Assembly (NCBI GenBank): GCA_024398965.1
Contig: JAKSIF010000012.1
Coordinates: 1 to 64,000 of the forward strand
Direction of reading: 5' to 3'
DNA length: 64,000 nt
Origin: Fibrobacter sp.
Lineage (GTDB): Bacteria; Fibrobacterota; Fibrobacteria; Fibrobacterales; Fibrobacteraceae
Under the pieces are notes generated by a model that had not been told where the DNA came from, did not search any database, and worked only from the letters and a program-made list of their open reading frames with translations. Every line of letters starts with the position of its first letter. Position 1 is the first letter of the stretch. This document shows positions 1 to 64,000 of this stretch, one piece after another. The position numbers and the translations under genes were made by a program.

Positions 1-108
1 ATTTGTGGTTATTTCAAATCTAAAAATTGGAACATCCTATTTTTTTACCCCCTTAAAGGAATTTGCGAAAGACAATATACGTTATCCACGGCTTTGCCAA
101 ATAACTTG

Positions 109-140
109 TAAAAAAAGAACCCTTGGTTCTTAACCAAGGG
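109..140 (-). terminator. Rho-independent terminator-like hairpin
   Basis: A perfect 9-bp stem (CCCTTGGTT / AACCAAGGG) with a 3-base loop is followed, on the minus strand, by a run of T. It lies beyond the nearer terminator of yebC and may be a second, back-up terminator. Confidence 0.7.
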
Positions 141-202
141 CTCCTTAAACCGCAGAATTGCCTTACGGATTACTGACGCTTACGCCAACGGCTCCAGCGT
201 CC

Positions 203-257
203 GCCTCTTCTCCTCGGTCATTTCGGAGTGCAAGCACTCCACCGCGACTTGAGGTCT
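203..257 (-). repeat. Palindromic intergenic module, diverged copy
   Basis: The core GGAGTGC-aa-GCACTCC is a perfect inverted repeat at 225-240. Its flanks (CTCGGTCATTTC on one side, CCGCGACTTGAGG on the other) resemble those of the clearer modules at 55326-55372 and 16443-16559. Membership in the family is likely but weaker than for those copies. The rest of 1-353 holds two terminator hairpins and one further module; I see no gene there. Confidence 0.45.
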
Positions 258-265
258 CCGTGAGC

Positions 266-298
266 AAAAGGTCCCTGGTTCATCACCAGGGACCTTTT
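266..298 (-). terminator. Terminator of yebC
   Basis: A long stem (AAAAGGTCCCTGGT pairing with ACCAGGGACCTTTT) surrounds a 5-base loop and ends in T on the minus strand. It lies about 55 bases beyond the yebC stop codon. Confidence 0.8.
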
Positions 299-299
299 A

Positions 300-352
300 G
301 CGAGAGCGAGTGCTAACGAGATGTACTTATCTCTATTCTAGCACGAGCGGTC
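300..352 (+). repeat. Palindromic intergenic module next to the yebC stop
   Basis: The segment begins GCGAGAGCGAG and ends CGAGCGG, like the module flanks elsewhere in the window. Its core is an interrupted palindrome: TGCTA-ac-GAGAT-gtactt-ATCTC-tattc-TAGCA. It ends directly against the yebC stop codon, in the opposite orientation to the gene. Confidence 0.5.
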
Positions 353-353
353 A

Positions 354-1097
354 TTACTCAGCGTCCATGTCGGCTTCGTCGATTTCAGCGTTGTGGTAAA
401 CGTCCTGAACGTCGTCGTGATCTTCGAACTTGTCGATGAGCTTGAGGAGCTTAACGGCATCGTCGTGACCCAGCTTGACGGGATCGTTTGCAACGTAGGT
501 GATTTCAGCGCTCATCATTTCGATGTTTGCACCTTCGAGAGCGCGGGTAACGGCGTCGAATGCTTCCGGAGAGGTGGAGATTTCATGAACGCCATCTTCG
601 GTGCTCATGTCTTCTGCGCCAGCTTCCAAAACCAAGTCCATAACCTGGTCTTCAGGATACTTTTCTGCATCGATAACAATCATGCCCTTGTAGGTGAATG
701 CCCAAGTAACGGAACCGGTTTCGCCCATGGCGCCGCCGTTCTTGTTGAAGATGTTACGGATTTCAGCAACGGTACGGACCTTGTTGTCGGTCATGCACTG
801 CACCATGATGGCAATGCCTGCAGGACCGCGGCCTTCGTACAGCGGTTCGGTAACGTCTGCGCCACCGTTAGCGCCAGTACCCTTGGCAATAGCACTTTCG
901 ATGTTCTTAGTGGGCAAGCTCTGAGACTTGGACTTGATGATTGCAGCACGGAGGCGGGGGTTTGCATCCGGGTTGCCGCCGCCAAGCTTAGCAGCGATAG
1001 AAATTTCCTTAATCAACTTGTTCCAAGCCTTGGCGCGAGCAACGTCAGTCTTGGCTTTCTTACGTTTGGTGGTGGCCCATTTGGAGTGACCGGACAT
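354..1097 (-). CDS. yebC: YebC/PmpR family protein (TACO1-like)
   Basis: This is a 247-residue protein of the YebC/TACO1 family. It opens with the family signature MSGHSKWATTKRKKAK (usual form AGHSKWANIKHKK) and has the full family length. Members have been described as transcriptional regulators and, more recently, as ribosome-associated factors that help translate difficult stretches such as polyproline; which applies here cannot be seen from sequence. Central segments NKNGGAMGETGSVTWAF and the acidic C-terminus are typical. The gene appears monocistronic, with its own terminator about 55 bases downstream. The start is preceded by AAGAGGT at a good distance. Confidence 0.95.
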   Translation of the reverse strand: MSGHSKWATTKRKKAKTDVARAKAWNKLIKEISIAAKLGGGNPDANPRLRAAIIKSKSQSLPTKNIESAIAKGTGANGGADVTEPLYEGRGPAGIAIMVQCMTDNKVRTVAEIRNIFNKNGGAMGETGSVTWAFTYKGMIVIDAEKYPEDQVMDLVLEAGAEDMSTEDGVHEISTSPEAFDAVTRALEGANIEMMSAEITYVANDPVKLGHDDAVKLLKLIDKFEDHDDVQDVYHNAEIDEADMDAE

Positions 1098-1157
1098 ATT
1101 ATACCTCTTGTGGGTTCGTTAAATTTCGCGGTTAAATTTAAAAATTTTATTCGAAGA

Positions 1158-1937
1158 TTACTTTTTCAGCTTCATCTTGCACTGGCGCTTTTCCTTAACG
1201 CTCATGCCAGGAGCATCGCAATCATCATCGGAAGAGACCTTCTTCTTCTTGGACTTCTTCTTCTTGGGGGTTTCGTCCTCGTCTTCATCGTAGGACTTCT
1301 TTTTCTTCTTCGGCTTTACCTCTTCCTCGTCTTCGTCGGCCTGAACACGACGCTTACGGGTGGAGATGGTACCATCGTCATCGGAAAGCTTATGCTTCTT
1401 CTTTTTCTGCAAAGCCTGGAGTTTTTTCTTATCCAGAGGATCTGCGGAAGCCTTGGTGATGGCACCTTCATACTTGCCGCCCCAGACATTGCCCAGCAGG
1501 GAACCAGACTCAAGAGCGTCCTTCAGGATGCCCAGAGCCCAATCGTCATTGGCGGGAGGCAGAAGCTTGAACTTCAGGTTACGAACACGTGTCGGTTCTT
1601 CTTCGTAGTACAGCATGATATCGAAGAAGCCCACCTGGTATTCCTGACCATCCGAACCTGCTGCAGTAGACGGAACGTATGCAAGCACAGCATAGACGTC
1701 ACCATCGAACAGACCGGTAATCAGCACATCAGGATCGCCACCGGGAGCCTGGACTTCACCAGTTGCCTGGAAAGCCCACGGAGCAACGTCCACGGTAAGC
1801 TGGAACTTATGGAAACCCTTCTCGGCCTTCTTAAGCTTAAGCAGAGCACCAGAGAAAGCCTGGAACTCGGGCTTAACAGACTGAGCAGAGCAGACTACGG
1901 CAAAAGCCATAAAAAGAACTGCAAGTAACTTTTTCAT
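1158..1937 (-). CDS. Secreted protein with Lys/Asp/Glu-rich tail, unknown function
   Basis: I do not recognise this 259-residue protein. It starts with a classical signal peptide (MKKLLAVLFMAFAVVCSAQ, cleavage expected after CSA or AQ). Residues about 20-150 form a normal-looking soluble domain. From about residue 160 it becomes strongly polyelectrolytic, with clusters of 4-5 lysines alternating with Asp/Glu runs (DEDEEE, DEDEDE). The last 25 residues contain two cysteines that could form a disulfide. The Lys clusters are encoded mainly by AAG, so they are not simple poly-A slippage sites. The charged tail might bind cell wall, LPS or nucleic acid, but that is inference. It lies between phosphohexomutase and yebC on the same strand. 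Confidence 0.8.
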   Translation of the reverse strand: MKKLLAVLFMAFAVVCSAQSVKPEFQAFSGALLKLKKAEKGFHKFQLTVDVAPWAFQATGEVQAPGGDPDVLITGLFDGDVYAVLAYVPSTAAGSDGQEYQVGFFDIMLYYEEEPTRVRNLKFKLLPPANDDWALGILKDALESGSLLGNVWGGKYEGAITKASADPLDKKKLQALQKKKKHKLSDDDGTISTRKRRVQADEDEEEVKPKKKKKSYDEDEDETPKKKKSKKKKVSSDDDCDAPGMSVKEKRQCKMKLKK

Positions 1938-1983
1938 AGGTCTTTTCCTTTAACGTTTATTCGTAACCCAATCCCCAAAAGAC

Positions 1984-3597
1984 TTAGTTCTTGTAGAACA
2001 GAGCCTTGGCAGCCTCGAACATAGGATCCTTTTCATCCGGGTTGCGGCATTCGGTATAGATACGAACCTTGGGTTCGGTACCGGACGGGCGAACCAGCAT
2101 CCAGGAGTCGTCTTCGAAAATAATCTTAACGCCATCGAGAGTCAAGAGCTGCTTAACAGTCTTTTCGGTAGAACCGACCATGACCTTAGCACCGACCTTG
2201 GCAGCTTCTGCAACAGCGTCAACCTTGGCCTTCAGCGGAGCGCCAACCAGGGACTTATCCACTTCGAAGCCTGCACGGCTCGGGTAGAAACGGCCGTATT
2301 CTTCGTACAGGGCATCCAGGTATTCACCCAGGTTCTTGCCGGTAACAGCCATGATTTCGAGAGCAATGAGGAGACCGAACTGGGCATCCTTTTCGAGGGT
2401 GTTGTTAAGGCCGGAGATACCATCGGATTCTTCGAAGGCGACCAAAGCCTTGTCCTTAGCGGTACGAGACAACCAGGGGCGGAAGTTCTTGAAGCCCACC
2501 GGAGTTTCCATAACAGGAACGCCAAGCTTTTCGGCAATGATGTTCACGAAGTTGGAAGTTGCAACAGACTTTGCAACAACGCCCTGTTCCTTACGCCAGG
2601 TAGCCATGTAGTGGAAAGCGATCGCACCGAACTGGTTCATGTCGATTTCGCGAGAGCCATCGTAGAAGCGGATACGGTCACCATCCGGGTCAAAGATTGC
2701 GCCAAGGCGGAACCAGGACTTGCTTTCGTCCAGAACCTTGCGAACCTTTTCGAGGTTCTTGGAGGACGGTTCCGGTGCGATGCCGCCGAAGAGGCTGTCG
2801 TCTTCGTTACGAAGAGTGATGAGGCATTCCGGATTGTCGAGGAGGGCGGCCGGACGACGACGGGTGGAACCATGAACGTGGTCGCAAACGAGAGTCAGGC
2901 GACCCTGCTTGATGAATTCCTTGATACGGTCGAACTTGATAGTGCCCTGCTTAACGAGGAATTCCTTGTAAATCTTGAGGGAGTCAATAATTTCCCAGTC
3001 AACCTTGGATACCGGTTCAAACTTCCAGGTAGCCATCATTTCGTTGGAGAGGGCGGTAATCACGTTGGTGATTTCCGGACCTGCAGGACCACCATCAGCC
3101 GGGTTGAACTTGATGCCGTTGTAGTGGCTGGGGTTGTGGCTCGGGGTCATGTTGATAGAGCATGCAGCACCCAGCATTTCGATTGCAGCGGAGAATTCCG
3201 GAGTAGGCATTTCGTTGCCGTAGTAGACCTTGACGCCAGCCTTGGCAAACTGGTCTGCAACAGCTTCGCAGAATTCGTGGCCCAGGAGACGGTTATCGTG
3301 GCCAACTACAACGCCACGCTTCTGGAGGTCAGCAAAATCCTTGACGCCGAGAGCTTCGAACATGGCTGCATCGGCTTCCTTGTAAAGACGAACGATTGCG
3401 GCGCCAACAACCTGCAGATTACGGAGGGTAAATTCAGAGCCGATTTCACCACGCCAGCCAGAAGTACCAAAGCTAACCTTAGCCGGTTCCTGGGAGGTGA
3501 GAGCCACCTGCTTAACCTGTTCTACCAGAGCCATGTCCGTTGCGGGGTTGAATTCCGGGGACTGGATCTTCTTCCAAATCTGAGTAATGTTTTCCAT
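1984..3597 (-). CDS. Phosphohexomutase (phosphoglucomutase/phosphomannomutase)
   Basis: This 537-residue enzyme of the alpha-D-phosphohexomutase superfamily interconverts hexose 1- and 6-phosphates. All four active-site loops are visible: FGTSGWRG (43-50), the phosphoserine loop TPSHNP (151-156, with Pro in place of the usual Ala), the metal loop DPDGDR (303-308), a sugar-binding loop EESDG, and the phosphate-binding loop RPSGTEPKVR near the C-terminus. Whether glucose or mannose is preferred cannot be read from these motifs. It would feed sugars from wall hydrolysis into glycolysis or nucleotide-sugar synthesis. The upstream region carries a TTTTTTACTAGATT promoter-like box. Confidence 0.9.
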   Translation of the reverse strand: MENITQIWKKIQSPEFNPATDMALVEQVKQVALTSQEPAKVSFGTSGWRGEIGSEFTLRNLQVVGAAIVRLYKEADAAMFEALGVKDFADLQKRGVVVGHDNRLLGHEFCEAVADQFAKAGVKVYYGNEMPTPEFSAAIEMLGAACSINMTPSHNPSHYNGIKFNPADGGPAGPEITNVITALSNEMMATWKFEPVSKVDWEIIDSLKIYKEFLVKQGTIKFDRIKEFIKQGRLTLVCDHVHGSTRRRPAALLDNPECLITLRNEDDSLFGGIAPEPSSKNLEKVRKVLDESKSWFRLGAIFDPDGDRIRFYDGSREIDMNQFGAIAFHYMATWRKEQGVVAKSVATSNFVNIIAEKLGVPVMETPVGFKNFRPWLSRTAKDKALVAFEESDGISGLNNTLEKDAQFGLLIALEIMAVTGKNLGEYLDALYEEYGRFYPSRAGFEVDKSLVGAPLKAKVDAVAEAAKVGAKVMVGSTEKTVKQLLTLDGVKIIFEDDSWMLVRPSGTEPKVRIYTECRNPDEKDPMFEAAKALFYKN

Positions 3598-3847
3598 ATG
3601 GGTTCCTGTTTTAAAGTTTTACAGTCCTAATCTAGTAAAAAAGGCTTTTTCATATTTGGAACCACACCGATAATTAAGGAATACAGGTTCAAAAAAGCAT
3701 CCATTTGAAACCAATTCAACCAGAAAGACAGGTCCAAACCGCCCAGGATTACATACAAACTAGCAAAATCTGCGATACAGATGCCAAATCATCACAAAGT
3801 GCCATATAAATTGTCACAAAATACCACCAAATCTCGCCTGTTTCGCT

Positions 3848-3863
3848 CTTTTTTATCTATTTT
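3848..3863 (+). promoter_or_regulatory. Promoter-like box directly abutting the dapA start
   Basis: The sequence TTTTTTATCTATTTT ends immediately before the ATG. If TATTTT is the -10 element, transcription would begin at about 3869-3870, that is at the second in-frame ATG, giving a leaderless mRNA. No Shine-Dalgarno sequence is present. The wider gap 3598-3863 holds only AT-rich sequence, and I see no gene in it. Confidence 0.45.
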
Positions 3864-4826
3864 ATGGCCATGCAAATTACTAAAGCTTCTCAACTTACTG
3901 GTGTTTTTCCCGCATTGTTCACCCCGCTGATGGACGATGATCCCAAGAACCTTCGCAATTCCGTCGACTACAAGAAGATGGAAAAGATGATCGACGACCT
4001 CATTGCCTCTGGCGTCTCCGGCATTCTCCCGGTTGGCACCACTGGTCAGAGCGCCACCGTCTCCCACAAGCAGCACATGGACATTATCAAGTTCACTCTT
4101 GACTATGTCGGTGGTCGCGTTCCCGTCATTGCCGGCGCAGGCTCCAACTGCACCCGCGAATCCGTGGAAATGATCGAAGAAGTGCTGAAGATTGCCGAAG
4201 TTCCCGTTCTCTGCGTGACCGGCTACTACAACAACCCGTCCCAGGAAGGCATCGAAAAGCATTTCCGCACCTTGAGCTCCGAAACCGGCGCCAAGATCAT
4301 TATTTACAACGTTCCGGGCCGTACCGCTAGCTACGTTCATCCCGACACCCTCATTGCTCTTTCCGAAGACAAGAACATCATCGGTCTTAAGCAGGCCGTT
4401 GACTTCCGTATCGGCGAAAAGTATCACGAAGATACCCTCCGCGTCATCAAGGAAACCAAGAACAACGACTTCGCCGTTCTCTCTGGCGAAGACGGCTTCT
4501 TCATCGACATGCTCGAAATGGGCGGCCAGGGCCTCATTACCGCAACCGGTAACATCCCCGAAGCAGCAAAGATTTTCTCTGACCTGTACAAGGCTTACGT
4601 TGCAGGTGACGCATCCAAGGCCAAGGACCTGCAGAGCGCAGTCCGCGACTACGTGGAAACCACCTTCTGCCGCAAGAACCCCATTCCTCTGGGAACCTTG
4701 TTCAACAGCCCGTTGTTCCAGCCCATGACCAGCGTGAAGGATACCGCCCGTGGCGAAGAAGCCGTGGAACGCATCATGAAGCTCATCAACGAAAAGGCCG
4801 AAAGCCTCAAGAAGTACCACGTTTAA
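3864..4826 (+). CDS. dapA: 4-Hydroxy-tetrahydrodipicolinate synthase
   Basis: This DapA/N-acetylneuraminate lyase family TIM barrel of 320 residues condenses pyruvate with aspartate semialdehyde in lysine and diaminopimelate synthesis. Visible motifs are GTTGQ (58-62, usually GTTGE), YYNNP (121-125), the catalytic tyrosine in IYNVPGRT (Tyr148) and the Schiff-base lysine in GLKQA (Lys176). The family also contains sialate lyases and other aldolases, but the IYNVPGRT and length fit DapA best. Met1 and Met3 are both possible starts; a leaderless transcript would favour the ATG at 3870. The next gene follows after 13 bases and is probably cotranscribed. Confidence 0.88.
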   Translation: MAMQITKASQLTGVFPALFTPLMDDDPKNLRNSVDYKKMEKMIDDLIASGVSGILPVGTTGQSATVSHKQHMDIIKFTLDYVGGRVPVIAGAGSNCTRESVEMIEEVLKIAEVPVLCVTGYYNNPSQEGIEKHFRTLSSETGAKIIIYNVPGRTASYVHPDTLIALSEDKNIIGLKQAVDFRIGEKYHEDTLRVIKETKNNDFAVLSGEDGFFIDMLEMGGQGLITATGNIPEAAKIFSDLYKAYVAGDASKAKDLQSAVRDYVETTFCRKNPIPLGTLFNSPLFQPMTSVKDTARGEEAVERIMKLINEKAESLKKYHV

Positions 4827-4839
4827 TAGGAGATTTACA

Positions 4840-5556
4840 ATGGCTAAGAATCAGAAGTCCATTTACGATGAAATCTGCGACTACCTCAAGAAGCAGAAGC
4901 TCCTCCCCGTTCCCGTTCAGGCTCTGAACGACGACATGGAAGCAACCCGCTACTTCGGCGGCGACCTGAAGGAATTCATTGCTGCAGCAAAGACCCTCGG
5001 TGCAAAGTCCATCTTTGTTGAAACCCTCTATCTTGAAGACGACGAATTCTACTACGATAGCGGCATCGATGACGAAGAATATCTTGAAATGAACGGCTGC
5101 GGCTGCTGCTGTGGCGATTGCAAGTGCGGTTGCTGCGAAGACAAGAAGGCCGACAAGAAGTCTTCCAAGAAGGCTGCTAAGGTTGAAGAAGAAGAAGAAG
5201 ACGGCGTATGGCTGGAACCGGAAGATCTGGACGGTCTGGACCTCACCCTCCTGAAGCCCGAAATGGCAAAGTACCTGGACCGCGTTGGCGAAAGCTGCGG
5301 TGTCCGTCTTACCGTTCCTGGCCCCGATCATCTTGAAGTAGAAATCTTCGCAGACTGGTACGACGACTTTGCCGAACTGGTAGACGAAGCTTCCGAAATC
5401 ATCGAAGAAGATCCGGTCGGCGCTCTCGAAGACATGCAAGCAGCATTCGATGCCGCTGAAAAGGCTGCCGAAGCCGAAGAAAAGGCCGCCAAGGCTGCCG
5501 ACAAGGCCAAGGGCACAAAGAAGATTGCTGCACACCCCCCGAAAAAGAGTAAGTAA
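4840..5556 (+). CDS. Acidic protein with an eight-cysteine cluster, unknown function
   Basis: I do not recognise this 238-residue protein. Residues 1-80 form a soluble, acidic domain. Residues 87-99 hold eight cysteines in thirteen positions (CGCCCGDCKCGCC), followed by a Lys-rich and then a poly-Glu linker (about 100-120). A second folded acidic domain (about 122-195) ends in an Ala/Glu/Lys coiled-coil-like tail with KKSK at the end. There is no signal peptide, so it is probably cytoplasmic. The cysteine knot is metallothionein-like and may bind zinc, copper or an iron-sulfur cluster. It sits 13 bases behind dapA with a good ribosome site (AGGAG) and ends in a strong terminator, so the two form an operon. 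Confidence 0.8.
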   Translation: MAKNQKSIYDEICDYLKKQKLLPVPVQALNDDMEATRYFGGDLKEFIAAAKTLGAKSIFVETLYLEDDEFYYDSGIDDEEYLEMNGCGCCCGDCKCGCCEDKKADKKSSKKAAKVEEEEEDGVWLEPEDLDGLDLTLLKPEMAKYLDRVGESCGVRLTVPGPDHLEVEIFADWYDDFAELVDEASEIIEEDPVGALEDMQAAFDAAEKAAEAEEKAAKAADKAKGTKKIAAHPPKKSK

Positions 5557-5574
5557 GGCGATATACGAAACTTT

Positions 5575-5608
5575 AAAAAACGACCGGTTTTACCGGCCGT
5601 TTTTTTTG
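5575..5608 (+). terminator. Terminator of the dapA operon
   Basis: The stem CGACCGGT/ACCGGCCG has a short loop and is followed by eight T. It starts about 18 bases after the stop codon of the Cys-cluster gene. Confidence 0.9.
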
Positions 5609-5625
5609 TGTCATTCATGATAACG

Positions 5626-5653
5626 AAAAGTCCCAGCACTAGCCGGGACTTTT
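5626..5653 (-). terminator. Terminator of the DUF1846 gene
   Basis: The stem AAAAGTCCC/GGGACTTTT with a loop of about 10 bases is followed by T on the minus strand. It sits just past the stop codon at 5680. Confidence 0.75.
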
Positions 5654-5679
5654 CAATTTGCTTTAAATACGCAAAGCTT

Positions 5680-7164
5680 TTAAGTATGGTACAACTTTGA
5701 AGTCTGATAATTCGGTTCAGAGGTCAAGTTCACACCCAGGCGGCGGAACACGCCCACATCTACCTGAGACAAAATCACGCTGGAATGAACATCGCAGTGA
5801 CGCAATTCAGGCAGCTTTTCCAAGGCGATCTTTGCGTTGTAATCGGTGAGAGCGCAAACAGAGAGAGCCACCAGCACTTCGTCCATGTGGAGGCGGGGAT
5901 TGGTATGGCCCAGCTGCTTTGTCTTCAGGCTCTGAATGGGTTCAATGACCATGGGAGAAAGCAGGCGGACTTCGTCGGGAATGCCTGCCAGGTGCTTGAG
6001 GGCATCCAGAAGCATTGCAGAGGAAGCGCCCAGCAAGGAGGAAGTCTTTGCAGAGATGATGGCGCCATCCTGAAGTTCGATAGCCACTGCGGGGCCGTTG
6101 GTTTCTTCGGAGCGCTTGAGAGCGGCTGCCACAACCGGGCGGTCTGCGGTGCTGACGTGAGCCTGTTCCATGACCAGCTGCTGCTTGTAAACCTGGTCCT
6201 GATCGGCGTTGCCCTTACGGACATCGCAAAGGGTGTTGTAGTAGCGGCGGATGATTTCCTGCTTGGCGGCTTCGCTGACGGCTTCGTCGTCAACGATGCA
6301 GTTACCGGCCATGTTCACGCCCATGTCGGTGGGGCTCTTGTACGGGGACTCGCCAAGGATGCGGGTGAACAAAGCGTTCAGCACGGGGAACACTTCAACG
6401 TCACGGTTGTAGTTGATGGTGGTCTTGCCATAGGCTTCCAGATGGAACGGGTCGATCATGTTCACGTCGTTCAAGTCGGCAGTTGCTGCTTCGTAAGCCA
6501 GGTTCACCGGATGCTTCAGAGGAATGTTCCAGATGGGGAATGTTTCGAACTTGGCGTAACCGGCCTTGACGCCGCGGGTATTTTCGTGATAAATCTGGGA
6601 AAGGCACACAGCCATCTTTCCACTTCCCGGACCTGGGGCAGTTACCACCACAAGTTCGCGGGTTGTTTCAACAAACTGGTTCTTGCCGTAGCCGTCGTCG
6701 CTCACTACCAGAGGAATGTTGTTGGGGTAGCCAGCAATAGGATAATGACGGTAAACCTTGAGACCAAGTGTTTCAAGCTTCTTCTGGTAGGCAAGTGCGC
6801 TGGGCTGGTCCTGCCAGCGGGTCAGTACCACGCTGCTCACATAAAGGCCATAACCGCGGAAGGCGTCGATCAAACGGAGAACGTCCTGATCGTAGGTAAT
6901 GCCCAGGTCACCGCGGACCTTGTTCTTTTCGATATCGTTGGCGTTAACGGCGATAATGACTTCGGCCTTATCCTTCAGCTTTTCGAGCATGCGGATCTTG
7001 GAATCCGGAGCGAAGCCAGGCAGCACGCGGCTTGCGTGATGGTCATCGAACAGCTTGCCGCCAAATTCAAGATAAAGCTTTCCACCGAACTTTGCAATAC
7101 GTTCGGCAATCTTCTCGGACTGCGTTCTCAGGTACGCGTCGTTATCAAATCCAACTTTGAACAT
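5680..7164 (-). CDS. DUF1846 (UPF0371) family protein
   Basis: This is a 494-residue member of the DUF1846/UPF0371 family, a widespread bacterial family of uncertain biochemical role with a P-loop-like nucleotide-binding fold. The start MFKVGFDNDAYL matches the usual N-terminus, so the ATG at 7162-7164 is preferred over the longer open frame to 7239; a GGAG ribosome site lies just upstream. Visible features include a GPGSGK loop (in TAPGPGSGKMAVC), NIPLKHPVNLAYEAATADL and GVNMAGNCI, all typical of the family. It is flanked by hairpin terminators on both sides and appears monocistronic. Confidence 0.85.
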   Translation of the reverse strand: MFKVGFDNDAYLRTQSEKIAERIAKFGGKLYLEFGGKLFDDHHASRVLPGFAPDSKIRMLEKLKDKAEVIIAVNANDIEKNKVRGDLGITYDQDVLRLIDAFRGYGLYVSSVVLTRWQDQPSALAYQKKLETLGLKVYRHYPIAGYPNNIPLVVSDDGYGKNQFVETTRELVVVTAPGPGSGKMAVCLSQIYHENTRGVKAGYAKFETFPIWNIPLKHPVNLAYEAATADLNDVNMIDPFHLEAYGKTTINYNRDVEVFPVLNALFTRILGESPYKSPTDMGVNMAGNCIVDDEAVSEAAKQEIIRRYYNTLCDVRKGNADQDQVYKQQLVMEQAHVSTADRPVVAAALKRSEETNGPAVAIELQDGAIISAKTSSLLGASSAMLLDALKHLAGIPDEVRLLSPMVIEPIQSLKTKQLGHTNPRLHMDEVLVALSVCALTDYNAKIALEKLPELRHCDVHSSVILSQVDVGVFRRLGVNLTSEPNYQTSKLYHT

Positions 7165-7239
7165 ATAAGCTCCACATGCATTAAATTTATCGGGGTAAAA
7201 ATAAAAAAATGATGTTTTTCCTTTCAGAAAAAAGGGCAA

Positions 7240-7274
7240 AAAGAAAGACGCAAATCGGGTGGGATTTGCGTCTT
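7240..7274 (-). terminator. Terminator of the EAL-domain gene
   Basis: A 12-bp perfect stem (AAGACGCAAATC/GATTTGCGTCTT) is followed by T-rich sequence on the minus strand, about 20 bases past the stop codon. Confidence 0.85.
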
Positions 7275-7293
7275 CCTCTAGAGGATGTGCCTG

Positions 7294-8892
7294 CTATTTG
7301 TCCACCACCAGGGTGGCGGACCCGTAAGCCTTGACCGGATTGCCATTTTCGTCAAATTCCGTGGTATAGCGGACATGGAACGGGATGCGTTCTGCGGTCA
7401 GGGGAATAACTCCCTCAATGGATTTTAGTCCATTATCAATCTGGCGCATCCAGTCGCGATACATGTCGGCATAGTCCGCCGGGAACAGACCATTTTCAAT
7501 CAGCGGTTCGGGATAGTTCCTGATCAAGGGCGGCAAGCCCAACACGCCCTGGCAACGGAAGCAGGGACGCATTTCCTTCGTGGCGATGGTGTACTCCCAC
7601 AGGAACATGTTGGCCTGCTCCACGGCAGCCTTGAAGTTCTGTTCCTGACGGACCAGTCCCTGGTAGGCATTCTTCTCTGCGGTAATGTTACGCACCATCA
7701 CATAGAACAGGCGACTGACCTTGCTTTCACCAATAAGCTGAATGGAACTGCGAATGCAGATACGCTCCGTTCCGCAACAGCCCGAAGTTACGTTTCGCCA
7801 GGTTTCGCATTCCTGTTCTTCGTGGGTTTCCACAACCTTGTCCAAAGTAGCCTTGAAAATCTTTCTGGATTCCGGCTCCTGAGTATCAATGGGATTCAAA
7901 GCCACAATCTCGCTTTCGGACAAATTCATTCCAAGTTCGCGGACATACTTCTGATTCACCCGGAGAATCTCCATCGATTCAGAATCATTGCGAACTTCCA
8001 TAATGGCGGCGGCACCGACGAAGTTGCTGAAAATCAAGGTTTCCATGGAAGTCGGATTCCAGAACTTGCCGGCATCCACAAACTGGTCCAGGTTCATTTG
8101 GGGAACCATTGTACCCACAGATTTTCCACTTAGCAATTTTGCATAATCTGCGGCAGGCATGGGCTTGGAATAGAGATAGCCCTGGATGTAGTCGCAACCC
8201 ACACTCTTAAGGAAGTCAGCCTGCTCCACAGTTTCCACGCCTTCGGCAATCACGGGGAGCTTTAGCCACTTGGCCATGCGGACCACAGAACTCAAAATGG
8301 TTCCTCCGCGTTCGCTACCAATGGCTCCGCCAATAAACTTCAGGTCCAGCTTAAGGACATCAAACTCGATATCCTTCAGAATATTCAGGGAAGAATAGCC
8401 ACTACCGAAATCATCCATCTCGACGGTATAGCCGAGGTTATGCAATTTCTTGATGGAATCGATAACCACCTGGGCGCCGGAAACGGCTGCAGTTTCCGTC
8501 AATTCCACATGGATAAAACGTGTAGGAATATCGTACTTTTGGCGCAAAGCCTCAAGACGGTCGATGTAGTCCTCACACAGGATGTCATTTCGGGACATGT
8601 TTACGGAAGCCCGCACCAGGGACTTCTTGCTGTCGATGCAATCCCGGAGGAAGCGGCAGACTTCTTCGAAAACATACAGGTCCAAGGCGGGAATCAGTCC
8701 CATCTCCTCAAGAGCCGGAATAAAGTCCGCCGGCGAAATGAAACCATGTTCGGGAGATATCCAGCGAACCAGCGCTTCGGCTCCAATTAAGGCTCCGGTG
8801 GAATGGTTGTACTGAGGCTGGAAGTAAACGGAAAACTCGCGATTGGCGATCGCGTGTTCAAATGATTCCGAAATATGGCTAAAATCGATCAT
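7294..8892 (-). CDS. EAL-domain cyclic-di-GMP phosphodiesterase with C-terminal sensory region
   Basis: In this 532-residue protein the EAL domain (about 10-255) comes first and a PAS-like sensory region (about 280-525) second. The catalytic set appears complete: AEALVRW, SVNMS (Asn), ELTET, DDFGSGYSSL, KLDLKFI, AEGVET and QGYLYSKP. It should therefore hydrolyse cyclic-di-GMP to pGpG. There is no signal peptide or membrane segment, so it is cytoplasmic and senses an internal cue. No GGDEF domain is present. The C-terminal half has phrases typical of PAS/PAC folds (LFYVMVRNITAEKNA). The ATG is preceded by AAGGGA. It is monocistronic. Confidence 0.9.
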   Translation of the reverse strand: MIDFSHISESFEHAIANREFSVYFQPQYNHSTGALIGAEALVRWISPEHGFISPADFIPALEEMGLIPALDLYVFEEVCRFLRDCIDSKKSLVRASVNMSRNDILCEDYIDRLEALRQKYDIPTRFIHVELTETAAVSGAQVVIDSIKKLHNLGYTVEMDDFGSGYSSLNILKDIEFDVLKLDLKFIGGAIGSERGGTILSSVVRMAKWLKLPVIAEGVETVEQADFLKSVGCDYIQGYLYSKPMPAADYAKLLSGKSVGTMVPQMNLDQFVDAGKFWNPTSMETLIFSNFVGAAAIMEVRNDSESMEILRVNQKYVRELGMNLSESEIVALNPIDTQEPESRKIFKATLDKVVETHEEQECETWRNVTSGCCGTERICIRSSIQLIGESKVSRLFYVMVRNITAEKNAYQGLVRQEQNFKAAVEQANMFLWEYTIATKEMRPCFRCQGVLGLPPLIRNYPEPLIENGLFPADYADMYRDWMRQIDNGLKSIEGVIPLTAERIPFHVRYTTEFDENGNPVKAYGSATLVVDK

Positions 8893-9005
8893 GACGATTT
8901 CCCTTGGATACTATACACAGGAAACCTATACTTTTTTTTACATAAAGCGAGATAAAAAGTTCCGCTGCAAGGCAAAGAAGTCCCACAGCCATATTCTAAC
9001 ATGGA

Positions 9006-9042
9006 ATAAAAAAGTCCCGCCAAGCGAAAACTTAGCGAGACT
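9006..9042 (-). terminator. Terminator-like hairpin downstream of ilvC
   Basis: On the minus strand, AGTCTCGCTAAG pairs with CTTGGCGGGACT with mismatches and is followed by six T. It is the first T-tailed hairpin after ilvC, about 135 bases past the stop. The longest open frame across it (8843-9100) does not look coding. Confidence 0.6.
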
Positions 9043-9095
9043 CAAATGCTACAACCTTAATCGCGAAGATTATACGACGCGGGGTACAAAGATTG

Positions 9096-9165
9096 GATAA
9101 GCGAGGATTACTAGGCCGCAGGCCCCGAAGCCGTACATCTAGTACGGCGAGTGGGCCGAGAACGA
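9096..9165 (+). repeat. Palindromic intergenic element near the ilvC 3' end
   Basis: The element opens GCGAGGATTACTAGGCC, contains the palindrome CCGTAC-atcta-GTACGG and ends GGGCCGAG. This GCGAG-palindrome-GCCGAG layout recalls the modules at 16443-16559, but the core is different and longer, so membership is tentative. It lies between the ilvC stop codon and its terminator. Confidence 0.35.
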
Positions 9166-9178
9166 CGTAAGCCGAAGC

Positions 9179-10663
9179 TTAGACAACCTTTGTCATGCCG
9201 GACATGCGAGCGCGGAGCCAAGCCCCGATTTCTTCAACCGGGTGCTTACGGATGTTGGCATTGACCTTGATGAGTTCTTCGTTATCAACAGCGGTGGACT
9301 TGCCTTCGCCGAAGATAGCGCCGATGTCTTCCTTAGTGACTTCGGTAGCCATGAAGTCCTTCAGCAGAGGCACGCACTTGTTAGCGAACAGGTAGCAGCC
9401 GTATTCTGCGGTATCGGAGATCACGCGGTTCATTTCGAACAGCTTCTTACGAGCAATGAGGTTTGCAATGAGCGGAGTTTCGTGGAGGGATTCGTAGTAA
9501 GCGCTCATGGGCTTGATGCCGACGGAGCACATGGTTTCGAATGCCAGTTCCACACCGGCCTTGATCATAGCGACCATGAGGACGCCACGGTCGAAGTATT
9601 CCTGTTCAGAGATAGCCTTATCGGTAGCGGCAACCTTTTCGAATTCCAGTTCGCCAGTAGCTGCACGCCATGCGAGAAGGTCCTTGTCACCAGCTTCCCA
9701 GTCGATCATCATGGTAGAGGAGAACTTACCGGAGATGATGTTGTCCTGGTGTTCCTGGTAGAGGCCGCGCATGATGACCTTCATCTTTTCGGAGAGTTCG
9801 TTTGCACGAACCTTAGCCGGGTTGGAGAGACGGTCCATCATGTTGGTGATGCCACCGTGCTTCAGAGCTTCGGAAATGGTTTCCCAACCGTACTGGAGGA
9901 GCTTGGTTGCGTATGCCGGTTCAACACCGAATTCCTTGACCATCTTGTCGTAGCAGAGGATAGTACCGGTCTGGAGCATACCGCAGAGGATGGTCTGTTC
10001 ACCCATGAGGTCGGACTTCACTTCTGCAACGAAAGAGCTTTCGAGAACGCCCGGACGGTCGGCATGGAGACCAGCGGCGTAAGCCTTGGCATAGTCCCAA
10101 CCCTTGCCTTCGGGGTCGTTTTCGGGGTGGACTGCGATCAAGCAGGGCATACCGAAACCGCGAACGTATTCAGAACGGACTTCGGAACCCGGACCCTTGG
10201 GAGCCACCATGATAACGGTGATGTCTTCACGGATCTGCTGGCCTTCTTCAACGATGTTGAAGCCATGGCTGTAGGAGAGAGCTGCGCCCTTCTTCATGAG
10301 CTTCATGACAGCGGGGATCACGTTGTGGTGCTGCTTATCCGGTGTGAGGTTGCAAACCAGGTCAGCAGTGGGGATCATTTCTTCGTAGGTACCGACGGCG
10401 AAACCGTTTTCGGTAGCGTTCTTCCAGGACTGGCGCTTTTCGGCGATTGCTTCCGGACGGAGAGTGTAGGAAACATCGAGACCGCTATCACGCAGGTCGA
10501 GACCCTGGTGGAGACCCTGAGCGCCGCAACCGACGAACACGATCTTCTTGCCCTTGAGGGCTTCTACACCGCGAGAAAATTCGGAAGAATCCATGAAACG
10601 GCAGTGGCCGATTTCTTCGAGCTGACGACGCAGCGGGATGGAATTGAAGTAATTGATACCCAT
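9179..10663 (-). CDS. ilvC: Ketol-acid reductoisomerase, class II
   Basis: This 494-residue enzyme converts acetolactate or acetohydroxybutyrate to the dihydroxy acids of valine/isoleucine synthesis, using NADPH and magnesium. Length and the opening ([16 protein letters not shown]) match the long, E. coli-type class II enzyme with a duplicated C-terminal knotted domain rather than the 330-residue class I form. Visible motifs are the Rossmann loop [12 protein letters not shown], the segment [11 protein letters not shown], and metal-ligand regions [11 protein letters not shown] and SAYYESLHE. No other ilv gene adjoins it. Upstream there is TTTGTTATATTTTC and a GAGGT ribosome site. Confidence 0.97.
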
Positions 10664-10724
10664 GATTATTTAACCTCTTTTGAGTAGTAATTAAAGTTTT
10701 CGGGTGAAAATATAACAAATTTTC

Positions 10725-10741
10725 TTTTTTTCTATCTTTCC
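10725..10741 (+). promoter_or_regulatory. Promoter-like box upstream of psuG
   Basis: TTTTTTTCTATCTTTC lies about 25 bases before the ATG and is one of many copies of a TTTTTCTATnTTTG-like box in this window. An AAGGAG ribosome site follows. Confidence 0.45.
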
Positions 10742-10764
10742 GTCATCGAAAACAAGGAGTTTCT

Positions 10765-11673
10765 ATGATCAAGTATATCGATTTTGAACCAGACGCCCGT
10801 AAAGCCCTCGAAGATGGCTCCGCCATCGTAGCCCTGGAATCAGCCGGTGCATTTGACGGAATCCCCTACCCCGAAAACTTCAATACAATCAAGACCCTGG
10901 CAAACAGGGTCCGCGAGGTTGGAGCCATTCCCGCCCACATCGTCATCAAGGACGGCCGCATCAAGGTGGGTCTCTCCGACGAGGAAATTGAGGAATTCGC
11001 CAAGAAGCAGGGCAAGCTGATCAAGGCTTCCCGCCGAGACATCCCCATGCTCATCGCCCAGAAGAAGGACGCCATCATGACCATCGCCGCCACCATGCTC
11101 ATTGCAGACCTGGTAGGCATCAAGGTGGTTGCCGGCGGCGGTATCGGCGGTGTGCACCGCGGTGCAGAAACCTCCATGGACATTTCCGCCGACCTGGAAG
11201 AGCTAGCCGTAAGCAATGTGGTCTGCGTCTGCTCTGGCGCCAAGTCCATTCTGGACCTGGGCCTGACCCTGGAATACCTGGAAACCAAGAGCATTCCAGT
11301 CATTGGTTACGGCACCGACAAGCTGCCAGCCTACATGGCCCGAGAAAGCGACTTCAACGTAGACTACCGCGTAGGTGATGTGGAAACCATCGCCAAGGCC
11401 TTCGATGCCAAGATGGCCCTGAACCTGGAAGGCGGCCTTCTGGTCACCAACCCCATTCCCGAGCAGTACGCTGTGAACGCAAGCGAAATGAACCGCGCCA
11501 TCGAGAAGGCTGTGAAGGAAGCCGTGTGGGACGACATCAAGGGCAAGGCCATCACGCCTTACCTGCTGAAAAGCGTCAAGAACCAGATGGGCGCCGAAAG
11601 CGTAGAAGCCCAGAAGCACCTGCGTCTGAACAATGCGGAACTTGCCGCAAAAATCGCAAAGGCATTGCCCTAG
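10765..11673 (+). CDS. psuG: Pseudouridine-5'-phosphate glycosidase
   Basis: This 302-residue PsuG/IndA-family enzyme reversibly cleaves pseudouridine 5'-phosphate to uracil and ribose 5-phosphate. The hallmarks are present: ALES with Glu25, the catalytic lysine before SRRD (Lys87), GGIGGVHRGA, DISADL, GAKSILD with Lys160, and NPIPEQYA. One deviation stands out: the usual ALESTIISHGMP reads ALESAGAFDGIP, so the Thr and His of that motif are absent. This could shift substrate preference. No PsuK kinase is adjacent. The neighbours face away or converge, so it is a single-gene unit with a clear AAGGAG ribosome site. Confidence 0.9.
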   Translation: MIKYIDFEPDARKALEDGSAIVALESAGAFDGIPYPENFNTIKTLANRVREVGAIPAHIVIKDGRIKVGLSDEEIEEFAKKQGKLIKASRRDIPMLIAQKKDAIMTIAATMLIADLVGIKVVAGGGIGGVHRGAETSMDISADLEELAVSNVVCVCSGAKSILDLGLTLEYLETKSIPVIGYGTDKLPAYMARESDFNVDYRVGDVETIAKAFDAKMALNLEGGLLVTNPIPEQYAVNASEMNRAIEKAVKEAVWDDIKGKAITPYLLKSVKNQMGAESVEAQKHLRLNNAELAAKIAKALP

Positions 11674-11694
11674 CGAATCCCATGGTTTAGAAAA

Positions 11695-13104
11695 TTATTT
11701 CTGGTCAAGCACGTGCTTACGCCACTTGCCACTCTTCCAGCGTAGCCAGAAGATGATTGGAGCCGTGGAGTAAACTCCCACCACAATAATCCAGGCATAA
11801 TGGCCAGGAACACCTAGATGGTAGGTAGACACGTAAAGGGCTACGGTATTGAACCAGTTCATGATTCCGCAAGCAAACATTACCCAGACCGTATCGCCTG
11901 CGCCACGAAGGGCACCACAATAAATCACCAGCAGCACTTCCACAAAAATGTAGACGGTTGCAATTCTCAGCATGAAAATGCTCATGGGCCTTGCGGTTTC
12001 AAAGATGGCGATGGCATCAGCCGTTGCCGTAGCATCGGGTCTAAAGATATCTGTCAATACGCCTGGCAGGAAAATCAAGAGAACGCCAATAATCAAGGAG
12101 TAGGCCCAGCCCACCTTAAGGCCGGAGCGTGTAGAACGTGTAGCCGCAGCCGCCTGCTTTGCTCCCACGTACCGACCAACCAGGCTAGTTGACGCCACCT
12201 CCAAGCCCATCAGGGGGACATAAGCCACCATGTCCCAGTTGAACATCACGGAAGCAGCGGTCGCCATTTCGGGACCAAGCCCGTGGAAAATCAAAATCAT
12301 CAGCTGAAATGCGGCCATGTTCAAGAACATTTCCACACCCGAGGGCAATCCCCGCCTAAGCAGTTCCTTGACCTGGCTTCTGTTCAGCCTCAGGTTGGAA
12401 CGGGTTGCAAAACGGGAATGATTTTTCTTTCCAAAGTAGACTACAAAGAGCATTGCCGTGGAGACAATGTTCCCGATAACGGTTCCGTAGGCGGCGCCAG
12501 CAACACCAAGACGCGGGAAAGGGCCAACCCCAAAAATCAGGAAGTAATTGCAAACAATGTTTACCAGCATGCCCACGAAGGCAGCCTTCATGATGATCTT
12601 GGTTTCGCCAATACCGCTGAAGAAACAGGGGGCGGCATTTCGGATAAGGGTCACCACCCCGCCCAGCATCAAAATGTTAAAGTAAGTCTTCTGGTAGGCA
12701 AGCTGGTCGGCGGCCAATCCCTGCAATCCAAAGACAAAGTGCCCCAGGGGTATGGTCAAGTAAAGAAGAGGCACGCAAACTACGGAAAGATACACAGCCT
12801 GCATGAACACGCTGGCACATTCATTCTTACGGCCGGCTCCAAAACGTTGTGCCACCATGGCGGTGGTGTAACTGATCATTCCCGTAAAGAAGGTGGTGAG
12901 AACCATATTCATGCCACCTGCCCCAAGGCTTGCATTCATCTCGGCAGGACCCAGCTTGCTTAGGAACAATCGGTCTACAAAGGTCATCAAGGTGTCAAAG
13001 GACATGCTCAACAGCATGGGAAGAGCAACCACTAAAACATCGTGGATACCCCCATTCTTTCGGAACTTGACCGGTTTGAACATTCCTAATAAAGTTGAAA
13101 TCAT
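11695..13104 (-). CDS. MATE family multidrug/sodium antiporter
   Basis: This is an integral membrane protein of about 469 residues with around 12 hydrophobic segments in two related halves, as in MATE exporters. Family-like phrases are ALPMLLSMSFDTLMTFVDRLFLSKLG at the first helix, SGIGETKIIM, GVAGAAYGTVIGN and YCGALRGAGDT. Substrates cannot be predicted. The open frame extends upstream to a TTG at 13188, but those extra 28 codons lie inside the terminator hairpin of the preceding gene, so the ATG at 13102-13104 is chosen. It follows the xylanase gene on the same strand but has its own transcription unit. Confidence 0.88.
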   Translation of the reverse strand: MISTLLGMFKPVKFRKNGGIHDVLVVALPMLLSMSFDTLMTFVDRLFLSKLGPAEMNASLGAGGMNMVLTTFFTGMISYTTAMVAQRFGAGRKNECASVFMQAVYLSVVCVPLLYLTIPLGHFVFGLQGLAADQLAYQKTYFNILMLGGVVTLIRNAAPCFFSGIGETKIIMKAAFVGMLVNIVCNYFLIFGVGPFPRLGVAGAAYGTVIGNIVSTAMLFVVYFGKKNHSRFATRSNLRLNRSQVKELLRRGLPSGVEMFLNMAAFQLMILIFHGLGPEMATAASVMFNWDMVAYVPLMGLEVASTSLVGRYVGAKQAAAATRSTRSGLKVGWAYSLIIGVLLIFLPGVLTDIFRPDATATADAIAIFETARPMSIFMLRIATVYIFVEVLLVIYCGALRGAGDTVWVMFACGIMNWFNTVALYVSTYHLGVPGHYAWIIVVGVYSTAPIIFWLRWKSGKWRKHVLDQK

Positions 13105-13144
13105 AGACCGCACTTTTGGATGGCAAAAATACAAAAAACAAGCC

Positions 13145-13182
13145 CAAAAAGAAAGGGCTGTCGCGGTGAACCGCAGCAGCCC
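13145..13182 (-). terminator. Terminator of the GH10 xylanase gene
   Basis: The strong stem GGGCTGCTGCGG/CCGCGACAGCCC is followed by a T-rich tract on the minus strand, about 30 bases past the xylanase stop codon. Its position shows that the longer reading of the MATE gene is not real. Confidence 0.85.
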
Positions 13183-13214
13183 AATCAAAGGTTAGGAGGC
13201 TCTTTGGGAGCGAA

Positions 13215-14879
13215 CTACTTCACATACATTTCGGAAGTCTTACCATCGATGGTTACCTGGTACTTACCCTTGAAACCACGGAACTTTGCTACACCGCTTT
13301 CGTCAGCAGTTGCAGTTGCGTTGGTGGTCCAGACCTTGTGCCACAGGTCGTAGATGGTCTTTGCAGCAGGCTTTTCGGAACCGTCGGCACGGATGATGCC
13401 GCCCTTCTGGACCCAGTGACGGTTATCCCAGAAGCCCCACATCACGATGCCGTTAACGGCAGGATGGCTAAAGAGAGTGCGAAGGACCTTGTTGTATTCG
13501 CTGGCCTGTTCCTCTTCGGAAATAGTCAGGCCCTGGTCCCAGGCGCCAAAGTCAAGTTCGGTAACCTTCACAGGGAGGCCAAGAGCGGCCAGCTTGTCGA
13601 GACGTTCCTTAATAAGGTTGGGAATGACAGGACGAGTACCAAAATGGCACTGAACGCCGATACCCATCACAGGAACCTTACGATCGAGCATGCCCTTGAT
13701 CAAGGAAACGTAGCGGTCGGTTTCACCGGCGGAAACAACCTGGTAGTCGTTAATGTAAAGAATTGCCTCGGGGTCTGCCTGATGGGCCCAGATGAAGGCG
13801 CTGTCAAGATAGTTCCAGCCGCAGGTATTTGTTGTGTACATTTCGTGGAGAGGTTCATTCCATACATCGTATTCCACAATCTTGCCCTTGTATTCCTTAA
13901 GGTCGCGATCGATTCGTGCCTTCAGGTACTTGGCGAAGTCACCACACTGCTTGGGCTTATTGGGGTTGGAATAATGCTTGTCGAAACCATAACCCTGGTG
14001 TGCCCAGTAGAGGGCATGGCCGCGGAGCTTCCAGCCGTTTTCCTTGGCGAAGTTCACATAACGGTACATTTCGTCCTTCATGAGCTTGCCTTTCTTGCGT
14101 TCGTATTCCGGCCACTTGAACTGGTTCTCGGTTACGCCATGCCAGAAGTACTTGGCTGCGGTTGCCTTATACCACTTTTCGGTGCTGTCCTTATCGGGGC
14201 CGTAGAATGCAAGGGCGGTACCGAAGGGGAAGTCATGACGGAGAAGCTTTACAGAAACCTTGGCGCCAGGGGCAGCCTTTACAGTAAAATCCTTCTTGCG
14301 GAGACTGTCGATACGGGATTCGGAGTTCACGTACCAGGTGGTATCGTTCATGCCTTCGGCAGGAATGATACGCACGTCGTCCATCTGCATCCAGCCCTTC
14401 TGAAGACCCACATGGAAGGTAACGTTATTGACGCCGTAGCCCTTCTGGTCTGCAAGGAAGGTCATGGAGTATTCCTTCCACTGGTCGGTAAGCTGGAAGG
14501 AGGCGCTTTCCTTTTGACGGTAGTCGGGAGGGCCCCCCTGCACGTTTGCGTTAATGGGCATGTTGCCCTTGGCCTTGAAGCTCAAGATATAGTAGGCAGA
14601 GTCTGCCAGGAACTTAGGCGGCTGAAGCTGAAGGCCCCAGCTGGGATTTGCAGGTTCCTTGACCACGATCTTTGCACCTTCGGACCCGTCTACACCCAAG
14701 CCCTCGACGCCAATCTGGCTTTCTACCTTGGTGGGACTTTCGGGACGATTCCAAAGATACCAGCCACCGTCACCATAGCTCATGTCGCCATTGGTCATGA
14801 TGGGGGCTGCAGATGCAATGCCGGCAAAACTTGCTACAGACAGAGCTCCAGCCAAAAAATTCTTGAGATTAATCTTCAT
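13215..14879 (-). CDS. Secreted GH10 endo-1,4-beta-xylanase with N-terminal carbohydrate-binding domain
   Basis: This 554-residue protein starts at the ATG 14877-14879, which has GGAG 6 bases upstream and gives a proper signal peptide (MKINLKNFLAGALSVASF, cleaved near SA/AP). Residues about 25-170 form a beta-sandwich like CBM4/9-type xylan-binding modules. Residues about 180-510 are the GH10 barrel, with the acid/base Glu in YDVWNEPLHE and the nucleophile Glu in VTELDFG; LRGHALYWAHQ and MWGFWDNRHW are also typical. A short C-terminal beta domain of about 35 residues follows. It would cut xylan backbones outside the cell. The promoter region carries CTATATATATTTGG. Confidence 0.93.
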   Translation of the reverse strand: MKINLKNFLAGALSVASFAGIASAAPIMTNGDMSYGDGGWYLWNRPESPTKVESQIGVEGLGVDGSEGAKIVVKEPANPSWGLQLQPPKFLADSAYYILSFKAKGNMPINANVQGGPPDYRQKESASFQLTDQWKEYSMTFLADQKGYGVNNVTFHVGLQKGWMQMDDVRIIPAEGMNDTTWYVNSESRIDSLRKKDFTVKAAPGAKVSVKLLRHDFPFGTALAFYGPDKDSTEKWYKATAAKYFWHGVTENQFKWPEYERKKGKLMKDEMYRYVNFAKENGWKLRGHALYWAHQGYGFDKHYSNPNKPKQCGDFAKYLKARIDRDLKEYKGKIVEYDVWNEPLHEMYTTNTCGWNYLDSAFIWAHQADPEAILYINDYQVVSAGETDRYVSLIKGMLDRKVPVMGIGVQCHFGTRPVIPNLIKERLDKLAALGLPVKVTELDFGAWDQGLTISEEEQASEYNKVLRTLFSHPAVNGIVMWGFWDNRHWVQKGGIIRADGSEKPAAKTIYDLWHKVWTTNATATADESGVAKFRGFKGKYQVTIDGKTSEMYVK

Positions 14880-15019
14880 TAAGGACTCCATTAGTTCTTT
14901 TTTGCCAAATATATATAGAGGAATCAACAAAAAACGTTTCAAAATCACTATTTCTGTATACAACTGTATCAAGTGCATTTTATCCGATTCCGCACATTCC
15001 TAGTCAACAATCCCCTACC

Positions 15020-15050
15020 CCCTTTAACCTTTATCCTTTAACCTCTCCCC
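15020..15050 (-). repeat. Degenerate AGGTTAAAGG intergenic repeat
   Basis: On the minus strand the tract reads as successive GTTAAAGG-like units. Similar tracts occur at 38278-38299 and 56416-56442, each at the edge of an intergenic gap. The function is unknown. Confidence 0.4.
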
Positions 15051-15066
15051 TTTTTTACTATCTTTG
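15051..15066 (+). promoter_or_regulatory. Promoter-like box close to the ffh start
   Basis: TTTTTTACTATCTTTG ends 8 bases before the ATG. A -10 element at TATCTT would put the transcription start about 4 bases upstream of the start codon. No Shine-Dalgarno sequence is visible. Confidence 0.45.
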
Positions 15067-15074
15067 CCCTCACT

Positions 15075-16442
15075 ATGTTTTCACAGCTGACTGATTCTCT
15101 AGAAAATACCCTCAAGAACCTGCGTGGGCAGGGCAAGCTTACCGAAGAAAACGTTGCGGAATCCCTTCGCGAGGTCCGCCGCGCCTTTTTGGAAGCAGAC
15201 GTCAACTTCAACGTAACCCGCGACTTCGTGAAGGCGGTGAAGGAAAAGGCTCTCGGTTCCGAGGTCCTGACTTCCGTGACCCCGGGTCAGCAGATTGTGA
15301 AGATCATCCACGACGAACTTGTAGAAGTCATGGGTGGCGAAACCAAGGAAATCAACCTCTCCGCCCCCGCTCCCGTGGGCATCATGATGGTGGGTCTCCA
15401 GGGTTCCGGTAAGACTACTTTTGCAGGCAAGATTTCCCTCTGGATGCGCACCAAGAAGAAGCGCAAGCCCCTGCTAGTGGCAGCCGACGTTTACCGCCCG
15501 GCAGCAATCAAGCAGCTGCAGGTGCTGGGCAAATCCATCGGCATTCCCGTTTACGACGAAGGCCAGGGCAATCCTGTGGAAATCATCAAGCACGGTTACC
15601 AGTACGCCAAGGATAACGGCTTTGACCTGGTGATCTACGATACCGCAGGCCGCTTGCAGATCGACGAAGAACTGATGCAGGAACTGGAACAGGCTCAGGA
15701 AGCCGTCCATCCCGACGAAGTGCTGTTCGTGGCTGACGCCATGATCGGTCAGGAAGCCGTGAACGTTGCCGAAACCTTCTGGCAGCGCCTCAAGTTCACC
15801 GGCGTCTGCCTTTCCAAGATGGATGGCGACACCCGCGGCGGTGCAGCGCTCTCCATCAAGAAGATGACCGGCGTTCCCATCTGCTTCATCGGCGTTGGCG
15901 AAAAGCTGAACGAAATCGACCTGTTCCACCCCGACCGTATGGCCAGCCGAATCCTCGGCATGGGCGACGTGGTCTCCCTCGTGGAACGCGCACAGCAGGT
16001 CATCGACGAAAAGGACGCCAAGGACCTCAAGAAGAAGATCCTGAACAACACCTTCGACCTGAACGACTTTTTGAACCAGCTGCGCACCATCAAGAAGCTG
16101 GGCAGCATCAAGAGCATTTTGAGCCTCATCCCGGGCCTGAACAAGCTCCCCATGGACCAAATCGACGAAAAGGAACTGGTTTACGTGGAAGCAGTCCTCA
16201 GTTCCATGACCCCCAAGGAACGCAAGAACCCGAGCATCATCAACGGCAGCCGCAAGGACCGTATCGCCAAGGGTTCCGGCACCGAGATCGGTCGCGTGAA
16301 CGCAGTGCTCAAGCAGTACGAGACCATGAAGGAAATGTTCAAGAAGGTGGGAGACTTCGCCCGCAAGCAAAACGGCGGCAACCCCGTGGGCTCTAACTAC
16401 ACCCCGCCCAAAGACAAGAACAAGAAGAAGAAAAAGCACTAA
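15075..16442 (+). CDS. ffh: Signal recognition particle protein Ffh
   Basis: This 455-residue SRP54-type GTPase binds 4.5S RNA and nascent signal sequences and docks with FtsY for membrane targeting. Order: N-terminal four-helix bundle (1-90), G domain with GLQGSGKTT (G1), DTAGRLQID (G3) and SKMDGDTRGG (G4 region), then the Met-rich M domain (about 300-435) and a Lys-rich tail ending KKKKKH. The start MFSQLTDSLENTL is standard. It stands just upstream of the rpsP-rimM-trmD-rplS set, as in many bacteria. Its last codons and stop (AGCACTAA) are repeated 75 bases downstream as part of an intergenic module. Confidence 0.97.
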   Translation: MFSQLTDSLENTLKNLRGQGKLTEENVAESLREVRRAFLEADVNFNVTRDFVKAVKEKALGSEVLTSVTPGQQIVKIIHDELVEVMGGETKEINLSAPAPVGIMMVGLQGSGKTTFAGKISLWMRTKKKRKPLLVAADVYRPAAIKQLQVLGKSIGIPVYDEGQGNPVEIIKHGYQYAKDNGFDLVIYDTAGRLQIDEELMQELEQAQEAVHPDEVLFVADAMIGQEAVNVAETFWQRLKFTGVCLSKMDGDTRGGAALSIKKMTGVPICFIGVGEKLNEIDLFHPDRMASRILGMGDVVSLVERAQQVIDEKDAKDLKKKILNNTFDLNDFLNQLRTIKKLGSIKSILSLIPGLNKLPMDQIDEKELVYVEAVLSSMTPKERKNPSIINGSRKDRIAKGSGTEIGRVNAVLKQYETMKEMFKKVGDFARKQNGGNPVGSNYTPPKDKNKKKKKH

Positions 16443-16484
16443 GGCGAGTGCAGCGCCAAAGTTTACTTTGGCATAGCCGAGCCG
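16443..16484 (+). repeat. Palindromic module, copy 1 after ffh
   Basis: The flanks GGCGAGTGCAGCG and CATAGCCGAGCCG enclose the perfect hairpin CCAAAG-ttta-CTTTGG. It begins right at the ffh stop codon. With copy 2 it forms a 75-bp-period direct repeat that includes the AGCACTAA of the ffh 3' end. Confidence 0.8.
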
Positions 16485-16517
16485 TCAGCTTTTGGATCGA
16501 AGATCAAAGAGCACTAA

Positions 16518-16559
16518 GGCGAGAGCTGCGCCAAAGCTCGCTTTGGCATAGCCGAGCCG
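16518..16559 (+). repeat. Palindromic module, copy 2 after ffh
   Basis: The flanks and stem are the same as in copy 1, but the loop is CTCG instead of TTTA. It is preceded by AGCACTAA, which copies the ffh stop context. The rest of the gene-free stretch 16443-16913 holds the rpsP promoter and leader; the small open frames there look non-coding. Confidence 0.8.
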
Positions 16560-16810
16560 CCGGCTTTTGGGACCCAAAGGGGAAGGCCTTCCCCTCGCTT
16601 CAGCTACGAAAATTACCAATGGCGGCATTTAGTGTCGCCATTTTCGTATCTTCCGCTACCCTTTCCATAGGTCCAGGTAGCCCCCCTTTTTAACGCTCAA
16701 AACAAAGATTTTTGCTTAATTTCTTTAAAATTCGCCATTTTTCAGCATCTTCACCCCACAATTTTCATTACTTTATATGCAAAGAACGGAAAAATTTTAC
16801 ATATCCGCCC

Positions 16811-16838
16811 TTTACACACAAGAGATTTTTTCTATTTT
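16811..16838 (+). promoter_or_regulatory. Predicted promoter of the rpsP operon
   Basis: TTTACA is followed after 16 bases by TATTTT inside TTTTTCTATTTTTG. This gives a leader of about 70 bases before rpsP. It is the best -35/-10 pair I can see in the window. Confidence 0.5.
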
Positions 16839-16857
16839 TGGCCCAAAACAAGAAAAA

Positions 16858-16899
16858 CCCGGTCTCCGGGACTCATTTAAACAACGCCTCATTTGAGGC
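16858..16899 (+). promoter_or_regulatory. Two-hairpin leader of the rpsP operon
   Basis: Two perfect short stems occur in the leader: CCCGG-tct-CCGGG (16858-16870) and GCCTC-attt-GAGGC (16886-16899), the second ending about 6 bases before the AGAGG ribosome site. Ribosomal-protein leaders are often autoregulatory; that role here is inference. Confidence 0.4.
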
Positions 16900-16913
16900 A
16901 AAAAGAGGTTAAA

Positions 16914-17360
16914 ATGGCAACCGTTATCCGTCTCGCTCGTTTTGGCAAGCGTCACAACCCGATCTACCGCGTAGTCGTTATCGACAGCCGCAAGGCACGC
17001 GACGATAGCTTTATCGAACAGGTCGGTTTCTACAACCCCAACACCAAGACTGCAGAAATCAAGTTCGACCAGGAAAAGGCCCTCAAGTGGCTCATGACTG
17101 GTGCTCAGCCCTCTGACACCGTCCGTTCTCTCCTGAAGAAGGCCGGCATCACCGACTTGTTCAACGAACTCCGCAAGGGCAAGTCCATCGAAGGTAAGGT
17201 TGCTCAGCCCCGCGCTCAGAAGGAAAAGAAGGCTAAGCTCGGTCCTAAGGCTCTCGCCAAGATCGAAGCTGAAAAGGCTGCTAAGGAAGCTGCCGCCGCT
17301 GAAGCCGCTGCCGCTGCCGAAGCTCCCGCTGAAGCTGCAGAAGCTCCTGCCGAAGCTTAA
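16914..17360 (+). CDS. rpsP: 30S ribosomal protein S16
   Basis: This 148-residue S16 has a normal core (MATVIRLARFGKRHNPIYRVVV..., residues 1-90) and an unusual tail of about 50 residues made of Lys then Ala/Glu/Pro (AEAPAEAAEAPAEA). Most S16 proteins are 80-100 residues, so the tail is an extension that would project from the ribosome. The ATG at 16914 is chosen because it has an AGAGG ribosome site and the family start; the longer frame adds only MRQKEVK. It is the first gene of the rpsP-rimM-trmD-rplS group, but a strong terminator follows it, so downstream genes may depend on readthrough or another promoter. Confidence 0.96.
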   Translation: MATVIRLARFGKRHNPIYRVVVIDSRKARDDSFIEQVGFYNPNTKTAEIKFDQEKALKWLMTGAQPSDTVRSLLKKAGITDLFNELRKGKSIEGKVAQPRAQKEKKAKLGPKALAKIEAEKAAKEAAAAEAAAAAEAPAEAAEAPAEA

Positions 17361-17378
17361 TTCGCTTTTCGAAAAGGT

Positions 17379-17409
17379 CCCGTGCCCTAAAGCGGCACGG
17401 GCTTTTTTA
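17379..17409 (+). terminator. Terminator or attenuator after rpsP
   Basis: The 8-bp stem CCCGTGCC/GGCACGGG is followed by CTTTTTTAT. It lies between rpsP and rimM and would lower expression of rimM-trmD-rplS relative to S16. Confidence 0.85.
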
Positions 17410-17496
17410 TAAAGCACGGGTCGAAAGACCCCGAAATACCCTTTGGCAAAAGCTTTTCTAACCACCTTCCTTAGTCAAAACCCTCCTACGTCTTTA

Positions 17497-18063
17497 ATGT
17501 CTGAATCCGAGAACAATCAAGAGTATATCAGCGTCTGCCAGCTCATGCGCGCCCACGGCGTCAAGGGCTACATCAAGGCAATGCCGTTGACTCACGACCT
17601 AAACCGTCATAAGATGCTCTCGGATGTGATGCTAAAAAAGACCAATGGTGAGCAGGTCAAATTGACTTTGGAAGATTCCAGGCTGGCTAACAATCTGTGG
17701 TTATTAAAGTTCAAGGGGTACGACACGCCCGAATCCCTGGTCCATTTCGTCAACGGCGATATCATGATCCCCGAAGAAGACCGTATTCCCGCCCCCGAGG
17801 GCGAATACTATCTGGACGACTTGGAAGGTTTCCGTGTCAAGCTGGAAGACGGCCGCGACGTCGGTGAAGTTCTTGAAGTTCAGGAGCTGCCCACAGTCTA
17901 CGCTTTCTGCATTAAGTTCGATGCACCCTTCCAGAAAGAATTTTCCTCGAAGACAGTCTTTGTCCCCTGGATTGACGACTGCGTCCTAGACGTAGACGAA
18001 GAAAACGAGAGCATCACCTGTAGCACGGACTATGTCAAGAGCATGTGTCCCGGAGAAAGATAG
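17497..18063 (+). CDS. rimM: 16S rRNA maturation factor RimM
   Basis: This 188-residue RimM aids assembly of the 30S head. The N-terminal RimM domain opens YISVCQLMRAHGVKGYIKAMPLT (the usual form has the motif GxHGxKG), and the PRC-barrel domain follows from about residue 100, with EGEYYLDDLEGF (family YYhhDLiG) and VPWIDDCVLDVD. The ATG at 17497 is preferred because the open frame upstream starts only at a TTG inside the terminator region. The ribosome site is weak. The gene ends 7 bases before trmD. Confidence 0.9.
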   Translation: MSESENNQEYISVCQLMRAHGVKGYIKAMPLTHDLNRHKMLSDVMLKKTNGEQVKLTLEDSRLANNLWLLKFKGYDTPESLVHFVNGDIMIPEEDRIPAPEGEYYLDDLEGFRVKLEDGRDVGEVLEVQELPTVYAFCIKFDAPFQKEFSSKTVFVPWIDDCVLDVDEENESITCSTDYVKSMCPGER

Positions 18064-18070
18064 GCACACG

Positions 18071-18775
18071 ATGAAAATCGACTGCGTCACCATCTTTCCG
18101 GAAATGTTCTCCCCCATGAAGCAATCTATCATGGGTCGAGCCCAGAACAAAGGTCTCCTGGAATTCAACACCGTGTACCTGCGGGATTTCGCCATCAACG
18201 ACTACGGTCAGGTAGATGACGTGCCCTACGGCGGAGAACCGGGAATGGTCATTAGGCCCGAGCCCCTGGCAGCCGCCATCAGAAGTACCGGAGTGAAACA
18301 GGACGGCGGAAAGGTAATCTACCTGACTGCCGACGGAGTGCCATTCACCCACAAGATGGCAGAGGAGCTTTCCAAGGAAAGCCATCTGGTCCTAGTGTGC
18401 GGGCACTACAAGGGAATCGACGACCGCATCCGCCAGTCCGAGGTGGATTTGGAGATTTCGATCGGCGATTTCGTGGTAAGCGGTGGTGAACTGCCTGCCA
18501 TGCTGGTAACCGACGCCGTTGTCCGTCTTATCGACGGAGCTCTAGGCAACCGAGAATCTGGGGATACAGATTCCTTTGCCCAGGGTGTACTAGGATGGCC
18601 GGTCTACACCAGACCCGAGGTTTTCGAAGGAAAAAAGGTCCCCGATGTGCTACTTTCGGGCCACCACAAGAACATTGCAGCCTGGAGACGTCAAGAATCG
18701 TTAAAAAGAACGCAAGAAAGACGTCCAGACATCTTTAAAAATCTCGAAAGAGATACTAAATTTGGCATCAAATAA
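18071..18775 (+). CDS. trmD: tRNA (guanine37-N1)-methyltransferase
   Basis: This 234-residue SPOUT-class TrmD methylates G37 next to the anticodon with S-adenosylmethionine and prevents +1 frameshifting. Motifs: MKIDCVTIFPEMF, DDVPYGGEPGMV (usual GGGxGMV), LVCGHYKGIDDRI, SIGDFVVSGGELPAM, DSFAQGVLGWPVYTRP and LSGHHKNIAAWR. CGHYKG instead of CGRYEG is, as I recall, usual in Bacteroidota and relatives and supports the host assignment. The ATG at 18071 follows GGAGAAAG of the rimM end; it gives the family start, so the longer frame from 18032 is rejected. Confidence 0.95.
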   Translation: MKIDCVTIFPEMFSPMKQSIMGRAQNKGLLEFNTVYLRDFAINDYGQVDDVPYGGEPGMVIRPEPLAAAIRSTGVKQDGGKVIYLTADGVPFTHKMAEELSKESHLVLVCGHYKGIDDRIRQSEVDLEISIGDFVVSGGELPAMLVTDAVVRLIDGALGNRESGDTDSFAQGVLGWPVYTRPEVFEGKKVPDVLLSGHHKNIAAWRRQESLKRTQERRPDIFKNLERDTKFGIK

Positions 18776-18790
18776 TTAACGAGGTACATA

Positions 18791-19135
18791 ATGTCCCTGA
18801 ACATTGAAGCAATTCAGAATGAAAATGTAAAGACCGACCTTCCCGAACTCCGCGCCGGTGACACCGTCACTGTTAACGTGAAGGTTATTGAAGGCACCAA
18901 GGAACGTATCCAGCCGTTCAAGGGTGTTATCATCCAGGTCAAGAACTCCGGCATTTCCAAGTCCGTGACCGTCCGCAAGATGTCCGGCAATGTTGCCGTC
19001 GAACGTATCTTCCCGGTCAACTCTCCCCGTGTTGACTCCATCGTTCTCGATCGCCCGGGTAAGGTTCGTCAGGCTCGCATTTACTACATGCGCGACCTCC
19101 GCGGTAAGGCTGCACGTATCGACGAACGTCAGTAA
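18791..19135 (+). CDS. rplS: 50S ribosomal protein L19
   Basis: This 114-residue L19 sits at the 30S-50S interface. It is recognisable throughout: FRAGDTV-like RAGDTVTVNVKV, ERIQPFKGVIIQ, SGISKSVTVRKMSGNVAVERIFPVNSP and the C-terminal KVRQARIYYMRDLRGKAARI. It lies 15 bases after trmD with an ACGAGG ribosome site, which completes the conserved operon order. A gene for a nucleotide-binding-like protein follows 28 bases downstream. Confidence 0.97.
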   Translation: MSLNIEAIQNENVKTDLPELRAGDTVTVNVKVIEGTKERIQPFKGVIIQVKNSGISKSVTVRKMSGNVAVERIFPVNSPRVDSIVLDRPGKVRQARIYYMRDLRGKAARIDERQ

Positions 19136-19163
19136 TCTGCGAAATTAAAGGCGGTTATCCCCG

Positions 19164-20087
19164 ATGAAACCGGTGGATTCCCGACAGCAAACAATCCCGC
19201 CAGTACGGTCAAACGTTAAGGCGGGATTTGTTGTTTATACTCCGGACTGCGAAGAACGGAGTATCGTCATTTTAAATGACGGGGAACTTGTAGCTCGCAA
19301 AAAAGACGGTCCGGGAGCTTTCTCCAACGACATTGTTTTTACCATGCATCCAGGGGACCTGGTCGGCGTTGCGTCCTTACTTGAAGGAGAAACCTTCAAG
19401 CACACGCTTGTCGCAAGCAAGGATTCCAGTATCACCCTGGTTACCGAAGAATGCATGGAATCCGAGCTCAAGCGACTTCCCCTTTGGCTCCTGGCGGTCA
19501 TCCGCAGCCTGTCTAGCAAGACTAGACTTTTAAAGCAGGAAACGCACCAAACCCGCGTGCAAAACACAATCAAGAGCCTAGCCCAATTCTGCAGCGGCAA
19601 GCCTGCCAACACCAAGTTCAACCTGGCAGCGCTGATTATGGAATTCAACTGGCTAACAAGAATCCCAACGTCCACGATCCAGCTGGATTTCAAGGGACTG
19701 TTTCGACGTAAGCTGGTTCACCTATCCATGGAAAACGGAAAGGTATTTTGCAAGATCAAGGATCCCTCTCTGTTGGAAATCTTTGTAGACTACCAGAACA
19801 CTCAGGAAAAAGACTCCGACTTCGAGCCCTACAAGCTTAGCGATAGCCAGAAGAAAGTCCTCTCCCTTCTGTCAACCGTAAACGCAGACCTTTGCGAGGA
19901 AAGCCACTACTGGTTAGCATTCATTCAAAAGCACTACCCAAAGGCAGACGTCGCCGAATGGATAATGTTGCAAAAACTTGGTTGGTTCAAACAGGCTGGG
20001 CAAAACCTCTTTACCGTTGATACAAACAAAGTAGCATACTTTTTGAAGGCTCTGGAGTTCGAAACCAATATCCGAGGAGTGCTATAA
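19164..20087 (+). CDS. Cyclic-nucleotide-binding-domain-like protein, first of a pair
   Basis: In this 307-residue soluble protein, residues about 15-105 look like a Crp/cNMP-binding beta-barrel (FVVYTPDCEERSIVILNDGELVA, then a PGDLVGVASLLEGETF segment that resembles the phosphate-binding cassette). The remaining 200 residues are helical with no recognised DNA-binding motif. The stop overlaps the start of the next gene by one base (TAATG), so the two are translationally coupled. The paralogous neighbour has the same layout. It may be a ligand-sensing regulator or scaffold; the ligand is unknown, and the arginine that contacts phosphate in CRP is not evident. Confidence 0.65.
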   Translation: MKPVDSRQQTIPPVRSNVKAGFVVYTPDCEERSIVILNDGELVARKKDGPGAFSNDIVFTMHPGDLVGVASLLEGETFKHTLVASKDSSITLVTEECMESELKRLPLWLLAVIRSLSSKTRLLKQETHQTRVQNTIKSLAQFCSGKPANTKFNLAALIMEFNWLTRIPTSTIQLDFKGLFRRKLVHLSMENGKVFCKIKDPSLLEIFVDYQNTQEKDSDFEPYKLSDSQKKVLSLLSTVNADLCEESHYWLAFIQKHYPKADVAEWIMLQKLGWFKQAGQNLFTVDTNKVAYFLKALEFETNIRGVL

Positions 20088-21028
20088 TGACCCTTGTCGA
20101 AAACGAATTCCTGTGTCACGAAGGCGACATTAATCACACCCTGTTTGTCGTCAAAAGCGGAGAACTGGAGGGCACCTCAACAAAACACCCGGATAAGAAA
20201 ATCTATGGTCCGGGCAGCCTCATCGGGGAATTTTGCCTACTGGAGGGAGCTCCATGCCAGAGGACCATCCAGGCCTTGGAAGATTCTGAAATTATGGTCA
20301 TCGGCCAGGAAGCCTTACAAAACGTTCTCCAAGAAGAACCTAGCTGGTTGAAATCCATCGTGACCTTTCTTGCCGGACGATTTCACCTCGCCCAAGAGAA
20401 CAAGCGAAAAAGCAATCTGGTCAAGAGTCTACCGTCCCTGCTGTATCTCCTAGACAGCCACTTCAAAAAAACTCAAAAGGCCTCCATTTCCATTGAGGAA
20501 ACACGCAACAAGTTGAATAACCTGTTCAACATCGTGGATGATGAAATCATGGAACTGCTGCAATCCTTGCAGAACCTGGACGTTCTGAAAATCCACGGTA
20601 GCGAGATTCACGTTGAAAGCCCCCGCGTTATAGGCATGCTTTACGATTCCATTATGTTCAGAGCCTTGAACAAGCAGGTTTCGCCAAACATTCTTACCAT
20701 GACAGAGCAGGTCGTCTTATCTACCGTCACAAAGGCGGTCCAGGAGAGCCACGAACCCTTAAGGAACGGAACCTGCATCGTAAGCACCGAGTCCATGAGG
20801 TCCATCGCCAAGAAGGATATGCACGGGATGACCTTGACCATGCGAACCCTGCAGCCACTGATTGATCGCGGTTTGATAAGTGCAGACATGCCCGCCGTAA
20901 CTCCTGAAGAAAGCGATCCTTTGGATTCCATCCCTTTCTTCCACGGTGATTTCGAGAAAATCCTGGACCTGATGGAATTGAACCGAATCTATCCCCTGCT
21001 GGACAAAAAACTGGTCGGGAACGACTAG
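20087..21028 (+). CDS. Cyclic-nucleotide-binding-domain-like protein, second of a pair
   Basis: This 313-residue paralogue of the preceding gene has a clearer cNMP-binding barrel (residues 1-95: LCHEGDINHTLFVVKSGELEG, YGPGSLIGEFCLLEGAPCQRTIQALEDSEIMVI). The GSLIGEFCLLEGAPCQRT stretch matches the phosphate-binding cassette layout, with an Arg at the expected place in QRT. The C-terminal 200 residues are helical; a segment around SISIEETRNKLNNLFNI could be a winged helix, but this is uncertain. Its ATG overlaps the upstream stop by one base. The location behind rplS is not a conserved one that I know. Confidence 0.7.
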   Translation: MTLVENEFLCHEGDINHTLFVVKSGELEGTSTKHPDKKIYGPGSLIGEFCLLEGAPCQRTIQALEDSEIMVIGQEALQNVLQEEPSWLKSIVTFLAGRFHLAQENKRKSNLVKSLPSLLYLLDSHFKKTQKASISIEETRNKLNNLFNIVDDEIMELLQSLQNLDVLKIHGSEIHVESPRVIGMLYDSIMFRALNKQVSPNILTMTEQVVLSTVTKAVQESHEPLRNGTCIVSTESMRSIAKKDMHGMTLTMRTLQPLIDRGLISADMPAVTPEESDPLDSIPFFHGDFEKILDLMELNRIYPLLDKKLVGND

Positions 21029-21032
21029 GGAA

Positions 21033-21046
21033 TTTGCTATTTTTTG
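21033..21046 (+). promoter_or_regulatory. Promoter-like box upstream of yajC
   Basis: TTTGCTATTTTTTG begins 5 bases after the preceding stop codon and 50 bases before the yajC ATG. It fits the recurrent CTATnTTTG box. Confidence 0.4.
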
Positions 21047-21082
21047 ACCGTTAAATCGAAACCCTAAATCAAAGGTACTACA

Positions 21083-21466
21083 ATGAAGATTTCTACTCTC
21101 CTCGTGACCCTCGCCTCCGTAGCCGCTTTCGCCCAGGAAGCCGGTGCTGAACAGCAGCAGGGTGGCATCATCAGCTTCCTCCCCATGATCCTCATTTTCG
21201 TCGTCATGTGGCTCTTCTTCATCCGTCCGAAGAACAAGGAAATGAAGCAGATGGAAGAAATGCGCAAGGCTCTCAAGAAGGGTGACAAGGTTATCACTAC
21301 CGCAGGTATCATCGGCGTTGTAACCAACATCGACGAAACCTCCACCACCATTACCGTCCGTACCGGTTCTACCACCCTCATCGACTTCGAAAAGGCAGCA
21401 ATCATGCGCGTTCTCAACGCCGAAGCAAAGCCTGCAGAAGCCAAGAAGGACGAAGAAAAGAAGTAA
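21083..21466 (+). CDS. yajC: Preprotein translocase auxiliary subunit YajC
   Basis: This 127-residue YajC partners SecDF and SecYEG. It has one hydrophobic membrane helix (about 30-50, FLPMILIFVVMWLFFIRP), then the cytoplasmic family core KEMKQMEEMRKALKKGDKVITTAGIIGVV, and an Ala/Lys/Glu-rich tail. The N-terminal 18 residues look like an additional signal-peptide-like segment, which E. coli YajC lacks. The next gene, def, starts 21 bases later, so they are probably cotranscribed. secD and secF are not in this window. Confidence 0.93.
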   Translation: MKISTLLVTLASVAAFAQEAGAEQQQGGIISFLPMILIFVVMWLFFIRPKNKEMKQMEEMRKALKKGDKVITTAGIIGVVTNIDETSTTITVRTGSTTLIDFEKAAIMRVLNAEAKPAEAKKDEEKK

Positions 21467-21487
21467 TCCAACCTAAGCGAGAAACTT

Positions 21488-22027
21488 ATGGCAATTCTTC
21501 CCATTAGAATCTACGGTGATCCGGTTCTCCGCAAGAAGTGCGAACCTATCACAGAAATCACTCCGGAACTGCGTCAACTGGCCCGCGACATGCTGGAAAC
21601 CATGTATGACGCACCCGGTTGCGGCCTGGCTGCTCCGCAGATTGGCCTGAGCATCCGTCTTGTGGTCATCGACACCGCCATTCCTGGTGAAGAAGAACCT
21701 CGCCCCTACATCATGTTCAATCCGGAATGGGAAGCCGAACCGGATGCCAAGATGGTAGACTATGACGAAGGCTGCCTCTCCGTGCCGGATATTTTCTGCA
21801 ACGTGGTTCGCCCGGACAAGGTTTGCGTCCGTTTCTTTGACATCAACGGCGAAGCCCAGGAAATCCACAACTGTGACGGTCTTTTCGGCCGCTGCATCCA
21901 GCACGAAGTGGACCACTTGAGCGGCGACATGTTCGTGGACAAGATTTCCGTATCTGACCGCACCATGAACCAGTCCAAGCTGAAGAAAATGGCAAAGGAC
22001 ACCCAGGCCAAGCTGAAGAAGCGCTAA
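21488..22027 (+). CDS. def: Peptide deformylase
   Basis: This 179-residue metalloenzyme removes the formyl group from nascent proteins. All three motifs are intact: GCGLAAPQIG (motif 1), EGCLSVP (motif 2, Cys ligand) and QHEVDHLSGDMF (motif 3, HExxH with the catalytic Glu). The start MAILPIRIYGDPVLRK is typical. It sits between yajC and a SpoIID-like gene in a tightly packed unit (gaps of 21 and 14 bases). Confidence 0.96.
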   Translation: MAILPIRIYGDPVLRKKCEPITEITPELRQLARDMLETMYDAPGCGLAAPQIGLSIRLVVIDTAIPGEEEPRPYIMFNPEWEAEPDAKMVDYDEGCLSVPDIFCNVVRPDKVCVRFFDINGEAQEIHNCDGLFGRCIQHEVDHLSGDMFVDKISVSDRTMNQSKLKKMAKDTQAKLKKR

Positions 22028-22041
22028 CCTAAGGTTCTCTT

Positions 22042-23406
22042 TTGAATATCGGTCGATGGGCATTCCGCATTGCGGCAACAGTTGGCCTGGCAACAGGCCT
22101 GTCCATCGCTGATGATTTTGACTTGCCCGATGATGTGAACTCTGCGGAAGTCATCCGTTTTGTTCCCATCGAGGCGACCACCACCACTGAGCTCAAGGAA
22201 CAGCCTGTTCCCGCCAGCAGCGAAAAGAGTGGTGTTTCGGCCATCGAAAAGAGCGACAAGATCAACGACGCCAATGGCCTTGTATCCAAGAATATTCCCG
22301 AAGAACTGAACCGACCCCTCAGGGTTGGGGTTTTTGTGGGAGTCAAGGAACTGTACCTGAAATACGCCGGCGACGAAATCAAGGTCACCGCCAACGGCAA
22401 GACCTTGAAGCTTTCCGCCAAGGGGCAGTCCATGGAGCTTGAATCCAGGGAGTTCGCCAACGAAGACGGATCCTGCATGGCTGTGGCCCTAGACACCAAG
22501 AGCCTCCAGCGGGCATGCTACCCGGGTTCCATTCTCCTGAGGGCTAGCAACGGAAAGATTGACGCCATCAATTCCGTTGACGTAGAAGACTACCTGCGCG
22601 GCGTTGTGCCCTACGAAATCGGTAAGCTTGACTCCTCCAGGGTTGAAGCCCTCAAGGCACAGGCGGTGGCCGCACGTACCTACGCCTACAAGCACTATAA
22701 TAGTCGCGAGGCCGTGGGCTTTGACGTGTATGCAGACACGAAGGACCAGGTGTACAAGGGTCTCGAAGGCTCCACCCCGCTGACCGATGCCGCGGTAAAG
22801 GCAACTGCCGGCGTCGTCATGACATACAACAACGAATTTATCATCGCCTACTATCATTCCACCTGCGGCGGCACTACAGAAACTATGGCCACCTGGAACA
22901 AAGCCGACCTGCCCTACCTCAAGAGCAGTCCGGACAGGCGTCCCGATGGAAGCGCCTGGTGCAATGAATCCAGCTACATGAAGTGGGAACGCCGCTTTAC
23001 GGAAAAGGAACTGCCTGAACTTTTCAAGAAGAACGCCTCCGAAGCCAAGGCGAAATTCTCTGACGCCAAGGGCAGTGACTTCAAGAAAATCAAGAGCATT
23101 ACAGTCAAGAGTAACCTGGCCGGCGGTCGCATTCTCAGCCTGCAGGTAAAGACAGACAAGGGATCTTTCGAAGTTCTCACCGACAAGACCCGTTGGCTTT
23201 TCAAGAAGGGCGGACAAATCCTCCCTTCCTCCCTCTTTACAGTCAAGCAGGAAGGCAAGGAATGGATCGTAACCGGAAGCGGATTCGGCCATGGCGTAGG
23301 CATGTGTCAAATGGGCGTTCGCGCCAGGGCTCAAGCCGGTCAAAGTTTCCAGGAAATCCTTACCCACTACTATCCGGGAATCACCCTGGAGCAATATGAA
23401 CGATAA
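22042..23406 (+). CDS. SpoIID/LytB-domain protein, exported
   Basis: This 454-residue protein has an N-terminal signal peptide or anchor (WAFRIAATVGLATGLSIA). It starts at a TTG, because no in-frame ATG gives the signal sequence; AAGG lies about 8 bases upstream. The region from about 90 to 450 matches the SpoIID/LytB family: YLRGVVPYEIG, KAQAVAARTYA, YHSTCGGTTE and the C-terminal GSGFGHGVGMCQMG. SpoIID is a peptidoglycan lytic transglycosylase that acts on stem-less glycan; in non-sporulating bacteria related proteins act in wall remodelling or as amidase enhancers. The next gene overlaps its end by 11 bases. Confidence 0.85.
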   Translation: MNIGRWAFRIAATVGLATGLSIADDFDLPDDVNSAEVIRFVPIEATTTTELKEQPVPASSEKSGVSAIEKSDKINDANGLVSKNIPEELNRPLRVGVFVGVKELYLKYAGDEIKVTANGKTLKLSAKGQSMELESREFANEDGSCMAVALDTKSLQRACYPGSILLRASNGKIDAINSVDVEDYLRGVVPYEIGKLDSSRVEALKAQAVAARTYAYKHYNSREAVGFDVYADTKDQVYKGLEGSTPLTDAAVKATAGVVMTYNNEFIIAYYHSTCGGTTETMATWNKADLPYLKSSPDRRPDGSAWCNESSYMKWERRFTEKELPELFKKNASEAKAKFSDAKGSDFKKIKSITVKSNLAGGRILSLQVKTDKGSFEVLTDKTRWLFKKGGQILPSSLFTVKQEGKEWIVTGSGFGHGVGMCQMGVRARAQAGQSFQEILTHYYPGITLEQYER

Positions 23407-24643
23407 GCCTCTCTTATCTGTCATAAGCCAGGGGTGCGCCGCCAACTTTGGCGATGGCGAAAAAATCGCCCGCATTTTTTCCAGAGAATACGAAGTTGTT
23501 TTCGGCAATACAGAAAAGACCCCTGACGCCTTTGTGCTGAACGTCTGCACGGTCAAGGGTAACGCAGGCGCCATCAAACTTTTGCGTCAAGCCCTGGAAA
23601 CAGCACCCGACGCAAAAATCTACATTACCGGATGCACGCCCAAGGACTTTAGGGAAGAAGCCCTCAAGATATCCAGGAACATAACCTTTACCAACCTAAA
23701 GGAACTTGGCTCTCCCGATTCAAGTCAGGTGCTTCGCCAGTCCCCCCAGGTGGGCATCGTCAATATCGAGGAAGGCTGCCTCGATGCCTGCGCCTACTGC
23801 TCCACCCGTCTGGTCAAGGGGCGTCTCAATAGTTTCAGCGCAGAATCCATCGTAAGCCAGGTAAAGCGTCTTGTAGCCGACGGCTGCAGGGAAATCCAGC
23901 TCACCGGGCAGGACTGCGGTTGTTACGGATTTGACTTCGATGAATCAATATCCGGCCCCAAGAATTTAGCTGAACTAGTCCAGAAGATCCTTGCAGAAGT
24001 TCCAGGCGATTACCGCATGCGTCTCGGCATGGGCAATCCCCGCCACATGATCCGTTACAAGGACCAGCTGCTTGAATGTTTCAAGGACCCGCGGGTCTAC
24101 AAGTTCATTCATCTGCCGGTGCAAAGCGGAAGCGATTCCATCCTGAAGGCAATGAACCGCAAGCACTCAGTACAGGACTTTGTGGACCTGGCCAAGGAAA
24201 TTACCGCGGCCTACCCTAGGTTTACCTTAAGTACAGACCTGATTGTCGGTTTCCCCGGCGAAACCGACCAGGATTTCGAAGACACGCTGAAGGTTCTCAA
24301 GGAAACCCGCCCCACGGTCTGTAACATCACCCGCTTTGTCAGCCGCCCAGGAACTCCCGCCAGCCTTATGGCAAATGCAGTCCCCGACGCAATCAAGCAC
24401 CAACGATCCGCACAACTGGCTGAAGCATTCCAGCAGATCGCCCAAGAAAACAACAGCCTCTGGATTGGCGATACGGAAACCGTTACCGTAGAAAAGTCCG
24501 GCTATCGCAAGGGCACCGTCATCGCCCGCGACGACGCCTACCGTCCGGTAGCCATCCCGGGCGACTATCCGGCAGGCGCCCGCCTTACAGTCCGTATCAT
24601 AAACGCAGAGGCCTTCGCCTTGATCGGCGAAGACCTCCATTAA
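23396..24643 (+). CDS. CDKAL1/e-MtaB-type tRNA methylthiotransferase (radical SAM)
   Basis: This 415-residue protein has three domains: an N-terminal UPF0004 iron-sulfur domain (Cys in QGCAANFGD, LNVCTVKG, ITGC), a radical SAM barrel with CLDACAYC, and a C-terminal TRAM domain. The family adds a methylthio group to modified A37 of tRNA. Several phrases fit the archaeal/eukaryotic CDKAL1 branch better than MiaB, RimO or bacterial MtaB: LTGQDCGCYGFD, MRLGMGNPRHM, FIHLPVQSGSDSILKAMNRKHSVQDF and STDLIVGFPGETDQDFEDT. The likely product is then ms2t6A. It overlaps the SpoIID-like gene by 11 bases, in the same operon as def. Confidence 0.8.
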   Translation: MNDKPLLSVISQGCAANFGDGEKIARIFSREYEVVFGNTEKTPDAFVLNVCTVKGNAGAIKLLRQALETAPDAKIYITGCTPKDFREEALKISRNITFTNLKELGSPDSSQVLRQSPQVGIVNIEEGCLDACAYCSTRLVKGRLNSFSAESIVSQVKRLVADGCREIQLTGQDCGCYGFDFDESISGPKNLAELVQKILAEVPGDYRMRLGMGNPRHMIRYKDQLLECFKDPRVYKFIHLPVQSGSDSILKAMNRKHSVQDFVDLAKEITAAYPRFTLSTDLIVGFPGETDQDFEDTLKVLKETRPTVCNITRFVSRPGTPASLMANAVPDAIKHQRSAQLAEAFQQIAQENNSLWIGDTETVTVEKSGYRKGTVIARDDAYRPVAIPGDYPAGARLTVRIINAEAFALIGEDLH

Positions 24644-24660
24644 AAACGCATCAACGTCAA

Positions 24661-25995
24661 TTAAAGAGTCTTGAAGGCTTGAGTCCTGGGAGCAGCCTTG
24701 GGCTTTGTCTTGCCCGGCTGAATCATCAGGACCTTCTCCATTCGGGTTCCATCCATCTTCAGAACGCGGAAAGTATAACCCTTGATGACAACTTCTGCAC
24801 CAGGAGAAGGAATAATGCCGAGAGTCGCCTGGATCAAGCCAGACAAGGTCTCCACGTGGGAATTCTCGGGAGCTTCCAATTCTACGCCCAGCTCGTATTC
24901 CAGATCGGAAAGAGTCATGAGAGGATCAAGAATATATCGGCCGTCCTTCAGCTTCTGCACATCCTCGTCTTCGTCAACGTCATCTTCGTCGCGAATTTCG
25001 CCAACGATTTCTTCCAGGATGTCTTCAAGAGTCACAAGGCCTGCGGTTCCGCCGTATTCGTCCACCACAATAGCCAACTGGTTACCGGTCTTACGGAGTT
25101 CCGTCAGAAGATCATCAATCTTCTTATGGTAAGGCACGAACACCGGCGGCATCACAATCTTCATAATGTCGAAAGGTTCATCCCGATGCTCTGTGTACCA
25201 TTCCAGAAAATCTCGGTTGGACAGGGTTCCTACAATGTTATCCACCGTTTCCTTATACACCGGCAAACGGGAATGTCGTTCATTGTTCAAGACCTTTACC
25301 AAGTCATCCAAGCTAGTGTTCACATCGATGGCGCACATGTCCACGCGAGGTGTCATAATTTCACGAACCGGAGTCTCCACGAAATCGAAGATGTTCAGAA
25401 TCATCTGGCGTTCTTCTTTTTCCAGGCCTTCCCCATCGCTACTGTTTTCATCAGACAAATCGGCCTGAACAGCGTCGCGACGTTCTTCCGAAAGGAAGCT
25501 CAGCTTGGAATCGTAACCCATGCCCTTCAAAGTCTTCAGGAACACTGCATGGCAGATCTTGGCGGGAATCACAAAAGGAATGCGGATGTACCGATACAGC
25601 GGAATCAAGACTATGGCCAGGGTATCCGGCTTCAAGTTTCCCAGCAGGTTTGCAAGGAACACCGTAAGGGTATAAATGCAAAGGCTGGCTACCACCATGT
25701 AAACAGCCAAACCCAGGAACCAGAAATCTTGAGCCCAGGGCCAGGTCTGCTGATCGAAAAGATAAAAGCCGAGAACGCCACTACCAACGTTACAGAAAAT
25801 TCGACCAATGGAAATGGTCTCGTTAAAGCCACCCAATTCAACTAGAGCGGCAACCTTCTCTTCGCGACCTTCCCTATCCTTGGCATCGCGCTTTGCGTAG
25901 ATATCGCTAAAGGCTGCCTTCACCAGGGAGAAGGAAAAAGAGGTAAAGAGAAAAATGATTAAAAAGGCTATAGCCCAACTTTCAGAACTATCCAT
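24661..25995 (-). CDS. CorC/HlyC family membrane protein with CBS pair (CNNM-like)
   Basis: This 444-residue protein has an N-terminal membrane domain (about 1-165, three to four hydrophobic segments, DUF21/CNNM-like), a pair of CBS domains (about 205-330, with [10 protein letters not shown] and [25 protein letters not shown]) and a C-terminal CorC_HlyC domain (about 350-430). Such proteins are linked to magnesium or cobalt efflux and stress; the old label hemolysin is not informative. Its ATG overlaps the ybeY stop by one base (TGATG), so it is translationally coupled as the last gene of a three-gene operon. Confidence 0.88.
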
Positions 25996-26510
25996 CAGTC
26001 TTTCTCCTTATAGGGATCAAGACCAAGGAACTCGCATTCACGGGCGCGCATAACTTTTCTGTCGGCGGCCTTGATATGGTCGTAACCGGAAAGGTGGAGC
26101 AGGCCATGCACAATGACGCGCTTCAGCTCGGCAAAGAACGTATTCCCGTATTCCGGGGCCTGACGCTTAACCTGTTCACGAGCGATATAAATCTCCCCAA
26201 GCATTTCGGGTTCGCCGGGGAATTCCGCATGCCATTCAAAGGAGAGCACATCCGTTACTTTGTCCAAACCACGGTAGTTCTTGTTCATTTCGCGGACGAA
26301 CTCGTCGGAGCACATAACGATGTTCACGTCCTTCTCCTTGCCTTCTTCGGCAAGAAGCTTACGTGCCATCTTCTCGAACTTGTCCTGGTAAGGGAATGAT
26401 TCGATATTTCCTTCGCAAAGGAACTCTATGTTATATTGGGGAACGGCCTTCTTTGTAACCTTGGAGGCCGCCTTCTTTACAGTCTTGGTTTTACTAGCAG
26501 GGTCTGCCAT
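25995..26510 (-). CDS. ybeY: Endoribonuclease YbeY
   Basis: This 171-residue YbeY is a zinc metalloprotein for 16S rRNA 3'-end maturation and ribosome quality control. The zinc motif HGLLHLSGYDH (three His) is intact near the C-terminus, and NKNYRGLDKVTDVLSFEW is the other family signature. There is a Lys-rich N-terminal extension of about 25 residues. It is coupled to both neighbours by one-base stop/start overlaps (TAATG before, TGATG after). Pairing of ybeY with a CorC-type gene is common in bacteria. Confidence 0.93.
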   Translation of the reverse strand: MADPASKTKTVKKAASKVTKKAVPQYNIEFLCEGNIESFPYQDKFEKMARKLLAEEGKEKDVNIVMCSDEFVREMNKNYRGLDKVTDVLSFEWHAEFPGEPEMLGEIYIAREQVKRQAPEYGNTFFAELKRVIVHGLLHLSGYDHIKAADRKVMRARECEFLGLDPYKEKD

Positions 26511-26794
26511 TAAATATTATACCATTTTTTAAGGACGTCGATAATGGCTTCTGCCTGGGCCTTGCCGGTAATCTTGAACTTACCCTGAGCCTTGAACATG
26601 CCGTTCATCTTACGATAGCGACGCAGAGAAACCTTGGGTTCGCCGAAGTCACCGGTCTTGGGATCTTTTTCCTGGTACAGGAACATGACTGTGGGCCATG
26701 CACCCTTGGAAAGAATTTCCTTATCCAGTTCCTTGATTACGTCTTCGCCGGATTCTTCATCGCTAAAGGCAACGGTCAGTTCTTCTACGTCCAT
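26510..26794 (-). CDS. Small protein upstream of ybeY, unknown function
   Basis: I do not recognise this protein of about 94 residues. The ATG at 26794 is chosen because AGGAC stands 6 bases upstream; the longer frame adds 16 unlikely residues. The sequence is soluble, mixed alpha/beta, with an acidic N-terminal half (DVEELTVAFSDEESGEDV) and a basic C-terminal half (SLRRYRKMNGMFKAQGKFKI). It contains no cysteines. The segment GAWPTVMFLYQEKD is thioredoxin-fold-like in pattern but lacks the CxxC. Its stop overlaps the ybeY start, so expression is tied to rRNA maturation genes. Confidence 0.7.
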   Translation of the reverse strand: MDVEELTVAFSDEESGEDVIKELDKEILSKGAWPTVMFLYQEKDPKTGDFGEPKVSLRRYRKMNGMFKAQGKFKITGKAQAEAIIDVLKKWYNI

Positions 26795-26932
26795 ATTTGT
26801 CCTATTCGGATATATTTCGTTTTTGTTTGAAAATAGTCTCAATTTTCTTACTTTATGAGGAACAAGTCACCCATAACGCACTAAATAATAAATATATTTT
26901 ACGGGGTTTGCATTCATTTTTTGTGAGGCAAT

Positions 26933-28828
26933 ATGATTTTTTCGCGATATTTTAAGGCTGCAATTGTTCTTTTAGCGCTATTGGTGGCCTCTTCCTGGGC
27001 TGCGCCCAAGAAGGTTTCTGCCAAAGTCCGTTCTAGAATTGGCGGTCCCGGCGACGTAACTTGCCAGAAAGAAGGCAAGGGCAACTGGGACGATGTCCAG
27101 GTCGGCCAGAAAATTTCACAAGGTAGCCGCATCAGAACCTTGGTAGAATCCCAGGTTACCCTGAATCTTCCCGATGGAAGTACGATTTCTATCGAAGAAA
27201 ACTCCCTGGTTGAAATGAGCCAACTCATGTCTGAGGACGGAGCAAACATCACCACGGCTTCCATCCAGAACGGTAAAGTCCGTTTTGACGCCCAAAAGCA
27301 AAAGCAGGGCAGCGAATTCAAGTTTAAAACCGGTACCGCAACCGCAGCCATCCGAGGAACTTCCGGCTCTGTAGGTTCCACTCCTAGGGGTACAGTCGCC
27401 TCCCTTGCAAGCGGTGTCATGGACCTGATTACCAACTCCGGTGTCAAGGCAACCATTACCGCAGGTCAAACGGCCATTACAAATGGCGAAGACGAAATCA
27501 AGCTCTTTGACTTGACCTCCTCCGGCGACCCGGAATTCTTCAATGTGATCGAAGCCCTCATGGCAGACACCACACTTTCTACAGACTCTCTCATAAAGTT
27601 GATCAACACCCAAGACTCTGCCTACAAGGAAAACTTCATGAACAAGGCAGGGCTCAAGTGCATTACCAACACCCTGCCCGACACAATTTACGAGCCCAGC
27701 GTAAACCTTTCCGTCAAGTGTGATGCAGCCTTTGACCGTTTTGAAGTCGCCGGTGCCATTACCAAGGAAAATGACGGAAACCTGAAGGAAATCAACGCCA
27801 ACTGGTCTTCCGTTGAAATCGGTCCCAAGAAGTTCCCCATTACTTGCGTAGCCAAGAATATCAAGTTGCCCTGCGGCGAACTTTCAACCTACTATGCAGG
27901 AACGGTCAAGGCTACCGCAAAGGATTCCGTGGTCCATGTACCGTTGACTCTTTCTTCCCCTTCCGACATGCTAATCTGTGACCCAGGTGTGGCAGTCATC
28001 GAAGGTAAGTTCGACCCCAGCGATCCGAAGGCAAATCTTACCATTTCCTTTGGCAAAACGACCTCTCACAACCTTGTTCCTAGCCATCCGGACGGAGAAT
28101 TTTCTTATCCCATCACAATCAACGACAAGGCCGGCAACTGGAACGAAACCAAGATTGACGTAGAATACAAGTCCGAGGCTCTGAAAGTCAACGAAAAGGC
28201 ATCTGTATCCATCGAAGTCAACAAGAGCTGCAAGAGTGTCAATCTGGAACGCCCCACCATCACATTCCTGCGTTCAGACTCCCTTAAGTGCAACGCATCC
28301 GTAAACATCGGAAACGTTTCCGGCGATAAGGTCATCTTGACCCACTCCATTGACGGCAACGATATCAAGGACACCTATTTTGATTCCGACGTCAACCACA
28401 CCTTCAACCTTGTCAGCGGTTCTCATCAGTACACCTTCAAGGTAAAGGACCAGGCCGGGAACGAGTCTAGTCTTAGCAAGACCATGGGTTGCTACCCGCC
28501 GACAAACGTTTCTCTTGAAATTAGCGGCGGCAACAAGTTCGAACGTCAACGTTCACCGATGCCTCCGGGAAGCATCTCTCCCGTCCTCTATAGGCAGATG
28601 CATTTCAAGGTGACAGGTATTCCGCAGAACAATCCCATCTATATCAAACAGATTTCCATCTCCCAGGACGGTAAGAGCCCCATCACGCTCAAACTTACCG
28701 ATTTCCAAAGCACCTCCTTCGACCATCAAATTGAACTAATCTGGGGCAAGCGCTCCAACGTAAAAATTGATGTCATTATGAAGAGTGGCAAGATGCTGAC
28801 TTTAACCAAGACTTACTTGATCGAATAA
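26933..28828 (+). CDS. Exported FecR-domain protein
   Basis: This 631-residue protein has a signal peptide (FKAAIVLLALLVASSWA) and a FecR domain at about 45-165: QVGQKISQGSRIRTLVESQVTLNLPDGSTISIEENS and TGTATAAIRGTSGSV are the hallmark phrases. In the classical setting FecR relays siderophore signals to a sigma factor, but here there is no sigma gene and no membrane helix, so it is more likely a cell-surface or periplasmic scaffold. The rest (about 230-630) reads as repeated Ig-like beta domains with paired cysteines. The stop overlaps the next start by one base (TAATG), which suggests the two are made in fixed ratio. Confidence 0.82.
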   Translation: MIFSRYFKAAIVLLALLVASSWAAPKKVSAKVRSRIGGPGDVTCQKEGKGNWDDVQVGQKISQGSRIRTLVESQVTLNLPDGSTISIEENSLVEMSQLMSEDGANITTASIQNGKVRFDAQKQKQGSEFKFKTGTATAAIRGTSGSVGSTPRGTVASLASGVMDLITNSGVKATITAGQTAITNGEDEIKLFDLTSSGDPEFFNVIEALMADTTLSTDSLIKLINTQDSAYKENFMNKAGLKCITNTLPDTIYEPSVNLSVKCDAAFDRFEVAGAITKENDGNLKEINANWSSVEIGPKKFPITCVAKNIKLPCGELSTYYAGTVKATAKDSVVHVPLTLSSPSDMLICDPGVAVIEGKFDPSDPKANLTISFGKTTSHNLVPSHPDGEFSYPITINDKAGNWNETKIDVEYKSEALKVNEKASVSIEVNKSCKSVNLERPTITFLRSDSLKCNASVNIGNVSGDKVILTHSIDGNDIKDTYFDSDVNHTFNLVSGSHQYTFKVKDQAGNESSLSKTMGCYPPTNVSLEISGGNKFERQRSPMPPGSISPVLYRQMHFKVTGIPQNNPIYIKQISISQDGKSPITLKLTDFQSTSFDHQIELIWGKRSNVKIDVIMKSGKMLTLTKTYLIE

Positions 28829-31800
28829 TGAAGATACCTTACTATTTCTCTGCATTTGCGCTGACAGCAAGTCTGTCTATTGCTCAGGAAGCAAAAGTTC
28901 CTGCTACGACCGCACCAGCACCTCAGCCCGCTCCTGCGGCACAGGCTACCCCGGCTCCCGCTACTCAGCCCGAAGCCGCTGCACAGGCCACCCCGGCTCC
29001 TGCTCCTCAGCCCGCTCCTGCGGCACAGGCCGCAACGGCTCCCGCTACTCAGCCCGCTCCTGCAGCACAGGCCGCCCCGGCTCCCGCTACTCAGCCCGCT
29101 CCTGCTGCACAGGCCGCCCCGGCTCCCGCTACTCAGCCCGCTCCTGCAGCACAGGCCGCCCCGGCTCCTGCTCCGCAGCCCGAAGCCGCTGCACAGGCCG
29201 CAACGGCTCCCGCTACTCAGCCCGCTCCTGCAGCACAGGCCGCCCCGGCTCCCGCTCCGCAGCCCGAAGCCGTCAGTGCCGAAGCAGCACCGGATTCCTC
29301 CGTTTCAAAGGAACAGGCTGCAGTCGTACAAGATAGCCTCCAGCAGGTTGTCGCCACCGCAGACAGCGTTAAGCAAGATTCCGTAAAGCAGGAACCTGTC
29401 CCGGAAGTTGTAGCACAGCCCGCGCCCCAGAAATCAGAACTTCTTGAAGGCACCCCTCTTGAAGGATCTATTACCGGCTTCATCAAGGCAGACAAATCTC
29501 CGTACGTCGTCAACAGCGACATCACCATTGCAAAGAACAGTGCAGTCGTCATTGAGCCGGGTGTTGTCATTCGATTTGCTCCAGGCACCGGCCTCTACAT
29601 CAACGGACAGTTTATCGTTGCCGGCAACAAGAAGCAGAACGTGACCTTTGCTTCCGCAATGAGCATTCCCAAGAAGGGCGAATGGAAGGGTATCTTCATT
29701 ACGGGAGATATTCCTGTTGAGTTCCGTAACGCAACCATTGCCGACGCCCAGAACGGCATCGTTATAGAAAAGGGCGAATTGCACCTTCAGAACTCTACCA
29801 TCGAAAATACCTCAGACCGAGGCGTTTACGCACGCGAAGCAAAGGTTGCAGTTAATGACTGCGAATTCAGGAATAACGAAGGCGCAGCCCTCCACATTTC
29901 CAACTACGCCTCTGCAGAAATCCAGCGTTCAAATTTCAGCAAGAACACTGTGGCTCTCTACAACGCTCAACTGGCAAAGACTTCCGTTGTTTCCTCCAGC
30001 TTTGAGGAAAACACTTACGGCATTCTGGACATGGGCAATAGCAGCCTGACCTTCGACAACACCACAGTCAAGAATAACTCCACCGGCGTTTCCTCAACCG
30101 AAGTGCTGGACAAATCCGTACTGGAAAGCGTTTCCGCTAACGCACTTGACTTTGACAAGAGCAGCAGTGCAGTATCCAGCGCATTGTCCTCTGACCCTGA
30201 AGTTCCCGGCGTCGACCGTAAGCTTTTCAATCCCAATGAAAAGATGGGTGACCTCATGATCGAAATGGCAAAGAACGAGGATGTCTACGACACCTTGCAA
30301 AAACCGTGGACCATCATGGGTAACGTCATGCTCGGCGGCAATTACCACCACGTCATGACCCGCAAGAGACATGGCAGCGACACGATGGTTGGTAACGATT
30401 CCATCATGCGTGGAGATCATTACAAGAACACCTTCCAGGTACCCGGCTTCGGAGCAGAGGCTAGCGCCTATCTCTTGATGCAATCCCCGGACGGCAGCAC
30501 CTTTGAATTCAGCACAGACCTTACAGCGGATTCCTGGAATCATTTCTCTCCGAATCCAGTCACCTTGACTTACACCGACAAGTACAACAAGTTGAACCTT
30601 GGTGACTTCCAGAAGGTTGGCGGTGACATCTACATGTCTTCCCTCCCCCTCTTTGGTGCCGGCTACACTCTTTCTCTCCTCAGAAACAACGCAGACCAAC
30701 CTCTGCTTGAATTCGACGGATTCTTTGGCGAAAACCGCAAGCCCATGCTGGTTGGCGACCGCCATCCCATGATTTACAACGATTACATTGACGAAGGTGA
30801 AGCTCAGGCTCAGAGAATCGCCCTCGGCGGTTCCGTCAAGTGGGCTCCGGTTCGTCGTTTTGATGCAACCTTCGGTGTAATCTACGCCGAAGACGAAATC
30901 AACGACCCTCTGCTGCGAGACGGCGGTCCTCGCCGAACTGTTACCAGCGAACCCATGCAGAAGTCTTTCACCATGTATGCAGATGGTAACTGGCTGTTCT
31001 TCCCGGGCGATATTGAACTTAAGGGTCAGATTGCAGTTGGCCGCGCAGATACCGCAGATGTATTCAAGGAACGCGCCATCAACAAGGTCTTCAACGATGC
31101 AGGCCTCAATGTGGCAAGCTTTGCAAAGCTTCGCCAGCTGATGACCAACGTAGACAAGGTAAACGCTCTTAGCACCGAAGAACTTGACGAAATCTTTGGC
31201 GGCAACACCACCCTTAACCGTGGCGAAATGAGAGATTCTCTTAAGACTCTCCTCCGCGAAGCCAAGCTCCGCAAGGACGATGACGAAAGCGAACTGGACG
31301 AAAGCCGCGTTCTGGGTCTCAACTGGGGCAGCCAGAATTTTGCCATTGGAGCATCCCTCTACTGGAACATCTACAAGACCTCTCTTTCCGGCCATATCAA
31401 GTACGTCGGCGAAGATTTCTACAGCGCAGGTTCTCCTGACCAGCTGGCCGACACACGTGAATTCGGAGGCAAGGTTGAGCAAATCATCACGAACTTCTGG
31501 ACCGCAGGACTCGGTTATCAGGTTAATATCGAGAATGCAGCCAAGAAGGGCGCAACAAACCTCTTCGGTATCGGAGAAGGCACCCGTTGGGGCTTCGGTG
31601 ACGCAACCGACAAGTGGTACGAAGAACACGAACTCGACAACGACCGTACCAAGTACATTCAAAACGCCAACCTGGATAGCAAATTCAAAATTGGCAAGAA
31701 GGTCAATCTTGATGTTGGCTACAACCTGGAATACAGAACCCAGTATCGCCCCTACCAGCTTCACGGAGACTACATCCTTGAAGACGGAATTTACCGAGAC

Positions 31801-32523
31801 AGTTGGTTTGCTGCACGCAAGGGTAAGCCCGTTTTGCAGGTTATGGATGGCGACTACGTAACCACAGTGGACTCTGCCCGTTGGGTTGAATACATGAACC
31901 TAGCAAGCGAACCCTATCTGGCATCCAAGTTCCAGGAACGCATTTTCAAGAACACCTGGAAGGCAGACGCTTCCATCAGTATCGACAAGTCCGTCATTAG
32001 AGTTGGCGGCCGTTGGACAATCCGTACCGACAATTCCAAGTTCTACAAGGACGACCTGATCGAAGACATCGACCTGTCCAACAAGACCTGGGACAAGATG
32101 GGTTACTACTTCGGTGGAGCCGACTACTTCGAACACTCCTATCCCCTTTCTGCCACAACATCCTTCAACAGGTTCCAGAATTACGCAGCCTTCACTCCCC
32201 GCTTCAAGAGCTATGAGCGTGATGACATGAGCGAAACGGAATTCACCTTGGAAGATCAGTTTGAAATGTTCTTCAAGAACCGTACCTTCATCCTGGGCGT
32301 CAACGGAGAATTCCGCTACCTGACCACCAACTGGGACGAAGAAGACGAAAACATTGAAGAAAGCGAAATGGATATTCTTGGAAGTGTGAACCTCCGCGTC
32401 AACCATACCAAGCACCTCTACAGCGAATGGTACACCGGAGCCTCCATGTATTATCGTCCTGACAACCTGAGCGACGAATACAAGGACATCTACGGCGGCG
32501 TTCGCGTGAACTACGTATTCTAA
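28828..32523 (+). CDS. Giant surface protein: Ala/Pro repeat, beta-helix, outer-membrane barrel
   Basis: In this 1231-residue protein a signal peptide (about 1-19) precedes an Ala/Pro/Gln low-complexity stalk (about 25-155, eight 14-residue repeats). A linker follows, then a right-handed beta-helix region (about 210-430; phrases such as VVIEPGVVIRFAPGTGLYING, with recurring short Asn/Ser-rich turns like NSTIENTSDRGVYA). From about 490 to the end the sequence alternates in the manner of outer-membrane beta-strands and finishes with a Phe (VNYVF), the usual C-terminal signature of barrels inserted by BAM. It may expose the beta-helix and stalk for adhesion or carbohydrate contact. Function is inferred only from architecture. 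Co-translated with the FecR-domain protein. Confidence 0.75.
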   Translation: MKIPYYFSAFALTASLSIAQEAKVPATTAPAPQPAPAAQATPAPATQPEAAAQATPAPAPQPAPAAQAATAPATQPAPAAQAAPAPATQPAPAAQAAPAPATQPAPAAQAAPAPAPQPEAAAQAATAPATQPAPAAQAAPAPAPQPEAVSAEAAPDSSVSKEQAAVVQDSLQQVVATADSVKQDSVKQEPVPEVVAQPAPQKSELLEGTPLEGSITGFIKADKSPYVVNSDITIAKNSAVVIEPGVVIRFAPGTGLYINGQFIVAGNKKQNVTFASAMSIPKKGEWKGIFITGDIPVEFRNATIADAQNGIVIEKGELHLQNSTIENTSDRGVYAREAKVAVNDCEFRNNEGAALHISNYASAEIQRSNFSKNTVALYNAQLAKTSVVSSSFEENTYGILDMGNSSLTFDNTTVKNNSTGVSSTEVLDKSVLESVSANALDFDKSSSAVSSALSSDPEVPGVDRKLFNPNEKMGDLMIEMAKNEDVYDTLQKPWTIMGNVMLGGNYHHVMTRKRHGSDTMVGNDSIMRGDHYKNTFQVPGFGAEASAYLLMQSPDGSTFEFSTDLTADSWNHFSPNPVTLTYTDKYNKLNLGDFQKVGGDIYMSSLPLFGAGYTLSLLRNNADQPLLEFDGFFGENRKPMLVGDRHPMIYNDYIDEGEAQAQRIALGGSVKWAPVRRFDATFGVIYAEDEINDPLLRDGGPRRTVTSEPMQKSFTMYADGNWLFFPGDIELKGQIAVGRADTADVFKERAINKVFNDAGLNVASFAKLRQLMTNVDKVNALSTEELDEIFGGNTTLNRGEMRDSLKTLLREAKLRKDDDESELDESRVLGLNWGSQNFAIGASLYWNIYKTSLSGHIKYVGEDFYSAGSPDQLADTREFGGKVEQIITNFWTAGLGYQVNIENAAKKGATNLFGIGEGTRWGFGDATDKWYEEHELDNDRTKYIQNANLDSKFKIGKKVNLDVGYNLEYRTQYRPYQLHGDYILEDGIYRDSWFAARKGKPVLQVMDGDYVTTVDSARWVEYMNLASEPYLASKFQERIFKNTWKADASISIDKSVIRVGGRWTIRTDNSKFYKDDLIEDIDLSNKTWDKMGYYFGGADYFEHSYPLSATTSFNRFQNYAAFTPRFKSYERDDMSETEFTLEDQFEMFFKNRTFILGVNGEFRYLTTNWDEEDENIEESEMDILGSVNLRVNHTKHLYSEWYTGASMYYRPDNLSDEYKDIYGGVRVNYVF
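28924..29259 (+). repeat. 42-bp coding tandem repeat, eight units
   Basis: There are eight in-frame 42-bp units encoding QPAPAAQAAPAPAT and variants (QPEAAAQ..., ...TAPAT, ...APAP). Units differ by third-base and a few coding changes, with a partial ninth unit after the tract. Near-identical units of this length are prone to expansion or contraction, so stalk length may vary between strains. Confidence 0.9.
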
Positions 32524-32604
32524 GGTTACGCGACAAGTCCACTTAAGCAAGGCGAATTCGCCAAGGTAGAGCGAAAACGCCGCAGGACCTGGACATTGAA
32601 CTTT

Positions 32605-32633
32605 CGGCTCGGCTTTTGCCGGGCCGTTTTTCT
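32605..32633 (+). terminator. Terminator of the FecR/surface-protein operon
   Basis: The stem CGGCTCGGC/GCCGGGCCG with a short loop is followed by TTTTTCT. The T tract runs into CTACATTTGAGG, which may itself serve as the promoter box of the next gene. Confidence 0.85.
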
Positions 32634-32645
32634 ACATTTGAGGCA

Positions 32646-34304
32646 ATGTTTACCTACCGCTACAGAGAATTGACTGTCGCCCTGAACAAGAAAGGCGAAT
32701 TCCGAGCCGCCCTGGCCCGGGAACTGCGCGTACACCCCGAGGAAATTTTCAACCTCCAGGTGGAACGTTTTTCTCTGGATAGTCGCCGTAAGGGAGACCC
32801 CAAGTGGTCTTACAACGTCATTTTTGACTTGAAGCGTCAAGTTCGCGCCAACGGAAATCACGCCAAGGGTTTGGTCGCAGCCGAACGTGAAATAGAATCT
32901 CTGGAGAACGACCCTCTGCGAAACACTGTTCCCATGGCAGGCCATGTGGATGTAATAGGCGCAGGCCCCAGTGGTCTTTGGGCAGCCCTTCACCTGCTCC
33001 GCAAGGGTTTTTCCGTTGATCTGTACGAGCAGGGGAAACTGGTGGAGGAACGTTTTCGTGATATCCGCAGATTCTTTGTAGACAGAAAGTTTAACGCCTA
33101 TAGCAATGTGCTTTACGGCGAAGGTGGCGCAGGCGCATTCAGTGATGGAAAACTGAATACCCGTAGTCGCAATCTTTTTTCCGAAGCCGTTTTAAAGGAC
33201 ATGGTTTCCTTCGGCGTAGACGAATCCGTAGTCACATTTGCAAAGCCCCACATCGGAACCGACCGATTGGTTCTGATGCTACGTCAGCTTCGTGCTGAAA
33301 TCGCCCGCCTAGGCGGAAAGATTCATTACAGCACCACGCTGGAAGATATTGAAATCAAGGACGGGCGCATTTGCGCCATCAAGCTACGAGATGTTTCCCG
33401 TCGCAATCTGGGAGAGGCCCCATCTCCTGACTTTGCGGAAATCTGCCCCAGCCATTGGCAGCCTTGCGAGGCTCTGGTTCTTGCGGTAGGCCATTCCGCC
33501 CGCAGTATTTACGAAATGCTCCACGCCCGAGGCGTTTCCTTGGAAAGCAAGGCTTTTGCCATGGGCGTCCGTGTGGAACATCCCCAAATGCTCATCAATA
33601 TGCGTCAGCTGGGCCGCGATGTGGACACACGCCTGACGGGTGCCGCAGAATATTTTTTGGCCACCCCCACGTTGAACAAGACCAGTTCCGCCTACAGTTT
33701 CTGCATGTGTCCAGGCGGTGTCCTGGTGCCTTGCGCATCGGAGCCAGGCACCCTCGCCACTAACGGCATGAGCTACAGCCACCGTAACGGGCCGTACGCC
33801 AACGGCGCCATCGCCGTTCCCATTACTGCGGGCGCAGAAGGATTCAACATCAAGACCGCCGGTTCTCTTTTTGGCGGTCTAGATTTACAGCGGAAAATTG
33901 AGGCCGACGCCTACGCCGTTGGTGGCAAGAACTACGCGGCCCCGGCACAGACCATCAAGAACTTCCTAGCCAAGCGCGTAGACAAGAGCCTGCCGAAAAC
34001 CACATACCCCTGTGGTCTAGTGAACAGCAATCTCTGGGATTGGATGGACAAGACTATCTGCAAGAGCCTTGCGGAAGGTTTCCAGAATTTTGACAGGAAG
34101 ATTCCTGGCTTTATCGAGGAAGGTCTGATTGTGGCCCCTGAAACCAGAACCAGCTCCCCCCTGCGCATTCCCCGCAACAACGAGACCCAGGAAAGCATCA
34201 ACACAAAGGGGCTCTTTGTTCTAGGAGAAGGAGCAGGATACTCCGGAGGCATCGTCACCAGCGCTGCCGACGGCATCCGCCTCGCCCACTACGCAAAGAA
34301 ATGA
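32646..34304 (+). CDS. FAD-dependent dehydrogenase, COG2509-like
   Basis: This flavoprotein has about 552 residues. An N-terminal domain (1-95) precedes the FAD-binding Rossmann motif VDVIGAGPSGLWAALHLLRKGFSVDLYEQG. Further family-like segments are YGEGGAGAFSDGKLNTR, FAMGVRVEHPQ, FCMCPGGVLVPCASEPGTLATNGMSY and the C-terminal GLFVLGEGAGYSGGIVTSAADGIR. This is the layout of the uncharacterised FAD-dependent dehydrogenase group COG2509; the substrate is unknown. The ATG at 32646 is chosen because GAGG precedes it and the upstream extension lies in the terminator. Confidence 0.85.
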   Translation: MFTYRYRELTVALNKKGEFRAALARELRVHPEEIFNLQVERFSLDSRRKGDPKWSYNVIFDLKRQVRANGNHAKGLVAAEREIESLENDPLRNTVPMAGHVDVIGAGPSGLWAALHLLRKGFSVDLYEQGKLVEERFRDIRRFFVDRKFNAYSNVLYGEGGAGAFSDGKLNTRSRNLFSEAVLKDMVSFGVDESVVTFAKPHIGTDRLVLMLRQLRAEIARLGGKIHYSTTLEDIEIKDGRICAIKLRDVSRRNLGEAPSPDFAEICPSHWQPCEALVLAVGHSARSIYEMLHARGVSLESKAFAMGVRVEHPQMLINMRQLGRDVDTRLTGAAEYFLATPTLNKTSSAYSFCMCPGGVLVPCASEPGTLATNGMSYSHRNGPYANGAIAVPITAGAEGFNIKTAGSLFGGLDLQRKIEADAYAVGGKNYAAPAQTIKNFLAKRVDKSLPKTTYPCGLVNSNLWDWMDKTICKSLAEGFQNFDRKIPGFIEEGLIVAPETRTSSPLRIPRNNETQESINTKGLFVLGEGAGYSGGIVTSAADGIRLAHYAKK

Positions 34305-34411
34305 ACAATGAAAAAGGAACAATTAAGAATGGAAGCTAACGCGGCTCCGCCGCCTTTTAATGAGCGCAAAGCGCCATTATCTACATTTTTAATTTTTAAC
34401 TCTTAATTATT
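34305..34411 (+). repeat. Intergenic repeat and hairpins before the RluA-type gene
   Basis: TGAACAATGAAAAAGGAAC followed by AATTAAGAATGG is homologous to the reverse complement of 38865-38925. It is followed by GCGGC-tcc-GCCGC and by the palindrome TAATGAGCGC-AA-AGCGCCATTA, then an AT-rich stretch with CTACATTTTT and no clear ribosome site before the next ATG. Confidence 0.5.
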
Positions 34412-35521
34412 ATGATTACACGCCAGATTGACCGCAACTTCGCCAACATGCGTCTCGACCGCTTTCTTCGCAAGGCATTTCCCGAAGAGTCCCTCTCCGT
34501 ATTCTTCTCCATTATCAGGAAGAAGAAAGTCCGTGTAAACGGCGTTGTAGCCAAGGCAAATCAGATGCTCCAGGAAGGCGACCTGGTGAACATCTATGAA
34601 AATTTCAAGTCCGTCCCCGATGAAGAAAAGGATATGAGCCGGGACAATCTCATTGCTTTTCCCGGCACAGAAGCGGTCGTCGAAGATGAACCCGTACGCT
34701 CCGGCTTCGCCAAAAAGAAGTCTACCTGGGGCAAGACCTTGTCTGGCGCCGAAAAACAGTCCAACTGGGGTGCCCGCGAGCTGGATATCGTAATCCAGAC
34801 CGAAGACTACCTCGTGGTGAACAAACCCTCCGGTTTAGCAAGCCAGCCCGGCTCTGGAACCAAGCCCGGAGAAAGCCTGGTGGAATACCTCTGGGAATGG
34901 GGCCGCCAGGAACAGCTAGACTTTAGGCCCACCATCGCACACCGCCTTGACCAGGAAACCTCGGGCATGCTGCTGGTAGCGCTCCACGGCGACACCCTTC
35001 GCGACCTTACCCGCATGATTCGAGAGCACGAAGTAGACAAGTACTACTACGCCTTGGTCAAGGGAAATCTGGATAAGGACAGAGGAACCATCAACGAAAA
35101 GCTGACCCGTACCGACGCTGCCAAGGGCAGCAAGATGAAAGTAGGCCAGGACGACAAGGAAGCCAAGGAAGCAATCACCCACTACCGCGTAAAGCAACAT
35201 TACATCGGTTATGATCTGGTGAAAATCAAGCTGGAAACCGGCCGTATGCACCAGATTCGCGCCCACTTCGCAAGCATTGGCCACCCCCTGCTGGGTGACT
35301 CCCGCTACGGCGATTTCGCCCTGAATCGTGAAGTAAAAAAGGACCTGGGCCTCCATCGCCTTTTCCTCCACAGTTGCCGTCTGGAATTTGACTGGCAGGG
35401 CGAAAAGAAGGTTTTGGACTGCCCGCTGCCCAAGGAACTGCAATCCGTTCTGGACCAGCTGAAACGCAAGCCTTACGAACGCAAGGAAAACAACTTCCAG
35501 CAGAATCGCCACAGACGATAA
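34412..35521 (+). CDS. RluA-family pseudouridine synthase with S4 domain
   Basis: This 369-residue enzyme makes pseudouridine in rRNA or tRNA. Order: S4 RNA-binding domain (about 13-65, MRLDRFLRKAFPEESLS...VRVNG), a charged linker (70-120), and the catalytic domain. The catalytic motif reads HRLDQETSG (usual HRLDxxTSG), so the Asp is present, and RMHQIRAHFASIGHPLLGDSRYG is the second family motif. The length and S4 domain suit RluC/RluD-like enzymes; the exact site is not predictable. The C-terminus is Lys/Arg/Asn-rich. The short upstream region lacks a good ribosome site. Confidence 0.92.
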   Translation: MITRQIDRNFANMRLDRFLRKAFPEESLSVFFSIIRKKKVRVNGVVAKANQMLQEGDLVNIYENFKSVPDEEKDMSRDNLIAFPGTEAVVEDEPVRSGFAKKKSTWGKTLSGAEKQSNWGARELDIVIQTEDYLVVNKPSGLASQPGSGTKPGESLVEYLWEWGRQEQLDFRPTIAHRLDQETSGMLLVALHGDTLRDLTRMIREHEVDKYYYALVKGNLDKDRGTINEKLTRTDAAKGSKMKVGQDDKEAKEAITHYRVKQHYIGYDLVKIKLETGRMHQIRAHFASIGHPLLGDSRYGDFALNREVKKDLGLHRLFLHSCRLEFDWQGEKKVLDCPLPKELQSVLDQLKRKPYERKENNFQQNRHRR

Positions 35522-35551
35522 CCTCCAATCTTTCTATACAACAGGCTTTTT

Positions 35552-35758
35552 ATGGGAAAACTTTTAGCTTACATACTTCCGGGAATCATCATCTGTATAG
35601 CCCTGATATTCTTTAGTTTCAACTGCGTTTCCGAAGAAACAAGCAAGGCCATTTGGTTCAACAATCTGATGCGCGCAGGATATATACTCTCCATCGTCAT
35701 CCCCTGTGTCATTTACTACATCAAAACCCCTCCCGGAAAAATGAACAAGCCCGACTGA
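35552..35758 (+). CDS. Small two-helix membrane protein, unknown function
   Basis: This 68-residue protein has two hydrophobic segments (about 4-25, LLAYILPGIIICIALIFFSF, and 43-60) joined by a polar loop, and a basic C-terminus. It has no recognised family. An AGG lies about 8 bases before the ATG, and a strong terminator follows, so it is probably a real gene cotranscribed with the RluA-type gene. Confidence 0.55.
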   Translation: MGKLLAYILPGIIICIALIFFSFNCVSEETSKAIWFNNLMRAGYILSIVIPCVIYYIKTPPGKMNKPD

Positions 35759-35781
35759 TTCAATGAAATTTCTATATTCGA

Positions 35782-35808
35782 CGCCGATTTAAAGTCGGCG
35801 TTTTTTTT
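35782..35808 (+). terminator. Terminator before pheT
   Basis: CGCCGA and TCGGCG pair around a short TTTAAAG loop, followed by eight T. TTTCTATATTCG just upstream looks like a promoter box, so the hairpin could alternatively sit at the start of the pheT leader and act as an attenuator. Confidence 0.75.
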
Positions 35809-35831
35809 AGACGTCGTAAAAGGAATAAAAA

Positions 35832-38267
35832 ATGAAAGTTTCTTTAAGTTGGCTGAAGCGTCATGTGGATCTGCCGGAATCTGTGGCAGAAATTGAAAAG
35901 GCACTCACTTCCATCGGCTTGGAAGTGGAAGGCATCGAAGAACCGGGCAAGGTTTATGACAAGCTGGTGGTGGCAAAGGTCCTCACCTGCGAAAACCATC
36001 CGGATAGCGACCACCTCCACATCACTACCGTCAACAACGGCACTGAAACCATCCAGATCGTTTGCGGCGCACCTAACGTTGCTGCAGGCCAGACTGTGGT
36101 TCTCGCTCCCATCGGTGCAGAACTGCCCATGAGCGACGGCACCGTCCTCAAGATGAAGAAGTCCAAGATCCGCGGCGTGGAAAGCTTCGGCATGATTTGC
36201 GCCGAAGACGAAATCGGCCTTTCCGACGACCACGGTGGCATCATGGTTCTGGACGACTCCATTCCCGCAGGCACCCCGTTTGTAAGCCTGGGCATGTACG
36301 ACGTCTGCTTCGAACTGAACGTCACCCCCAACCGCCCAGACGCTCTTTGCCACCGCGGTGTTGCCCGTGAACTGGCAGCCAAGTTTAACCGCCCCCTGAA
36401 GCCCCTCTCCTACAACCTGGTAGAAGAAGCCGACGCAGCCTCCTCCGCAGTTTCCGTGGAAGTGGTCCCCGGTTGCGGTTGCTCCCGCTATACCGCCCGC
36501 GTCATCAAGGGCGTAGAAGTCAAGCAGAGCCCCAGCTGGCTCGCCAAGCTCTTGCACACCGTTGGCATGAACTCCATCAACAACGTGGTGGACATCACCA
36601 ACTTCATCCTCATGGACGTGGGCCAGCCCCTCCATAGCTTCGACATGGACCAGCTGAAGGGTTCCATGATCAAGGTCCGCCGCGCAGTGAAGGGCGAAAA
36701 GATCCAGACCATCGACCACACCGACCACGAGCTCACTGAAGCCGAACTGGTCATCTGCGATGGCGACCGTCCCGTAGCCGTAGCCGGCACCATGGGCGGT
36801 GTAGAATCCGAAATTATCGACGCCACCAAGAACGTTCTTCTGGAAAGCGCCTACTTCAACCCCACCATCGTCCGTAAGCAGGCCAAGCGCCTGGGCATCG
36901 GTTCCGATTCCAGCTACCGTTTCGAACGCGGTATCGACACCACCACCCAGGACGAATACAGCAAGTATGCTTGCGCCATGATCCAGGAAGTGGCTGGCGG
37001 CAAGGTCCTGAAGGGCTGCGTGGAATACACCGGCGACGACCACCAGAAGGAACTTACGAAGATTGACCTCCGCGTCTCCCGCGTGGCAAAGATCATCGGC
37101 ATGAACGTTCCCGCCGACGTGATCCGTAAGCACCTCACCAGCATCAACCTGAACCTGGTTGCAGAAAATGGCGAGACCATGACCTTCGAAATCCCGGGCA
37201 ACCGTCCGGACTTGGAACGCGAAGTGGACCTCATCGAAGAAGTAGCCCGCCTCGTAGGTTTCGACAACATTCCTTACAGCCTGCCCAAGTTCACCATGCA
37301 GCCCAACGAACTTCCGGCTGTAGAACAGATGAACAGAAAGATCCGCAGAACTTTGAGTGCCATGGGTCTCCATGAATGCTTGAACCTGCGCTTCACCAGC
37401 AAGGCTCGCACCGAAGCTCTTTTCGGCACCGACGCTTCTGACCGTCGCGCAAACCCCGCAGCACTTCTGAACCCCCTGTCCGAAGAACTGGGCGTTGTAC
37501 CCACTTCTCTCCTCCCCAACTTGCTGAAGAATGTTGCCGAAAACGAAAAGAACCGCCCCGGTTCCGTTCGCTTGTTCGAAGTGGCCAAGGGCCAGTTCAA
37601 GCGTGAACGCGCCGACGTCCGCGACAACGGCTTTGACGAATCCAACCTGGTGGCTTTGGTTGTGGCAGGCGCCTTCGACGCAAACCCGCTGAACGACAAG
37701 CCCGCACAGATTGACTTCGCCTCTTTCAAGGGCCTGGTCCAGACCTTCTTCAAGCGCTGCGGTATCGTGGTTGAATTCCGCATTCCCGAAAAGCTGGAAG
37801 CCTTCATGCATCCGGGCAAGCAGACTGAAATCGTCGCCGGCAAGACCGTTCTCGGCACCATGGGCGCCCTGCATCCGTCTGTAGCCAAGTCCTGCGAAAT
37901 CGGTTACGAAACCTATGTGATGGAAGCCGACCTGGACAAGATGATTGTGGCAAGCCAGAAGAAGATTATCTTCCAGGCCTTCAGCCGTCAGGTTCCTTCC
38001 AGCCGCGACATCTCTCTTGAAGTAGCCAAGGAAATGACTCACGAAGAAATCGTTGCTCGTATCAAGGGCCTCAACCCCAAGAACCTTGCAAAGATTGCCC
38101 TCAAGAGCATCTACGAAGGCGAAAAGATCGAAGCCGGCAAGAAGAACATGGTCTACAGCCTCACCTACCAGGCCATGGACCGCACCCTTACCGACGACGA
38201 AGTCAACAAGGCACACAACAAGCTTCGCGACAAGCTGGTAGCTAACGGAGACATCGTTTTGCGCTAA
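35832..38267 (+). CDS. pheT: Phenylalanyl-tRNA synthetase beta subunit
   Basis: This 811-residue beta chain of the alpha2-beta2 synthetase has a tRNA-binding (EMAP-like) domain at about 40-150, B3/B4 editing domain (about 210-385, with NVTPNRPDALCHRGVARELAA before it), B5 (about 400-475), the catalytic-like core, and a C-terminal ferredoxin-fold anticodon-binding domain (about 718-811, FSRQVPSSRDISLEV). The start MKVSLSWLKRHVDL is standard and AAGGAAT precedes it. pheS is not adjacent, unlike in many bacteria where pheS and pheT form an operon. Confidence 0.96.
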   Translation: MKVSLSWLKRHVDLPESVAEIEKALTSIGLEVEGIEEPGKVYDKLVVAKVLTCENHPDSDHLHITTVNNGTETIQIVCGAPNVAAGQTVVLAPIGAELPMSDGTVLKMKKSKIRGVESFGMICAEDEIGLSDDHGGIMVLDDSIPAGTPFVSLGMYDVCFELNVTPNRPDALCHRGVARELAAKFNRPLKPLSYNLVEEADAASSAVSVEVVPGCGCSRYTARVIKGVEVKQSPSWLAKLLHTVGMNSINNVVDITNFILMDVGQPLHSFDMDQLKGSMIKVRRAVKGEKIQTIDHTDHELTEAELVICDGDRPVAVAGTMGGVESEIIDATKNVLLESAYFNPTIVRKQAKRLGIGSDSSYRFERGIDTTTQDEYSKYACAMIQEVAGGKVLKGCVEYTGDDHQKELTKIDLRVSRVAKIIGMNVPADVIRKHLTSINLNLVAENGETMTFEIPGNRPDLEREVDLIEEVARLVGFDNIPYSLPKFTMQPNELPAVEQMNRKIRRTLSAMGLHECLNLRFTSKARTEALFGTDASDRRANPAALLNPLSEELGVVPTSLLPNLLKNVAENEKNRPGSVRLFEVAKGQFKRERADVRDNGFDESNLVALVVAGAFDANPLNDKPAQIDFASFKGLVQTFFKRCGIVVEFRIPEKLEAFMHPGKQTEIVAGKTVLGTMGALHPSVAKSCEIGYETYVMEADLDKMIVASQKKIIFQAFSRQVPSSRDISLEVAKEMTHEEIVARIKGLNPKNLAKIALKSIYEGEKIEAGKKNMVYSLTYQAMDRTLTDDEVNKAHNKLRDKLVANGDIVLR

Positions 38268-38277
38268 CGCGCATAGA

Positions 38278-38299
38278 CTATAGGTTAAAGTTTAAAGGA
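38278..38299 (+). repeat. Degenerate AGGTTAAAGG intergenic repeat
   Basis: ATAGGTTAAAGTTTAAAGG lies directly after pheT and resembles the tracts at 15020-15050 and 56416-56442. Confidence 0.4.
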
Positions 38300-38359
38300 G
38301 AAAGAATTTTTACTCTCCTTTAAGTTAAAAAGCCCCGCAGTCCAACTGCGAGGCTTTTT
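38293..38359 (+). terminator. Double hairpin terminator after pheT
   Basis: The first stem is AAAGGAG/CTCCTTT (38293-38321). The second is AAAAAGCC...GGCTTTTT around CGCAG-tccaa-CTGCG (38327-38359), which is bidirectional and also serves the convergent gene at 38382. Confidence 0.85.
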
Positions 38360-38381
38360 CTATTTAAACCGTTCCGACGTA

Positions 38382-38762
38382 CTAACCGACTAGCGCCGTC
38401 TTCACCTGCTGAATAAAGCTCATTTCCTCAGGAGAAACATTGGTCTCGTTATCATCTTCCTTGGAGGCTCCGGCAATGCGGAGCATGGCTTCCAGAACCT
38501 TGCTCTTAAATTCAGCGGATTCTTTCTTCAAAACAGCGATGCAAGCGTCGGTGCGGTCCTTGGCATTGCAGAAATCACCATAGGTATTGTTGAAATCATC
38601 CCAGCTTACATCCGGGGTCAGTTCGTCATGAATCTTGTCCAGTTCGTCGCTTTCAGCCTGGGTTGCGGATGCAGAACCCGGCAGCAGCTTTTCAGTTTCG
38701 GTTTCGTGGAAAAGGCAGGCAACCTGCCAAGACAAAATCAAAAGAGCAAGATTCGGTTTCAT
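38382..38762 (-). CDS. Small exported protein, possible lipoprotein, unknown function
   Basis: This is a 126-residue protein from the ATG at 38762, which has GAGGTAATC directly upstream; the longer frame adds 35 implausible residues. The N-terminus MKPNLALLILSWQVACLF is a short signal sequence with a possible, poor lipobox (QVAC). The mature part is acidic and helical, with two cysteines (FCNAKDRTDAC) that could form a disulfide. I do not recognise a family. It converges with pheT and shares its terminator. Confidence 0.65.
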   Translation of the reverse strand: MKPNLALLILSWQVACLFHETETEKLLPGSASATQAESDELDKIHDELTPDVSWDDFNNTYGDFCNAKDRTDACIAVLKKESAEFKSKVLEAMLRIAGASKEDDNETNVSPEEMSFIQQVKTALVG

Positions 38763-38864
38763 GATTACCTCGAATTGTTTTGCTAAAAGATATATAATAG
38801 CACCCCCATTTTGAACTGCGAACAACGAGATTTTCATGTTTTTTTCAACATTCCACCCCTTCAC

Positions 38865-38925
38865 CATTCATTTTTCATCATTCATCCTTCATTGTTAATT
38901 GTTCTTTGTTCATTGTCCTTTGTCA
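38865..38925 (-). repeat. AACAATGAA-type intergenic repeat upstream of dnaX
   Basis: On the minus strand successive units read ACAATGAACAAAGAACAATT, AACAATGAAGG and ATGAATGATGAAA. The first matches 34308-34340 closely. It abuts the dnaX promoter region. Confidence 0.5.
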
Positions 38926-38930
38926 ATTTT

Positions 38931-38946
38931 TTCTATACTTTACGTC
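38931..38946 (+). promoter_or_regulatory. Promoter-like box abutting dnaX
   Basis: TTTTTTCTATACTTTACGTC runs up to the ATG. With -10 TATACT (38934-38939), initiation would fall at the ATG, giving a leaderless mRNA. There is no Shine-Dalgarno sequence. Confidence 0.5.
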
Positions 38947-40731
38947 ATGGCATACGTAGCAATGGCCCGTAAGTGGCGTCCGCAGTCTTTTTCCGACATG
39001 GTCGGTCAGGAACATATCGCTCAAACCCTTCAGAACGCAATCGAGGGTGGGCGTCTTCACCATGCATTCCTGTTCACCGGAACCCGCGGCGTAGGTAAGA
39101 CCACCAGTGCCCGTATCCTTGCCCGTACTTTGAACTGCACCGGCGGCGACCCTCTGCACCCCTGTGGCGAATGCCCCAGCTGCAAGGACTTTGCCGGCGG
39201 CAACCCCATGGACGTTTTCGAAATAGATGCAGCCTCCAACACCGGTGTGGACAGCATCCGCGACGTCATCGACCGCGTGCAGTATCCGCCCGTTATCGGC
39301 AAGTACAAGATCTTTATTATCGACGAAGTCCACATGCTTTCCAACGCCGCCTTCAACGCCCTGTTGAAGACCCTGGAAGAACCCCCTGACCATGTGATTT
39401 TCATCTTCGCCACCACAGAAGTCAACAAGGTGCTCCCCACCATCTTGAGCCGTGTGCAGCGTTTTGACTTCAAGAGACTTTCCGTAGAACAGGTTCGCAG
39501 CCGTCTTCGCTACATCTGTGAACAGGAAGGCATCAACGCCTCCGACGAAACCCTGGATATCTTCGCCGAAAAGGCCGACGGTTCCATGCGCGACGGCCTC
39601 ACCTTCTTCGATCAGGCCTACGCCTTTACCGGTAGCGAAATGACTGCAGACGCTGTCCGTAGCGTTCTTGGCATTCCCTCTACCGAACTGTTCTTTACGT
39701 TGATTAACTCCATCGAAAGCCACGACCTCAAGGCATGCTTCCAGATGGTAGATGACGCCTGCAAGAAGGGCATCGAGTTCACTCCCCTTCTGGATGGCTT
39801 CGGCAAGTTCCTCCGCAACCTGCTGTACGCTCGTCTCGAGGCATTTACCCCCGATTCGCTGAACATCACGGAAGAACTCTACAACCGTTTCAAGGAAGCC
39901 GCCCCTGGTCTCAAGAACGGCGACATCCTTCGCATCAGCAAGATGCTTATCGACCTGCAGGCAACGCTGCGATACAGCACCAACCCCCGCCTCCTGGTAG
40001 AAACCACCTTTGCACGAATGGCCTGGCTTGACCATCTTACCGACCTACGAAGAGCGTTGGCCGCCATCAACGATCCCGCAAAAGCTTCTGGTAGCCCTGA
40101 CCAAGAGGCGTTAAAAAAAAAAGTAACTGATGTCAGAAATATGCTGGATGCCCAGGAAGAAGCCAGGGCCATGCAGCAAGCTGAAGAAAATCCCTTTGCC
40201 GCCATGCAGAACGGCATCGTGAACGGCTACCGTTCCGAGCTGGGAATCAACAACTACTCCCGATACGAGATTGCTGCCGCCTGGGGTTCTATCCGGGTGC
40301 AGATTGCAGACATGCAGGATTTCGCCTTCTCCGTGGCCCTGAACGACACCGTCCTCGAGGTTGGCGACCTCCAGCAGACACCCTTCGAAGTATTCCTGAC
40401 CTACGTAGGAACTCCCGAATCCGCCGGCTGGGCCGAAAAACAGATGAGGGACCGTCCCGACTACATCGAGCGTGTAAAGCAGATCTTGGAAGAAAGCCTC
40501 CAGACTCCCGTGGACCTGAAGATCAAGAGTCGCGCCTATAACGAAGCGGAACTGACCCAGAAGCGCATGGCCCAGATGTCTCCCTACGAACTGGACCTGC
40601 AAAACGACGACGGCCTGCGCCTGCTCAAGGAACAATTCAAGGCGGAACTGATATACTCCCGCAAAATCCAGAAAGTGGTCCCCGAAACAGACCAACAGTC
40701 GGATTCAGACGTTTCATCTTCGGATGACTAG
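38947..40731 (+). CDS. dnaX: DNA polymerase III subunits gamma/tau
   Basis: This 594-residue clamp-loader ATPase binds and loads the sliding clamp at replication forks. Visible features are the Walker A GTRGVGKTT, a zinc module (CTGGDPLHPCGECPSC), DEVHMLS, and the sensor-1 region TTEVNKVLPTILSRVQRF, where the usual SRC reads SRV. After the collar domain (to about residue 385) there is a run of ten A at 40113-40122 in codons 389-392. Frame -1 would stop after Ser-Asn (TGA 40128-40130) and frame +1 at TAA 40124-40126, so a shorter gamma form of about 392-394 residues is probable. ybaB follows after 62 bases. Confidence 0.95.
   Translation: MAYVAMARKWRPQSFSDMVGQEHIAQTLQNAIEGGRLHHAFLFTGTRGVGKTTSARILARTLNCTGGDPLHPCGECPSCKDFAGGNPMDVFEIDAASNTGVDSIRDVIDRVQYPPVIGKYKIFIIDEVHMLSNAAFNALLKTLEEPPDHVIFIFATTEVNKVLPTILSRVQRFDFKRLSVEQVRSRLRYICEQEGINASDETLDIFAEKADGSMRDGLTFFDQAYAFTGSEMTADAVRSVLGIPSTELFFTLINSIESHDLKACFQMVDDACKKGIEFTPLLDGFGKFLRNLLYARLEAFTPDSLNITEELYNRFKEAAPGLKNGDILRISKMLIDLQATLRYSTNPRLLVETTFARMAWLDHLTDLRRALAAINDPAKASGSPDQEALKKKVTDVRNMLDAQEEARAMQQAEENPFAAMQNGIVNGYRSELGINNYSRYEIAAAWGSIRVQIADMQDFAFSVALNDTVLEVGDLQQTPFEVFLTYVGTPESAGWAEKQMRDRPDYIERVKQILEESLQTPVDLKIKSRAYNEAELTQKRMAQMSPYELDLQNDDGLRLLKEQFKAELIYSRKIQKVVPETDQQSDSDVSSSDD
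40103..40130 (+). other. Predicted slippage/frameshift site in dnaX
   Basis: AAGAGG (a Shine-Dalgarno-like stimulator) lies 4 bases before TT and a run of ten A. The zero frame is TTA AAA AAA AAA GTA. Both alternative frames end within two codons (AGT AAC TGA, or TAA). E. coli dnaX uses -1 ribosomal frameshifting on A AAA AAG and Thermus dnaX uses transcriptional slippage on an A run at an equivalent place. A GC-rich hairpin (GCCC..GGGC) can form shortly downstream. Confidence 0.75.
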
Positions 40732-40793
40732 CCTAAAAACCCCTAAAATTTGTAAATTAAAGCAAAAAAAGCCCATTTAAAGGAAAAATCACT

Positions 40794-41102
40794 ATGGACA
40801 TGAGCAAAATGTTGAGAGACCTTCAGAAAATGCAGAGCAAGATGATGAAGGCCCAGAGCGATCTCAAGGCACAGAGTTTCGACGCCGAAGCCGGTGGTGG
40901 CATGGTGAAAGTGGCCATGAACGGCAAGGGTGTGGTCACCATGATCAAGATCAATCCCGACTGCGTCGACAAGGATGACGTGGAAGCACTGGAAGACCTC
41001 CTGATGGCAGCCATTAACTCCGCCGTCAAAAAGAAAGATGAAGCCACCCAGTCCAGCATTTCCGACATCACCGGCGGCATGAAAATTCCCGGTTTGATGT
41101 AG
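40794..41102 (+). CDS. ybaB: YbaB/EbfC family nucleoid-associated protein
   Basis: This 102-residue DNA-binding protein of the YbaB/EbfC family is typically encoded next to dnaX, as here. The N-terminal coiled helix is Met/Lys/Gln-rich (MSKMLRDLQKMQSKMMKAQ) and the core has the family phrase GGGMVKVAMNGKGVVTMIKINP. The usual third partner recR is not seen. AAGGA precedes the start, and a strong terminator follows the stop. Confidence 0.93.
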   Translation: MDMSKMLRDLQKMQSKMMKAQSDLKAQSFDAEAGGGMVKVAMNGKGVVTMIKINPDCVDKDDVEALEDLLMAAINSAVKKKDEATQSSISDITGGMKIPGLM

Positions 41103-41124
41103 GTCACACCTTTGTTAGTAAAGG

Positions 41125-41146
41125 GCGCCCATAAGGGCGCTTTTTT
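41125..41146 (+). terminator. Terminator of dnaX-ybaB
   Basis: GCGCCC-ataa-GGGCGC is followed by six T. Confidence 0.9.
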
Positions 41147-41238
41147 CGTTTTATGGCCTGGCAAAAACGCGTGTTTTTCGCCAAAAACGGCAATTTCATT
41201 TTATCCCCCAAAACATGCACTTCATCCATTTTATTATA

Positions 41239-41272
41239 AAAAAGCCCTTTAGAACAGGGGGCATTTTTTTTA
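41239..41272 (+). terminator. Second T-tailed hairpin before the efflux operon
   Basis: GCCCTTT-agaac-AGGGGGC is followed by ATTTTTTTT. It lies just upstream of the efflux operon; the A run on its left side makes it potentially bidirectional. Its role as attenuator or back-up terminator is uncertain. Confidence 0.55.
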
Positions 41273-41304
41273 AATTTGGCCCGTAAAATTAGATAGGAGA
41301 TATA

Positions 41305-42735
41305 ATGTCCAGGCAACTTGCTATTTCGGCAACTCTCGCCGCAACATTCGCCCTTGGCATGGCAGCTCAGACCTTCGCCGGTCAGACCTATACCCGCGAA
41401 GAAGCCATCAACGTTGCACTTGAAAATTCCTCCGACGTCAAGTCCGCCGAGGAAAGTTTGAAAAAGACCAACGCTCAGGTAGACGAAGGCTATGGTAACG
41501 CCTATCCTTCCATCGACTTGAGTGCTACCGTCACCCGTATTTTCGGCCTCGACGACGTAAAAAAATCCACAGCCTTGTCCGATGCCGCAGGCCAGATGGC
41601 CATGGGCCAGGATGCAGATGGTCACCCCCTGGCCAACGCCTTTGATACCCAGGTTATTGCTCCGGCCATGGACGGCCTCATTTACGGCATGTCCAGACAG
41701 GGTTATCGCTGGCAGTCCAGCGTAGGCCTTACCGCCACCCAAGTTCTTTACGCCGGTGGTAAGGTTGGCACAGGCATCGAAATTGCAAAGACCGCAAAGC
41801 TCAACAGCGAAATCGCCCTTGAAAATGCCAAGAGCAACGTCCGCTTCAGCGTGGAAGAAGCTTTCGACAATGTGATCATCCTGGACAGTTCAGTGGTTAT
41901 CACCGAAGAAAGCATCGCCCTCCTGGAAACCGCCGTTGAACTGGCAACCCAGTCCTACAAGAGCGGCCTTGGTACCGAACTGGACATGGTCCGTGCCCAG
42001 TTGGAACTGGACAACCTGAAGTCCACTCTGGAAGACCTGAAGAAGAAGCAGGTTCTTGCACGTAACGCAATCCTGAACACCATGGGTCTGCCCTACGATG
42101 CAGAAGTCAAGTTCGTCGGTGACTTCCGTAGCCCCGAGAACGCATCCATGCCGGACACCGCCATGGCAAACGTCCTGAAGCGCCGTAAGGAAATCGCTCA
42201 GTTGAAGGCCGCCGAAGAAATCAACAACAAGTTGGTCGATATCCAGAAAGGCGACTACAAGCCGACCGTAGCCCTCCAGGCCGGTATCAAGTACAGCAAC
42301 AACCAGAACGAATTCTACAAGTGGGACGCACCGGACTGGGACGAAAACATCAACAAGTACGTCGCCTTGAGCGTCACCATGAACCTTTTCAATGGCAACA
42401 AGACAAGGTCCGGCGTAGCCCAGGCAAAGTCCGACCTTCGTTCCATTCAGCTCCAGCGCGAAACCGCAGAACGCGGATTCCGTCTGCAGGTCGAATCCTG
42501 CGTAAGCAACCTTGAAAACGCCACTCAGCAGATCGAAATGAAGAAGCGTTCCCTGGAACTTTCCCAGAAGAACTACGACTTAACTGAGGCAGCCTATAAG
42601 GTAGGTCGTGAGACTCAAATCAACTACCTTACTGCAAACAATAGCCTCCGTCAGGCAAAACTGGCCTACACTCAAGCAATTAAGGAATGGAACACAGCAT
42701 ACAATGCTCTGCTCCAGGCAACCGGTGAATATTAA
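41305..42735 (+). CDS. TolC-family outer-membrane efflux protein
   Basis: This 476-residue protein has a signal peptide (ISATLAATFALGMAAQTFA) and two OEP repeats of long helices with short beta hairpins, as in TolC. Typical phrases are YTREEAINVALENSSDVKSAEESL, QSYKSGLGTELDMVRAQLELDNLKSTLEDLKKKQV and the C-terminal KLAYTQAIKEWNTAYNALLQATG. It provides the exit duct for the adaptor and pump encoded directly downstream (gaps of 17 and 18 bases). TAGGAG precedes the ATG. Confidence 0.93.
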   Translation: MSRQLAISATLAATFALGMAAQTFAGQTYTREEAINVALENSSDVKSAEESLKKTNAQVDEGYGNAYPSIDLSATVTRIFGLDDVKKSTALSDAAGQMAMGQDADGHPLANAFDTQVIAPAMDGLIYGMSRQGYRWQSSVGLTATQVLYAGGKVGTGIEIAKTAKLNSEIALENAKSNVRFSVEEAFDNVIILDSSVVITEESIALLETAVELATQSYKSGLGTELDMVRAQLELDNLKSTLEDLKKKQVLARNAILNTMGLPYDAEVKFVGDFRSPENASMPDTAMANVLKRRKEIAQLKAAEEINNKLVDIQKGDYKPTVALQAGIKYSNNQNEFYKWDAPDWDENINKYVALSVTMNLFNGNKTRSGVAQAKSDLRSIQLQRETAERGFRLQVESCVSNLENATQQIEMKKRSLELSQKNYDLTEAAYKVGRETQINYLTANNSLRQAKLAYTQAIKEWNTAYNALLQATGEY

Positions 42736-42752
42736 GAGATAAGAGGAAGAAA

Positions 42753-43802
42753 ATGAATAAGACCGTAAAGACACTCGTTACCCTCATGGCAGCCTCCCTG
42801 CTTTTCGCTGGCTGTGACCTCAAGAAAAAAGATGAACAGGAAAACAAGCCCAAGGCCGCAACCATCGAAGAAATTCAGGCCGAAAAGGGCAAGCCCGCCC
42901 GTGTGGTAAAGGCAGCCAAGGCAAAGCTTTCCGACATTCGCAAGTTCAGCGGCACCATCGAAGGCGTCCAGCAGGTTTCCGCCATCTCCAAGATGGGCGA
43001 TCCTCTTGAAAAGATCAACATCCAGGTTGGCAGTTCCGTCAAGAAGGACCAGGTTCTTGCCGAGTATGCACGTTCCGCAGACAACACCCAGCTGGAACAG
43101 ACCAAGGAACAGATTGCTCTCCTCGAAAAGGCAACCGAACGCATGCGCGATGTTTACCAAAAGGGTGGCATCAGCCAGCAGGACATGGATTCCCAGGAAC
43201 TGCAGCTGAAGATCGCCAAGATGAACTTGGAAACTTTGGAACGCGCAAACAAGATTCTCGCACCTGCTGCAGGTGTCGTTACCGAATTGAAGTACCAGGT
43301 TGGCCAGGTTCCCGGCCAGGGAGTGTTCTGCACCATCGCCAAGCTCGATCAGGTCATCCTGAAGCTGAATGTCACCAGCCAGGACATCGGCCTCTTCAAG
43401 AAGGGCGCTACTGCAACCGTCAACCTGAACGGCGAAGTCCTGAAGGGTAAGGTAACCACCATTCCTCTGGCAGCAAATCCCCAGACTCGTTTCTTCCCGG
43501 TGGAAATCACCTTCAACAACAAGGGCAAGAAACTCCTCCCCGGCATGTACGTCACTGCAGACTTGAACATGCAGCAGGTCAGCGGCGTGGTTGTTCCCAA
43601 CGAAGCTATCGTTTATCGTAACGGCGTGAACTTCATCTGGGTCGTAGACTCCGAAGGCAAGGCAAAGCGCCGCATCGCCCAGATCGGCGTTCAGACCCAG
43701 AGCGACATCCAAGTTGTTAGCGGTGTGGAAGACGGCGAAATGGTCATGGTCGAAGGCCAGTCCAAGATGAATGACGGCGACAAGGTTCTCATCGTAGAAT
43801 AA
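42753..43802 (+). CDS. RND efflux periplasmic adaptor (lipoprotein)
   Basis: This 349-residue membrane-fusion protein has a lipobox LFAGC at residues about 17-21, so it is anchored in the inner membrane by lipid. Barrel-sandwich (lipoyl-like) halves flank a short alpha-helical hairpin (about 105-155, QLEQTKEQIALLEKATERMRD), followed by a beta-barrel and a membrane-proximal domain. GAVTELKYQVGQ-like VVTELKYQVGQVPGQG and PNEAIVYRNGVNFIWVV are typical. It bridges the RND pump and TolC-like channel of this operon. Confidence 0.93.
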   Translation: MNKTVKTLVTLMAASLLFAGCDLKKKDEQENKPKAATIEEIQAEKGKPARVVKAAKAKLSDIRKFSGTIEGVQQVSAISKMGDPLEKINIQVGSSVKKDQVLAEYARSADNTQLEQTKEQIALLEKATERMRDVYQKGGISQQDMDSQELQLKIAKMNLETLERANKILAPAAGVVTELKYQVGQVPGQGVFCTIAKLDQVILKLNVTSQDIGLFKKGATATVNLNGEVLKGKVTTIPLAANPQTRFFPVEITFNNKGKKLLPGMYVTADLNMQQVSGVVVPNEAIVYRNGVNFIWVVDSEGKAKRRIAQIGVQTQSDIQVVSGVEDGEMVMVEGQSKMNDGDKVLIVE

Positions 43803-43820
43803 TACCGGGAGAATTTCTGA

Positions 43821-46800
43821 ATGATTAAGGCAAGTATTTACAAACCAATCACCATGCTCATGGTCATCTTGACCATCGTGGTGTTCGGTATCTACACCTA
43901 CCGTATGATGGTGGTGGACTTGATGCCGAAATTCGATATTCCCGTTGTGACCGCCGTGGTGGTCTACCCTGGTGCAAACCCGGAAGAAATCGAATCTACA
44001 ATTATTAAGCCCGCCGAAGAAAAGGTGGAACTGGTGGACGGTATCGACTACGTGCAGTCCATCTGTATGGAAAACTACGGCATTATCGTGGCCATGTTCA
44101 ACATGGGTATCGATGTTGACGTGGCAGCAAACGACGTCCGTGCCCAGGTGGAACAGGCCGCAGCCGACTTCCCTGACGCCGCCGAAGCTCCGATCATTTC
44201 CAAGGTGGACATTAACGCTTCCGCAATTATGTCCATTTCCTTCACCGGTCCCGCGAACTCTACGGAACTCCGCCAGAAGGTGGAAGACGACATCCAGCCG
44301 CTTTTCACTTCCGTTCCCGGTGTGGCTAGCGTAGATATCTTCGGTGGTACTACCCGACAGATTTCTGTGGAACTGGACAAGGAAATGCTCAAGAACCGTG
44401 GCGTAGATATCGCTACTATGATGGGCATGTACGGTGTGGGCAACATCAACAACCCGGTAGGTGAAGTCCGCGGCAAGTTCAAGAACACCTCGGTCCGTAC
44501 AGCTGGTAAGTTCCGCACCCTAGACGAAATCCGTAATCTTGACATTCCCACAAGCACAGGCGTTATCAAGCTTGGTGAAGTAGCCGATGTCAAGGACACT
44601 GTCAAGACCATTACTTCTGCATCTCGCTTTAACGGAGTCAACTCTGTTTCTCTTGATATTAAGAAGCGTTCCGACGCAAACGTGGTGGACGTGGCTCAGG
44701 GCGTGATCAAGCGTCTGGATGAAGTCAACAAGACTCTGCCTCCTGGTTTCGAACTCCATCTGGTTTACGACAAGTCTGAAGCAGTGAGCGAATCTATCGA
44801 CAACGTGATTCAGAACATTATCGTCGCAATCCTCTTGACCTCTATCCTGTTGCTTCTGTTCCTGGGTAAGCTTTCTACCATGCTGATTGCAGCACTTACC
44901 ATGCCTATTTCTGTGGTAGGTTCCTTCACTCTCATGTACTTCGCCGGTTTCGGTATCAACATGATGAGTTTGATGGCACTTTCTTCTGCTGTGGGCCTGT
45001 TGGTGACCAACTCCATCGTGGTGCTTGAAAATATTAACGCAAAGTTGCTTGAAGGTCTTGATCCTAAGGAAGCCGCCTACAAGGGAACTTCCGAAATTAT
45101 GGTGGCCATTATGGCATCCACCCTCACCAACGTTTGCGTGTTCGTGCCTATCGCCTTCATGAAGTCCATCGTGGGTATCTTCTTCAAGACCTACGGTATG
45201 ACCATGGTGTTCGCAACGGTTGTGTCCCTCCTCATCACCTTCACCCTTACCCCGCTTATGGCAGCCTACCTGTTCAAGGGTAAGAAGCGCGACGAGAACG
45301 GAAACATCATCGAAGAAAAGCCGGGCATTATCGGAAGAATCTTTGGTGCCATCATGGGTATCTTCCCCGCTATCATGAACGCCATCCGTTTCATCTACCT
45401 CAAGACCCTTAGCTTTGCCCTGTCTATCTTCGGTGTGATTTTCCAGGTGGGCGCTCTTGTGGCCATGGTGATGTTCGTTGGCTATATGGTTAAGAACCAT
45501 ATGTCTGTGGAACTTTCTCCTAAGCAGGACCAGGGTATGATGGCTGTGACCCTTGAAATGCCTGTGGGTACCAACATCGAAACTACAGACAGTGTTACCA
45601 AGATTATTGAAGCCCGTCTGAAGGGCATTCCTGAAATCAGTCAGTACAGTGTGACGGTGGGTGGCGAAAGCGGCTTTACCTCCGTGAACCAGGCCAAGAT
45701 GCGCTACAAGATGATCAAGCGTTGGGAAGGCCGTACCCGCAGTACCGACGAAATCGTGGACTCCATCCGTCCTTACCTGGCCGACATTCCTGACGCATAC
45801 ATTTCTATCAAGAGCACCTCCGCTTCCGAAATGAGCAACAACTCCGCAGGTGACGTGGTGCTGGAAGTCAGCGGTCTCCACAGAGACTCCGTGGTTAAGG
45901 CGGCGGACATTCTGAAGGCAGCCGTGATTGAAAAGATCGACGGTATTGTGGAAGTCAAGTCCAGCTACGAAGCGGGTAAACCTGAAATTCGCTTGATTCC
46001 GAACCGCCAGGCTATGGCCGACTACGGAACCACCGTCCAGCAAATGGCAACCTACAACTACATCGCCGTCAGCGGTTACGAAGCAGGTACCTACTCTGAA
46101 AACGGTGAAGAATACGACGTCTACTTCCGTATGCAGGAAAAGGACCGTGCAAGCCACGCCGACATCGAAGACCTCCCCATGCTCACTCCTAAGGGTTATG
46201 TTTCAGCCCGCGAGCTCTTCTTCATCGAAGACGGTGCTGGTCCTACCAAGATTGAACGTAAGCGCAAGCGTACTCGTATCGACGTTTCCATGAACTTGCT
46301 CCCGGGTCATACCACTGGTGAAATCATGGGTAAGGTCGGCGCTCTCGCTGCCGAAATGAAGGATCAGCTTCCTGAAGGTGTCACAACAGGCTTCGGTGGT
46401 AATGCAGACATGCAGAACGACATGGTGCAGGAATTCATTGCAGCAATCATCATGGCAATCCTCATGACCTACATCTTGCTGGTAGCCTTGCTGGAAAGCT
46501 TTGCACAGCCCTTCATCATCATGACTACCATTCCTATGGGTGCTATCGGCGTGTTCCTTGGCCTCATCTTCACAGGCAAGGCTCTGTCCATGATCGCATT
46601 GATGGCTATCGTGATGCTTATCGGTGTGGTGGTGAACAACGCCATTCTATTGCTTGACGAAGCTAACCGTCTACTCCGCAGTGGCGCCATGGGACGACGT
46701 TCCGCAGTGATGACTGCCGCAAAGTCTAAGTTCCAGGCAATCGTGCTTGCTACCCTCGCTTCTGTGGTGGCTCAGCTCCCGCTGGCATTCGCCATGGGTG

Positions 46801-46979
46801 GTGACGTGGCCGCCATGACCCAGCCTATGGGTATCGCTTCTGTGGGTGGTTTGATTGTGTCTGCAATCCTTACCATGTACTTGATTCCTACCTTCTTCTG
46901 GCTCCCCAACGCCATCTTCCACAAGGCTAAGAAGGGCGTCAAGAAAGTGGCAAACAAGGTAAAGCGCTCCAAGAACTAA
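43821..46979 (+). CDS. RND family efflux transporter, AcrB-like
   Basis: This 1052-residue inner-membrane pump has the RND duplication: a first helix followed by a large periplasmic loop, a six-helix block (about 335-555) and the same again in the C-half. The N-terminus (MIKASIYKPITMLMVILTIVVFGIYTY) and phrases such as PGANPEEIESTIIKPAEE are typical. Departure: the fourth helix reads GLLVTNSIVVLENI at residues 396-397, where AcrB has Asp-Asp and most relatives keep at least the first Asp. Helix 10 has VVVNNAILLLDEAN, with Asn at the AcrB Lys940 position as in many relatives. Proton coupling may therefore differ. Substrate unknown. Confidence 0.93.
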   Translation: MIKASIYKPITMLMVILTIVVFGIYTYRMMVVDLMPKFDIPVVTAVVVYPGANPEEIESTIIKPAEEKVELVDGIDYVQSICMENYGIIVAMFNMGIDVDVAANDVRAQVEQAAADFPDAAEAPIISKVDINASAIMSISFTGPANSTELRQKVEDDIQPLFTSVPGVASVDIFGGTTRQISVELDKEMLKNRGVDIATMMGMYGVGNINNPVGEVRGKFKNTSVRTAGKFRTLDEIRNLDIPTSTGVIKLGEVADVKDTVKTITSASRFNGVNSVSLDIKKRSDANVVDVAQGVIKRLDEVNKTLPPGFELHLVYDKSEAVSESIDNVIQNIIVAILLTSILLLLFLGKLSTMLIAALTMPISVVGSFTLMYFAGFGINMMSLMALSSAVGLLVTNSIVVLENINAKLLEGLDPKEAAYKGTSEIMVAIMASTLTNVCVFVPIAFMKSIVGIFFKTYGMTMVFATVVSLLITFTLTPLMAAYLFKGKKRDENGNIIEEKPGIIGRIFGAIMGIFPAIMNAIRFIYLKTLSFALSIFGVIFQVGALVAMVMFVGYMVKNHMSVELSPKQDQGMMAVTLEMPVGTNIETTDSVTKIIEARLKGIPEISQYSVTVGGESGFTSVNQAKMRYKMIKRWEGRTRSTDEIVDSIRPYLADIPDAYISIKSTSASEMSNNSAGDVVLEVSGLHRDSVVKAADILKAAVIEKIDGIVEVKSSYEAGKPEIRLIPNRQAMADYGTTVQQMATYNYIAVSGYEAGTYSENGEEYDVYFRMQEKDRASHADIEDLPMLTPKGYVSARELFFIEDGAGPTKIERKRKRTRIDVSMNLLPGHTTGEIMGKVGALAAEMKDQLPEGVTTGFGGNADMQNDMVQEFIAAIIMAILMTYILLVALLESFAQPFIIMTTIPMGAIGVFLGLIFTGKALSMIALMAIVMLIGVVVNNAILLLDEANRLLRSGAMGRRSAVMTAAKSKFQAIVLATLASVVAQLPLAFAMGGDVAAMTQPMGIASVGGLIVSAILTMYLIPTFFWLPNAIFHKAKKGVKKVANKVKRSKN

Positions 46980-47000
46980 GTTTAGTACATTAGAGAGAGA

Positions 47001-47032
47001 AGAGCCGCCGGGAAACTGGCGGCTCTTTTTTT
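47001..47032 (+). terminator. Terminator of the RND efflux operon
   Basis: GAGCCGCC-gggaaact-GGCGGCTC is followed by seven T. Confidence 0.92.
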
Positions 47033-47055
47033 GCTTTGTTTTTTGCAACAAAACG

Positions 47056-47094
47056 TTACACAAAAACCGAGGGGGCTTTTATAAATTGCCCCCG
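47056..47094 (+). promoter_or_regulatory. Predicted promoter of the PilB/GspE-like gene
   Basis: TTACAC is followed after 18 bases by TATAAA (47080-47085), whose end is 9 bases from the ATG. The mRNA would have almost no leader. Confidence 0.4.
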
Positions 47095-48411
47095 ATGATT
47101 CTTGAGGCCAGTAACGACATATTTCCAGCAGAGGAAAACAACCGGCGTAAAATACGCAGGGTTCCCATTCTTGACGACTCCGATGAGCTGCAGCTAAGCC
47201 GCATTCGTCTCGAAATGAACGAAGATGTCCCCATTTTGCCCGAGGTCCATACCGCGGAGGAAATCCGCCATATAAAGCTTAAGGAACAGCTCCAGAAAGA
47301 CGAACTGTCCCTACCGACGTCCCAGGAACTTCAGGGGGTTAGTTCCTGGGAGTCGGAGCCAATCATCAACCTGGTCGACAGCCTTTTGGACCAGGCGCTG
47401 GATACAAGAGCCACAGACATCCACATAGAGCCAGGAGAAACATCTCTGCGAATCCGTTTTCGTCAAGACGGTTTGTTGCGTGATTTCAAGAAACTACCCC
47501 TGTGGATATGCGACCCGGTCCTTGTCCGAATCAAGATTATCTCCGGCATTGACATTACAGACAAACGAATTCCTCATGACGGAAGCTTTGTCTACTCCGC
47601 TTTTGCCCATAAGGTTAACGTACGAGTCAGCACCCTACCCGTTACCATACTGAATACACAATCTGAAAAATGCGTCCTTAGGCTTTTGTCCGCCGACGGG
47701 CTTGCCGATACAAAGACACATGCAGAAAACTCCCCTGCCGGCAAGCCTATCGACGGACTTTCCTTGTTACAGCTAAGCGATGCAACCACCCGATACCTGC
47801 GGCAAGTTTTCGACAGTCCCCAAGGTTTATTCCTTGTGACTGGGCCAACGGGAAGCGGCAAGACCACAACCCTGCACACAGGCCTTAAGACAATCATCCC
47901 GAGAGAGATAAACGTTACAACCATCGAAGACCCGGTGGAATATGTGCTAGAAGGAGCAAACCAGGTTCAAGTCAATGAACGTTGCGGATTTACCTTTGCA
48001 AACTCCCTACGGTCTATTTTAAGGCAAGATCCCGATGTCATCCTAGTAGGGGAAATCCGCGACCAGGAAACGGCGCAGATTGCGATACAGGCGGCACAAA
48101 CCGGGCATCTGGTACTTTCAACCTTGCATACCAACGACGCCAAGGGGGCATACACAAGGCTAAAGGACCTTGGAATATCCGAAACCATCCTGCAGGAATC
48201 CCTTCTCGGCATTCTTGCCCAACGGCTCGCTCGTACGATTCCCTCCGGCCGTAGGGCAATTGTAGAACTACTAAAGCCCGACAAAACCTACGTAGACGGT
48301 ACTTTGATTAATTCCGCCCAAAACCTAGTGGCACAGAACATCATCACAGAAGATGAAGCCACCAGAGTCCTGGGGAATCTTTTCTATATTAAGGACGATG
48401 AAAGTTTCTGA
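47095..48411 (+). CDS. PilB/GspE-like secretion or pilus assembly ATPase, shortened
   Basis: This protein of about 438 residues belongs to the type II secretion/type IV pilus assembly ATPase family. Motifs: an N2-like domain (ATDIHIEPGETSLRIRFRQDG), Walker A GPTGSGKTTT, the Asp box (TTIEDPVEY), Walker B ILVGEIRDQETAQ and the His box TGHLVLSTLHTND. The zinc-binding tetracysteine loop usual in GspE/PilB is missing: RLART runs directly into IPSGRRAIVELL. The N1 domain is also short. No pilin, GspD or GspF gene is near, so it is an orphan. The end overlaps the next gene by 14 bases. Confidence 0.85.
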   Translation: MILEASNDIFPAEENNRRKIRRVPILDDSDELQLSRIRLEMNEDVPILPEVHTAEEIRHIKLKEQLQKDELSLPTSQELQGVSSWESEPIINLVDSLLDQALDTRATDIHIEPGETSLRIRFRQDGLLRDFKKLPLWICDPVLVRIKIISGIDITDKRIPHDGSFVYSAFAHKVNVRVSTLPVTILNTQSEKCVLRLLSADGLADTKTHAENSPAGKPIDGLSLLQLSDATTRYLRQVFDSPQGLFLVTGPTGSGKTTTLHTGLKTIIPREINVTTIEDPVEYVLEGANQVQVNERCGFTFANSLRSILRQDPDVILVGEIRDQETAQIAIQAAQTGHLVLSTLHTNDAKGAYTRLKDLGISETILQESLLGILAQRLARTIPSGRRAIVELLKPDKTYVDGTLINSAQNLVAQNIITEDEATRVLGNLFYIKDDESF

Positions 48412-49393
48412 CCGCGCATTGGGTTACCTGACCGTCCTAACATTACTGCTTGTTTTCGCAGTAATCACCATTGGAATGTGGGATGCCCACCATGAATCCG
48501 CTACCACAATCCTGGTGGATTTTGATGAACTTGGATCCCTGCAACCCGAGGATCCTGTCGTTATCCGCGGCTATAACGTGGGCACAATCGGCGATGTTAA
48601 ATGGCTTGGCGACAGAGCTCGTGTAGAAATCAAGTTCAACGAACCAGTCGTTATTCGTGAAGGTACCATTTTCAACAACGTGAACTACGCCCTCATGGGA
48701 CAGCGCCGTCTGGAAATCACCCCCTCCAAGACAGGCAAGGTTCTCCCCAACGATTACATTCACACCGGAATTTTCGAGCCAGGCATTGCAGAAGCACTCA
48801 GGCTAATGGACAATGTCAATGAACAGTTGACAGCCATACGCGAAATGGTTCACCTCATTGTCGAAGGTGACTCGGCCAACCCCTCTGCCCAGGAAATGTT
48901 CGAAAAGGTCATGACCACCATAGAGAAAACCCTGGAAAATTCCGAGAAGATGGTTGTTTCGTTACAGCCCACCATCAATAAGATTTTCTCCCAGGTGGAT
49001 AGCGCCTCCAACACCCTGATCGATGTAACCATGCAGGCAGATACTGCGGTCAAGTCCGTCACCAACGTCATCAACGAAAAGATATCCCTTGCAGAAGACG
49101 CCATCAAGAAAATTTCCGAAGGTGCCAAGCGTACTAACGAAATCATCGCAAGCATCGAAGACAACGCCCTTAATCACAAGCTGCTTACAACGGGAGAGAC
49201 CCTTGAAAAGGTAAACGACCTGGTCAACAAGATAAACGATCTCCTTATAGCACTCGACACCAAGGGAGTCAAGATTCTTGACGACAATGGCCAGCCGGTC
49301 AAGCTTGTTACCTGGAAGAACATAAACCTGATTGGAAAGACCGCCCGCGAAAAGGCTGCAGAACGTGCTGCCAAGGGCGAAAGCCTCCCCTAA
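48398..49393 (+). CDS. MlaD/MCE-domain lipid-transport protein
   Basis: This protein of about 331 residues has an N-terminal membrane anchor (ALGYLTVLTLLLVFAVITIGMW), an MCE domain (about 28-105, with VDFDELGSLQPEDPVVIRGYNVGTI) and a long helical tail. MCE proteins form rings that shuttle phospholipids between membranes, usually with an MlaE permease and MlaF ATPase; none is adjacent. The ATG at 48398, preceded by AAGGACG, lies inside the end of the PilB/GspE-like gene, which ties their translation together. recG follows 9 bases after the stop. Confidence 0.85.
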   Translation: MKVSDRALGYLTVLTLLLVFAVITIGMWDAHHESATTILVDFDELGSLQPEDPVVIRGYNVGTIGDVKWLGDRARVEIKFNEPVVIREGTIFNNVNYALMGQRRLEITPSKTGKVLPNDYIHTGIFEPGIAEALRLMDNVNEQLTAIREMVHLIVEGDSANPSAQEMFEKVMTTIEKTLENSEKMVVSLQPTINKIFSQVDSASNTLIDVTMQADTAVKSVTNVINEKISLAEDAIKKISEGAKRTNEIIASIEDNALNHKLLTTGETLEKVNDLVNKINDLLIALDTKGVKILDDNGQPVKLVTWKNINLIGKTAREKAAERAAKGESLP

Positions 49394-49402
49394 GGCAATC
49401 CC

Positions 49403-51457
49403 ATGGATTTGTCCATTCTACCCAAGATGGGGCCTAAGAGTCTTGAAGCCTTAAGGTCTGCAGGCATTGTTTCTCTTTCTGATTTTCTCTACAACATTCC
49501 TCGCACCTATCTTGACCAAACCAAGGTTACCCGCATTTGCGATTTGCAAGTGGGCGAACGGGTTGTCCTCATTGGAAAGATTATACGCGCAGGTGTTATC
49601 AGGGGCAGAACCAGCCGTTTTGTTGCAACCCTCGCCGACGGCACAGGCGAAATAAACCTGATCTTTTTTCAAGGATGGAAGTTCCAAAGCCGCAAACTGA
49701 CGCCTGGAACCAGCTGGCTCGTTACGGGTGTTGTAGGCGATTACCGCGGATTCCAGATGACCCATCCGGAATTACAGCCTTTTGATACCGACGAACAGTT
49801 CAACGGCCAGATTCTTCCTGTCTATCCCATGACAGAAGCCATGACCAAGAGCCGCATTACCCAAAGGGCTCTTCGGAACTGGTACAGCCTGGTATTCAAG
49901 TTTCCAAACCTGGCGCTTCCCGGAACCTGTCCACGAGCGCTAACGGACTATCTGCACTACAAACCAGTTCTTGACAATCTACGGACGCTGCACCAGCCCA
50001 CCGATTTTGCGGAAATTCGAAAAGCCAAGTTCCAATTGAAAATCCTGGAACTATTGCCCTTCTGTCTTCGCATGATACAGCGTCGCAAGCACCAGATGCT
50101 TCGCGGTCACGAACGGCAGATAGATCTAGGCCAGGTCATGAACGCCAAGGCCCGATTACCCTTTTCTCTGACATCGGGTCAGGACGATGCCCTCAACCAG
50201 ATTATCGACGGACTGAACGGCAAGAAACAGTTTCACGCCTTGCTTCAAGGTGACGTAGGTTGCGGCAAGACTGTTGTAGCCATGCTTTCCATGCTGGCTG
50301 TATGCGGAGCCGGAGAACAGAGCGCCCTCATGGTGCCAACCGACATTCTGGCCCGACAGCACTACAAGCAGATGAAGCCCTTCTTTGAAGCTGCCGGAAT
50401 GCGGGTAGAACTTTTAGTGGGTGCCACTCCTACAGCAGAACGTAGGCAGATTCTCGGCGAACTTCAGATTGGGCTATGCCAGGCGGTCATCGGAACCCAC
50501 GCCCTATTCTCCAAGGATGTGGAATTCGCAAAGCTTGGATTCGTCATCATCGACGAGCAGCACCGCTTCGGCGTAAACCAGCGTGAAGCCCTGCTTGCCA
50601 AAGGGCAGTACCCAGACATGCTGGTCATGAGCGCAACGCCGATTCCCCGAAGCCTTGCCATGACGCTTTACGGCGACTTGAAAGTCATTTCCATCAAGGA
50701 AAAACCCGCTGGACGCAAGCCTATCAAGACAAGGCTCATTCCACCCGAAAAGCGAAACGACATGAAAGGCTTTATCGCCAAGGAAGCAAAAGGCGGCAAC
50801 CTTTGCTATTGGATTGTAAGCCGAGTCAGCGGGGACAGCGAATCCGACGTTCCCGCCAAGAGTGTAGACGACATCGTTGCTGAGCTAAGAATGTTCGACA
50901 ATTCCCTTGTGGTAGAAGGGATTCACGGGCAGATGAACGAGGCAGACCGAGACGAGGCTATCAAGCGCTTTGCCGAAGGCAAGATCCACGTTCTTGTGGC
51001 AACCACCGTCATTGAAGTGGGCGTCAATGTGCCCCAGGCAAACCTGATGGTTATCGACCAACCGGACCGATTCGGCCTGGCACAGCTACACCAGTTACGT
51101 GGCCGTGTTGGACGCGGCGATGTTCAAGCCTGGTGTTTCCTGATGGTTCCCGAAAACGAGCCTGCCGAAAATTCCATCGAGAGACTGACTCAATTCAGCC
51201 ACACCGAGGACGGCTTTGAAATCGCAGAACTGGACCTGCAGACACGCGGCGCAGGAAACCTTGAAGGAAACGAGCAAAGCGGCAGCTGGGTATTCCGTTG
51301 GTTCGACTGGATCCAAGACCAGGAACTTATTTCCCAGACGCTACAGATGGCAGAAAACATCCTTGGCGACAAGGATTGCTTCGACGAGGACGCCAGGGAA
51401 AAGATCCAGCTTTGGTACAGCGAAAAGAAATCCGCCAACGAGGACGGAGTCCACTAG
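49403..51457 (+). CDS. recG: ATP-dependent DNA helicase RecG
   Basis: This 684-residue helicase reverses stalled forks and branch-migrates Holliday junctions. The N-terminal wedge/OB domain (about 50-150) precedes the SF2 motor: Walker A (LLQGDVGCGKTVVA), DEQH, SATPIPRSLAMT, and the C-terminal TRG-like segment DRFGLAQLHQLRGRVGRGDVQ with DLQTRGAGNLEGNEQSG. It ends by overlapping the convergent aldo/keto reductase gene by 4 bases, so the two transcripts collide without a terminator between them. Confidence 0.96.
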   Translation: MDLSILPKMGPKSLEALRSAGIVSLSDFLYNIPRTYLDQTKVTRICDLQVGERVVLIGKIIRAGVIRGRTSRFVATLADGTGEINLIFFQGWKFQSRKLTPGTSWLVTGVVGDYRGFQMTHPELQPFDTDEQFNGQILPVYPMTEAMTKSRITQRALRNWYSLVFKFPNLALPGTCPRALTDYLHYKPVLDNLRTLHQPTDFAEIRKAKFQLKILELLPFCLRMIQRRKHQMLRGHERQIDLGQVMNAKARLPFSLTSGQDDALNQIIDGLNGKKQFHALLQGDVGCGKTVVAMLSMLAVCGAGEQSALMVPTDILARQHYKQMKPFFEAAGMRVELLVGATPTAERRQILGELQIGLCQAVIGTHALFSKDVEFAKLGFVIIDEQHRFGVNQREALLAKGQYPDMLVMSATPIPRSLAMTLYGDLKVISIKEKPAGRKPIKTRLIPPEKRNDMKGFIAKEAKGGNLCYWIVSRVSGDSESDVPAKSVDDIVAELRMFDNSLVVEGIHGQMNEADRDEAIKRFAEGKIHVLVATTVIEVGVNVPQANLMVIDQPDRFGLAQLHQLRGRVGRGDVQAWCFLMVPENEPAENSIERLTQFSHTEDGFEIAELDLQTRGAGNLEGNEQSGSWVFRWFDWIQDQELISQTLQMAENILGDKDCFDEDAREKIQLWYSEKKSANEDGVH

Positions 51458-52287
51458 ATTTCAGGCATGCTCAGCAGAGCCGCCATGTCGGCGGCACTGA
51501 TTTCAAAGTCCAGCTCCATATTCTGACGAATATATTCCACATGGGTGGACTTGGGCAAAGTCACCAAGTCAAGCTGCAGGCAGAAACGGTTTGCCAGCTG
51601 GGGCACGGACACACCGTACTTCTTCGCCATTTCGCATACAGCAGGAACATTTGCCAAACGGCCTGTTGCGTTAGGAGAATAGGCCTCCACACGAATTCCA
51701 TTTGAGTGGCAGAATTCGATAAGTTCTGTAGGAACATGACCGATATGTACTCGGATCTGGTTCACAACTGGCATTACCTTGGCATTATCCTGCAAGTTCT
51801 TGATATCATCGATACTGAAATTGGAAACCCCGAGGCAGCGAATTTTTGTAGCCTCGTAAGCTTCTTCCATAGCCTTCCACACTTCCAGATTTTCTGCAAA
51901 ATAATTACCTGCGGTGGGATCCTTCATCAAGTGCCAGGGCTTGGGCCAATGAATCAGCATCATATCGATGTGCTTACAATCCAGACGCTTATAGCTGTCC
52001 TCAATGCACTGAACAGCTTCCTTGTAAGTCTTGACTTCTGCAGGAATCTTGGAGGTTACAAACAAGCCTTCTCGGTGAAGGCCAGATTTTTCAAGGCCAG
52101 CCTTGATTCCTGCTCCAACACCTTCTTCATTGCCATAGGCAATGGCTGTATCAATATGCTTATAGCCCATTTCGATTGCGGCAGCAACTGCGGCAGGAGC
52201 AGCTTCGTTGGAAGTCTGCCATGTGCCCAAGGCAACCTTGGGAATACGGACGTTATTGCTTAATTTGTATGTTTCTTCGATAACCAT
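51454..52287 (-). CDS. Aldo/keto reductase
   Basis: This 277-residue NADPH-dependent TIM-barrel oxidoreductase has the catalytic tetrad visible: Asp in HIDTAIAYGNE, Tyr in AYGNE, Lys in VTSKIP and His in MMLIHWPKP. NADPH-contact segments GVSNFSIDDI and SPNATGRLA are present, though the usual LPKS is shifted (TLPKSTHVEYIRQN). Substrates are probably small aldehydes or ketones (2,5-diketogluconate reductase-like branch), but this is not certain. It is convergent with recG. Confidence 0.92.
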   Translation of the reverse strand: MVIEETYKLSNNVRIPKVALGTWQTSNEAAPAAVAAAIEMGYKHIDTAIAYGNEEGVGAGIKAGLEKSGLHREGLFVTSKIPAEVKTYKEAVQCIEDSYKRLDCKHIDMMLIHWPKPWHLMKDPTAGNYFAENLEVWKAMEEAYEATKIRCLGVSNFSIDDIKNLQDNAKVMPVVNQIRVHIGHVPTELIEFCHSNGIRVEAYSPNATGRLANVPAVCEMAKKYGVSVPQLANRFCLQLDLVTLPKSTHVEYIRQNMELDFEISAADMAALLSMPEI

Positions 52288-52400
52288 ATTAACTCCTGCC
52301 GTTTAGTTTTAATCTATCAGGAATATACTCTTTTTTAAAGAGCATTAAAATGGGAATCCACCAAACAAGTGGTTACTGCTGTTACCTACGCTGTAACGGA

Positions 52401-53336
52401 TTATTTTTCAATCACAGGCATTTCACCTGTATGGGCCTTGACTTCGTCATAGGGGTCCACATGAACCATGGCGTCCACCACGTTCTCGCCGGCTTCAAGG
52501 ATACGGCGTTCCACTTCTTCGGAAAGGTCATGGGCAGCAAGCAGAGTCATGTCTGCAGGCACCACAATATGCAAGTCCACGTGGAGATCGCTACCTACGT
52601 AGCGCGTGCGGAACCCATGAATACTAATGACGCCCGGGGTTTCAAGAGCAAGCTTCTTCAGCTTAGCCGCAATTTCTTCGGGGGCACCAATGTCTGCCAC
52701 CTGGTGGATTCCAGGCCAGGCGATTTCGTAACCGGAATGCAAGATAAAGCAAGCCACGATGATGGCACCAACAGAGTCCGCAAACCAAAGTTCCGGGAAC
52801 AGGATTCCAATCCCCACGGCAATCAAAACAGGAATGGAACTGTAGGCGTCACTACGATGATGCCAAGCGTTGGCTTCCAAAGCCTGACTACGAATGGTCT
52901 TGCCCGCCTTTCGGGTATAATGGAAAAGGACTTCCTTAATAACAATGGATAGCGCAGCCATGACTGCGGCAATCCATTCCGGATGGGAAGCACCTTCTTC
53001 GCCCAAACGCAATGTCTGGATGGCATCGTAACCAAGGCCAACGCCTACGGCGCAGACTGCCACACCAATCCCAACAGAGATCAGCGTTTCAAAACGGCGA
53101 TGGCCGTAGGGATGATCCGCATCGGGAGGCGAGTTCCAAAAGCGAGATCCAACGATGACAGCTATATCTGTCAAAAAGTCAGATGCACTGTGAATGGCAT
53201 CGGCAATCAAGGCCTGGGAGCCGCCGAAAAAACCAGCAAGGCCCTTCCCTATGGAAAGAGCTACGTTCCAGCCCAGGCCAACCCAGGTCACGTGCCGCAC
53301 TTCAGCGCTATCGTCATGTCTTGCGATGCGAGTCAT
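52401..53336 (-). CDS. Cation diffusion facilitator (CDF) metal exporter
   Basis: This protein of about 311 residues has six hydrophobic helices and a cytoplasmic metal-binding domain. CDF marks: LIADAIHSASDFLTD (metal site in helix 2), HPYGHRRFETL, and AWHHRSDAYSS (HxxxD site in helix 5). It exports zinc, iron or manganese against protons; the site His/Asp set (D..HS..D, H..D) suits several metals. The ATG at 53336 is preferred over a TTG at 53366, with AAGGGC as ribosome site. The gap at 52288-52400 contains a GGTTACTG that recalls the array at 54969. Confidence 0.9.
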   Translation of the reverse strand: MTRIARHDDSAEVRHVTWVGLGWNVALSIGKGLAGFFGGSQALIADAIHSASDFLTDIAVIVGSRFWNSPPDADHPYGHRRFETLISVGIGVAVCAVGVGLGYDAIQTLRLGEEGASHPEWIAAVMAALSIVIKEVLFHYTRKAGKTIRSQALEANAWHHRSDAYSSIPVLIAVGIGILFPELWFADSVGAIIVACFILHSGYEIAWPGIHQVADIGAPEEIAAKLKKLALETPGVISIHGFRTRYVGSDLHVDLHIVVPADMTLLAAHDLSEEVERRILEAGENVVDAMVHVDPYDEVKAHTGEMPVIEK

Positions 53337-53539
53337 AGCCCTTAATGTAGCAACTTGTTTAAGCAAAGACTAGTCTAGGTCAAACCGATTAGGCCAGTGT
53401 TTGACTCCTTAGTTTTCTCAAACAAAATAAGACGAAGCTAAGCCTTCATTTTTAAATTTCAAATAGGCAACGGATGTGCATTTCAAAGCATCTAACCTGC
53501 CGTAAATAGACCAATACTTTCTATTTTATAAGACAAAGT

Positions 53540-54916
53540 ATGAAGAAATTGCTGAAAATAATAATCGTGGTCGCCATTTTGGCCGGCATCGGATGTGGAG
53601 TCAAGACTTTCGTCCTAGACAAGAAAGCCGAGGCCCAGATAGCCACCCTGGTTACCGCAACCGTCGTCCAGGCAGATATTTCCACCACTATTTCTGCAAC
53701 CGGTTCCCTGGAGCCTGTGGACCAGGTTGAAGTGGGCACCCAGGTTTCCGGCGACATCAGCAAGATTTATGTGGATTTCAATTCAAAAGTCAAGAAAGGG
53801 CAGGTCATTGCAGAGTTGGACAAGTCCAAGTTGCAGGCAACCTTGAACCAGGCGGAAATCGCCTACAAATCTGCGGAAAACGATTTCAACTACAAGAAGA
53901 ACACCTTCGAACGAACTAAAAAACTGGCAGAGAGCAAAAGCGCCAGCGCCGTGGAATTGGAAACCGCAGAATACAACATGAACGCAGCCCAATTCACCGT
54001 GGAACAACGTAAGAACGAAGTTGCCCAGGCTCGACTGAACTTAAGCTACGCCACCATCAAGAGCCCCATCAGCGGCGTGGTTTTAAAGCGAGCTGTTGAC
54101 GTAGGCCAAACGGTAGCCGCCTCCATGAGCACCCCCACCCTGTTCATCATCGCAAAAGACTTGAGCCAGATGAAAGTCATGGCCGCTGTAGACGAAGCGG
54201 ACATTGGACAGGTAAAGGCTGGCCAGCGTGTTGAATTTACGGTAGACGCCTTCCAGGAAGACAAGTTCAGCGGAAAGGTTCAAGAAGTAAGACTGAACCC
54301 GACTACAACATCCAACGTGGTGACATATACGGTTGTCATTACCGCAGAAAATCCTGAGCAAAAATTACTGCCCGGCATGACCGCCACTTGCACCATCGTG
54401 ACAAAGGAAGTAAAGGACGCCATCGCAGTTCCTGTTAAAGCATTGAAGTTTACGCCCGACGAAAGCACCCCCATGGCAGAACGCAAGAGACCTCACGATG
54501 GCATGGGCCCCGATGGCAAGCATCATCCGGAAGGCTTTGCCGGCAAGGACTTCGCAAGCAAGGAAGGCAAAATGCCTCCTCCTGGCATGGGTGCAGGCGG
54601 ACCTCCCCCAGGCGGCCCCGGGATGGGTCCCGGCGGATTCGAAAAGGGTGGCTTTGGCGGAAAAGCTGGTGGCAAGCGCAAACCTCACCTGAAGGGCGAC
54701 CACGTGTGGGTGAGCATCGATGGAAAGGCTGCCCCCCGCCGTATTGAAATCGGCATTAGCGATGGCGTGAACGTAGAAATTCTTAAGGGACTAAGCGTTG
54801 GCGACAATGTGGTAATCGGCCAACAGACTGCAGCCGAAGAAGTCAAGGCAAAAGAAGAAGCCCGAAGCCCCTTCATGCCAGGGCCGCCAAAGGGAACCAA
54901 GAAGTTCAAGAAGTAA
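53540..54916 (+). CDS. MacA-like periplasmic adaptor with Gly/Pro/Met-rich insert, orphan
   Basis: This 458-residue membrane-fusion protein has an N-terminal anchor (LLKIIIVVAILAGIGCGV), barrel-sandwich and alpha-hairpin (about 55-215, QVEVGTQVSGDISKIYVDFNSKVKKGQ ... SPISGVVLKRAVDVGQTVA), a beta-barrel and a membrane-proximal domain. Residues about 315-390 are an unusual Gly/Pro/Met/Lys-rich insert (PPPGMGAGGPPPGG, GMGPGGFEKGGFGG) that splits the last domain. MacA partners the ABC transporter MacB, but no MacB or TolC gene follows; the next 548 bases have no gene. A promoter-like box CTATTTTATAAG lies 12 bases before the ATG. Confidence 0.88.
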   Translation: MKKLLKIIIVVAILAGIGCGVKTFVLDKKAEAQIATLVTATVVQADISTTISATGSLEPVDQVEVGTQVSGDISKIYVDFNSKVKKGQVIAELDKSKLQATLNQAEIAYKSAENDFNYKKNTFERTKKLAESKSASAVELETAEYNMNAAQFTVEQRKNEVAQARLNLSYATIKSPISGVVLKRAVDVGQTVAASMSTPTLFIIAKDLSQMKVMAAVDEADIGQVKAGQRVEFTVDAFQEDKFSGKVQEVRLNPTTTSNVVTYTVVITAENPEQKLLPGMTATCTIVTKEVKDAIAVPVKALKFTPDESTPMAERKRPHDGMGPDGKHHPEGFAGKDFASKEGKMPPPGMGAGGPPPGGPGMGPGGFEKGGFGGKAGGKRKPHLKGDHVWVSIDGKAAPRRIEIGISDGVNVEILKGLSVGDNVVIGQQTAAEEVKAKEEARSPFMPGPPKGTKKFKK

Positions 54917-54968
54917 ACTTAAGGCTGTAGAAAAGTCACCTTTAGAAAACGTCTTTTCCCTTAAATTA

Positions 54969-55195
54969 GGTTACTAAAAGCCTTATAACGATTAATTTAG
55001 TAACCCGTTTTTCATACAAATTCACATTTCTCGTTAAAAAAAAGCCTACTTTTCATTTTAAAAGGTTACTGAAAGATAAAAAAGAAGAAGTTTAGTAACC
55101 CCTACAAACGACAACATCTTAAAAAGTGACACACGCTATACACACAAATTAAAAATAAGGTCACTAAACGATTCAAAAATAAAGTTTTAGTAACC
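54969..55195. repeat. Array of three long-spaced dyads at exact 95-bp period
   Basis: The units 54969-55005, 55064-55100 and 55159-55195 each consist of GGTTACTAAA (variants GGTTACTGAA and GGTCACTAAA), 17 unrelated bases, then an invariant TTTAGTAACCC. Each unit is 37 bp from GG to the second CC, and successive units start exactly 95 bp apart. The sequence between arms and between units is not conserved. The G in unit 2 keeps pairing as G-U in RNA; the C in unit 3 is a mismatch. The stretch 54917-55225 has no gene. It might be a multi-site operator or a chain of RNA hairpins. Confidence 0.85.
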
Positions 55196-55225
55196 CTTTT
55201 TCAAAAAATTTAAACTTGTATAAGC

Positions 55226-55257
55226 AAAAAAGACTTCCTTTAACGGAAGTCTTTTTT
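55226..55257. terminator. Bidirectional terminator
   Basis: AAAAAAGACTTCC and GGAAGTCTTTTTT form a perfect stem around a TTTAAC loop. It can stop transcription from either side; it probably ends the minus-strand aldolase transcript after the palindrome cluster. Confidence 0.9.
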
Positions 55258-55261
55258 AAAG

Positions 55262-55320
55262 TCCTGGGACTTTCGCCTGATTAGTCGTGGGACTCTTGCC
55301 CTGCGGGCTGCGAGTCCTTG
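55262..55320 (-). repeat. Palindrome cluster, distal elements
   Basis: AGTCCTGGGACT is followed by the spacer CGCCTGATTAGTCG and then the stem GGACTC..GCCC-tgc-GGGC..GAGTCC. The spacer resembles the CGCCTCTTAATCG found twice further right, so this looks like an older member of the same series. Confidence 0.45.
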
Positions 55321-55325
55321 ATTAA

Positions 55326-55372
55326 CGGCTCGGCAATGGAAAAATGCAAGCATTTTTCCGCTGCTCTCGCCT
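55326..55372 (-). repeat. Palindromic module, copy downstream of the aldolase gene
   Basis: The flanks CGGCTCGGCAAT and GCTGCTCTCGCCT match, in reverse complement, the ffh modules at 16443-16559. The core is a different perfect palindrome, GGAAAAATGC-aa-GCATTTTTCC (55338-55359). It is followed by CTTAATCG, which repeats the end of the adjacent aldolase gene. Confidence 0.8.
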
Positions 55373-55381
55373 CTTAATCGT

Positions 55382-55408
55382 GGCGCTAGTTATTTCATAA
55401 CTAGCGCT
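55382..55408. repeat. Perfect hairpin between two modules
   Basis: GCGCTAGTTAT-ttc-ATAACTAGCGC is an 11-bp stem with 3-base loop. It lacks the module flanks but sits between two CTTAATCG spacers. Confidence 0.7.
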
Positions 55409-55416
55409 CGATTCTT

Positions 55417-55463
55417 CGGCTCACCTATGCAGAAATGCGAGCATTTCTGCGCAGGATTCGCCT
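55417..55463 (-). repeat. Palindromic module abutting the aldolase stop codon
   Basis: The flanks CGGCTCACCTAT and GCAGGATTCGCCT enclose the perfect palindrome GCAGAAATGC-ga-GCATTTCTGC (55429-55450). It ends one base before the stop codon of the aldolase gene. Confidence 0.8.
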
Positions 55464-55464
55464 C

Positions 55465-56406
55465 TTAATCGTTCATCATATGATCGAAGAACTTGCGGTA
55501 GTTGTCCTTGTCTTCGGTCTTACGGACGGCGATAGCGTCCTGGGGATGACGGTTCAGCATACCGGTGATCATCTGCGGGATGATGTAGCCCCATTCGTAC
55601 TTGGCCTGGAGCGGGAGGAACAATTCCTGGTAGGCATCGAGAACCGGACGCAGATCGTACTTGGGGTTCTTCAGGAAGCCAAGGAGAAGTTCGGTAGTGC
55701 AGTTACCAGCGCCACGGCCCATGCCGGAAACAGAACCATCAAGGAAGTCAACATGGTTGATGATAGCCTGAATGGTGTTGGAGAAAGCCAGCTGCTGGTT
55801 GTTGTGGCCATGGAAACCAAACTGCTTGTTCTTTACGATGCCCTTGTAGCGCTGCATTTCCTTATCAATGTCTTCCTGGTAGAAGGCGCCGAAGGAGTCC
55901 ACGAGATAAAGCACGTTGGCCTTGCATTCTTCGTTGACCTGGTGCAGAGCTTCGTCCAGTTCCGGACCGCGGTCACGGCTCACAGCCATGATGTTCAAAG
56001 TGGTTTCGTAGCCCATGTCGTGGAAGGCGTTCACCATTTCGATACCCTTGTCGATGTTCTTCACGTAAGATGCAACGCGGAACATCTGGTAGGGGCTTTC
56101 AGAAGCGGGCTTCACGGCGTCCATGTTCACGCGGCCCACGTCGGCCATCACAGCCATCTTCATCTTGGAATCGATACCGTCCTTCACCTTCCAGAGCAGA
56201 TCGTCATCGCAGAACTTCCACGGGCCGTATTCCTTGGGGTCGAACAGTTCCGGAGAGTTCTTGTAACCCATTTCCATGTAGTCAACGCCAGCGGCGCTGA
56301 GGAGGGTGTAAAGACGACGGACGAATTCCAGGGAGAAGTCGTGCTTGTTGACGAGACCGCCATCGCGGATGGTGCAGTCGAGAACCTTAATGCTTTCGTA
56401 GTACAT
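55465..56406 (-). CDS. DRE-TIM family aldolase (HMGL/4-hydroxy-2-oxovalerate aldolase-like)
   Basis: This 313-residue protein opens with the DRE-TIM metal motif in the form DCTIRDGG (residues about 10-17) and has the metal-ligand segment FGFHGHNNQQLAFSN and the phrase SGMGRGAGNCTTELLL. These match the HMG-CoA lyase-like superfamily, closest in pattern to 4-hydroxy-2-oxovalerate aldolases, but the partner acetaldehyde dehydrogenase is absent, so the natural substrate is unclear; pyruvate-releasing cleavage or condensation is likely. It is monocistronic. Its stop codon (GATTAAGAGGCGA) is embedded in the start of the palindromic module series. Confidence 0.8.
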   Translation of the reverse strand: MYYESIKVLDCTIRDGGLVNKHDFSLEFVRRLYTLLSAAGVDYMEMGYKNSPELFDPKEYGPWKFCDDDLLWKVKDGIDSKMKMAVMADVGRVNMDAVKPASESPYQMFRVASYVKNIDKGIEMVNAFHDMGYETTLNIMAVSRDRGPELDEALHQVNEECKANVLYLVDSFGAFYQEDIDKEMQRYKGIVKNKQFGFHGHNNQQLAFSNTIQAIINHVDFLDGSVSGMGRGAGNCTTELLLGFLKNPKYDLRPVLDAYQELFLPLQAKYEWGYIIPQMITGMLNRHPQDAIAVRKTEDKDNYRKFFDHMMND

Positions 56407-56415
56407 ATTTTAGCC

Positions 56416-56442
56416 AATAGGTTATAGGTTAAAGGGTAAAGG
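56416..56442 (+). repeat. Degenerate AGGTTAAAGG intergenic repeat
   Basis: TAGGTTATAGGTTAAAGGG followed by TAAAGG lies directly upstream of the aldolase start (on the other strand). It resembles tracts at 15020-15050 and 38278-38299. Confidence 0.4.
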
Positions 56443-56494
56443 ATTCGCAATTAACCGCAATCCTTGTTTTATGGGGGCAAAGGTAGATTAAACA

Positions 56495-56715
56495 TTGACT
56501 CAAGTCAAGAGTATAGAGAGTAACCAATGAAAATTTATTCGTATTCAACGTATTTACTGCGTTATTTACACAAACTTTCTTTATTTTTGTTGATATTCAA
56601 CCTGTTACGAAGCGCAAGGACGAATTTCGCAGCATGCACAATAAACCGAAAGAAGCCTTTTTGCAACTCACTTTCATCTTTCACAAAACATTTTAACGCA
56701 AATATTGCGTATATA
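56495..56715 (+). promoter_or_regulatory. GH9 upstream region with two inverted repeats
   Basis: The 402-base gap 56407-56808 holds TTGACT-ca-AGTCAA (56495-56508) and ACGCAA-ata-TTGCGT (56696-56710). The latter overlaps a -10-like TATATA at 56710, so it could be an operator over the GH9 promoter. An open frame at 56527-56799 looks non-coding (no ribosome site, odd composition). The leader is about 90 bases. Confidence 0.4.
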
Positions 56716-56808
56716 AAACCAATTCATTTCCGCTTACCCGTTTACTTGGAGAACCATTTCCAACATCATTTTTCTTGCGTTCCACTGAGGGTTAATTAAA
56801 TTTATGGC

Positions 56809-58932
56809 ATGAGGACAAAGATTTTTTCATTATGCACTTTCGCAGCATTGGCAACTTTTGGTTTAGCCAATGCCGGCACATTTTACTATAACCAGGTCGG
56901 TTACGACGCCACTCAACCCAAATCCGTAGTAGTCAAGGCTGCTGCAGGCCTTGACGGAGCAGACTTCACCGTAGAATTAGACGGATCTGCAGTCTACTCC
57001 GGCAAATTGAGCAAGGGAACAAATCCCGACAACTGGATCAGCGGAAGCGATGTATTTTACACCGCAGACTTTTCCGGAGTGACCACCCCCGGAACATACA
57101 CCATCAAGCTTTCCGACGGTTCCTCTCTGGAGAAGATTGTCATCGCCAAGAACGCCTTGGCCACCAACACCTTGAAGTCTGTGATGGACTATTTCTACAA
57201 GGACCGCGCCGACAAGGACCCCATTATCGGTTGGGACAAGAAAGTTTCCGTTTACGGCAGCAGCGGAGTCACCCGCGACGTTCACGGTGGCTGGTACGAC
57301 GCCAGCGGTGACGTGAGCAAGTACTTTAGCCACCTGTCTTACGCCAACTACCTGAACCCACAGCAGATTCCGCTGACAGTCTGGGCTTTGGCATTTACTG
57401 CCGAAAAAATGCCTAGCACCTTGACCGCAAACCCATCCACAGTTACCGCAATTGACGAAGCTATTTACGGCGCAGACTTTTTGATGCGTATGCAGGACGA
57501 GTCCGGATTCTTCTACATGACGGTATTCGATAACTGGGGACAGGGCAACCGCTATCTTTGTGCATTCAGCGGAAGCGACGGCGTAAAGAGTGCAGACTAC
57601 AAGACCGCATTCCGTGAAGGCGGTGGCATGGCCATTGCAGCTCTCGCCCGCGCCTCGACTTTGAAGAAGAGCGGCGACTACACCAGCGAACAATATCTGG
57701 AAGCAGCAAAGAAAGGCTTTGAACATCTGCAAGGCAAACAGTCCATGGACGGAACTTGCGAGTATTGCGATGACGGTAAGGAAAACATCATCGACGATTA
57801 CACAGCCTTGCTTGCCGCAACGGAATTGTACGCCGCCACAGAAGACAAGGCCTACCTGACTGAAGCCCGCAAGCGCGCACGACACCTAAGCAAACGTATG
57901 AGCGAAAAGGGCTATTTCTGGAGCGACGATGACGAAACTCGCCCCTTCTGGCATGCCAGTGACGCAGGTCTCCCGCTTGTTGCTTTAAGCCGTTTTGCGG
58001 AAATCGAAAGCAAGCAAGACATATCCTCGGACGAATTTATCGACAAAAGACCTGTTTGGGCTCGTCCCGACTGCGACTGCGACCCCATGAACGAGCTTCT
58101 TTACCAGGTTGGAGACGCAATAAGTGCACACTTGAACTGGCTCGTTTCTGTAACTACAGAAGTGGACAATCCCTTCGGCTACGCCCGCCAGACCGCAAAG
58201 ACCCAAGGCGCCATCAAGAATACCTTCTTTATCCCTCACGACAACGAAAGTAAGTACTGGTGGCAGGGCGAAGACGCCCGCATTGCAAGCCTTTCCGCCG
58301 CTGTAATCTACGCAGCAAAGATTTTAGGCAGAAACGGAGCGGACAGCGAGGCTATCAACAAGTACGCCACCGACCAGCTGGACTGGATTCTGGGAAAGAA
58401 CCCCTATGGCGTCTGCATGATGTACGGCAAGGGGATCAAGAATCCGAAAATTTATGACGGTACTTCAAACTACGACGCCACCTTGGAAGGCGGTATTGCC
58501 AACGGCATCAGCGGTCTCAAGGAAGACGGCAGCGGAATCGTTTGGGATGACGTGGCCGCCATCGGAAAAGCCGATGAACCCTGGAACAACTGGCGTTGGA
58601 TCGAACAATGGCTCCCCCACTCCACCTGGTACCTGATGGCATTAACCGCACGTTACGATGAAGTAACCAAGCCCATTATTGAGCCCATTTCCAGTGCAAG
58701 CATCAGGACAACCGTCGCAGAAGTCGGCAGCATTAAACTGCAGGGCCGCACACTGAACATCGACGTTATTGGAAACTCTGTCAAGACGATTCAGCTCATC
58801 GACTTGAGCGGTCGCAAGATCATGAGCCAACCCATTAACGGCAAATCCGCCTCCATGGATTTGAGCGCTCTGAAGAGCGGCGTTTACATGGTGCAGGTTG
58901 GCGAAATCAGCAAGAAGATTGCGGTGAAGTAG
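56809..58932 (+). CDS. Secreted GH9 endoglucanase with type IX-like sorting tail
   Basis: This 707-residue cellulase has a signal peptide (about 1-22), an N-terminal Ig-like CelD_N domain (about 23-108, FYYNQVGYDATQPKSVVV), the GH9 (alpha/alpha)6 barrel (about 115-620) and a C-terminal tail. The barrel shows RDVHGGWYDASGDVSKYF with the catalytic aspartates and the late WRWIEQWLPHSTWYLMAL region holding the proton-donor Glu. The last 75 residues (IQLIDLSGRKI, SMDLSALKSGVYMVQVG, KKIAVK) match the type A sorting domain used by the type IX secretion system. It would cleave beta-1,4-glucan at the cell surface or outside. Confidence 0.92.
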   Translation: MRTKIFSLCTFAALATFGLANAGTFYYNQVGYDATQPKSVVVKAAAGLDGADFTVELDGSAVYSGKLSKGTNPDNWISGSDVFYTADFSGVTTPGTYTIKLSDGSSLEKIVIAKNALATNTLKSVMDYFYKDRADKDPIIGWDKKVSVYGSSGVTRDVHGGWYDASGDVSKYFSHLSYANYLNPQQIPLTVWALAFTAEKMPSTLTANPSTVTAIDEAIYGADFLMRMQDESGFFYMTVFDNWGQGNRYLCAFSGSDGVKSADYKTAFREGGGMAIAALARASTLKKSGDYTSEQYLEAAKKGFEHLQGKQSMDGTCEYCDDGKENIIDDYTALLAATELYAATEDKAYLTEARKRARHLSKRMSEKGYFWSDDDETRPFWHASDAGLPLVALSRFAEIESKQDISSDEFIDKRPVWARPDCDCDPMNELLYQVGDAISAHLNWLVSVTTEVDNPFGYARQTAKTQGAIKNTFFIPHDNESKYWWQGEDARIASLSAAVIYAAKILGRNGADSEAINKYATDQLDWILGKNPYGVCMMYGKGIKNPKIYDGTSNYDATLEGGIANGISGLKEDGSGIVWDDVAAIGKADEPWNNWRWIEQWLPHSTWYLMALTARYDEVTKPIIEPISSASIRTTVAEVGSIKLQGRTLNIDVIGNSVKTIQLIDLSGRKIMSQPINGKSASMDLSALKSGVYMVQVGEISKKIAVK

Positions 58933-58933
58933 T

Positions 58934-59839
58934 TTAGCCCTTGGAAAGAGTCAGAAGAACTGCACCGGCAAGGATAATGAATGTAGCTAGAAGCAACTTG
59001 ATGCGTTCCTTGGCAGTTTTGTACTCACCAAAGACAACCACACCCCAGCATAGGTTCACCAGCAGATTCAGCTGGGTAAGGGGATAGCCAACAGCGTAGC
59101 CCAAGGCACCGCCGGCAGCAATGGGAGCGATAGCCCAGAAGCAGCCGTGCATACCAAAGACCCAGAGGGCGCCAGTGCCTACACAAATAAGGCTTGGTAC
59201 CATGGGGAAGCCGAAGGACTTCTTGCGTTTCAGCGTAAGGATGCCAACAAGAACCTGGCTACCCACGAAGATGCCGATGGACGCCGGGCACATAAATTCC
59301 ACGTCGGTCATCTGATGGCCGTTGACCATGACCAGATCAAGTCCATTGGTACAAGCCAACTTAAAGGGAATGAGGTAAGTACCGAAAACGAAACCGCCCA
59401 GGAAAGAGCGCCAGTTCTTGAATACAGAGCCACCGGTGGATGGCGTCAAGCGGGACAAGCCCACCAGGAAGCAGATAATCGCAGGAATGGAAAACTTGAA
59501 ATCGGAGGTTTCCCCAAAGAGCAAAACCCCCGTCAAGAAGGACGACAGAATGCTTACGCCCATGGCACGAACGCCGGCGCCCGCAAGGTCTGCCTCGGCC
59601 TGCACCGCCCAGAAACTGAAGGCACCGCCGGCCACCCACAGGACACCGCAAAGCAAGCCGATGGGATTCAGGTTAAAGGTTCCCGTCACAAAGGCGATTA
59701 CCAAGGAGCAGATAAGAGCGCCCGTGGTCATCATGGAAAGGAAGGACCAGGAAGAGTAGGAGGACCACTTTTTCAGGGGCACCATGTAGGAGCCGAAAAT
59801 GACGATGGCGAGCAAGGCGCCGATATAGCTATTTCCCAA
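58934..59839 (-). CDS. GRP-type sugar permease (DMT superfamily)
   Basis: This membrane protein of about 301 residues has ten hydrophobic segments and resembles the glucose/ribose porter (GRP) family: IVIFGSYMVPLKKW at the start, GGFVFGTYLIPFKLA repeated mid-protein, and GYAVGYPLTQLNLLVNLCWGVVVFGE near the end. The start is taken as TTG at 59839 (LGNSYIGALLA), which gives normal family length and overlaps the mnmE end by 11 bases; the longer frame would extend far into mnmE. It converges with the GH9 gene with one base between, and probably imports released sugar. Confidence 0.78.
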   Translation of the reverse strand: MGNSYIGALLAIVIFGSYMVPLKKWSSYSSWSFLSMMTTGALICSLVIAFVTGTFNLNPIGLLCGVLWVAGGAFSFWAVQAEADLAGAGVRAMGVSILSSFLTGVLLFGETSDFKFSIPAIICFLVGLSRLTPSTGGSVFKNWRSFLGGFVFGTYLIPFKLACTNGLDLVMVNGHQMTDVEFMCPASIGIFVGSQVLVGILTLKRKKSFGFPMVPSLICVGTGALWVFGMHGCFWAIAPIAAGGALGYAVGYPLTQLNLLVNLCWGVVVFGEYKTAKERIKLLLATFIILAGAVLLTLSKG

Positions 59840-61298
59840 TGCAGAACCCCGCAAAGATGGATTGTAAAACGTCTTCAGATGAAATTTCGCCGGTAATGCT
59901 CTGGAGGGCTCGACGAACGATTTGCATTTCAAAGGCTAGCAGTTCTACTGCGGGATTGGAGCGCAGCTGCGCAAGAACGCGGTCGATGCCAGCCAGAGCT
60001 TCTTCGAGGCAGGCCTTCTCACGTTCGCTGGTGATCCAGAGGTCTTCGGAATTTTCGCGATTCTTGAAAAGACGGGCGTTAAGGACGGACTTAAGTTCGG
60101 TAAGGCCCGCGCCTGTTTTGGAAGAAATGGACAAGGATTCCAGATCCTCGCCTTCGCGAGGACGACATGCAGGAATGCCGGCGCATCGGCTCTGCTCGGC
60201 GACCTTTAAATCTGCTTTGGTATAAAGAACCAAGTCCGGCGTAATACAACCTTGGATTCTATCGCCTTCGGCTCCAGAATGACGTTGTTCATGAATGATT
60301 CCAGAATGGCATTGTCCTTGGTTTGCCACATCCACCAGCAGGATTTTCAAATCGGCTTCCGCAAGAATCTGCTTACTCTTTTCCATGCTCAAGGCGTCCA
60401 GAGCGTCGGCAGCCTTTTCTGCAAGGCCCGCCGTATCCACTAGGCGGATTTCGCCACCGTCCAGGAACAGGCGGACTTCCACGAAGTCGCGGGTAGTTCC
60501 TGCAATATCGCTCACAAGAATACGGTCTTCGCCAAGCAAGGCATTCACCAAGCTAGACTTGCCCGCATTAGGGGCGCCGTACAAAACCACCAGAGGCAAG
60601 CGGCCCACTTCGGCCTTACCGCGGAAACTGTTCAGAATATCTTGCACCGACTGTCGAATGCCAACAATGCGGGTTTCCCAACCGGCGTAATCCGGATCAG
60701 CTTCTTCCTCTGCAAAATCCACATCCAGTTCAAGACGGGCGGAAACATCCTTCACTTGGGCAGTCAATGCGGCAACTTTCTTGGACAGGGCTCCACCCAG
60801 CAATCGGTGTGCATTCTCCAGTTCGGAACGATTGGCGCTGTGAATCACGTCTGCAACGGATTCCGCCTGGGTCAAGTCCATCTTTCCGTTCAAGAAGGCA
60901 CGGCGGGTATATTCCCCAGGTTCAGCCAAACGAACGCCCTCAACCATGCGACAAGCCTGCAGCAGGTCACGGACAATCAGCGGGTTCCCATGAGGATAAA
61001 GTTCCAGAACATCTTCGCCAGTGTAAGAATTCGGACCTTCAAAATACAAGTAAAGCAAACTATCGATGACGGCTCCGGCGCGGCACCCATTCGGCAAAAG
61101 ATTTTTGCAACCACCTGCAACATCGGCGGGCCATTTGGCCGTGCCCAGTTTTGCCATATGGGATTTTAGTCCTGCCGCGGCTTTTTCGCCAAAGAGCGCC
61201 TTGACCACATCACGAACCCGAGAGCCACTCACTCGAATGGCGGCAACGGCACTAACACCGTTTGGGGTCATGGGGGCAACGATAGTCTGATTATTCAT
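59829..61298 (-). CDS. mnmE: tRNA modification GTPase MnmE
   Basis: This 489-residue MnmE works with MnmG on wobble uridine of tRNA. The formyl-THF-binding N-domain (1-120), helical domain, and inserted G domain are recognisable: GAPNAGKSS (G1), GTTRD (G2), DTAG (G3), YTKAD (G4, usually NKxD) and SSKTG (G5), ending in the essential C-terminal CIGK. The G domain has two low-similarity stretches (about residues 327-350 and 370-388), which on the DNA level are REP-like palindromes (60251-60308 and 60135-60166). The frame stays open. Its promoter box TTTTTTATTTTTGG lies within 7 bases of the ATG. Confidence 0.95.
   Translation of the reverse strand: MNNQTIVAPMTPNGVSAVAAIRVSGSRVRDVVKALFGEKAAAGLKSHMAKLGTAKWPADVAGGCKNLLPNGCRAGAVIDSLLYLYFEGPNSYTGEDVLELYPHGNPLIVRDLLQACRMVEGVRLAEPGEYTRRAFLNGKMDLTQAESVADVIHSANRSELENAHRLLGGALSKKVAALTAQVKDVSARLELDVDFAEEEADPDYAGWETRIVGIRQSVQDILNSFRGKAEVGRLPLVVLYGAPNAGKSSLVNALLGEDRILVSDIAGTTRDFVEVRLFLDGGEIRLVDTAGLAEKAADALDALSMEKSKQILAEADLKILLVDVANQGQCHSGIIHEQRHSGAEGDRIQGCITPDLVLYTKADLKVAEQSRCAGIPACRPREGEDLESLSISSKTGAGLTELKSVLNARLFKNRENSEDLWITSEREKACLEEALAGIDRVLAQLRSNPAVELLAFEMQIVRRALQSITGEISSEDVLQSIFAGFCIGK
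60135..60166 (-). repeat. REP-like palindrome inside mnmE (second)
   Basis: CCTCGC-cttc-GCGAGG (60146-60161) sits in a segment reading GTCGTCCTCGCGAAGG then CGAGGATCTGGAATCC on the minus strand. This resembles common intergenic repeats of the form GTCATCCTCGCGAAAGCGAG. It encodes part of RPREGEDLES, between G4 and G5 of MnmE. Confidence 0.7.
60251..60308 (-). repeat. REP-like palindrome inside mnmE (first)
   Basis: The minus strand reads GTCATTCTGGAGCCGAAGG then CGATAGAATCCAAG, the pattern of a common intergenic repeat, with outer arms ATTCT/AGAAT. A half copy (CCAGAATG on the plus strand) lies 27 bases away at 60301-60308. It encodes residues of EQRHSGAEGDRIQGC, just before G4. Confidence 0.7.
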
Positions 61299-61468
61299 AG
61301 ACCCAAAAATAAAAAATTGAGGTTTATTTCCTAATGAAAACCAATCTTACCACCTGCCAAAACCATACCAACTACCTATTTTCTTTTTCAATAATTTATT
61401 TTTATGAATTTAAATGATACTTTTTTGCGTCATTGCCAAAAAATGATGCCCTTAGACAGCTAATTAGT

Positions 61469-61481
61469 TACATTCAAACAT
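61469..61481 (+). promoter_or_regulatory. Promoter-like box abutting galM
   Basis: TACATT lies 7 bases before the ATG with no Shine-Dalgarno sequence between, again pointing to a leaderless or near-leaderless transcript. The gap 61299-61481 is otherwise AT-rich and featureless. Confidence 0.35.
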
Positions 61482-62483
61482 ATGAGTCAATTCAAGATTA
61501 TTTCTCGTCCTCTAGGTACCGTACAGTGCTTCGTTTTACAACGCGATGATGGTGCCGAATTTGAAATTCTCTCCGGCTTTGGCTGCGGTCTCAACGCCTG
61601 GCGTGTACCCAACAGTTCCGACGACGGCAAGCTCAATGATTTACTCTTCGGCTACCGCGATGGCGCAACACTGCACCAGGTAGCTCCCGATACCAACGCA
61701 GGCTGCAGGCTCACGCCCTTCCCGGGAAGAACCGCCTATGCCAAGTTCACCTGGAACGGCAACACCTACCAGCTAGAAAACAATGTAAGCTGGGCCCCCC
61801 ATGCGCTCCATGGATTCCTGCAAAACAAGGAATGGCAATTCCAGAGCTTTGAAAGCGACAGCGAAAGCTGCACCGCCATTTTCACCTGCGACTGGCCCGG
61901 CGCCTACACAGGTTTCCCCTTCCCTTACCGTGCAACAAACATCGTTACCTTTACTGGCGAAACAGTCACAATCCAAGCCCGAGTAGAAAACATCGGCCAA
62001 AAGGACCTACCCTATTCCGAAGGCTGGCACCCCTACTTTATGCTGGGCGAAAAGATTGACAACCTGACATTAAGCCTTCCCGAGACAAAGCTCGCTCTTC
62101 TTGACAGTGCCGACCTCCCCACCGGAAATTTCAAGGACGACACCCGCTTTATAGGCGGCCGCAAGATTGGCGACGAATTCATCAACGACTGCCTCTGCCT
62201 CGGCGACGAATACGCCAAGGTTCTGGTAACCGAAACCCAGGACCTGACCAACAATGCCCACGTTATCCTGGACGGAACCAAGGGAACCCTGGATATTTGG
62301 CAACGTGCCGGACAGGAACAGTACAATGCTATACAGATGTACACACCTCCCGACCGTATGAGCATCGCCATCGAGCCCATGACCTCGGAACCGGACGCAC
62401 TGAACCATCATCGAGGACTCATTGTGATTCCTCCTGGAGAGTCTAGAACCTTCCAGTTTGGCATGACATTCAAGCATAAGTAA
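61482..62483 (+). CDS. galM: Aldose 1-epimerase (galactose mutarotase)
   Basis: This 333-residue GalM-family enzyme interconverts alpha- and beta-anomers of aldoses. Motifs: AGCRLTPFPGRTAY (Arg), HALHGFL (His), EGWHPYF (His) and the catalytic Glu region SIAIEPMTSEPDALN. There is no signal peptide, so it is cytoplasmic and would act on imported galactose, glucose or xylose. It lies next to the mannanase gene but is separated from it by two hairpins. Confidence 0.88.
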   Translation: MSQFKIISRPLGTVQCFVLQRDDGAEFEILSGFGCGLNAWRVPNSSDDGKLNDLLFGYRDGATLHQVAPDTNAGCRLTPFPGRTAYAKFTWNGNTYQLENNVSWAPHALHGFLQNKEWQFQSFESDSESCTAIFTCDWPGAYTGFPFPYRATNIVTFTGETVTIQARVENIGQKDLPYSEGWHPYFMLGEKIDNLTLSLPETKLALLDSADLPTGNFKDDTRFIGGRKIGDEFINDCLCLGDEYAKVLVTETQDLTNNAHVILDGTKGTLDIWQRAGQEQYNAIQMYTPPDRMSIAIEPMTSEPDALNHHRGLIVIPPGESRTFQFGMTFKHK

Positions 62484-62499
62484 TCTGCCGATTTTAGCG

Positions 62500-62603
62500 A
62501 AAAAGGCCCGTTTTGGAGCCTTTTTGCATTTTATCACATGTTGAGATTTTTTCCAACGCTGCTTGACTAAAATGGCGTTTTCCACACGAAAACGCCATTT
62601 TTT
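62500..62603 (+). terminator. Two terminators after galM
   Basis: AAAAAGGC..GCCTTTTT (62500-62525) and ATGGCGTTTT-ccacacg-AAAACGCCAT with six T (62569-62603). Near each lies a GTTGA-T6-CAAC-like stem (62539-62557 and 62619-62634). Confidence 0.75.
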
Positions 62604-62654
62604 CGTCTTTATACACGTTGAGTTTTTTTCAACGATATTACAACCTGGATGTTG

Positions 62655-62685
62655 ATACTCTATCCTCCATTATATGGATGAGTAT
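62655..62685 (+). promoter_or_regulatory. Inverted repeat in the GH26 promoter region
   Basis: ATACTC...GAGTAT outer arms and TCCAT-tat-ATGGA inner arms form a nested dyad ending about 35 bases before the ATG. It could be an operator. TATAGTTTTAGG follows as a possible -10 region. Confidence 0.4.
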
Positions 62686-62720
62686 AGTTTTAGGTTCGGA
62701 AACTTTTATTTGGAGTGTTT

Positions 62721-64000
62721 ATGAATCTCAAGACTCTGTTGGCCTTCGGCCTTGCAACTGCAGCAGCTTCCCAGGCCGCAATCAGCTACGCACCGGTTAA
62801 CCCCAATGCAACCGATGCCGCCAAAAAACTTTACAACTTCCTGGCAACGAACTTCGGCAACCACACTATTTCCGGCGTCCAGACCGGCGATGTGGACTCC
62901 GATAAGGTAAAGTCCATGTTCGACGTCCAGGCAGTCTATGACGCAGCAGGCAAGTATCCTGCGCTGGTGGGATTTGACTTCCTGTTCGCTAACGGCGTAA
63001 AGGCCAGCGATTCCTGGTACCAGAGCTACACACAGACAGCTATCGACGCAGCCGCAGACCTTTGGGCAAACGGCGGCATTCCCGCTTTCTCCTGGCACTG
63101 GAAGGATCCTAGCCACACTATTGACGCCTTCTATACCAAGGCAGGCAACCCCAAGGAATTCACCAACTTTGACTATACCAAGGGCTTCAAGGCTGGCACC
63201 ACCGAATGGGACGAAACATCCGAAACCTATAAGCAGATTGTAGAAGATATCGACGAAATCGCCATCTACTTCAAGCAACTCCAGGAAAAGGGTGCTGCAG
63301 CAATTTTCCGTCCCCTCCATGAATCTGGCGGAGCATTCTTCTGGTGGAGCGCCGTTACTGACGCCAAGGACATGCACAAGGGTGCTGAATACGCAGCCCT
63401 CTACCGTCTGGTCTACGATCGCATGGTCAAGGTCAATGGAGTCAACAACCTCATCTGGGTTTGGAACGCCCAGACCGACATCTTTGACGATGCAACCTGG
63501 AATCCGGGCGCAGAATACTATGACGTTTTCTCCGTAGATATCTACAACCCCGCTTACGACTACCAGAGCAATTCCGCCGCCTTCAAGAAGATGCAGCAGA
63601 TCAACGGCGACAAAATCCTGGCTCTCTCTGAAAACGGTCCTATTCCCGATGCATCCCTGATGTACAAGGATGGTGCTGTCTGGAGCTGGAACATGCCTTG
63701 GTACGAATCCTGGGATGGTAAGTACGTCAGCAAGACCAAGAACACCGTCTGGGAAGCAAACCTGAAATCTCCTTGCGTTTACGCCCTCGAAGATATGCCC
63801 GGCTGGGACAATTACACCATCAGTAACGCTCCGGCTGCAGCATGTGAAGTTGGCTACGCCCTTGCCGACCTGGATACCGCTGTGGACCACACCATTACCT
63901 TCCCTGCAGATACTGCAACCAACGGCTACCTCATGGTTACCGCAAACGCAAGTGCCGCAGATACCGCCAAGGGCAATATCGTGATCAAGTCCGGTAAAAT
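62721..64000 (+). CDS. Secreted GH26 beta-mannanase, 3' end beyond the window
   Basis: The open frame starts at the ATG 62721 (GGAG 6 bases upstream) and continues without stop to the window edge, at least 426 codons. A signal peptide (MNLKTLLAFGLATAAASQA) precedes the GH26 barrel: HTISGVQTGD, AFSWHWKDPSH, the acid/base Glu in FRPLHESGGAFFWW, NNLIWVWNAQ and the nucleophile Glu in LALSENGPIPD. From about residue 365 a second, Ala/Asp/Thr-rich beta domain begins, probably a carbohydrate-binding or sorting module. It would cut beta-1,4-mannan in plant walls. Confidence 0.92.
   Translation, partial: MNLKTLLAFGLATAAASQAAISYAPVNPNATDAAKKLYNFLATNFGNHTISGVQTGDVDSDKVKSMFDVQAVYDAAGKYPALVGFDFLFANGVKASDSWYQSYTQTAIDAAADLWANGGIPAFSWHWKDPSHTIDAFYTKAGNPKEFTNFDYTKGFKAGTTEWDETSETYKQIVEDIDEIAIYFKQLQEKGAAAIFRPLHESGGAFFWWSAVTDAKDMHKGAEYAALYRLVYDRMVKVNGVNNLIWVWNAQTDIFDDATWNPGAEYYDVFSVDIYNPAYDYQSNSAAFKKMQQINGDKILALSENGPIPDASLMYKDGAVWSWNMPWYESWDGKYVSKTKNTVWEANLKSPCVYALEDMPGWDNYTISNAPAAACEVGYALADLDTAVDHTITFPADTATNGYLMVTANASAADTAKGNIVIKSGK

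Follow-up and report, generated by a model that had tools for sequence, protein, structure and literature searches.

The DNA analysed here, referred to as the window, is a stretch of 64,000 nucleotides from Fibrobacter sp. (GenBank assembly GCA_024398965.1, contig JAKSIF010000012.1). An array of three dyad units, each 37 bp long, lies in it between two converging genes, which code for a MacA-like adaptor and an aldolase (Table 1). The units start exactly 95 bp apart, at the positions reported in an earlier note made on this DNA. The array also contains two copies of a second motif, M, with the family consensus ACAAANTAA, which the earlier note had not listed; the pair sets the polarity of the array, here +. 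The hairpin that adjoins the array probably serves the converging genes and lies outside the element. The two half sites listed in the earlier note are present, but they are mere matches of 7-8 bp, and no link between them and the array was seen. The low-complexity insertion of the macA-like gene is unusual-looking for the family. Two 56-bp modules, 79% identical and 91 bp apart, lie directly against the aldolase gene at its 3' end. Each has a near-perfect short palindrome, and similar modules occur at this place in the genomes G065 and G035; they are a separate repeat family, distinct from the array.

Table 1. Features of the window in and around the array, with window coordinates.
Feature	Position	Strand	Description
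half site	52371		7-8 bp match
macA-like adaptor gene	53540..54916	+	converges with the aldolase gene
low-complexity insertion in the macA-like gene	54480..54700		Gly/Pro/Lys-rich (GPGMGPGGFEKGGFGGKAGGKRK)
dispersed element, approximate extent	54940..55225	+	limits inferred from related copies
dyad unit 1	54969..55005	+	GGTTACTAAA-N17-TTTAGTAACC, perfect arms
motif M1	55016..55024	+	ACAAATTCA, 11 bp past unit 1; register as in other arrays
dyad unit 2	55064..55100	+	GGTTACTGAA-N17-TTTAGTAACC, single arm change, 95 bp from unit 1
motif M2	55144..55152	+	ACAAATTAA, 6 bp ahead of unit 3
dyad unit 3	55159..55195	+	GGTCACTAAA-N17-TTTAGTAACC, single arm change, 95 bp from unit 2
hairpin adjoining the array	55226..55257	.	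intrinsic-terminator-like, with T/A runs
two 56-bp modules	55326..55472		separate repeat family
aldolase gene	55465..56406	-	
half site	56519		7-8 bp match

The whole genome from which the window comes (3.59 Mb) was searched with up to 3 mismatches allowed. Nine dyads were found, all within three 3-unit arrays with spacings of 95 and 95 bp (C12), 95 and 74 bp (C4), and 95 and 85 bp (C25). The reversed-pattern control gave 0 matches across the entire genome. Because the control yielded nothing and all nine dyads belong to 3-unit arrays, the window dyads are not a product of chance. Past the C4 array, at a distance of 136 bp, begins a TIGR02147 paralogue (L005:10175-11032); no link of this paralogue with an array was seen elsewhere.

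A search of related Fibrobacter genomes, as the earlier note had proposed, revealed a genus-wide family of arrays with spacings on whole helical turns. By pattern and locus searches of the genus and of every GTDB r220 species representative, 89 distinct arrays were collected, which lie at 50 loci; the per-genome counts are lower bounds. Exactly three units were found in 74 of the 89 arrays, four in one and two in 14; at least some of the two-unit arrays contain a decayed unit. The arms vary among genomes (GGTTACTAAA, GGGTACYAAA, TGNTACCAAA), the architecture is constant, and the inner spacer of all units is 16-18 bp long. Among the matches listed from GTDB r220, the stretches with at least two phased dyads are all from Fibrobacter, and those elsewhere are single sites. 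No description of these arrays was found in the open-access literature, in line with the earlier note, whose author knew of no element of such form. A term search of the F. succinogenes S85 genome paper (PMC3079729) found nothing on such repeats. Two other kinds of repeats were seen. One is another 37-bp inverted repeat, GTTTACTAATCACTAAATTCATTCCTGTTTACTAACC, with a conserved inner sequence in several genomes (G006:C95/C110/C146/C156, L019, L033, L046), which is probably a different repeat or an element end. The other consists of tandem repeats of about 64 bp that lie near an array, within a coding region or next to it (L212:4868-5153).

The distances between units are strictly limited. All of the measured unit spacings (n = 158, related copies included, so that independent events are fewer) fall at 74, 84-87, 94-96, 105-107 or 117 bp. 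These are whole turns of the helix, with Rayleigh R = 0.962 at 10.55 bp and zero phase offset. A separate set of arrays with other arm words, linked to the gene described below, gave the same period (R = 0.96). According to the consensus, the arm hexamers within one unit are about 31 bp apart, which is three turns. In 41 independent loci, the AT content rises and falls in register with the dyad centres, in the filler between units as well as in the flanks 12-70 bp beyond the array (p <= 0.0005 for each, phase about 0 bp); control intergenic DNA had no AT periodicity. As the phased AT content reaches out to 70 bp, the DNA looks wrapped on protein. The whole-turn spacing and the AT phasing are together consistent with curved or wrapped DNA that carries an assembly of protein on one of its faces. 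Binding of a protein to one face, as suggested in the earlier note, has thus gained strong support at the level of sequence.

The comparison of orthologous arrays established which parts are conserved. The arms are 94.6% identical and the M motifs 91.8%, while the drifting parts are less so (inner spacers 83.2%, filler 80.4%, flanks 79.6%). Gap positions are few in the filler (18 in 1,876 aligned columns) compared to the flanks (275 in 3,335). Selection on geometry, proposed in the earlier note, is strongly supported by the whole-turn spacings, the few indels and the arms that are kept while the filler drifts. The same note had considered that each unit is an RNA stem with a loop of 17 nt; such a stem would have 10 bp and act within a transcript. 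The arms are indeed complementary, and many arrays lie close behind stop codons, but whole-turn spacing and AT phasing are properties of DNA. The arm mismatches have no clear G-U bias (79 vs 58, plus 88 other mismatches), and Rfam gave no match above the gathering score, with sub-threshold matches at the terminator only. We therefore consider an RNA function highly improbable.

Arrays at unrelated loci can share homology over the array alone (e.g., 84.6% over 254 bp and 79.7% over 281 bp), and the homology then ends sharply, between a few and about 40 bp beyond the dyads. In the copies related to the window array, it begins 5-27 bp before the first dyad and stops 7-41 bp past the last one. One such array, in G097, is absent between the same gene pair in nine relatives, which is a gain in a single lineage. 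The homologous copies at unrelated loci and this empty site led us to abandon the idea that the arrays evolved where they now lie. With regard to mobilisation, only patterns of gain and duplication were seen; neither a transposition intermediate nor a target duplication or a junction turned up, and the sole empty site examined had no clean duplication.

The first clue to a linked gene came from two array loci, representing both arm clades, which had a common neighbour: a gene downstream of the array that codes for a protein of about 280 aa. This uncharacterised protein, with the working name RALF, consists of a variable N-terminal half and a C-terminal domain of PD-(D/E)XK type. A search of the genus found RALF in 48 of 80 genomes. 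The region within 700 bp upstream of each gene was scanned for phased dyads of any word, and an array was present in front of 40 of 51 distinct RALF genes compared to 5 of 308 control genes. With a stricter score, upstream arrays were found for 36 RALF genes and 1 control gene. The upstream linkage is clear from these numbers, with the reservation that the 51 genes include orthologues of one another and are not fully independent. The other 11 of the 51 Fibrobacter RALF genes had no upstream array by the detector used. At the home locus, the last unit lies about 40-250 bp ahead of the RALF start codon, and the polarity points to the gene. Five loci have the order array-RALF-array, with the arrays in direct repeat in an LTR-like manner (70-91% identity over 240-300 bp); the second array of these cassettes begins 17-51 bp past the RALF stop codon. 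Either recombination that left a single copy or a separate insertion could account for a solo array.

Phased, cooperative-looking sites that stand upstream of a gene and point toward it are typical of operators. RALF might accordingly be mainly a site-specific regulator, with the array as its cooperative operator and the solo arrays as a scattered regulon. The solo arrays, however, avoid promoters and lie near stop codons: 5 of 57 are between divergent genes and 23 of 57 between convergent ones, with a median distance of 86 bp from stops and 199 bp from starts. Their neighbours are unrelated housekeeping genes, with no shared family among the flanking genes. The macA neighbour of the window array, mentioned in the earlier note, is incidental in the same way. 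A domain of nuclease type is also not in favour of a pure regulator, and we regard this explanation as unlikely.

In the case of the C-terminal half of RALF, homology and conserved motifs place it as a predicted domain of the PD-(D/E)XK superfamily. It matches the C-terminus of the PADLOC family PDC-S68 (7e-30) and, at 0.0017, HEAT_CxxC_PD-DEXK; it also resembles the C-termini of plasmid helicase-like proteins. The motifs RSK(S/T)E, PDF and WEH are conserved in 20 of 20 RALF sequences. Pfam and NCBIfam have no family for RALF and gave no transposase, Y1_Tnp, recombinase or resolvase match, and the comparison with solved structures gave no relevant match. AlphaFold, run on five sequences, gave a mean pLDDT of 53, and neither domain was confirmed; the order of secondary structures in the model is compatible with a PD-(D/E)XK-type fold, but its quality is too poor for use.

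Each RALF clade has its own array word, e.g., TACCTATAAA, TAGGACTAAA, GTGACTAAAA or ACAGGCCAAA, and the arm words follow the RALF protein tree. The RALFs with GGTTACT and TGTCACT, the latter being the RALF at C28 of the window's own genome, share up to 97% identity over the C-terminal half and about 48% over the N-terminal half. The values for GGGTACC and GGACTCC are 93% and 42%, respectively. In pairs that share a word, the N- and C-terminal identities are similar. Because the word changes coincide with replacement of the N-terminal half while the nuclease half stays, this co-variation indicates that the word is read by the N-terminal half. RALF very probably reads the array word in front of its own gene.

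Several RALFs with different words coexist within one genome, and words diversify fast by replacement of the N-terminal half, as an arms race would give. Together with the relationship of the RALF nuclease domain to the C-terminus of the candidate defence protein PDC-S68, this agrees with a role in self-marking or defence, in which RALF, held or guided by its cognate arrays, would attack DNA that lacks the word or has newly acquired it. RALF itself, though, is not a PADLOC family, and 2.9 million viral contigs of IMG/VR contained no array with the words tested, only single sites. RALF was not found among these contigs either, and such a role appears to have a small chance of being correct. A viral origin of the arrays and RALF was rejected on the same scans; only weak partial matches were seen, in unannotated gut phage contigs.

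The polarity of the arrays was followed with the M motif. Arrays of every arm type have ACAAANTAA at two places, about 11 bp past unit 1 and 6-7 bp ahead of unit 3, and both copies point the same way. For 37 of 46 arrays, the polarity is concordant with the GC skew (20-kb windows, p = 4e-5). When determined from the long and short spacings, it is independent of gene strand. In orthologous pairs, the polarity relative to the genes is identical even where the arms differ. An apparent restriction of the replication-following polarity to one clade was an artefact of the long/short spacing, as the M motif reveals it in both clades. These properties would suit oriented protein-binding sites that organise or mark the chromosome or pause replication, like matS, SlmA or Ter. 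Against this, the number and places of the arrays differ widely between species, with gains in single lineages, and the array of the window is among those that disagree with the skew. Replication-biased insertion is possible for mobile elements too. The direction of the arrays tends to follow replication as a bias, not a rule, and a role in chromosome architecture is, in our opinion, rather improbable.

The locus of the window was compared in three related genomes. It has no array in G065. In G075, an array with the word TGTCACT (TGTCACTAAA) is present, and its outer units are 178 bp (17 turns) apart; the word is that of the array beside the RALF of that genome at C28. In G035, the arms are CTAGTGCRAA, with unit distances of 64, 137 and 201 bp (6, 13 and 19 turns). 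The own genome of the window contains three solo arrays with GGTTACT, one of them the window array, and three with TGTCACT. The words of its RALF-linked arrays are TGTCACT, GGGTACC and TAGGACT. As the nearest related RALF of this genome carries TGTCACT, unlike the GGTTACT of the window, the GGTTACT solo arrays, including the window array, may be orphans of a RALF that was lost or changed.

RALF was also found in a second phylum, in 32 of 80 Lachnospiraceae genomes. Of 30 loci, 12-13 had repeated dyads upstream, mostly at whole-turn spacings, e.g., 53, 63, 106 and 149 bp, compared to 4-5 with repeated dyads downstream. The array-RALF association appears to be present there in a less regular form. 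At these loci (L459-L488), a contig end lies within 800 bp of RALF upstream in 8 of 30 cases and downstream in 2, as if an upstream repeat breaks assemblies.

The window array is not an isolated oddity. It belongs, as a solo representative, to a dispersed family that is associated with a nuclease. We lean toward the view that it is a solo copy of a dispersed element of about 250-290 bp, whose units would be read by the N-terminal part of RALF. In this reading, the whole would be a nuclease-linked dispersed element that works in a manner similar to REPIN-RAYT and is outside every family tested. According to this proposal, the N-terminal part of RALF would bind its own word on the array. Because the hexamers are about three turns apart and the units 6-11 whole turns apart, RALF would sit on one DNA face, with the DNA curving around the protein. 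It could control its own gene through the upstream array, and RALF-dependent cutting or repair might copy or mobilise arrays into other intergenic places, where they would later be kept or decay. At some loci, position and polarity have been conserved for longer than a simple mobile-repeat model would predict. The chances are even, in our estimation, that a wider, undescribed nuclease-array class exists, in which a PD-(D/E)XK protein would recognise a helically phased, DNA-wrapping array through an exchangeable reader at its N-terminus. The protein would stand between LTR-like direct copies of the array and would seed or police solo arrays across the chromosome, both in Fibrobacter and, under different words and spacings, in Lachnospiraceae.

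The scattered array element is apparently undescribed. Its word also stands in front of the nuclease gene, which suggests that gut bacteria have a small mobile or self-marking system of a new kind. If this is true, a DNA word that stands beside a gene and changes with one half of its protein would make the recognition code of this protein-DNA pair readable from genomes alone. An apparently non-transposase enzyme would join the short list of bacterial systems in which dispersed palindromic repeats are maintained. It would also be a rare bacterial case in which DNA wrapping is indicated, directly at the level of sequence, by whole-turn spacing and nucleosome-like AT phasing.

The arrays were compared to several known systems. 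Serine resolvase res sites (Tn3/gamma-delta) consist of three dyad subsites, the geometry of which matters. Unlike them, the arrays have the same 16-18 bp spacer in all units, units 63-117 bp apart and dispersed copies, and the linked RALF has no recombinase match in Pfam or NCBIfam. BOX, ERIC and NEMIS/Correia elements are short non-coding intergenic repeats with partial palindromes; to our knowledge, they have not been described as having units spaced by whole turns or a cognate nuclease gene whose word matches theirs. In relation to insertion sequences and MITEs, the homology borders are sharp and an array is absent from the same locus in relatives, with no clean target duplication at the one empty site examined. 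A transcription-factor operator would be expected in a promoter region, which is where the array lies for RALF genes but not for solo arrays. PDC-S68 has a C-terminal nuclease domain homologous to that of RALF, yet it is a protein of about 1200 aa, whereas RALF has about 280 aa and a different, variable N-terminal half. The closest parallel is REPIN-RAYT, in which REP doublets are combined with REP-associated tyrosine transposases (PMC3116915, PMC2817692). Like REPIN-RAYT, the arrays are dispersed extragenic inverted-repeat elements with solo copies elsewhere in the genome, and a repeat flavour stands beside each gene, the words co-varying with the RALF tree and the N-terminal half. In contrast to the Y1/HUH transposase, RALF is of the predicted PD-(D/E)XK type, with no Y1_Tnp match. 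Instead of doublets of two short imperfect palindromes in hundreds of copies, the arrays mostly contain three 37-bp dyads with arms that are non-palindromic 10-bp words, phased on whole helical turns and accompanied by a separate M motif, in a few to about twenty copies.
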